Under the pieces are notes generated by a model. The model was not told where the DNA came from. It did no database searches and saw only the letters and a program-made list of their open reading frames with translations. Of a stretch of 32,292 bases of DNA, positions 1 through 32,292 are shown piece after piece. Position 1 is the stretch's first letter, and each line of letters begins with the position of its first letter. This DNA comes from an uncultured Clostridia bacterium (GTDB lineage Bacteria; Bacillota; Clostridia; Christensenellales; UBA1242), in contig CANQFL010000001.1 of assembly GCA_947598785.1 (NCBI GenBank), positions 76,563-108,854 on the forward strand, written 5' to 3'. The position numbers and the translations under genes were made by a program.

Positions 1-2
1 GA

Positions 3-1484
3 TATGTTGGAGGTTCAACTGAAGTTGCTTTAGTAGAATTTGCAAAACGATATGATGTTGATAAAAAAGAATTTGATAAAAAATATAAACGTATTGATGA
101 AATTTCTTTTAATTCTGATAGAAAAATGATGAGTACTTTGAATCAAATAAATGATGACTTAACTTGTTTTTTGAAAGGTGCTTTAGATAGAGTATTAAAG
201 AAATGTAATTATTATTTGAAAGATGATAAAGTTTTAGTTCTTGATGAAAATACAAAACGAAAAATTTTAAGAGAAAACGAAAAAATGTGTGAAAAAGCAT
301 TAAGAGTAATAAGTTTTGCTTATAAAATTCAAAAAAATTTAAAAATTCAAGAAGAAGATTTTATTTTTTTAGGCTTATGTGGACTTCAAGACCCTCCAAG
401 ACCTGAAATTGAAAATGCAGTAAAGAGATGTAAAAGTGCTGGTATGCGACCTATTATGATTACTGGCGATTATAAAGATACAGCATTTGCTATTGCAAAA
501 AATGTAGGTATTGTAAAAAATTTAGATGAGGTGCTATCAGGAGAAGAAATAGATTTATTATCAGATGACGAATTTTCTAAAATTGTAGAAAAAAAGAATG
601 TTTTTGCTCGTGTTAGTCCTACACACAAAGTTAGAATTGTTCAAGCTTTGAAAACAAATGGTCATATTGTTGCTATGACGGGAGATGGTATTAATGATGC
701 TCCAAGTTTGAAGAAAGCAGACATTGGAATTGGCATGGGAAAAACCGGAACTGATGTCACAAAAGATGTTTCAGATATATTAATAACTGATGATAATTTT
801 GCAACAATTGTGATAGCAGTAGAAGAAGGAAGAAAAATTTATAGCAACATTCAAAAGACGATTAAATATTTATTTTCAGCCAATATGGCAGAAATTTTGG
901 CATTGTTTTTGATTACAATTATTCTTCCTGGTTATACTTTTCTTTTACCAGTACAAATTCTTTTTGTGAATTTAATCACTGATAGTCTTCCAGCAATTGC
1001 ACTTGGAGTTGAACCTGTAGAAAAAGAAATTATGAAAGAAAAACCGAGAAGAAAGAACGATGGACTGTTTTCAAATGGCGTGGGAGTAAGCATATTTATT
1101 TTGGGAACAATTCAAACAATATTAACTATGGCTGCATATTTTTTTGGCTTTAAATATTATAATCAAGAAACTGCAATATCAATGGCATTTTTTACCTTAA
1201 ACTTAATTCAACTTTTTTATATGTTTACTGCAAGAACAAAGGAATGTTGTTTTAAGAGTAATCCTTTCAAAAACAAATTTTTTGACATATCGCTTTTATT
1301 AGGTTTTGGTCTTTTGATTGCTATGGTAACAACAGATTTAGGTAAAATTTTACAGCTTGAACCTTTAAATTTTGAATGTTGGCTTGTTGTATTACTGCTT
1401 TCAATTTCAATTATTTTCATAGGTGAAATATATAAGGTTATAGAAAAAATAATAAAAAATAGAAAAAATAATATAAAACACTAA
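3..1484 (+). CDS. Cation-transporting P-type ATPase (Ca2+ type), C-terminal part; 5' end lies outside the window
   Basis: Open frame continues upstream of the listed ATG to base 3 (YVGGSTEVALVEFAKRYDVDKKEFDKKYKRIDEISFNSDRKMMS...), matching the P-ATPase N-domain. Also KGALDRV, DPPRPE, MITGDYKDTAFAIA, VFARVSPTHKVRIVQALK, MTGDGINDAPSLKKADIGIGMG and the C-terminal TM domain. Confidence 0.95.
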   Translation, partial: YVGGSTEVALVEFAKRYDVDKKEFDKKYKRIDEISFNSDRKMMSTLNQINDDLTCFLKGALDRVLKKCNYYLKDDKVLVLDENTKRKILRENEKMCEKALRVISFAYKIQKNLKIQEEDFIFLGLCGLQDPPRPEIENAVKRCKSAGMRPIMITGDYKDTAFAIAKNVGIVKNLDEVLSGEEIDLLSDDEFSKIVEKKNVFARVSPTHKVRIVQALKTNGHIVAMTGDGINDAPSLKKADIGIGMGKTGTDVTKDVSDILITDDNFATIVIAVEEGRKIYSNIQKTIKYLFSANMAEILALFLITIILPGYTFLLPVQILFVNLITDSLPAIALGVEPVEKEIMKEKPRRKNDGLFSNGVGVSIFILGTIQTILTMAAYFFGFKYYNQETAISMAFFTLNLIQLFYMFTARTKECCFKSNPFKNKFFDISLLLGFGLLIAMVTTDLGKILQLEPLNFECWLVVLLLSISIIFIGEIYKVIEKIIKNRKNNIKH

Positions 1485-1500
1485 TTAGTTTAGTGTTTTT
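1475..1500 (+). terminator. Rho-independent terminator after the P-type ATPase
   Basis: AAAACACTAA-TTAGT-TTAGTGTTTT stem-loop followed by T-rich sequence; overlaps the stop codon. Confidence 0.8.
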
Positions 1501-1507
1501 ATTTTAA

Positions 1508-1536
1508 TTGCAATTTAACTTTATTTATGATAAAAT
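1508..1536 (+). promoter_or_regulatory. Sigma-A-like promoter of holB, predicted leaderless
   Basis: TTGCAA-17 nt-TAAAAT with extended -10 (TGA); -10 ends 6 nt before ATG at 1543; no SD. Confidence 0.65.
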
Positions 1537-1542
1537 CATTAT

Positions 1543-2499
1543 ATGAATTTAGTAGAAATAATAAAGAACCAAGAATTTTTTAAAAATCTTATTCAAAAAA
1601 AGGAAAATGACGCACTCTCAAATGCCATTATCTTTTTTTGCGAAGATGAGTTTACTTCTTCAAATGTTTTAGTCTTAACTGCATTGATGTTAGAATATGA
1701 AACATTTGAATTGTTCAATGAAAAAAGTTCGGAATTTTTAAGGTTTCAAAGTGGAGTAGATTTAGACGTAAAAAATTATCCTAAAAATGGACAAAAATTG
1801 TTAGTTTCTGATGCTGACGATATTGTTAATGAATGTTTTGTAAAACCTGTAAACTTAAAAAACAAAATTTTTTTAATTAATAATTTTGATGTTTCAACAG
1901 ATGAAGCTCAAAACAAATTATTAAAAGTTTTAGAAAATCCACCTAAAAATGTTTATTTCTTAATTAGTGCAAAAAGTGAAGATAGGGTGTTACCAACAAT
2001 TAAATCAAGATGTGAAAAAATAAAAATTACACCTCTTAGTAGAGAGGAAGTAGAACAATTTTGTACAGATACGCTTGCCTGCATTTTAGGAGAAGGTTAT
2101 ATTGGAAAAACTTTAGACCTTGCTCAAAATGAAAATTTGAAAACAATTACAAACTTGGCAGTGAGTTTAATAACAGAGATGAAGAGCAGTAAAGAAGTAT
2201 TAAAATTTTCTAAAAAGTTTCTAGAAGAACAAATTTATACTAATCTAATTTTAAAGGTGATGTCAATTGCAATAGAAGACATAATAAAACTTAAATGTGA
2301 TTGTGAAAATTTGTGTTTACTTAAACCTTATTTATCTGATTTAAAAGATGTAATGCCAGAATATTCTGTCGAGGCATTGTGTGAAATTGCTAAATTGATA
2401 GGTCATTTTTTAGAAAGACTTGAATTTAATGCAAATATAACAGTGGCAGTAGATAATTTATTATTAAAAATTTTGGAGGTTAAATATATATGCAAATAG
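1543..2499 (+). CDS. holB: DNA polymerase III subunit delta'
   Basis: LINNFDVSTDEAQNKLLKVLENPPKNVYFLISAKSEDRVLPTIKSRCEKI is the delta' AAA+ signature; followed by ricT as in other Firmicutes. Confidence 0.9.
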   Translation: MNLVEIIKNQEFFKNLIQKKENDALSNAIIFFCEDEFTSSNVLVLTALMLEYETFELFNEKSSEFLRFQSGVDLDVKNYPKNGQKLLVSDADDIVNECFVKPVNLKNKIFLINNFDVSTDEAQNKLLKVLENPPKNVYFLISAKSEDRVLPTIKSRCEKIKITPLSREEVEQFCTDTLACILGEGYIGKTLDLAQNENLKTITNLAVSLITEMKSSKEVLKFSKKFLEEQIYTNLILKVMSIAIEDIIKLKCDCENLCLLKPYLSDLKDVMPEYSVEALCEIAKLIGHFLERLEFNANITVAVDNLLLKILEVKYICK

Positions 2500-3311
2500 A
2501 GGTTGTTGGAATAAAGTTTAAAAATAGCAATCATATTTATTCTTTTTCACCTAATGGCTTAAATCTTAAACAGGGAGATTATGTTATTGTTGAAACTGAA
2601 AAAGGAAATGATATTGGAGTGGTAATTAAAGAGAAAGAAAAAATTGACCCTACATCTTTATCTTCACCTCTTAAAAATGTGCTTAAAATAGCAACTGAAG
2701 ATATGGTTAAGCAGGCAGAAATTTATGATAAAGAAGCAGATAAATTGACTCCTTCAATAAAGAAAATAGTTAAAGATTTTAATTTAGATATGAAAATAGT
2801 CAAAGTAGAAGCAAGTTATGATAATTCAAGATATATTATAAATTTTACTTCAGAAAATAGGGTTGATTTTCGTGATTTAGTAAAAAAACTTGCTGAAACA
2901 TTAAAGAAACGGGTCGAACTTAGACAAATAGGAAGTCGTGATGAAGTTAGAATGCTTGGTGGGTTTGGTCCTTGTGGAAAAATTTGCTGTTGTGTGCAAA
3001 ATATGGGAGAATTTGACCATGTTTCCATGAAAATGGCTAAAAATCAAAATCTTTCTTTAAATCCTCAAAGTATTAGTGGCCTTTGTGGAAAACTTATGTG
3101 TTGCATTGCTTATGAAAACTCTACTTATCAAGAAGCTATCAAAGTGATGCCAAAAGTTGGTACAAATGTTGTAACTAAAGACGGAAATGGTGTTGTTGTT
3201 TTTAATGACCTTTTACAGAGAGAAGTTGATGTGAAGTTTGTAAATGGTGAGGATATAGAAGTAAAAACTTATCCTTTAGCCGATATAAAATTTAAAAGGG
3301 AAGAAAAGTGA
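2490..3311 (+). CDS. ricT: PSP1-domain protein RicT/YaaT
   Basis: GDYVIVETEKGNDIGVV; ELRQIGSRDEVRMLGGFGPCGKICCCVQNMGEF; SGLCGKLMCCIAYE (PSP1 Cys motifs). Overlaps the holB end. Confidence 0.93.
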   Translation: MQIEVVGIKFKNSNHIYSFSPNGLNLKQGDYVIVETEKGNDIGVVIKEKEKIDPTSLSSPLKNVLKIATEDMVKQAEIYDKEADKLTPSIKKIVKDFNLDMKIVKVEASYDNSRYIINFTSENRVDFRDLVKKLAETLKKRVELRQIGSRDEVRMLGGFGPCGKICCCVQNMGEFDHVSMKMAKNQNLSLNPQSISGLCGKLMCCIAYENSTYQEAIKVMPKVGTNVVTKDGNGVVVFNDLLQREVDVKFVNGEDIEVKTYPLADIKFKREEK

Positions 3312-4039
3312 ATTTAGATTCAAATGAAAGAATAGAAGATTTACAATGTAATGGATTAAAAATAATTCAAAATAAAACTCTTTATACATTCACATCAGAT
3401 AGTGTTATATTAGCCAATTTCATAAAAACAAAATCTCAAGATGTAGCTGTTGAAATAGGAGCTGGGTGTGGTGTTGTTTCAATTTTGGTTCAAGCAAAAA
3501 ATAAGGTAAAAAAAATTTATAATTTTGAAATTCAAAATGAAATGGCAAAACTTTGTCAAAAAAATATATGTTTAAATGAATTAGAAGATAAAATCACAAT
3601 AATAAAAGATGACGTAAAAAATTTTAATAAATACTTGCAAAAAAATTCTATTGACGTTGTTTATTCTAATCCACCATATTTTAAACAAACGAATTTTTCT
3701 CAAAATCCTGTTAAAAAAATTGCAAAAGAAGAAATTTGTTTGTCTTGCGAAGAATTAGTTAATGTTGCTGAATCATTATTAAAACACAATGGAATTTTTT
3801 ATGTTTGTTATAGTGCTGAAAGAAGTGCTGAAATAATTTATCAATGTGAAAAATGTGGGCTTACTATTAAAGAGATGTTTTTTACAGAGAATGGAAAAGG
3901 AGATGTTAAATTAGTTTATCTTAAATGTGTTAAAGGTGGAAAAAATGGTGTAAAAATTTATCCTAATTTAATAACAAATGATAAAAATGGAGATTATTTG
4001 GATATTTTAAAAACGCGTAATTATTTACAAAAAAAATAG
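3308..4039 (+). CDS. tRNA1(Val) (adenine-N6)-methyltransferase-like protein (YabB/TrmN6 family)
   Basis: GTG start overlapping the ricT stop; AVEIGAGCGVVSILVQAK SAM motif, NPPYF catalytic motif. Confidence 0.88.
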   Translation: MNLDSNERIEDLQCNGLKIIQNKTLYTFTSDSVILANFIKTKSQDVAVEIGAGCGVVSILVQAKNKVKKIYNFEIQNEMAKLCQKNICLNELEDKITIIKDDVKNFNKYLQKNSIDVVYSNPPYFKQTNFSQNPVKKIAKEEICLSCEELVNVAESLLKHNGIFYVCYSAERSAEIIYQCEKCGLTIKEMFFTENGKGDVKLVYLKCVKGGKNGVKIYPNLITNDKNGDYLDILKTRNYLQKK

Positions 4040-4058
4040 CAAAAAGCTATTTTTTTTT
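4031..4058 (+). terminator. Rho-independent terminator
   Basis: AAAAAATAGC-AAAAA-GCTATTTTTT plus T tract; sits between the convergent yabB-like gene and spmB. Confidence 0.8.
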
Positions 4059-4065
4059 ATTTAAT

Positions 4066-4572
4066 TTACATGATTTTGCATATTAAGCATGCTAAAATTG
4101 TTCCAATAAAAGATGCAAATAAAGCAACAGGAATTGCATATAAAAGTCGTTTGACTTTAGTTTGTGAAATATAAACAGTAGCGACATAGAAAATTGTTTC
4201 GCTACAACCAAGAATTACACACGCACATCTAGATATATAACTATCTGCACCATAGGTGACAAAAATATTTTCTAAAATTCCATAACTACCACTTCCAGTA
4301 AAAGGCCTTAATAAAACTAATTCACATAGTTCTGGAGGTATTCCAAAAAATCTAAAAATAGGTGCAAGTAAATTTACTAAAAAATCTGTTATTCCACTGA
4401 CGCGTAAAAGTGCAACTGCTATTAAAATTGATGCTATAAAAGGAAATATATCGATAACTAATTTAATTGCACCTTTTGCACCTTTTACAAAGTAATCATA
4501 CGTATTTACTCTTTTATAAATGCAATAAATAAATAACAATACAAAAATTATAGGAAGAATATATACGCTCAT
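4066..4572 (-). CDS. spmB: Spore maturation protein B
   Basis: Gate-domain protein (LLRPFTGSGSYGILENIFVTYGADSYISRCACVILGCSETIFYVATVYI). The listed start at 4641 is probably too long; the ATG at 4572 overlaps the spmA stop (ATGA). Confidence 0.9.
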   Translation of the reverse strand: MSVYILPIIFVLLFIYCIYKRVNTYDYFVKGAKGAIKLVIDIFPFIASILIAVALLRVSGITDFLVNLLAPIFRFFGIPPELCELVLLRPFTGSGSYGILENIFVTYGADSYISRCACVILGCSETIFYVATVYISQTKVKRLLYAIPVALFASFIGTILACLICKIM

Positions 4573-5141
4573 GCTTTTTTCTTCCTTTTTATTATTTTGT
4601 TTATTATATGAACTAGTGTTATACCTATTATTGTTGTGCAAAATGTTACTATTAATGTTGGCAATATTATATCTGTAGGATTTGTAGAACCAGCACTTGC
4701 TCTCAACCCGATTACTGTTGTTGGTAAAAGTTGAATAGATGTTGCATTCACGACAATAAGCATAATCATTGCAAAGTTCGCTTTTCCACTTTTATCGTCT
4801 AAAGCTTGCATTGCTTTTATTCCTAATGGTGTTGCTGCGTTCCCTAAACCCAACATATTTGCTGAAACATTCATAGCAATCAGTTTTTGTGTTTCAATAT
4901 CGTCAACTTTAAAAATTTTTTTGATTAGAGGTCTTAATAATTTAGCTAGTTTTTCACCTAAACCACTAATTTCAATCAACTCTATTATTCCTAACCAAAC
5001 GCAATACACTGCACATAACTGTATGCAAAGTTCTAAAGCATCTTCAGAGGCTGCAAGCATTTCAGATAAGACTGCACTTGGATTGGTTATAAGAAGAACA
5101 AGAATGCTTGATAGCATCATTATTAACCAAAATATATTCAT
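4569..5141 (-). CDS. spmA: Spore maturation protein A
   Basis: MLGLGNAATPLGIKAMQALD motif, adjacent to and overlapping spmB. Confidence 0.9.
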   Translation of the reverse strand: MNIFWLIMMLSSILVLLITNPSAVLSEMLAASEDALELCIQLCAVYCVWLGIIELIEISGLGEKLAKLLRPLIKKIFKVDDIETQKLIAMNVSANMLGLGNAATPLGIKAMQALDDKSGKANFAMIMLIVVNATSIQLLPTTVIGLRASAGSTNPTDIILPTLIVTFCTTIIGITLVHIINKIIKRKKKA

Positions 5142-5189
5142 ATCATTATTTATGATAATTTATGATAAAAAATGTATAATGAAATTTGA

Positions 5190-5218
5190 TTGACTTAAAT
5201 ATATATTTTTGTTAAAAT
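5190..5218 (+). promoter_or_regulatory. Sigma-A-like promoter of tatD, predicted leaderless
   Basis: TTGACT-17 nt-TAAAAT, then 6 nt (attcgc), then ATG at 5225; no SD. Confidence 0.75.
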
Positions 5219-5224
5219 ATTCGC

Positions 5225-6004
5225 ATGAAACTTATTGATAGTCATGGTCATCTTACTGATGAAACATTTGAAACTGATTTGAATGAAGTTATTGAACGAG
5301 CTAAAGATGTTGGACTTGTTGCTATTGTGAGCGCAGGTTATGATATATTTTCTTCACAAAAAGCAATTAAGTTGGCTTCAGAAAATAGTATGATTTATGC
5401 AACGGCTGGGGTACATCCAGAAAATTATGCCGATTTTAACTTAGAAGAAGTAGAAAATCTTATTAAAAATCCTAAAGTAGTTGCTGTTGGAGAAATAGGT
5501 TTAGATTATCACTATTTTAATGGATTAGAAGTGAAACAAATTAATAAAATAAAAGATTTGCAAATGTCAATTTTTATAAAACAAATTGAACTTGCAAATA
5601 AATATAATTTACCTATTGTTGTACACAGCAGAGATGCAATGTTTGATACGATTGAAACATTAAAAAAATATAAAACGAAGAAAGAGAGTTTATTGCATTG
5701 CTATAATGGGAGCATTGAAAGTGCAAGAATTTTAATGGACCTTGGTTATTCATTTTCTTTTGGTGGAGTAACTACATTTTCTAATGCTAAAAATGTTGTA
5801 GAAGTTGTAAAGGAACTTCCTATTGAAAACATTTTATTAGAAACAGATTGCCCATATTTATCTCCAGAGCCTTATAGAGGGAAAAGAAATGAGCCTAAAA
5901 ATGTTGTTTATGTTGCAGATAAAATTGCTAAAATAAAGGGTATGAAGATTGAAGATGTAGCAGAAATAACCACTCAGAATGCTAAAAGGTTGTTCGGAAT
6001 ATGA
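5225..6004 (+). CDS. tatD: TatD family hydrolase
   Basis: DSHGHLTD, AGVHPENY, VAVGEIGLDYHY, PIVVHSRDA, LLETDCPYLSPEPYRGKRNEP. Confidence 0.95.
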   Translation: MKLIDSHGHLTDETFETDLNEVIERAKDVGLVAIVSAGYDIFSSQKAIKLASENSMIYATAGVHPENYADFNLEEVENLIKNPKVVAVGEIGLDYHYFNGLEVKQINKIKDLQMSIFIKQIELANKYNLPIVVHSRDAMFDTIETLKKYKTKKESLLHCYNGSIESARILMDLGYSFSFGGVTTFSNAKNVVEVVKELPIENILLETDCPYLSPEPYRGKRNEPKNVVYVADKIAKIKGMKIEDVAEITTQNAKRLFGI

Positions 6005-6777
6005 AAGATTTTCAATTTAAAAAAAAGTTTGGACAAAATTTTATTAGTGACAAAAATTTATTAATTGCAATTTCAAATGACGCAAATTTATCTATTCAAG
6101 ATGAAGTTTTGGAAATTGGAGCCGGAGCAGGAAGTTTAACTGAAATTTTAAGTGGTTGTGCAAAAAAAGTAATTTCATTTGAAATTGACAAAGATTTACA
6201 AGCTCACCTAGAGTCTTTAAACCTAAAAAATGTAGAATTTATTTTTCAAGATTTTATGAAATTTGATATGAAAGAATTAGAAAATAAATTTACAGGGAAA
6301 TATAAAGTTGTAGCAAATTTGCCTTATTATATAACAACACCAATTATTTTTAAATTTTTGGAAGAAGCAAAAAAAGTTGAGTCATTGACAATTATGGTTC
6401 AAAAAGAAGTTGCAGAACGTATTTGTGCAAAACCTGACAGTAAAGATTATGGAATACTTACTGTAATGCTTGAATTTTATGGCAATTCAAGAATTTGTAG
6501 AATTATAAATCGTAATATGTTTTTCCCTGCACCAAATGTTGATTCTGCTCTTATAAATATTGAAATTTGCCCTAAATATCCAACAATAGATAAACACGAT
6601 TTTTTTAATTTTATAAAAGTTTGTTTTTCAATGAGAAGAAAAACACTTTTAAACAATTTATCATCACGTTACAGCAAGGATTTTTTAAAAAACAAGTTAG
6701 ATGAAAAAGTTTTAAAAATGCGTTCTGAAGATTTATCGCTAAAAGATTTTGTTAATATATATGAAAAATTAAATTAA
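6001..6777 (+). CDS. rsmA: 16S rRNA (adenine1518/1519-N6)-dimethyltransferase
   Basis: KKFGQNFISDKNL, VLEIGAGAGSLTEIL, VVANLPYYITTPIIFKFLE, FFPAPNVDSALI; ATGA overlap with tatD. Confidence 0.96.
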   Translation: MKDFQFKKKFGQNFISDKNLLIAISNDANLSIQDEVLEIGAGAGSLTEILSGCAKKVISFEIDKDLQAHLESLNLKNVEFIFQDFMKFDMKELENKFTGKYKVVANLPYYITTPIIFKFLEEAKKVESLTIMVQKEVAERICAKPDSKDYGILTVMLEFYGNSRICRIINRNMFFPAPNVDSALINIEICPKYPTIDKHDFFNFIKVCFSMRRKTLLNNLSSRYSKDFLKNKLDEKVLKMRSEDLSLKDFVNIYEKLN

Positions 6778-7082
6778 TCATGCAGAAAAGTCACGCAAAG
6801 TGGTTTTTCTTTTATGTCATTTAAAGTTATTCCATTTGCAACACATTTACCATTTTCATTAAAAAGACATTTAGCATTACAGTTAATCTCCATTGTTGCA
6901 GAATCTCTTTGAGGTGCATATTCAGGTGGGGTGTCTGTAAATAACCATTTTGTTTTATCAATGGGTTTATTTCCATTCTCAAATTTATTACATTCTGTAT
7001 TTTTCTTAATCAATATTTCTTTTGCTTTGCAAGTGTATTTATCATTATAAATACATTTTGTTTTTCTACATCTTATATCCAT
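6774..7082 (-). CDS. Protein with two DUF1540 (four-Cys) repeats
   Basis: IRCRKTKCIYNDKYTCKAKEILI...C and INCNAKCLFNENGKCVANGITL...C; SD AAGAGG upstream. Its stop overlaps the rsmA stop. Confidence 0.75.
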   Translation of the reverse strand: MDIRCRKTKCIYNDKYTCKAKEILIKKNTECNKFENGNKPIDKTKWLFTDTPPEYAPQRDSATMEINCNAKCLFNENGKCVANGITLNDIKEKPLCVTFLHD

Positions 7083-7113
7083 AAAAAACCTCTTATTTAT
7101 TTTTACCTAATTG

Positions 7114-7142
7114 TTGACAAATAAACATTTATGTTGTAAACT
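7114..7142 (+). promoter_or_regulatory. Promoter of rplI
   Basis: TTGACA-17 nt-TAAACT, followed by an SD (TAGGAG). Confidence 0.75.
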
Positions 7143-7159
7143 TTATTTAGGAGTAAATT

Positions 7160-7603
7160 ATGAAAGTAGTTTTATTGAGTGATGTAAAAGGCACTGGAAA
7201 AAAAGGAGAAGTAAAAGAAGTTGCAGATGGTTTTGCAAATAATTTCCTATTAAAAAAAGGCTTAGCTAAGGTTGCCAATAATTCTGCATTAAGTGAAAAT
7301 AAAATTCAAAAAGATGCTAACGCTTTCCATAAACAACAAGAACTTTTGAAAGCAAAAGAGTTGGCAAAGCAAATTGAAGGGAAAATTGTCAATTTGAATA
7401 TTAAATGTGGAGAAAATGGAAAAACTTTTGGCTCTGTTACAAGTAAAGAAATTTCTGAGGGTTTACAACAAATGGGAATTGAATTAGAAAAAAAGAAAAT
7501 TGAGTTAAAAGAGCCTATTAAAAATATTGGTAAATATTCTGTTATTGCTAGAATTTATCCTGAAGTTTCTGCAAAGTTTATTGTTGTTGTAGATAGAATT
7601 TAA
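7160..7603 (+). CDS. rplI: 50S ribosomal protein L9
   Basis: [36 protein letters not shown] is canonical bL9. Confidence 0.98.
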
Positions 7604-7625
7604 ACACCTTTTATGGTGTTTTTAT
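7602..7625 (+). terminator. Rho-independent terminator after rplI
   Basis: AAACACC-TTTTAT-GGTGTTTTT. Confidence 0.75.
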
Positions 7626-7636
7626 TTTTACCTTAA

Positions 7637-7807
7637 TTATTTTTTAGTGTTTTTTGTATATTTTTTATGAATAAGAGTATTGATAGAACATGAAATTTGG
7701 TTTATTAAAATATTTAAATCCTCTAATTCTTCTATAGTTAAATTTTTTGAAAGTTCCATAGCGATAGAAGTGGCAAATAGAATAAGTTCTTCATCTGAGC
7801 AAAACAT
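7637..7807 (-). CDS. Small protein (56 aa), DUF6774-like; absent from the supplied ORF track
   Basis: Translation MFCSDEELILFATSIAMELSKNLTIEELEDLNILINQISCSINTLIHKKYTKNTKK*. Amphipathic pattern resembles small clostridial DUF6774 proteins. Confidence 0.6.
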   Translation of the reverse strand: MFCSDEELILFATSIAMELSKNLTIEELEDLNILINQISCSINTLIHKKYTKNTKK

Positions 7808-7812
7808 ATTTA

Positions 7813-7842
7813 TTTATATTTCAATATATTAAATAATGTTAA
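7813..7842 (-). promoter_or_regulatory. Promoter of the 56-aa ORF, predicted leaderless
   Basis: On the minus strand TTAACA-18 nt-TATAAA, 5 nt, ATG (7807); no SD. Confidence 0.5.
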
Positions 7843-7860
7843 AAGTTTTGAAAAAAAATG

Positions 7861-7889
7861 TTGCAAATCTAATAAAGGTGGTGTATAAT
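7861..7889 (+). promoter_or_regulatory. Promoter of the 438-aa hypothetical, predicted leaderless
   Basis: TTGCAA-17 nt-TATAAT, 6 nt (taaagc), ATG at 7896; no SD at the proper distance. Confidence 0.7.
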
Positions 7890-7895
7890 TAAAGC

Positions 7896-9212
7896 ATGAA
7901 AAAGAGAACTAAAGAAAATAAATCTTCTTTATTAAATAAGGAAGAAAAACAATCAGTTGTAAATGTAAATGATTCAACAGAAGTTAAATCAGAAAGTATA
8001 AAAACGGAAAATGTAGATATTGAAAAAATTGAGTCTGATTTAACTAAAATTTTATTTTTTCAAAGAAAACAGAAAAATAATCTTTTAGGTGAATTTAAAG
8101 ATGGTCAATATGAAATTTTAGATAAAGACATATTAGAGAAATTAATTAAAATTCCTAAGAAATATGAAAATCAAGATGGACAAACAATTTATTTATCATC
8201 TAAATTAGATATTTTTGTATTAAATTTTAAAATAGACATTGACGTATCTTATTCGTTCTGTAATGCAAAACTTTCTATTATTGAAATAGAGAATGGCGCA
8301 GTGGAAGATATTAAGCATACAACTGAACTAGAAAGAGTTGTTGAAGATTATGCACTTGGCTTTAGAGAAAAGATTTTCAAAAAGTGGGGTGTGTATTTTG
8401 ATGACGAACAAATTGCCAAAGATGATTTCTTGCACAATTATCTAAGATTGCAACATGAAGATTATTTATTTAACAAAGATTTAGTTGCGATATTATCACA
8501 ATTATATCTTTTAAGAATGTTAAAACTATTTGACAATATGGGTGAAATAGGTGAAAAATTAAAGCAAGAATTTCAAATGATGATGGAAGAAAGATTAGAA
8601 AAAAATCCAAGTTTATCACTAGACTTTATTTTTCAAAAAGAATTATTAGATTATATTATAAAGAAGAATGATGCATTATTAAAAATATTAAATTTAGAAG
8701 AAGGGCGTAAAATCATAAATGCCTATCTTGCTCCTTTAGGCAATATTAAAGATAAGAAGTTTGAAAATATAACAGAAAGTATAAGAAAAGAAGAAAAAAA
8801 AGAAAAGAAAGTAAGTGCCGATTCAGTAATTAAATGGGGGTCAACTCTATCAAAAAACATTACAAAACCTTGTCCTAAAATTGATTTAAAAAAATTATTT
8901 GGAAATAGTGATAAATTAGCAGAGCCTCCTGCTTTTAAAATTGAACCTATAACAGATGCAAAAAGACCTAGTGGAATTGTTAAACCAGCCGAGAAATCAG
9001 AGCCTGTAAAGCCTATTATTGCAGAAATTCCTTCAGATAAAAAATCTGATAAAACAGAGACAATAGAAGAAGTTACAAAAAAACAAGAAGATTTTGCTAG
9101 TGTATTAGATGAAATGAATCATGATGAAGTAATTAATGCAAAAAGTGGAGAAGATTTAACCAAAGCTATGACAGAAACAGAGAAAACTTATAAAGAAATA
9201 ACAAAAGATTAA
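7896..9212 (+). CDS. Hypothetical protein, charged N-terminus and Lys/Pro/Glu-rich C-terminal tail
   Basis: 438-aa ORF with a consensus promoter upstream and a terminator downstream; no recognised family. Confidence 0.8.
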   Translation: MKKRTKENKSSLLNKEEKQSVVNVNDSTEVKSESIKTENVDIEKIESDLTKILFFQRKQKNNLLGEFKDGQYEILDKDILEKLIKIPKKYENQDGQTIYLSSKLDIFVLNFKIDIDVSYSFCNAKLSIIEIENGAVEDIKHTTELERVVEDYALGFREKIFKKWGVYFDDEQIAKDDFLHNYLRLQHEDYLFNKDLVAILSQLYLLRMLKLFDNMGEIGEKLKQEFQMMMEERLEKNPSLSLDFIFQKELLDYIIKKNDALLKILNLEEGRKIINAYLAPLGNIKDKKFENITESIRKEEKKEKKVSADSVIKWGSTLSKNITKPCPKIDLKKLFGNSDKLAEPPAFKIEPITDAKRPSGIVKPAEKSEPVKPIIAEIPSDKKSDKTETIEEVTKKQEDFASVLDEMNHDEVINAKSGEDLTKAMTETEKTYKEITKD

Positions 9213-9224
9213 AGTAAATCAAAT

Positions 9225-9254
9225 AAAAAAAAGATGGAATTTTCCATCTTTTTA
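9225..9254. terminator. Bidirectional rho-independent terminator
   Basis: AAAAAAGATGGAA-TTTTCCATCTTTTT between convergent ORFs. Confidence 0.8.
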
Positions 9255-9755
9255 ATTATTTTCCTTAACTTTTGTTTGAGGAGGAGGTTCAATTCCACAC
9301 TTTTTACCAGATTCTAAATTTTTGTTTACACTATCTTCAAGAGCTTTATAAATTTCTTCAGCAATATGTGGATTTACTTTGCTTATTACTTCCTTAGGGT
9401 CTGGAGTGATTCCTGTTTTTGACATTTCTGTCTCTTTATTTTTTATTTGCTTGTACATATCGTTAAAATAATCTACATTTGGAAGATAACATACACCATA
9501 ATTATCACTGATATCTATCATGAATTTTCCCATTATATCATTAAGTTTTAAAATTAGATTATTAAAAGCTTTTTTCTTATCACTTGGTAAAATATTTCTA
9601 ATCATTTTATAAAAATTTGAATTTTTTGGATGTAATAAAGTCCTAACATCATCCATTTTTTGAGCTAAATCTTTAAAATTAACAAAATCAGAAATTGTAG
9701 AATTGATTTGTCTGATTGTTCCATGACCATATTGATTTTTTATAATTTCTTCCAT
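9252..9755 (-). CDS. Hypothetical protein
   Basis: ORF listed from 9797; the start at 9755 (MEEIIKNQYG...) has SD GAGGTGATATT immediately upstream. Confidence 0.75.
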   Translation of the reverse strand: MEEIIKNQYGHGTIRQINSTISDFVNFKDLAQKMDDVRTLLHPKNSNFYKMIRNILPSDKKKAFNNLILKLNDIMGKFMIDISDNYGVCYLPNVDYFNDMYKQIKNKETEMSKTGITPDPKEVISKVNPHIAEEIYKALEDSVNKNLESGKKCGIEPPPQTKVKENN

Positions 9756-9785
9756 AATATCACCTCTTATTTTTTTTACACCACT

Positions 9786-9814
9786 ATTATAACACATTTA
9801 ATATGATTTGTAAA
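9786..9814 (-). promoter_or_regulatory. Promoter of the 9252-9755 gene
   Basis: On the minus strand TTTACA-17 nt-TATAAT, then a short leader with an SD. Confidence 0.65.
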
Positions 9815-9881
9815 TACCCTTTTTATTTTTTTTTGAATAATTAATAAATTATTTTACAAGATAGTTTTAATTAGGGGTTAT

Positions 9882-11399
9882 ATGAAACATATTTCTAAAC
9901 TTGGAATATCCACCTTAGTGCTTGTTGTTAGTGGTTTTATTTGCAAATTACTTGGTGCGTTTTTTAGATTTCCTCTTACTAATTTAATTGGAATTGAAGG
10001 AATTGGAATTTTTCAACTTGTTATGTCATTATATTCATTTTCTTTGGTAGTTGCAAGTGGAGGAATAACTGTTACACTTTCAAAATTGATAAGTAGTGCA
10101 CGGGCAGTTGGAGATGAAAAGAGAGTGCAAAATTATTTATTTAGAGCACTATTTAGTGGTATTGGCATAGGACTAATTTTAGGAATTTTTTTTGTTTTAT
10201 TTGGAAATATAATTTCATCATTTCAAGGTGTTGATGTTGGAGGAAGTTATTTTTTATTTATAGTTCTTCTTCCACTTGGAGCAGGACTTGCTTCTATGCG
10301 AGGTTTTTTTCAGGGATATGAAAATATGTTTCCGACTGCAATAAGTCAAATTATCGAACAAGTCATTAAATTTATTATGGGCATTTTGTTTGCTTCTATT
10401 TTTGTTAAAAATGGAATATCCAAAGGAGTTTTTGGTGCATTTTTAGGGATTACTTTAAGTGAACTCTTAGCATTTATTTACATTTTTATACTATACCTTT
10501 TTAAAAATAAAAATTTTGAAATATATAGGCAAAATAAAATGATTAAGAGAGAGTTTGATAAAGTAAATTTTACTCTTATGCTTTCGGCTTCTATTATACC
10601 TCTTACTAATGCAATAGATAGTTTATTCATTGTTTCAAGATTAGTTAGTTCAGGGATAACTAATGAAATGGCTACAAAACTTTATGGTTTGCAAACGGGA
10701 ATAGTTGGGGCAATTTTAAATTTCCCTCTCATAATTTCTTTGGCAGTTACAACAGCATATTTACCAAATATAACATATTTAATTTCGCGTAAAGTTGAAG
10801 GAAAACTTATGATAGAAAAGGGTTTAAAAATTCTTTTATTTTTAATTTTACCAACTACATTCGGCATAATTGCAATTTCAAAACCCTTTTTGCTTGTAAT
10901 GTATTCTGATGTAAGTGAGTTTTTAGAAATAACTTTTCTGCTTATGTTTTATGGTGGATTTTCTATAATCTTTACTGCTTTAATGCAATATTTTATTATG
11001 CTTTTACAAGCACATGGGGAATTTAGATTTATTTTAATAATAACAATTTTAGGGGGACTTATAAAATTAAGCTTAACATTTTTTTTATCATCTGTTTCAA
11101 TAATTAATATTTTTTCATTGGTAATAGGAAATATTTTTCTTTCTTCGTTTGTTTGTGTAATGGCAATATGGAAATTAAAAAAAATGGTTGGTTTTTCTAT
11201 TTTCTTTCCAGATATTTTTAGCATCTTATTTGCCACCTTAATGATGTTTTTGGCAGTTTATAGTTTTGTTTTGAATTCTAACTTAACACCTATACTTAAT
11301 ATAATCATAGGCACAATAATGGGGATTTTTATTTATGGAATTTTAACTATACCATTTATAATTAAATTTTATCCTAAAAAAATCAAAGAAAAGGTTTAA
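9882..11399 (+). CDS. Polysaccharide flippase of the SpoVB/MATE-like (MVF) superfamily
   Basis: Multi-TM protein; LGAFFRFPLTNLIGIEGIGIFQLVMSLYSFSLVVASGGITVTLSKLIS and MRGFFQGYENMFPTAISQIIEQVIKF are typical of SpoVB-like flippases. Confidence 0.88.
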   Translation: MKHISKLGISTLVLVVSGFICKLLGAFFRFPLTNLIGIEGIGIFQLVMSLYSFSLVVASGGITVTLSKLISSARAVGDEKRVQNYLFRALFSGIGIGLILGIFFVLFGNIISSFQGVDVGGSYFLFIVLLPLGAGLASMRGFFQGYENMFPTAISQIIEQVIKFIMGILFASIFVKNGISKGVFGAFLGITLSELLAFIYIFILYLFKNKNFEIYRQNKMIKREFDKVNFTLMLSASIIPLTNAIDSLFIVSRLVSSGITNEMATKLYGLQTGIVGAILNFPLIISLAVTTAYLPNITYLISRKVEGKLMIEKGLKILLFLILPTTFGIIAISKPFLLVMYSDVSEFLEITFLLMFYGGFSIIFTALMQYFIMLLQAHGEFRFILIITILGGLIKLSLTFFLSSVSIINIFSLVIGNIFLSSFVCVMAIWKLKKMVGFSIFFPDIFSILFATLMMFLAVYSFVLNSNLTPILNIIIGTIMGIFIYGILTIPFIIKFYPKKIKEKV

Positions 11400-11438
11400 A
11401 AAATAAACTAATGACAATTATTTGTTTGAGGAGGTGTT

Positions 11439-11711
11439 ATGAATAAAACTGAATTTGTTGATGTTTTAGCTAAGAAAACAAAATTATCAAAACAAAAATG
11501 TGATATGTTTTTAGAGCAATTAAAAAACAGTATTTTAGAAGTTTGTTCTAAAGGAGAAGAGGTCAATTTAAGAAATTTTGGCAAGTTTTCATTGCAAGAG
11601 AAAAAAGAAAGAAGATACTTGAATCCACAAACAAAAAGATATTATATAAGCAAAGCAAAAAAGTTTATCAATTTTAAAAGTTACAAAAACTTTAAATATG
11701 CAATACAATAA
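11439..11711 (+). CDS. HU-family DNA-binding protein
   Basis: MNKTEFVDVLAKKTKLSKQKCDMFLEQLKNSILE...GEEVNLRNFGKFSL...R...NPQT fits the HU/IHF fold; SD GAGGAGG. Confidence 0.88.
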   Translation: MNKTEFVDVLAKKTKLSKQKCDMFLEQLKNSILEVCSKGEEVNLRNFGKFSLQEKKERRYLNPQTKRYYISKAKKFINFKSYKNFKYAIQ

Positions 11712-11736
11712 AAAAACACCATTCGGTGTTTTTTTA
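11709..11736. terminator. Bidirectional terminator between the HU-like gene and asnS
   Basis: AAAAAACACC-ATTC-GGTGTTTTTTT. Confidence 0.8.
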
Positions 11737-13089
11737 ATATTTGCAGTTTTTAGGAGTTCTAGGAAATGGAATTACGTCTCTTATGTTCTTCATTCCTGTT
11801 ACATACATAATAAATCTTTCAAATCCCATACCAAAACCACTATGTTTGACACTTCCAAATTTTCTTAAATTTAAGAACCACCAGTAATCTTCTTCTTTTA
11901 GACCAAGTTCCTTTATTCTATTAATTAAAACATCATATCTTTCTTCTCTTTCACTTGCGCCACAAAGTTCGCCAATTCCTGGAACGAGCAAGTCTGTTGC
12001 TTTTACAGTTTTGTTATCATCATTTAATCTCATATAAAATGCTTTAATCTCTTTTGGATAGTTATATACAAAAACAGGTTTTTTGTAGATTTTTTCTGTT
12101 AAATATTTTTCATGTTCTGTTTGAATATCACAGCCCCATTTTACCTTAAATTCAAAATTAGCATTATTTTTAGAAAGTTGTTCAATAGCAGTATCATAGG
12201 TAATTCTTGCAAATTCATTATCTGTTACATTATGAAGTTTATCTAATAATCCTTCTTCGACAAAGCTGTTAAAAAGTTCTAATTCATCTTTACATTTTAC
12301 AAAGAGGTGATTGATAACATATTTAATCATGCTTTCCATGATATCCATATCATCGAATAGTTCACAAAATGCCATTTCTGGTTCTATATGCCAAAATTCA
12401 TTTAGATGTTTGATTGTATTGCTATTTTCAGCTCTAAAAGAAGGTCCAAAGGTATATATATTTCCAAAAGCAAGAGCAAAAGCTTCACCTTCAAGTTGGC
12501 AAGAAGGGGATAAGAATACGGGTCCACCTAATAATTCATCTTCTGGTTTTAATTTTTTGCCAGAATATATGTCTTGTGTGCTAACCTTAAAAAGTTCACC
12601 AGCACCTTCGCAGTCAGAAGATGTCATAATTGGTGCATGAAGATATACAAATCCTCTTTCATTAAAGAATTGGTGTAAAGCAAAAGAAGCTTCACTTCGC
12701 ACACGAAAAACCGCATTGAATAAATTTGTTCTTGGACGCAAATATGCTTGTTCTCTTAAAACTTCAAGAGATGTTTTCTTTTTTTGAATTGGGTAAGTTG
12801 TGTCTGTTGAACATAAAATTTCAATTTTGTTTGCAATTAATTCATAAGGTTGTTGAGCATTAGGGGTTAGGGTTAATTTTCCACTGCAAAGGACACTGCT
12901 TCCTGTGTTTAACTTTGTCACTTCGTCATAATTTTTTAAAGTGTCTGCATTTAGAACAACTTGAATTCCTTTAAATGTTGTTCCATCATTAAGGTCAATA
13001 AATCCAAAGGTTTTCATATCTCTTACTGACCTTACCCAACCACCTATAGTAATTTCTTTTTCTCCAAATTTTAAATCTGTTTTTTTCAT
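11734..13089 (-). CDS. asnS: Asparagine--tRNA ligase
   Basis: Class II motifs; [45 protein letters not shown] typical of AsnRS. Confidence 0.95.
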   Translation of the reverse strand: [451 protein letters not shown]

Positions 13090-13107
13090 TTTTTAACTCC
13101 TTTTAAG

Positions 13108-14385
13108 TTAAGGGTCAAGTCTATCTGGACCACGGAACAAAAATTCAGCTTCTTTAAGTGAAGGTAAATTTAAAAGTAGCATTGTCAGTCTGTCCACTCC
13201 AATTGCGAAGCCACCATGAGGAGGACAGCCATATTTGAAGAATTGTAAATAGAATTCAACATCTTTGCCAAGACCTTTTTCTTCAACATTTTTCTTTAGT
13301 TCTTCATATCTATGTTCCCTTTGTGCTCCAGATGTGATTTCGATACCTTTCCAAATCAAATCGTAGCCCTGTAAAATTCCATTTTGTCTCATGTGATAGA
13401 AAGCTCGTTTTTGAGGAGGAAAGTCTGTAACTAACAAAAATTCGTGATTAAATTTGTCTTTTGCAAGTCTTTCGCAAAGCCTTTCAGCTTCAGTTGTTAA
13501 ATCTGTTTTTTCCTCTTCAGGAACTGTAAAACCATATCTCTTTTCAAGTTCATCATAGATATCATTAAGTTTCATTTGTGGGAATGGTAATGTTGGGACA
13601 ACTATATCAACTCCAAAGACCTCTTTTACTTTATCTCCATATTTTTCCTTGGTTTTTTCAAGACCATAGGTTATCATTTCTGCTTCAAGTTCCATAACAT
13701 CTTGGAAAGAATTTATATATGAAAATTCAACATCGAAACTTGTAAATTCTGTGGAATGTTTTTTAGTATGTGATTTTTCAGCTCTAAAGCATGGAGCAAC
13801 TTCAAAAATTCTTTCAAAACCAGCAGCCATTGCCATTTGTTTGTAGAACTGAGGACTTTGAGCAAGATATGCTTTTCTATCAAAGTATTTAACTTCAAAC
13901 ACTTCTGCACCACTTTCAGATGCTGTTCCGATAAATTTTGGGGTATGAATTTCTATAAAATTTTTATTTAACAAAAATTCTCTCATTGCATTGATAAGAG
14001 TGCTTTGAAATTGAAATAAGAGTTGATTTCTTTCTGTTCTTAAATCCAGCCAACGATAATCCAATCTTTGGTCAATAGAACTTTCAGGACCAATAGGAAA
14101 CGCTTCGGCATGACTAGTGATTTCAACTTTTGATGGAATTATTTCAATACCATTCAATTTTACATATTCGTTTGCGACTGCCTTTCCTTGAATTTTTACT
14201 GTACTTTCAAGAGTTGCGTGAGAAAAGATTTCTGCAATTTCAGGATTTTCATCTTTAACAACAGTAACTTGAATTTTGCCTGATAAATCTCTGATTACAA
14301 TGAACTGCATACTCTTTTTATCACGTAAATTTTCTATCCAACCTTGTATTTCAACTTCGCCAGGTTTAACTTCACTAATTTTCAT
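13108..14385 (-). CDS. aspS: Aspartate--tRNA ligase, archaeal/eukaryal type (~425 aa)
   Basis: FIEIHTPKFIGTASESGAEVFEVKYFDRKAYLAQSPQFYKQMAMAAGFERIFEVAPCFRAEKSHTKKHSTEFTSFDVE, GGFAIGVDRLTMLLL; lacks the bacterial ~590-aa GAD insertion. Confidence 0.93.
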   Translation of the reverse strand: MKISEVKPGEVEIQGWIENLRDKKSMQFIVIRDLSGKIQVTVVKDENPEIAEIFSHATLESTVKIQGKAVANEYVKLNGIEIIPSKVEITSHAEAFPIGPESSIDQRLDYRWLDLRTERNQLLFQFQSTLINAMREFLLNKNFIEIHTPKFIGTASESGAEVFEVKYFDRKAYLAQSPQFYKQMAMAAGFERIFEVAPCFRAEKSHTKKHSTEFTSFDVEFSYINSFQDVMELEAEMITYGLEKTKEKYGDKVKEVFGVDIVVPTLPFPQMKLNDIYDELEKRYGFTVPEEEKTDLTTEAERLCERLAKDKFNHEFLLVTDFPPQKRAFYHMRQNGILQGYDLIWKGIEITSGAQREHRYEELKKNVEEKGLGKDVEFYLQFFKYGCPPHGGFAIGVDRLTMLLLNLPSLKEAEFLFRGPDRLDP

Positions 14386-14404
14386 AAATTCTCCTTTTAT
14401 TGGT

Positions 14405-14598
14405 AAAAAAATCCTAATGCAAAAATTGCATTAGGACGAAAATAACATTTCCGCGGTGCCACCTAATTTGTCATAAGACCACTTTATTTTATATGCAAAC
14501 TCCAAAGTGTCTTCATTTTGTTCTAAATAGCGAACTCTCACCTTAATCGCTTCTCTGGAAAATAGGTCACAAAACTACTCTCTTTATCAACATTTGAT
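14405..14598 (-). promoter_or_regulatory. T-box riboswitch leader (tRNA-Asp type) for aspS-asnS
   Basis: On the minus strand T-box AGGTGGCACCGCGG (14464-14451), CGTCCT, terminator CCTAATGCAATTTTTGCATTAGGATTTTTTT (14436-14405). Candidate specifier GAC in GAAGACACTTTGGAG (14511-14509). Confidence 0.92.
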
Positions 14599-14604
14599 AA
14601 AAAC

Positions 14605-14633
14605 ATTATAAAACCTAAGGAATAATTTGTCAA
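14605..14633 (-). promoter_or_regulatory. Promoter of the T-box/aspS-asnS operon
   Basis: On the minus strand TTGACA-17 nt-TATAAT, perfect consensus. Confidence 0.9.
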
Positions 14634-14666
14634 GCACAAGATTAAATTTTTTTAATAAATTGATAA

Positions 14667-14685
14667 TGTCAGTAAAAAACTGACA
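14667..14685 (+). promoter_or_regulatory. Small 5'-UTR hairpin abutting the RBS of the 14697 gene
   Basis: TGTCAGT-AAAAA-ACTGACA immediately followed by AAGAGGG and ATG. Confidence 0.5.
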
Positions 14686-14696
14686 AAGAGGGTTAT

Positions 14697-15176
14697 ATGA
14701 ATAATTGTTGTTTCAATTTTCCTATACCAATTTTCTGTCCCTTTATTGATTTTAGAGAATGTTCGAATACAGTAATAAATCCTACGCTTGCAAGTGATTT
14801 TGCATTTTTAAATAACACCATTCCAAGCACTATTGCTTCACAAGGAATCATACCTGTTTATTTTGTAAATATGAGTGGAAATTCTATGATTCCAAGTGGT
14901 AATGGAGGATTATCATTAACCAGTGGGACTTATGAAGTGAATTATTTTGTAGGGACAACGATTCCAGCAAGTGGAAATGCTAGTATAGCAATGTCATTAA
15001 ACAGTCAGCAGATAGATGGCTCTCAAATTATTCTTTCTCAGACGACAGGTGACTTGGTAAATTTAACCCGTACACTTGTGATAAATGTTCCTAATGGAGG
15101 GATTTTGACATTAAATAATGCTTCAAGTGATGCGTTGAATGTGTCATTTGCTAGTATATTTATCAGAAAATTATAG
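14697..15176 (+). CDS. Small secreted/spore-surface-like structural protein (BclA/exosporium C-terminal-like beta domain)
   Basis: Gly/Ser/Asn-rich beta pattern: SGNGGLSLTSGTYEVNYFVGTTIPASGNASIAMSLNSQQIDGSQ...GGILTLNNASSDALNVSFASIFIRKL resembles BclA-like C-terminal domains. Confidence 0.6.
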   Translation: MNNCCFNFPIPIFCPFIDFRECSNTVINPTLASDFAFLNNTIPSTIASQGIIPVYFVNMSGNSMIPSGNGGLSLTSGTYEVNYFVGTTIPASGNASIAMSLNSQQIDGSQIILSQTTGDLVNLTRTLVINVPNGGILTLNNASSDALNVSFASIFIRKL

Positions 15177-15181
15177 GATAA

Positions 15182-15203
15182 GTGCCAAAAAAATTTTTGG
15201 CAC
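15182..15203 (+). terminator. Stem-loop terminator-like element
   Basis: GTGCCAAAAA-AA-TTTTTGGCAC downstream of the 14697-15176 gene. Confidence 0.55.
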
Positions 15204-15229
15204 ATTACATAATTTTTTGAAAAAAAAGT

Positions 15230-15257
15230 TTGTTGAAATAAAATTGTATGATAAAAT
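15230..15257 (+). promoter_or_regulatory. Promoter of the yqzL-like/recO operon
   Basis: TTGTTG-16 nt-TAAAAT with extended -10 (TGA). Confidence 0.5.
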
Positions 15258-15313
15258 AATTATGTAAAGCATAAGATTTTCACTTTTGCACAAACTAAAA
15301 TAAGGAGGCAAGT

Positions 15314-15451
15314 ATGATAGCAAATGAAGATAAAGATTTCCAAATTAGAATGTTGAAGGCTGGGTTTATGATGACCGGAAATCCATTAACATATATTGAC
15401 CTCTGTAATCGTAGAGAAGAACTTATCGCTTCGCAAAATTACGAAAAATAA
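15314..15451 (+). CDS. YqzL-like small protein (45 aa); absent from the supplied ORF track
   Basis: SD AAGGAGG then MIANEDKDFQIRMLKAGFMMTGNPLTYIDLCNRREELIASQNYEK*. F-x-TG-x-Y pattern and position directly before recO match YqzL. Confidence 0.75.
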   Translation: MIANEDKDFQIRMLKAGFMMTGNPLTYIDLCNRREELIASQNYEK

Positions 15452-15462
15452 AAGGTTTTATT

Positions 15463-16191
15463 ATGGCTGAAACTCTTAGGGCAATAAACATAAAATCCAT
15501 TGACAAAAAAGAGAAGGATAAAAATATTCTTCTTTTTTCTATTGAAGAAGGTAAAGAATGGGTCACTTTAAAAGGAGTAAAAAATCCTAATGCAAAGATG
15601 AAACTTGCTCAAAGTCCTTTTTGCTTTGGAGAATTTGTTATAGAAGAAGGGAAATTAGGAAAAATAGTTGTGGGGTTTGAAGCTATTGAAAGTTTTCATG
15701 AAATTTCTGAAGATGTAGATAAATATTTTGAGGGGACAGCAATATTGGAAATTTTAGATAAAATGGATTTTACTTCAACACAGGAGCGAGCAAGAGTGTT
15801 TTTACTTTCAATCAAAGCTCTTAAAAATATTTGTTTTAACAATATAAAGCCTTTGTATATATTAGATAAATTTCTTATTGAGATTTTAAATATTTGTGGA
15901 ACTCCACTATATACAGAAAAATGTTCTAATTGTGGGTCAAAAAGTTTTGATAAACTTTATATCAATTATGTAACAGGGGAACTTGTGTGCTCTGGGTGTA
16001 AAGATATATATTGCGAAGAATTTTCAAAAACTGTGTTTTCTGCGCTAAAAATATTAAATAATACAGAATTTGAAAAACTTTCCACAATAAAACTTGCAGA
16101 AAATAGTGAAAAAACGCTTTTAAATATATTAGTAAACAACTTTAAATCTAGGTTTGACGTATATTTAAAATTTTTAGGCATTTTATCATAA
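15463..16191 (+). CDS. recO: DNA repair protein RecO
   Basis: N-terminal OB-like region and Zn motif CSNCGSKSFDKLYINYVTGELVCSGC; follows the yqzL-like ORF. Confidence 0.88.
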   Translation: MAETLRAINIKSIDKKEKDKNILLFSIEEGKEWVTLKGVKNPNAKMKLAQSPFCFGEFVIEEGKLGKIVVGFEAIESFHEISEDVDKYFEGTAILEILDKMDFTSTQERARVFLLSIKALKNICFNNIKPLYILDKFLIEILNICGTPLYTEKCSNCGSKSFDKLYINYVTGELVCSGCKDIYCEEFSKTVFSALKILNNTEFEKLSTIKLAENSEKTLLNILVNNFKSRFDVYLKFLGILS

Positions 16192-17049
16192 GTCATCAAT
16201 TAAAATGTCATCTATTTTGTCATTTTCTAAATTGAAAGTGACAAATTTTTTTTCTTTTCCACAAATTGTTATAAATTCAGTGGTCGAAAGTGGCAAAAAT
16301 TTATTTATTTTTCCAAAAAAAGATTGTAAACTTTTTTCATTTATTTTAGATTTTAATTTGTCACTTAAGAAATTTAAAGCATTTTTATAATCTCTTGCTT
16401 GGATACATTCAAGGGTTTTATATGGTAGTAAATCATCAGGTGCTTTGTTTTGAGAATAGTTAAATTCTTCTTTTTCCAAAATTACCTCCTCATCAAATTT
16501 GTATATGCTTGTTTTGATTTTTTCATCGCTATCATTAAATTTTTTTATCACTTTAAGAAGATTATTGTTAAAAGTTATTTCATCTCCACTTATATGAGAT
16601 AATTTATTATTACTTATATTAAATATATATAAATTCTTATCAAATTGAACGCAAGCGAAATTTTTAATCTTAAATATTTTATAGTTGTTGTTGATATGAG
16701 GACAAAGATAAGTCAATTTTTTTGAATTGTTTTCAAAAGTTATAGAATTGTCACTTATATAAACATTGCAAGTTTTACCACATATATTAAGACTCTCTTT
16801 TTCTTCAATTTTCAGGTTTTGCTTACTATCTAAAAATATAATTTTTTTATCACCATGCCTTATAATAGAAAAATTTTTATTTTCTTTTGGAACTGAAAGA
16901 TTGATATAAAATGGAATACCTGAATTTTCAGGATAAATGTAAATATATTTTTCATCATCTATTTCAAGCAAGTCATTTTCATCAAGTTCACATGAACTAT
17001 TATCTGTTTTTATAAGACATGGATAAGTGGTTTTTAAAAAATATTTCAT
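16186..17049 (-). CDS. Hypothetical beta-strand-rich protein
   Basis: 287-aa ORF, long beta-rich N-terminal part, short helical C-terminus; 6-bp overlap with the convergent recO end. Confidence 0.75.
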   Translation of the reverse strand: MKYFLKTTYPCLIKTDNSSCELDENDLLEIDDEKYIYIYPENSGIPFYINLSVPKENKNFSIIRHGDKKIIFLDSKQNLKIEEKESLNICGKTCNVYISDNSITFENNSKKLTYLCPHINNNYKIFKIKNFACVQFDKNLYIFNISNNKLSHISGDEITFNNNLLKVIKKFNDSDEKIKTSIYKFDEEVILEKEEFNYSQNKAPDDLLPYKTLECIQARDYKNALNFLSDKLKSKINEKSLQSFFGKINKFLPLSTTEFITICGKEKKFVTFNLENDKIDDILIDDL

Positions 17050-17054
17050 AACGT

Positions 17055-17082
17055 ATTATATGCCTAAATTTTAATATTTAAA
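17055..17082 (-). promoter_or_regulatory. Promoter of the 287-aa hypothetical, predicted leaderless
   Basis: On the minus strand TTTAAA-16 nt-TATAAT, 5 nt (acgtt), ATG (17049); no SD. Confidence 0.5.
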
Positions 17083-17175
17083 CCTAAAAAATAATGACAA
17101 AAATTGACACAATTTATATTAAAAATAATGACTAAAACAAAATATATTTGGCAAAAATGACCTATGGAGGGGTTT

Positions 17176-17916
17176 ATGAAAACTTGGAATGAAATTGAAG
17201 TTAAATCATTATTTGAAGAAGTTGTAAGATGTAAGGGAGAAAAAGATGCCTTAAAATTGGCATTTAAAAACCATGCAGATAAGTTTGGAAGAAAACAAAA
17301 TAGCGTTAGGAATTATTATTATCATGAAGTTGATAATTTGAAAAATGACGATTTGCGTTGTAAACAACTCGGTATTGATTTGTCTGAACATATCAAAAAT
17401 CATTTTATTGCTTTTGATAAAGTTGGTGAAGAAAACTTATTTGAAGAAATCGACAAATTAACAAAAAGTGGAATGTCAGTTCGTTCTGCTTGTTTGAAAA
17501 TGAGCAACGGGGATTTAACATTAATGACCCGATATCAGAATAAATATCAAAACATGAAAAGAAAAATGATAACTCAGAACAATAATATTATTCCATTCAA
17601 ACAAAGAACATTAACTGAAAATGATATAAACAGTCTTTTTTTAGGGCTAGTTAAACTTATAAAAAAAACTGCCATGGAAGAGGCAATGAATGGACAAGAG
17701 AAACAAAATAGTTTGTTAAAAAAAGCATTTTCAGATTTAAGTAAAAAAGATAAACAAATTGAAGACTTAAAAATTCAATTTGAAAGTTTGAAAAAAGAAA
17801 ATTTATTGTTATTGAAACAGATAAAAGAAGATGTTGTAGATAAGAAAATGGCACTTAAAATGCATTTAGATAAAAATAAAGCAATAAAAAATGAAGAGGA
17901 TTCAAAAAGGGTTTGA
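17176..17916 (+). CDS. RsfA/Myb-like putative sporulation transcription factor
   Basis: WNEIEVKSLFEEVVRCKGEKDALKLAFKNHADKFGRKQNSVRNYYYHEV matches the RsfA-like SANT/Myb N-terminus, with a coiled-coil C-terminus. The start at 17176 has SD GGAGG, which lies inside the listed 17164 start. Confidence 0.7.
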   Translation: MKTWNEIEVKSLFEEVVRCKGEKDALKLAFKNHADKFGRKQNSVRNYYYHEVDNLKNDDLRCKQLGIDLSEHIKNHFIAFDKVGEENLFEEIDKLTKSGMSVRSACLKMSNGDLTLMTRYQNKYQNMKRKMITQNNNIIPFKQRTLTENDINSLFLGLVKLIKKTAMEEAMNGQEKQNSLLKKAFSDLSKKDKQIEDLKIQFESLKKENLLLLKQIKEDVVDKKMALKMHLDKNKAIKNEEDSKRV

Positions 17917-17941
17917 TTTCATTGTGATTTTATGATAAAAT
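17913..17941 (+). promoter_or_regulatory. Promoter of addB, predicted leaderless
   Basis: TTGATT-17 nt-TAAAAT, extended -10 TGA, 6 nt (cattgt), ATG at 17948; no SD. Overlaps the stop of the upstream gene. Confidence 0.65.
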
Positions 17942-17947
17942 CATTGT

Positions 17948-20900
17948 ATGAAAATAAAATTGATTTCTGGGGCAACTACCTTTGAAGCCGGAGTAAACAC
18001 AATAAAGAAAATTGATGTAAATAATTTGGAAATGGACAACATCGTTGTTGTTCCAGATAGTTTTTCAATGCAGGCAGAAAGTTTGATTTTTGATACGTTG
18101 GGAATAAAATCCACTTTTAATATTGAAGTTGTAGGAATATCAAGATTGGCAAGCAAAATTCTTCAAAGAGAGGGTATTGCTTATCAAAGAATAAGTGGTC
18201 TTGAAGAAGTTTTTACAATTTATAAAGCAGTAAAAGAATGTGAAGATAAATTTTTATATTTCAAAAAATGTAATGTAGATTTTTGTGCAAAGATACTTCA
18301 AATAATAAAACAATTTAAGTCTTGTAAAATAAAACCTAATTGGTTGAATAAAGTTGGAGATGAACTTTTAGACAACAAAATTCACGACTTGAAATTAATA
18401 TACGAAACTTATGAAAGACTTTTAGGAGATAAGTTAGATTTATCAAAATTTTTAGATTTTTTCATTGAAAATGTTAAAAATGGTATAGATTTATCTAAAA
18501 TTAACCTATTTTTTGTCAATTTTGATAGTTTTTCTTTAGAAATTAATTCTTTTATTTGTCAAATAGCTAATTTAGTAAACTCAATGTTTATAGGAATTTC
18601 AAAACCTGTATCATTGGGAAATGCTTTTATCTATGAAAATGATATTTATAACAAAACTAAACAATTAGCAGAAAAATTTTCAGTGACGATTGAAGAAGAA
18701 AAAAACTCAACAAATCTTTCTAAGGAACGTTTGGCTCTTATAAAAAATTTATATTCGTTTAAAATTGAACCTTATAATTCTGACTATTTTTTAAATGTTT
18801 TGGCTAAAAACAGGCAAGATGAAATTGAATATGTTGCGAAATATATAAAGTATGAAGTTGTAAATGGAGCAAGATTTAAAGATTTTGCTATTGCTGTTGC
18901 TGATAAAAAATATTTTGATGATTTAAAAGATATTTTTACATATTATGGAATTACAATTTATTGCGATGATGAAGTAAATCTTTCTCAAACTGTACTTGGA
19001 AGATTTTTATTAAAAACAATAGAAATTTCAAAGTTGGGATTTGATAAACAAAAATTAACTTATATAATTTCATCTCCTTTAATTTTAAATGAGAATGTAA
19101 AAGAAATAATAGAACAAATAGACTATTTTTGTATTGATGATGAGAATGAATTTTTAGAAAAATTTCCAAAGTATAACAATATAATTTCAAAAATTAAAGA
19201 TATTTCAAAATGTGTTACTTTAAATCAATATTGTGATTGTTTATCAGTTATTGTTTCATTAGTACATGATGGACATGAGAAACTGTTAAATGAGATGGAT
19301 AAAGAAACATTTTATAAAAAACAAAGTGAAAATAAGCAGGCAGAAGAACTTATTTTAATTTTATTAGACAAATTAAAAGCTTTAGGGCAAAATGAAAATA
19401 TGATTTTAACCGATTTTGAAAACTTGTTGTTATTTGCCTTGAAAAGTGTTAAGGTTGAAACAATACCTTCATATATAGATGCTGTTTATGTCGGTGACGT
19501 GACTGAAAGTTATTTTGACGATGTAAAAAATCTTTTTGTTTTAGGGGCAACAGCAAATTCTTTGCCTAAAAAGACAAATGATATTGGGATAATTGATGAT
19601 AGTGATATTGAAAAATTAAAATTAAACTTTAATTTAGAACCTGAAATAAAAGTACTTAACAGGAGAAATAGATTAAAACTTTTTGAAGTTTTGCAACACG
19701 CACGAGAAAAATTGATTGTAACTTTACCTATGAATGAAGATGGAAGACAATCTCAACGTGCAGATTTTCTTATAGATTTGATTGAAATATTTGGCAAAAA
19801 TATTATAAGAACCACAGCTCTTACAGATTTTAATATAGGTATTTTTGATGAAAATGAAACTTTAAGTAGAATTTTGATGGCTATTGGCTGTGAAAATAAT
19901 TTACTTGATTTTTATACAAAAAATAGGACAAGAATACCAAAGGAATTTGTTAGCACCATTAAAAGTGTGATAAAAAATGAAATTCCTATAATCGAAAAGA
20001 AAAATTATGTAAAAGGGAATATTTTAAATAAAAAGAAAATATCTGCATCTCAACTTGAGAATTATTTTGATTGTCCATTTAAGCATTTCATTAAATTTGG
20101 CTTATCAATTAATGAAAAACAAAATATTCAACCTAACAAAAGATTATTTGGAAATTTCCAACATGAACTTTTAAGAAAATTTGTAGATGTAAACAAGGAT
20201 TTAGGAAAATTTACAGATAAAGAAATTGAAAATTTTTTAAATGATAATTTAAATATTATTGCAAATAAAATTTATGATAAAAAAGTTTTACAAAAAAAAT
20301 CTTTTACTAAATATTTGCGTAATGAAGCCAAAATCATATTAAAAAAAGTTGTAAATGAACAAAAATTTAGTGAATTTAGGCCAAAATATTTAGAAAAATA
20401 TATTTTAGAAGATTTTATTGACGACATTAAGTTTGAAGGTAAAGCAGACCGTGTAGATTTTTGTGATAAATATTTTAGAATTATTGATTATAAGACAGGG
20501 CACAATGGTACTGTTCTTACAGATTTATATTATGGAACAAAATTACAACTTTTGCTCTATGCAGATTTTATGAAAAGAAAAACAGGACTAGATGTTGCAG
20601 GGGTATATTATTTTGATTGTCAAACTAAATATTCTAAAATTGGACAAAATGGGAAAACTTTGATTGGTTTAACTTTAAAAGACAATGAAATTGTGCAAAA
20701 ATCAGATAATAGACTTTGTAATCGTTCTTTTAAAAGTGATATTTTAGGAATGACAGGAAAAAATACTGACCAATCGGGATTCTCTTATCAATATGGTAAT
20801 CCTATAGAAAGTTTTGAAAAATATTTAAAATATGCTGAAGATGTTTCTACTTTAGCAATAAAAGAGATAAAAGAAGGATTTATAGAAGATAAACCTTTTA

Positions 20901-20992
20901 AAGGAAGCTGTGACCGATGTCCTTATGGTGCAATATGTCGTCATCAAAATGATTTTAGAATAGCGTATAAACAAAAGAAGGAAGAAAGTTAA
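17948..20992 (+). CDS. addB: ATP-dependent helicase/nuclease subunit B
   Basis: Large protein upstream of addA; KISASQLENYFDCPFKHFIKFGL, FEGKADRVDFCDKYFRIIDYKTG nuclease motif, CDRCPYGAICRH Fe-S cysteines. Confidence 0.93.
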   Translation: MKIKLISGATTFEAGVNTIKKIDVNNLEMDNIVVVPDSFSMQAESLIFDTLGIKSTFNIEVVGISRLASKILQREGIAYQRISGLEEVFTIYKAVKECEDKFLYFKKCNVDFCAKILQIIKQFKSCKIKPNWLNKVGDELLDNKIHDLKLIYETYERLLGDKLDLSKFLDFFIENVKNGIDLSKINLFFVNFDSFSLEINSFICQIANLVNSMFIGISKPVSLGNAFIYENDIYNKTKQLAEKFSVTIEEEKNSTNLSKERLALIKNLYSFKIEPYNSDYFLNVLAKNRQDEIEYVAKYIKYEVVNGARFKDFAIAVADKKYFDDLKDIFTYYGITIYCDDEVNLSQTVLGRFLLKTIEISKLGFDKQKLTYIISSPLILNENVKEIIEQIDYFCIDDENEFLEKFPKYNNIISKIKDISKCVTLNQYCDCLSVIVSLVHDGHEKLLNEMDKETFYKKQSENKQAEELILILLDKLKALGQNENMILTDFENLLLFALKSVKVETIPSYIDAVYVGDVTESYFDDVKNLFVLGATANSLPKKTNDIGIIDDSDIEKLKLNFNLEPEIKVLNRRNRLKLFEVLQHAREKLIVTLPMNEDGRQSQRADFLIDLIEIFGKNIIRTTALTDFNIGIFDENETLSRILMAIGCENNLLDFYTKNRTRIPKEFVSTIKSVIKNEIPIIEKKNYVKGNILNKKKISASQLENYFDCPFKHFIKFGLSINEKQNIQPNKRLFGNFQHELLRKFVDVNKDLGKFTDKEIENFLNDNLNIIANKIYDKKVLQKKSFTKYLRNEAKIILKKVVNEQKFSEFRPKYLEKYILEDFIDDIKFEGKADRVDFCDKYFRIIDYKTGHNGTVLTDLYYGTKLQLLLYADFMKRKTGLDVAGVYYFDCQTKYSKIGQNGKTLIGLTLKDNEIVQKSDNRLCNRSFKSDILGMTGKNTDQSGFSYQYGNPIESFEKYLKYAEDVSTLAIKEIKEGFIEDKPFKGSCDRCPYGAICRHQNDFRIAYKQKKEES

Positions 20993-23900
20993 GTGAAAAA
21001 GAAAGAAATTCCAGAGCAAGATTTAGTGCTTAAAAACAATAAAAAAAGAATGTTGGTCAGTGCTTCAGCAGGCAGTGGTAAAACTTTTGTTATGATTGAA
21101 TATATTTGTAATCTAATTTGCGAAAAATTTATTCCGGTTAAAGATTTATTGGTTTTAACTTTTACTAAATCTGCAGCTATTGAGATGAAAGAAAGATTGC
21201 AAAAAAGACTAAAAAGTAAAGGCGAAAGTGAGTTTATTACACAACAACTTGATGATTTATCTACTGCAAATATTTGTACCATTGATTCTTTTTGTGAAAA
21301 ATACATAAAAAAATATGCAAATTTATTAAATTTGTATGAAAATTTTGAAATTGTTGATGAAAATATGGACAAAAAACTTAAACAAACTTCTTTTGAGAAA
21401 GCAATTAAGTTTTTTGAACAAAATTATTTGGAAGATTATGAAGATTTAATGTTCTTTTATAAAGAGGATAAAGAAAGAATAAAGAATATTATTTTTACTA
21501 TTGAAAATTTAGTTTCTTCGGTTGTAGATAAAGATGATTTTCTTGAGAGAAATATAGAAAATCCAGAAATATTTTTTGAAGAAGCAATAGTTTTTTTAGT
21601 AAATGATACTAAGAGAAAGGTTAAATTAAATTTAGACAAAATAAAATATTTTCACTTGAATGAATTAGATTGTGATTTAGAAATTTGTTTCAAAAGCTTT
21701 TTTGAAAGCCAAAATATTTATGAAATTCTAAAATTTAAAGAAAACTTGAAGTGGCCATCTTTTCCAACAAAAAAAATAGTTGGAGAAGAAGTTGCAAAAT
21801 CTATAAGAGTTTTGAAAGAGAATATAAATAATGTTTTTAAGAAATTAGAAGATTTAAAACTTGAAAATGAAGAAAATATAAGTTTTCAAAAATCTGGCAA
21901 ATTAGAAAAAATAATAATTAATTTATATAAAGTTTATGAAAAAGAAGAAATTGAATACAAAAAGTTAAAAAATTTTTTAAATTTCAATGATTTAGAAAGA
22001 TATATGAATTTTCTATCTAAACAAGAAAATCTTTTTTCAAATTTTAAATATGTTTTTATTGATGAATATCAAGATACAAACAAAATTCAAGAAAGGACAA
22101 TTAAAAATGTTGCCAAAAACTGTAACTTTGTTGCAGTAGGAGATGTTAAACAAGGTATTTACGGCTTTAGATTGGCCAGTGCTGAAATATTTTTAAAAGA
22201 TATGAAAGATTTTGAAGAAGATGACAACTCTTCATTAAATATCTTAAAAAGTAATTTCAGAAGCCAACAAAGCATTTTAGATTTTGTAAATGATATTTTT
22301 AAAGTTTGTATGACTAAAGAAACTGCAGAAATTGATTATACAAAATCTATGCTTGTAGCAGAAGGTGATTTCGTTTCAGATAACAAAAAGGCCATAAATA
22401 TTGACATAATAGAAAAAGATGTTATTGAAGAGGAAGAAAAACCTTTAATTTATAGTGTGAAGAATGCTAAATATGCAAATATTGATTTTTATATAAAAGA
22501 AATCAAAGATATAAAAAGAAGAATTTTTGAAGTTATGACATCTCAGATTAGTGAAGACGAAGCTTTAAGACCATGTAGGTTTGGCGATATAGCCATTCTT
22601 TCAAGGAGTAGAAATATTTTATATCAACAACTTGAACTCTATTTACAGGAATGTGGCATACCTATAGTATCTAATACAAAGAACAAACTAACTGAAGAAC
22701 CTGAAATTAAAGTGTTGTTATGTTATCTAAAATTAGCTTTAAATTTTGATGATGAAATTTCTTTATTGAGTGTTTTGTTGTCTGGAATGTATAGATTTGA
22801 TATAGAAGAAATATGGAAATTAAAACAAGGTAAAACATTGATGGATTTGGTTGTATCAAACGAAAAATTTTCTTCTGTTATAAGTGATTTAACTCAATTT
22901 CGTTTTGAATCAAATGTTATTGGAATTAAAAAGGCTTTTGTTAATTTGTTTAACAAAACGGGATATCGTGCATATCTAAATCTTAAGCCTAATCAAAATA
23001 GACTTAATCTTTTTGTAGATAAATTTTTGGAGCAAATATCTATTTCTGAGTTTCAATACGATTTGTCTGGATTAATAAACTTTTTTGAAAGTGTGGAAAT
23101 TAATGTAACTGGACAAGTTTCAGTTGTAGAAGATGCAATAACTTTAACAACTATACATGATAGCAAAGGACTTGAATATCCAATTGTCTTTTTAATAGGT
23201 TGCGATTTGAGCTTGTCAGGTGGTTGGCCTAATTATGATGTTGAAATTAATGAAAAATTTGGCTTGGCATTAAAATATTTTGATAGAGAAAATAATAAAG
23301 AAACAATTTCTGCAAAGATGAAAGCAATAAAGGATAGTAAAGTTATTAAAGAATTTGCAGAAGAATTAAACTTATTTTATGTAGCCTTGACAAGAGCTAA
23401 AAATAGATTATATCTGTTCGGATTGTATAATGAAGATAATTTCAATAAACTTAATATTTACGATTGTGATAGTTATTTTGATTTAATATTTTTTGCCTTG
23501 AAAAAAGAAAGAGAATCTTTCATTTTAAACAAACATTTTATAAATGAAGATAGGGAAATATGCTTTATTGAAGATGTTATTGAAGACAAAATTGAAAATA
23601 TACAAGACTTAGATAATACAAAAATAAACGAAAAAGCTTATAAAAAAATTGTAAATTATCTCGATTATTCTTATAAATACAGCGATAATCTAAATTTTAA
23701 GTTAAAAGAAAGCGTTACAGAACTTTCAAGAAAAAATCAAGAGGATTTATTGTTAAAATATAATAATGACAACTTTATTTTTAGTGGAAAAAGTGTAGAA
23801 ATAGGAAATGCTTACCATTTGGCATTAAAACTTGTTGATTTTAATTTAATCTATGATATAAACGATTTGAAAGAGTTTTTAAAAAAGAATGATAATATTA

Positions 23901-24274
23901 TAGATGTATCTTTATTAGATATTAATATATTATATAAAAATATAATGCTGTTAAAAAATATTTCTCAAGATGGTAAAGTCTATAGGGAAAAAGAGTTTAT
24001 TATGAAAGAGAAAATTAAAAACCTAATAGAAAACCAAGATTTTGATGATGAAATAATGGTACAGGGGGCAATTGATTTATTTATAGAAAAAAAAGATAAA
24101 ATCATATTAGTGGATTATAAATATTCAAGCTTAGATGCTCAATCTTTAGTAAAAAAATATAAAGAACAACTTAGACTTTATAAATTGGCTTTAGAAGAAT
24201 TTTTTAAGAAAAAAATTGATAATATTTATCTTCTATCTTTAAAAAATGCATCATTAATTAAAGTGAATATTTAA
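20993..24274 (+). CDS. addA: ATP-dependent helicase/nuclease subunit A
   Basis: GTG start; VSASAGSGKTFVMIEYI Walker A, VFIDEYQDTNKIQ, ISTIHDSKGLEYPIVFL-like motif (TTIHDSKGLEYPIVFLIG), FYVALTRAKNRLYLFG, ILVDYKYSS nuclease. Confidence 0.96.
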   Translation: MKKKEIPEQDLVLKNNKKRMLVSASAGSGKTFVMIEYICNLICEKFIPVKDLLVLTFTKSAAIEMKERLQKRLKSKGESEFITQQLDDLSTANICTIDSFCEKYIKKYANLLNLYENFEIVDENMDKKLKQTSFEKAIKFFEQNYLEDYEDLMFFYKEDKERIKNIIFTIENLVSSVVDKDDFLERNIENPEIFFEEAIVFLVNDTKRKVKLNLDKIKYFHLNELDCDLEICFKSFFESQNIYEILKFKENLKWPSFPTKKIVGEEVAKSIRVLKENINNVFKKLEDLKLENEENISFQKSGKLEKIIINLYKVYEKEEIEYKKLKNFLNFNDLERYMNFLSKQENLFSNFKYVFIDEYQDTNKIQERTIKNVAKNCNFVAVGDVKQGIYGFRLASAEIFLKDMKDFEEDDNSSLNILKSNFRSQQSILDFVNDIFKVCMTKETAEIDYTKSMLVAEGDFVSDNKKAINIDIIEKDVIEEEEKPLIYSVKNAKYANIDFYIKEIKDIKRRIFEVMTSQISEDEALRPCRFGDIAILSRSRNILYQQLELYLQECGIPIVSNTKNKLTEEPEIKVLLCYLKLALNFDDEISLLSVLLSGMYRFDIEEIWKLKQGKTLMDLVVSNEKFSSVISDLTQFRFESNVIGIKKAFVNLFNKTGYRAYLNLKPNQNRLNLFVDKFLEQISISEFQYDLSGLINFFESVEINVTGQVSVVEDAITLTTIHDSKGLEYPIVFLIGCDLSLSGGWPNYDVEINEKFGLALKYFDRENNKETISAKMKAIKDSKVIKEFAEELNLFYVALTRAKNRLYLFGLYNEDNFNKLNIYDCDSYFDLIFFALKKERESFILNKHFINEDREICFIEDVIEDKIENIQDLDNTKINEKAYKKIVNYLDYSYKYSDNLNFKLKESVTELSRKNQEDLLLKYNNDNFIFSGKSVEIGNAYHLALKLVDFNLIYDINDLKEFLKKNDNIIDVSLLDINILYKNIMLLKNISQDGKVYREKEFIMKEKIKNLIENQDFDDEIMVQGAIDLFIEKKDKIILVDYKYSSLDAQSLVKKYKEQLRLYKLALEEFFKKKIDNIYLLSLKNASLIKVNI

Positions 24275-24455
24275 AATGTTTATTTATGCTTAAATAAATG
24301 ACTTTTCCGTTATTTTTATTACAATTTTTTATTGAATTTTTTGCGATTTTTTTTAATTTAATAAAATTATTAAAAAAATATTTAAAAATTATTGAAAATT
24401 ATTAGTAAATATTTTATTAGTTGTGTTATACTAAGTTTAGCTTAAGGAGGTTTCT

Positions 24456-26795
24456 ATGGGTAATATCTTAGAAAGCATAACAAATGGACTCGCTAGTTTC
24501 ATCAATTTAATTGGAATTGATGTTTTATTCATAATTTCACTTGCAGTCGAAGTTTTGATTGTGCTTTTCTTTTTGTTAAAATCTATTTTTTCTTATGAAG
24601 CAAAATTAAACAGAGCCTTTGAAAGATTGAATTATTGGCTTTTTGAAAAAAAAGTTGTTTCTGAAGAAAATATAAAAGACCTTAACCTCTTATTTAAAAC
24701 TAAAGCTCCTAAGAGAATGTGCTATTATTGGCAACAATACATACTTTTCAGAGAAGGAACTCCATCTTCTTACTTATCTACTGAAAACCTTATTGAAAAA
24801 CCTCTTAAAACAAGTTCCTACGCATCTAATATAAAAAATTTAAGCCTTTTTACTTTGGTTTGGGCGTTAATTGTATCAATGCTTATGGTTGTCGGAAACA
24901 ATTATGAGAACTTTTTAACTGGTAAAACAACCATAATTGCACTTTTGTGTCCTATCTTTGTCGTTTTACTTGGCACAATTTTTATGGTTTATTTACGTTT
25001 CAGAAAAAATTCTACATTAAATTCACTTTATCAAAATGTTTCACTATTTGGAAGATTTATGGATAATGCTTGTCTTGACCTTCCTTCATACATTGATTAT
25101 CAAATCCTTTTCACTCCTCAAGAAATTGAAAATGGTCAACCTGTTCTTCGTGAATTCTTGGACTATAAGGCTAGAAAAGAAAAAGAAGAATTTAATAAAG
25201 CAAAACAAGAAGAATATGGACATGAAGAATTTGATTTTTCTGCTACAGGCGTAGATGGTTCTATGGTGCTTGACAGAGCTATGAAAGAAAGTGAAATATT
25301 CTTGAAAAAGAAAGAGAAAATTTTGCTTCAAATTTCTCAGTTGGAAGCAAGTCTTGATGCAAGAAGAAAGAATTTTGATAATGTTCAAAAAGATTATCAG
25401 ACCAAAATTCAAGCTTCAAAAGAAAATGTTGAAAGATTAAGAGTAATGCAGGAAGAAACAACAAACAGAATTGAAAGCAATTATTATAGAAAACAACAAA
25501 CTCAAGAAATTGGCAAACAAGAACAAATGGAACAAGAGTTTGAACAACAAAGAGCAAAATATCTTCTTGAAAAAAATGAAGGTGAAGAAGAAATCGGAAA
25601 ACTTAATGCAGAACTTGAAAATAACAAGTCAAATGTAGAAGAAGCAATGTTAAGTGAATACAAAACATTCTTTAATAAGTTTTGTATAAGTGCTCAAAAA
25701 GTTGTAGGACAAGTTTTTGATGAAAGAATAAAATCCTTAAAAAGTGAAAATGATGCTTTAAAGGATAGAATAAATGAATTACAAGTTAAATTAAAAGATG
25801 TCCCACAAGGTGTTTATGATGGCAGTTTAAATGATGAAAATCCACAACAACAAGATGGTTCTTATGATGAAAATGGAAATTATGTTTTTGCTAATGGTAC
25901 ATTCTATGATAAAGAAGGTAATTTCCATGATGAAAAAGGCGATGTATATTCTCAAGATGGAAAACTTTTAATTAAAGCACCAATCACAAGCAAAGAAAAA
26001 CAAACAATTAATTTTGATGATTTTGATTCTTTTGATTTTATGACAGATGTTTCTCAAAAAGGTGACATATATGGCGTAGCTGAAAATATTGTTAATAATA
26101 TTGATAAAGGTGAATCAATCGATATAATTAATAATTTTGAAAGAAAAGACCCTATTGAAATTAGAGAAGAAAGTAAAGAGCAAAAAGAAGTTAAAGAAGA
26201 AATTGAAGAAGAAAAACCTGAGATTAAACTTTCAAATGTAACATTAGATGACTTGAACAATGAAGTTGTTGAAGAAGATAATGAACCTCCTGTAACTGAG
26301 CCAAAAATTGAAGAAGTTCCAGAAAAGCCAAAGAAAAAAGTAGGAAGACCAAGAAAAATAGTTGAGTCAAACGTTGTTAAATCATCTAGAAAACGAGGCA
26401 GACCAAGAAAGGAACACATTGAAACATTACCAAAACGTAGTGTTGGTCGTCCTAGAAAAATCGTTGAAAATACAACAGTGACTCCAAAGAGAGGAAGGGG
26501 ACGTCCTAGAAAAAACGAAGCTATTAACGATATTAATAAAAGATTGTTTGAAGAACAAGAAAGATTAAATGAAGCAAGAAAAGCTTTAAATCAAGACGTT
26601 CAAAATGCTGTAAGCGAACTAAACACAAATGTTGATGATAAACAAGCAAGAAGAGAAGAACTTATAAAAGAAATTGAGAATCTTCAAAAAGAAGCCCAAT
26701 TAGTTATTGAAAGAAATCAATCAGAAAATAGGATTGAAGAAATAAATAGAAAATTAGAACAAGTTCTTGCTGAAATAAAAAATCTTAATCCATAA
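24456..26795 (+). CDS. Membrane-anchored coiled-coil protein with four C-terminal AT-hook motifs
   Basis: N-terminal TMs (VLFIISLAVEVLIVLFFLLK; LFTLVWALIVSMLMVV; TIIALLCPIFVVLLGTIFMVYL), long coiled coil, acidic linker, VGRPRKIV/RGRPRKEH/VGRPRKIV/RGRPRKNE, then a terminal coiled coil; SD AAGGAGG. Confidence 0.85.
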   Translation: MGNILESITNGLASFINLIGIDVLFIISLAVEVLIVLFFLLKSIFSYEAKLNRAFERLNYWLFEKKVVSEENIKDLNLLFKTKAPKRMCYYWQQYILFREGTPSSYLSTENLIEKPLKTSSYASNIKNLSLFTLVWALIVSMLMVVGNNYENFLTGKTTIIALLCPIFVVLLGTIFMVYLRFRKNSTLNSLYQNVSLFGRFMDNACLDLPSYIDYQILFTPQEIENGQPVLREFLDYKARKEKEEFNKAKQEEYGHEEFDFSATGVDGSMVLDRAMKESEIFLKKKEKILLQISQLEASLDARRKNFDNVQKDYQTKIQASKENVERLRVMQEETTNRIESNYYRKQQTQEIGKQEQMEQEFEQQRAKYLLEKNEGEEEIGKLNAELENNKSNVEEAMLSEYKTFFNKFCISAQKVVGQVFDERIKSLKSENDALKDRINELQVKLKDVPQGVYDGSLNDENPQQQDGSYDENGNYVFANGTFYDKEGNFHDEKGDVYSQDGKLLIKAPITSKEKQTINFDDFDSFDFMTDVSQKGDIYGVAENIVNNIDKGESIDIINNFERKDPIEIREESKEQKEVKEEIEEEKPEIKLSNVTLDDLNNEVVEEDNEPPVTEPKIEEVPEKPKKKVGRPRKIVESNVVKSSRKRGRPRKEHIETLPKRSVGRPRKIVENTTVTPKRGRGRPRKNEAINDINKRLFEEQERLNEARKALNQDVQNAVSELNTNVDDKQARREELIKEIENLQKEAQLVIERNQSENRIEEINRKLEQVLAEIKNLNP
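26338..26513 (+). repeat. Four AT-hook (GRPRK) coding repeats within the 24456-26795 gene
   Basis: GRPRK encoded four times, about 17 codons apart, flanked by K/R/P residues. Confidence 0.85.
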
Positions 26796-26826
26796 AAAAA
26801 GAAGGTAGTTATCTACCTTCTTTTTT
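26794..26826. terminator. Bidirectional terminator
   Basis: AAAAAAAGAAGGTAG-TTAT-CTACCTTCTTTTTT between convergent genes. Confidence 0.85.
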
Positions 26827-27127
26827 AATGAAACATTGAAATTGAACCTGATGCAAATCCATAGATTAATAATGCTCCGGCACATAATATAATAATAGTA
26901 CCAATTAAATAGTTTATTGTTTTAGATTTATTTCTATTAGTACTTTTACAATAAGAACCATTGAAAATCAAAGCAATACCTACAAAATAAGAAACATAAC
27001 AAACTGCCATTATCAAATTTAATCCTTTTATTATTTGAAAATAATATAAAAGACCAAAAACTATTGCAGCCACAGAAAAAATGATAGCATAAATTAGGCT
27101 TTTTTTAGATTCACGAGTTATTTCCAT
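26825..27127 (-). CDS. Small integral membrane protein (about 3 TM)
   Basis: Three hydrophobic segments; SD AGGAGGG upstream. Confidence 0.75.
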   Translation of the reverse strand: MEITRESKKSLIYAIIFSVAAIVFGLLYYFQIIKGLNLIMAVCYVSYFVGIALIFNGSYCKSTNRNKSKTINYLIGTIIILCAGALLIYGFASGSISMFH

Positions 27128-27190
27128 AATCCCTCCTAATGGTAATATGATAATTTTTTTTAAAACTTATGTCAAATAAAAATAAAAAAA

Positions 27191-28045
27191 TTATATAAAT
27201 TTTGGAATAAATGATTCATTTGCACTTTCAAAATCTTGGATATAGCCATTGTCTAAATTTATTTTTTCCATATGGCGAATAACGGTTTTATATTCAATAG
27301 AATTTAATTTTCTATTTAAGATACTTTTGCCATTAGGAGTAAATTGACTCATAATACTTATTTTTCTATTAGCAAATTCTTTTTTTATTACATCTAAAAC
27401 ATTTAATGAATTTTGTATATAATTTGGTAAGACAAGGTGACGAATGATTACTCCTTGTTTCATAATTTCATTATCAAATTTGTCTTGCTTTAGTTCACAC
27501 ATTTTTTTTATTGCAGGGAGTGCATAAGAAAAATAATCTAAACATTGTGAAAATTTTTGCCCCAATTCATTGTTTGAATATTTTAAATCAGCCAAGTAAA
27601 TATCTACAAAATTGTTTATATTTTCAATATTTTGTGTGGTTTCATAACTGCTAGTATTCCAAATTACTGGAACTTTTTTATTTATTTTTTTAAAAGCTTC
27701 TATTAAATTTTTGGAAAAATGAGTGGGAGTGATTAAATCGATAGCATCACAATCAAGTTGTTCTTTTTCAATCAGATTAATGAATTCATTTATCGAATAA
27801 TTTTTACCAATTTGTCCTCTTGAAATCTCATGGTTTTGGCAATAGTCACATCTCAAATTGCAACCAGAAAAAAAGATTGCTAAAACGCCCTTTTTATCAC
27901 TTAAACAGGGCTCTTCCCATTTGAAATTTTTTATTATCTTTGCAATTTTGATTGTATTTTGTTCATTACAAAATCCATTATTATAATTTCTGTTTATATT
28001 GCAATGTCTTGGACATATGTTACAATTTTTTACACTTAAACTCAT
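27191..28045 (-). CDS. Radical SAM protein, PflA/PflX-like (COG1313-type)
   Basis: GVLAIFFSGCNLRCDYCQNHEISRG (CxxxCxxC) plus N-terminal CNICPRHCNINR...GFC cysteines. Confidence 0.88.
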   Translation of the reverse strand: MSLSVKNCNICPRHCNINRNYNNGFCNEQNTIKIAKIIKNFKWEEPCLSDKKGVLAIFFSGCNLRCDYCQNHEISRGQIGKNYSINEFINLIEKEQLDCDAIDLITPTHFSKNLIEAFKKINKKVPVIWNTSSYETTQNIENINNFVDIYLADLKYSNNELGQKFSQCLDYFSYALPAIKKMCELKQDKFDNEIMKQGVIIRHLVLPNYIQNSLNVLDVIKKEFANRKISIMSQFTPNGKSILNRKLNSIEYKTVIRHMEKINLDNGYIQDFESANESFIPKFI

Positions 28046-28051
28046 ATAAAT

Positions 28052-28080
28052 ATTGTAGAAATTTTATTTTTTAAAGTCAA
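28052..28080 (-). promoter_or_regulatory. Promoter of the radical SAM gene, predicted leaderless
   Basis: On the minus strand TTGACT-17 nt-TACAAT, 6 nt (atttat), ATG (28045); no SD. Confidence 0.75.
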
Positions 28081-28106
28081 GAGAAATTATATATAACATA
28101 AAACAC

Positions 28107-28135
28107 TAGACAAGTTTTTTTTATTGTGTTATACT
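28107..28135 (+). promoter_or_regulatory. Promoter of the CNNM/CBS gene
   Basis: TAGACA-17 nt-TATACT followed by a leader and SD AAGGAG. Confidence 0.65.
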
Positions 28136-28172
28136 ATTAAAGTCAATTTAATAATTTTAAGGAGATTTAAAA

Positions 28173-29558
28173 ATGCACCCGAGTTTGTTACTTTCAATTC
28201 AATTTAATTATACACATGGTATTTTAATTTTTATTATTGCAATTCTTTTACTGTTTTCAGCATTCTTTTCTGCGAGCGAAACTGCTTTTTCATCAATGAA
28301 TTTAATTAGAATTAGAACTATGGCAGAAAATAAAGTTAAAGGTGCCCGAAAGGCTCTTTATATATCAGAACATTCGGATAGGGCTCTAACTACAATTCTT
28401 GTTGGTAATAACATTGTTAATATTCTTTCGACAACTTTATGTGCATTTATTTTATCACAACTTTTGAATGATGCTACTTTGCTAAATGTTTTAAATACGC
28501 TTGTTATGACAATAATAATTTTGATTACAGGAGAAATTTTACCTAAAGCTTTGGCAAAATCCAATCCTGAAAAATACGCTTGTCGTTTTTCAATCATTTT
28601 ATTTGTCATTATGAAAATTCTTTATCCTATTGTTATTTGTTTTTATTGGTTACAAAAACTATGTACAAAAAAATCTGAAAAAGATAAGTCTAATATTACA
28701 GTAACAGAAGATGAACTTGAAAGTATTATTGATACTATGGAAGAAGAGGGCGTTCTCGGAAAAGATGAGGCCGACATTTTACAGGGAACTTTCAAAATTA
28801 AAGAAGCTACTGCTCATGATGTAATGACTCATAGGGTTGATGTTGTATTTTTGAATGTAAATGACACAAACGAAGAGATTGAGAAAAAATTTGTTGACCA
28901 TGAATATAGCCGTATGCCTGTATATAAGGATAATACTGATAATGTGGTCGGCATTTTGAATATAAAAGATTATTTTAGTGCAAAAATAGAAGGCAAAAAG
29001 TCAACATTAAAGGATTTAATGACAGAACCACTTTTTACAGCAGAAAATACTGTTGTTGATACATTGATAAAAGATATGCAGAAAGAAAAGAAACATCTTG
29101 CAGTTGTAATTGATGAGAATGGTGGTGTTTCTGGAATCGTTACGATGGAAGATTGTGTAGAAACAATTTTTGGCGAAATTTTTGATGAAACAGACGAAGA
29201 TGAACAAGAACCTATTATTGAACAAATTGGAAATGATGAATATAAAATAGATGCAGAAATATCTATTGAAGAATTGTTTGATAGACTAGAAATTGAAAAT
29301 TTACCTGACAATCCATATCAATCAGTAAATAGTTTCATTTTTGATTTATCACAAGACGTACCTGAAATTGGTAGTAAGTATGAGTATTTCACAACTGATG
29401 ATATTATCGATGACGAAGGAAATTTAACTATTCATAACATCAAAATGATTTTTACTGTAACAAAAATGGATGGGCGAAGAGTTCAAATGGTAAATCTTAA
29501 AATTGTTTATCTTCAAAATGAAGATAATGAAAATAAAGAAAAACAAAGCCAAGATTAA
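28173..29558 (+). CDS. CNNM/CBS-pair/CorC_HlyC domain protein (hemolysin-like, putative ion/Mg2+ efflux)
   Basis: FSASETAFSSMNLIRIRTMAE; VGNNIVNILSTTL; HRVDVVFLNVNDTNEEI CBS; VVIDENGGVSGIVTMEDCVETIFGEIFDE; C-terminal CorC domain. Confidence 0.93.
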   Translation: MHPSLLLSIQFNYTHGILIFIIAILLLFSAFFSASETAFSSMNLIRIRTMAENKVKGARKALYISEHSDRALTTILVGNNIVNILSTTLCAFILSQLLNDATLLNVLNTLVMTIIILITGEILPKALAKSNPEKYACRFSIILFVIMKILYPIVICFYWLQKLCTKKSEKDKSNITVTEDELESIIDTMEEEGVLGKDEADILQGTFKIKEATAHDVMTHRVDVVFLNVNDTNEEIEKKFVDHEYSRMPVYKDNTDNVVGILNIKDYFSAKIEGKKSTLKDLMTEPLFTAENTVVDTLIKDMQKEKKHLAVVIDENGGVSGIVTMEDCVETIFGEIFDETDEDEQEPIIEQIGNDEYKIDAEISIEELFDRLEIENLPDNPYQSVNSFIFDLSQDVPEIGSKYEYFTTDDIIDDEGNLTIHNIKMIFTVTKMDGRRVQMVNLKIVYLQNEDNENKEKQSQD

Positions 29559-29611
29559 TTGAAAATTTGTTTAAAATATGTTAAAATTATAAATAGTAAG
29601 GAGAAAAAAAT

Positions 29612-30004
29612 ATGAATGAAAATGTAATTAAACCACATTTGGTTAAACCTATGTTAGAAAAAATTGTTTATGAAAAAATACAAATACCTGCACCTAATAC
29701 CATGATAAATATCAAGCCTGAAGATGTTATTGATGTTAAAAAAGTTTCAGAAGAAATTGTAAAAGTTACTATTGAAAGAAAATTGCTTATACAACCTGAA
29801 AATTTAATGAAACTTTCAATTATTATGAGTATTGAAATTCCTGTAGATTCTATTGAATTTATGAAACTACAAAACCCTAAAGAATATATAAGGTCAAGCC
29901 AACCTGTGAGAATTTTATTGTCATATATTTCTAATTTGCTCACAACAATCACAACAAACACCATATTAGGACCTATTGTAACTCCTCCAAATATTCAAGA
30001 ATAA
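29612..30004 (+). CDS. SecB-like fold protein (putative)
   Basis: LEKIVYEKIQIPAPN resembles SecB IQRIYTKDISFEAPN; C-terminal LLSYISNLLTTITTNTILGPIVTPPNIQE resembles the SecB C-terminal helix plus 'P.L.L.P.NF'. SD AAGGAG. Confidence 0.55.
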   Translation: MNENVIKPHLVKPMLEKIVYEKIQIPAPNTMINIKPEDVIDVKKVSEEIVKVTIERKLLIQPENLMKLSIIMSIEIPVDSIEFMKLQNPKEYIRSSQPVRILLSYISNLLTTITTNTILGPIVTPPNIQE

Positions 30005-30013
30005 GTAATTTTG

Positions 30014-30045
30014 CTAAGAATAAAGTTTTTATTCTTAGTATTTTT
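30014..30045 (+). terminator. Terminator-like hairpin directly abutting the tRNA-Gly 5' end
   Basis: CTAAGAATAAA-GTT-TTTATTCTTAG-TATTTTT; last T at 30045, tRNA G1 at 30046. Confidence 0.7.
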
Positions 30046-30119
30046 GTGGGCGTAGTACATCGGTAGTATGCGGGCTTCCCAAGCCTGAGAGGTGGGTCCG
30101 ACTCCCATCGTCCGCTCCA
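30046..30119 (+). tRNA. tRNA-Gly (anticodon CCC), CCA encoded
   Basis: Cloverleaf: GTGGGCG/CGTCCGC acceptor, GTAC/GTAT D-stem, CGGGC-TTCCCAA-GCCTG anticodon arm, GTGGG-TCCGACT-CCCAT T-arm, TCCA 3' end. Confidence 0.92.
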
Positions 30120-30168
30120 AATGATTGTTTAAAATTATTTAAGACTTTGACATATAAAGGAGAAATTT

Positions 30169-31185
30169 ATGAAAAATATTTTGGTAACCGGAGGAGCAGG
30201 TTACATAGGTTCTCATACTGTAGTAGAATTGCAAAAAGCAGGCTATAATGTTATTGTCATAGATAATTTTATAAATTCTAATGAATTAGTTTTTCAAAGA
30301 ATAGAAAAAATAACAGGAATTAAGGTTCAATATTATAAAATAGACCTATTAGATAAAACAAATTTAAATTCAATTTTTGAAAAATATGAAATTGATTGCG
30401 TTATTCATTTTGCTGGTTTAAAAGCAGTTGGAGAATCTGTTAAAGAACCTTGGAGATATTATAATAACAATATTACAGGTACTTTAAATTTGATTGAAAT
30501 TATGAATAATCATAAAATTAAAAATTTAATTTTTTCTTCCTCTGCAACTGTTTATGGTAATCCACAAATTGTTCCGATAACAGAGGATTTTCCAACAGGG
30601 GCTTGTACAAATCCTTATGGTTGGACTAAATTTATGATAGAACAAATTTTAAAAGATATACAAAAATCTGATAATGATTGGAATATTGTTATTCTCCGTT
30701 ATTTTAATCCTATTGGCGCTCATTCAAGTGGTTTAATTGGTGAAAATCCAAATGGAATTCCAAATAACCTTATGCCATATATTACACAAGTTGCCATAGG
30801 GAAAAGACCTGAACTTAGTGTTTATGGAAATGATTATAACACTCATGACGGAACAGGAGTAAGAGACTACATACACGTCGTTGATTTAGCACTTGGACAC
30901 GTTAAAGCTTTAAATAAAATTGAACAAAAAGCTGGTTTATGTATTTATAATTTGGGTACTGGTAAAGGTTATAGTGTCTTAGATGTCGTTAAAAATTTTG
31001 AAATAGCGAATGGAATAAAAATACCATATTCAATTAAGCCTAGAAGATTGGGAGATATTCCAACTTGTTATTCGTGTGTTGACAAAGCAAAAGTAGAATT
31101 AGGCTGGGAAGCTCAATTTGGAATTAGAAAAATGTGTGAAGATTCTTGGAATTTTCAAAAAAATAATCCTAATGGATATCAATAA
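30169..31185 (+). CDS. galE: UDP-glucose 4-epimerase
   Basis: ILVTGGAGYIGSHTVVELQKAGYNVIVIDN; SSSATVYG; NPYGWTKFMIEQIL; HDGTGVRDYIHVVDLALGH. Confidence 0.96.
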   Translation: MKNILVTGGAGYIGSHTVVELQKAGYNVIVIDNFINSNELVFQRIEKITGIKVQYYKIDLLDKTNLNSIFEKYEIDCVIHFAGLKAVGESVKEPWRYYNNNITGTLNLIEIMNNHKIKNLIFSSSATVYGNPQIVPITEDFPTGACTNPYGWTKFMIEQILKDIQKSDNDWNIVILRYFNPIGAHSSGLIGENPNGIPNNLMPYITQVAIGKRPELSVYGNDYNTHDGTGVRDYIHVVDLALGHVKALNKIEQKAGLCIYNLGTGKGYSVLDVVKNFEIANGIKIPYSIKPRRLGDIPTCYSCVDKAKVELGWEAQFGIRKMCEDSWNFQKNNPNGYQ

Positions 31186-31220
31186 TAAAAATAACAACTC
31201 TGTTGGGTTGTTATTTTATT
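31186..31220. terminator. Terminator between convergent galE and the Big_2-like gene
   Basis: AATAACAAC-TCTGTTGG-GTTGTTATT with flanking A/T runs. Confidence 0.7.
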
Positions 31221-32044
31221 ATTTCAATCAAAATTGAACCAAGATATGTGTTGTTGTTATAAACTTCAATTTCAGTTGATTCTTTTGCTGTTATTTTATA
31301 ACAACATTTCACAGATTGCATTTTATTTATTTCAACTTCTTCACTGTTAAATTTGAAATCTGGAATTATTGTAACATCATCAAATATTATGTATATGTAA
31401 AAAGTACTATTTAATTTTGCAAAAATTTTATTACCTTCTATTGTATTTTGTTCTTTAACACTTTCAATAGTAAAAAGGTTTTTAAATTCGGGTTTAGAAG
31501 TATCTTCATTTTGATTTGGTTGATTGTCAGGATTAGTTGGTATTGTTGGTTCATTAGGTTTAGTTGGTTCATTTGATTCAGAATTATTTGGTTCACTATT
31601 TGAATTTTCATTTTCATTTTGATTAGGTGAATCATTTTCATTTTCGTTCAAATTTGGTTTTGAATTATTATCATTTTTAGAATCTTCAGGATTATTATCT
31701 GTTCTTTTGTCTTTTACTTCAACTGTACAAATTGCTGATGCTGTTGCATTATTATAATTAGTTGCTTTGATAATTATATTTGTTTTACCTAACTTAATTG
31801 CTTTAAATTTATCATTACCTAGATATTTAACTATATCTTCATCTTCTATTTCATAATCAATTTTAATAAATTTATCAGATGATGATATTGGAATAGTAAA
31901 TTCTTCATTGATGTTTGCTGTTATATCATTGACACCAATAGAAAGAGTTGCTTTTGGTGTTAGAAAAATGATTAACAATACAGTTGCCATTGTTATTCCA
32001 ATTAAAATAATAGGTAAATAAATCATCTTCTTATTTTTAAACAT
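31211..32044 (-). CDS. Membrane-anchored surface protein with Ig-like (Big_2-type) domain and Asn/Pro/Glu-rich linker
   Basis: N-terminal TM anchor, ITANINEEFTIPIS...DIVKYLGNDKFKAIKLGKTNIIIKAT (Big_2 pattern), low-complexity N/E/P/S linker, C-terminal beta domain. Confidence 0.75.
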   Translation of the reverse strand: MFKNKKMIYLPIILIGITMATVLLIIFLTPKATLSIGVNDITANINEEFTIPISSSDKFIKIDYEIEDEDIVKYLGNDKFKAIKLGKTNIIIKATNYNNATASAICTVEVKDKRTDNNPEDSKNDNNSKPNLNENENDSPNQNENENSNSEPNNSESNEPTKPNEPTIPTNPDNQPNQNEDTSKPEFKNLFTIESVKEQNTIEGNKIFAKLNSTFYIYIIFDDVTIIPDFKFNSEEVEINKMQSVKCCYKITAKESTEIEVYNNNTYLGSILIEIIK

Positions 32045-32050
32045 ACATAA

Positions 32051-32079
32051 ACTATATCATATTCGACTGAAAAACTCCA
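32051..32079 (-). promoter_or_regulatory. Promoter of the Big_2-like gene, predicted leaderless
   Basis: On the minus strand extended -10 TGA-TATAGT, 6 nt (ttatgt), ATG (32044); weak -35; no SD. Confidence 0.5.
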
Positions 32080-32181
32080 AAGTTTGACGGCATTTTTTTA
32101 TATTTTTTTTATTAAAATATTTCTTTTTTGCCTAGTTACAAATAATTTCTTTTCTATTTTTGAGTTTTTTTAAATTTTTTC

Positions 32182-32210
32182 TTGACTTTTTCTATGGCAA
32201 GTGATAAACT
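32182..32210 (+). promoter_or_regulatory. Promoter of tRNA-Gly(TCC)
   Basis: TTGACT-17 nt-TAAACT, 12 nt before the tRNA 5' end. Confidence 0.75.
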
Positions 32211-32222
32211 AGTAAAGCGTTT

Positions 32223-32292
32223 GCAGGTGTAGTTCAGTGGTAGAACACTAGCCTTCCAAGCTGGTTGCGAGGGTCCGATTCCCTTCACCTGC
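32223..32292 (+). tRNA. tRNA-Gly (anticodon TCC), truncated at the window end before the discriminator/CCA
   Basis: GCAGGTG/CACCTGC acceptor; CTAGC-CTTCCAA-GCTGG anticodon arm; GAGGG-TCCGATT-CCCTT T-arm. Confidence 0.95.

Follow-up and report, generated by a model that had tools for sequence, protein, structure and literature searches.

Attachment of DNA to the envelope is an old question in bacteria, and to our knowledge few proteins dedicated to it are known. Membrane-DNA tethering is already described as a functional class. Noc of Bacillus subtilis binds DNA and membrane at once and brings DNA to the membrane (PMC4331003). The plastid proteins PEND and MFP1 are membrane-associated and proposed nucleoid anchors, MFP1 being described as a coiled-coil protein (PMC4154389). 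The AT-hook, defined by a GRP core flanked by basic residues (PMC11354804), occurs in the bacterial proteins CarD of Myxococcus and WhiB7 of Mycobacterium (PMC4374960, PMC10432532), which are soluble transcription regulators and are not known to be membrane proteins. AlgP and PhaF of Pseudomonas carry lysine-rich, histone H1-like tails and are proposed granule-nucleoid tethers (PMC9239181). ZorA of the Zorya system belongs to the MotA/TolQ/ExbB superfamily and combines TM1, a long cytoplasmic loop, a TM2-TM3 hairpin and a long cytoplasmic helical tail. Within the ZorAB complex it is a pentamer (PMC11890865).

The protein analysed here shares features with each of these systems. It has the architecture of ZorA, which is both its best structural and its best profile match; unlike ZorA, it has no detected ZorB, ExbD or MotB partner and no canonical TM2 glycine motif, its tail ends in AT-hooks, and its chromosomal site is fixed after addA. 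As we propose for it, Noc links DNA to membrane; however, Noc, a ParB-like protein, attaches through a weak amphipathic helix and recognizes specific sites, whereas the hook protein has predicted integral TM helices and hooks that would bind non-specifically. PEND and MFP1 are eukaryotic and have other DNA-binding domains (bZIP in PEND), and are likened to it by description only. The H1-like tails of AlgP and PhaF resemble those of its hookless relatives, except that granules, not the envelope, are tethered. No bacterial membrane protein with AT-hooks was found in the literature searched, nor was the combination that we consider new, a ZorA/TolQ-type base carrying AT-hooks and linked to addAB. 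If this assignment is true, the MotA/TolQ/ZorA fold extends to a non-motor, DNA-anchoring use.

The gene and its surroundings are laid out as follows in the window, i.e. the whole stretch of 32,292 nucleotides that was analysed.

17948..20992, + strand: addB (Pfam and NCBIfam best hits)
20993..24274, + strand: addA, the conserved upstream neighbour (Pfam and NCBIfam best hits)
24427..24432, + strand: possible extended -10 (TGTGT TATACT), a candidate own promoter read from the sequence
24444..24450, + strand: ribosome-binding site AAGGAGG, read from the sequence
24456..26795, + strand: the gene, an ORF of 779 aa
24516..24587, + strand: TM1, aa 21-44, N-terminus predicted outside (hydropathy and charge over 53 homologues; model helix 21-44)
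24588..24830, + strand: cytoplasmic loop 1, aa 45-125, highly conserved (mean of 13.5 K+R against 8.3 D+E; invariant columns)
24831..24896, + strand: TM2, aa 126-147 (model; hydropathy and charge)
24927..24995, + strand: TM3, aa 158-180 (model; hydropathy and charge)
25260..25799, + strand: long helical rod, aa 269-448 (pLDDT mostly about 80-95; heptad signal weak)
25857..25973, + strand: aromatic/Gly short beta motif YDENGNY..G..Y, aa 468-506 (structure model)
25980..26324, + strand: acidic linker, predicted disordered, aa 509-623, net charge -22 (pLDDT; charge)
26343..26357, + strand: AT-hook core 1, GRPRK, aa 630-634 (sequence, Pfam, conservation)
26397..26411, + strand: AT-hook core 2, GRPRK, aa 648-652 (same evidence)
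26445..26459, + strand: AT-hook core 3, GRPRK, aa 664-668 (same evidence)
26499..26513, + strand: AT-hook core 4, GRPRK, aa 682-686 (same evidence)
26523..26786, + strand: C-terminal coiled-coil hairpin, aa 690-777 (model helices 690-752 and 757-777; periodicity)

The ORF is exact, with an ATG at 24456 and a stop codon ending at 26795. It is separated from addA by an AT-rich gap of 181 bp. The possible extended -10, which is missing from the consensus-scan list, and the AAGGAGG site lie 5' of the gene, so that it may have its own promoter. The first-pass annotation had described a 779-aa protein with TM segments, an acidic disordered linker and four GRPRK cores, and this description is confirmed by the ORF, the predicted helices, pLDDT and Pfam. 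In the full-length model pLDDT is below 50 almost throughout residues 509-687, and the linker and hooks are therefore predicted to be disordered. The coiled coil placed after the hooks is borne out by a clear periodicity of 3.5-3.6 residues over 690-777 (shuffles 0.002 or fewer). The long coiled coil placed before them stands as a confident long helix at 269-448, but its heptad periodicity is weak (p 0.036 for 269-334; not significant for the whole of 269-448 in the shuffle test). SMC-like NCBIfam matches of the protein were taken as coiled-coil noise. The aromatic/Gly mini-repeat (YDENGNYV..NG.YYD..GN) is predicted to form short beta hairpins in 1-4 copies and recurs in loci L108, L115, L099 and L090; by eye it is like OCRE or choline-binding repeats, and no Pfam family matched it.

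The four cores, at aa 630, 648, 664 and 682, are spaced by 18, 16 and 18 aa, in agreement with the even spacing previously noted. Each GRP core has basic flanks, and Pfam AT_hook (PF02178) scores the protein at 28.3 bits, above the cut-off of 17.4. Since none of 20,000 shuffles of the protein contained two or more GRP[RK]K, chance from composition is excluded for four hooks. The codons differ among the hooks, which argues against a recent DNA duplication. A genome-wide Pfam search of the assembly (1.22 Mb, about 70% complete) returned these four AT-hooks only.

Where these hooks lie relative to the membrane depends on the N-terminal domain. Over 53 diverse homologues the mean K+R count is 0.8 for the N-terminus, 13.5 for loop 1 and 0.2 for loop 2. 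The positive-inside rule would thus place loop 1 and the whole chain beyond TM3 in the cytoplasm, and the hooks would face the chromosome. The cytoplasmic C-terminus previously assumed agrees with this charge pattern, which does not place the AT-hook region outside the cell. Alignment columns of loop 1 contain the invariant residues E48, N59, P85, W92 and R99, and TM3 runs on into the cytoplasm as part of a single helix, 156-205.

The fold of this membrane part, which the earlier reading overlooked, was modelled with AlphaFold over residues 1-260 on 53 homologues (pLDDT 92, pTM 0.80). Foldseek against the PDB returned ZorA first (E 0.003, probability 1.00, TM about 0.5); nearly all of the top 50 matches were ZorA, TolQ, ExbB and MotA chains, and the full-length model gave the same best matches. 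The sequence profile of the 53-homologue alignment likewise found four ZorA sequences first in the PDB (E 0.005-0.08), collinear across TM1-TM3. The domain has the fold and topology of the ZorA/MotA/TolQ/ExbB class, with an N-out TM1, a cytoplasmic loop and TM2-TM3. Pfam MotA_ExbB did not match it, and hhalign gave no significant similarity between A3 and five clostridial MotA_ExbB sequences (A4), so that homology to ZorA is argued from the profile and structure matches to ZorA. Order-level relatives were weakly positive in hhalign with MotA_ExbB members (73.7%). Judged from model and sequence, the N-domain is likely a distant relative of ZorA/TolQ/ExbB, and the relationship is remote. Other Pfam matches of the domain (Tetraspanin, DUF2207_C and so on) were scattered, weak and mutually inconsistent, and were rejected. 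In another family of the order, four loci (L155, L156, L158, L160) encode MotA_ExbB proteins that score weakly, yet above the cut-off, and have long helical tails.

We propose, with a probability of roughly 0.6, that the protein is a membrane-anchored DNA tether composed of a ZorA-like base and a long disordered arm. The base, a 3-TM domain of the ZorA/TolQ/ExbB type, would be embedded in the cytoplasmic membrane, the N-terminus facing the outside, and, by analogy with ZorA, would probably be oligomeric. The C-terminal part would enter the cytoplasm as a long helical rod followed by a flexible arm of about 180 residues and a short coiled coil, the arm being predicted to reach into the nucleoid with its acidic stretch first and the AT-hooks after. 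Several weak minor-groove contacts per arm, multiplied by oligomerisation, could then hold AT-containing DNA near the membrane with low sequence specificity. The computed basis of the tether is the fold class, the charge-based topology, the disorder, the hook conservation and the basic replacement tails; from these we infer DNA binding, oligomerisation and a biological purpose. The chromosome-to-membrane tether suggested by the first-pass annotation thus keeps its cytoplasmic, membrane-tethered tail, well supported by prediction, together with a presumed DNA binding, and loses the parts that concerned AT-richness and sporulation. Nucleoid positioning or occlusion would be the simplest purpose; a second, also plausible, would be membrane-based repair in which DNA is kept close to AddAB. 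The protein is in any case a conserved and directly testable candidate for envelope attachment of DNA.

This bacterial protein is widespread and yet undescribed. The protein was found in 34 of 37 genomes of the genus. Across the taxonomic family, N-domain profile matches occur in 152 of 198 sampled genomes and 35 of 42 genera; the profile misses some members, such as the G346 copy, which adjoins addA and has 410 aa and one hook. Four further families of the order (f3, f9, f10, f19) have a hookless relative of about 300-700 aa directly after addA, and profile-profile similarity to these order-level relatives is strong (99.3%, E 7e-21). Since hooks are missing from the order-level relatives outside the family, they probably had no part in the ancestral function. 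The gene has been lost in G003, G008, G012 and G158, indicating that the protein is not essential. On a more tentative level, an addA-linked ZorA/TolQ-type protein present across the order might have lost a motor role and become a chromosome anchor, to which one family added a long arm of interchangeable DNA-binding chemistry (AT-hooks or H1-like tails), so that the nucleoid or a repair site would be tethered to the envelope in a way not seen in described systems.

The position just downstream of addAB, also reported previously, was verified; Pfam and NCBIfam best hits support both genes as AddAB, at scores below the NCBIfam equivalog cut-offs. This linkage raises an alternative, a repair platform at the membrane, where DNA that is broken or being replicated would be held for the AddAB helicase-nuclease. 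In its favour, 38 of 39 distinct genus loci have addA as the gene immediately upstream, as do most other genera and each of the nine loci sampled from four other families of the order. Among the sampled loci with linkage, the gene follows addA by 57-748 bp; just upstream in L045, the one exception within the genus, and in L100, addA was looked for and not found. Moreover, recO is nearby, and of the 9 genomes among the 198 of the family in which addA is absent (E 1e-15), 8 also lack the protein; G003 and G012, from outside this sample, lack both. Against it, three hook-bearing genera (g30, g147, g151) keep the hooks with the gene apart from addA, which leaves coupling to repair unproven. The ninth addA-less genome, G498, keeps the gene and belongs to the unlinked genus g30; co-loss is thus most simply a physical deletion of linked genes, and we rejected it as proof of functional coupling. 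In addition, G008 has addA with a different downstream gene in place of the protein, and the 181-bp gap and the possible promoter speak against obligate co-transcription. On balance we regard a repair platform as unlikely. Several observations were made around this site. In G008 (L137:2233-2877) addA is followed, in the place of the hook gene, by a 215-aa exonuclease-like ORF, DnaQ-type by eye. In the window recO occupies 15463-16191, upstream of addBA, so that recO, addB, addA and the hook gene fall within about 11 kb; a 250-aa ORF before addB (17164-17916) looks Myb/RsfA-like and DNA-binding by eye, with no Pfam or NCBIfam match.

All 39 distinct complete genus homologues have 2-10 GRP cores; the apparently hookless L029 was a locus cut short, and its full 1298-aa ORF contains two hooks. 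Across the family RK or KK follows the GRP core in 269 of 284 cores, and the G, R and P columns score about 0.85-1.0 compared to 0.25-0.3 in the adjoining linker. The hooks are therefore near-invariant within a fast-changing linker. At least two hooks are present in ten genera (g1, g29, g30, g31, g135, g141, g146, g147, g151, g155). Mapped on a tree of the N-domains of the long forms, the presence of hooks requires two changes, or one in 61% of bootstrap trees: hooks were gained one or two times across the family. Fewer than two hooks were seen in 19 sampled genera, and in 13 of these the tail contains a 40-residue window with a net charge of +10 or more; by comparison, P0001 reaches +13 and other window ORFs of at least 200 aa reach +4 to +9. 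Many of these tails are K/A/S/T-rich like histone H1 (e.g. L103, L102, L115), and g27 has RGRKP. The expected basic replacement in hookless homologues was thus seen in most of them, but in g28 and g138 the membrane and rod parts are retained while hooks and a strongly basic tail are both absent. Read from the sequences, this pattern points to selection for a basic arm that binds nucleic acids and can vary in composition, and the exchange of hooks for H1-like tails on one base suggests that non-specific DNA gripping, not a specific site, is what selection keeps. The proposed link to AT-rich genomes is unsupported, since the number of hooks is uncorrelated with GC content (Spearman rho 0.11, p 0.35), and we discarded AT-richness as the driver of an anchoring role. 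In g27 (L086, L087, L124) the linker before the RGRKP patch contains Tyr/Gln/Asn-rich prion-like repeats such as NYNQGYYDP.

Such basic disordered tails are promiscuous, and the arm might bind RNA, ribosomes, polyphosphate or another polyanion instead of DNA; the H1-like AlgP tail of Pseudomonas has been connected with both DNA and polyP granules (PMC9239181). The hook-bearing genera, however, keep the GRP core with basic flanks, the AT-hook signature (PMC11354804), over a generic basic run. Polyphosphate itself is disfavoured, as a PPK1-type polyphosphate kinase (PF02503) was found in none of 23 genus genomes. We therefore consider a polyanion other than DNA rather improbable as the target.

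The ZorA-like fold and the long cytoplasmic tail would also suit an active motor driven by ions, as in ZorAB or TolQR, whose partner has escaped recognition. The ExbD (PF02472) and MotB_plug (PF13677) domains of such partners were detected in none of the 23 genus genomes searched, which makes a motor of the known types unlikely, and the canonical glycine-rich motif of TM2 (LGILGTFxGL in A4) is not in A3. There is accordingly only a slim likelihood of a motor. Slimmer still is that of a Zorya-type anti-phage system with AddAB as effector. The closest fold is ZorA, ZorAB brings DNA effectors to the membrane (PMC11890865), and a few family members match the PADLOC ZorA models weakly (E about 0.002-0.005). 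Yet no ZorB-type domain was found, and the neighbours of the gene are addAB and housekeeping genes, with no MotB_plug, in place of the ZorA, ZorB and effector set of Zorya. Furthermore, the protein is present in almost every member of the genus, at a single conserved position on the chromosome, whereas defence islands are patchy.

Sporulation-only action, with DNA tethered at the septum or forespore, deserves hardly any credence: Spo0A is present in the window genome and in 33 of 37 genus genomes, but G006 (95% complete), G017 and G032 (98% complete) have the protein with no Spo0A detected and G003 and G008 the reverse, on which ground the sporulation specificity raised earlier was rejected. 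The genus genomes (G000-G036) are about 1 Mb, and that Spo0A is mostly kept in them is unexpected at such a small size.
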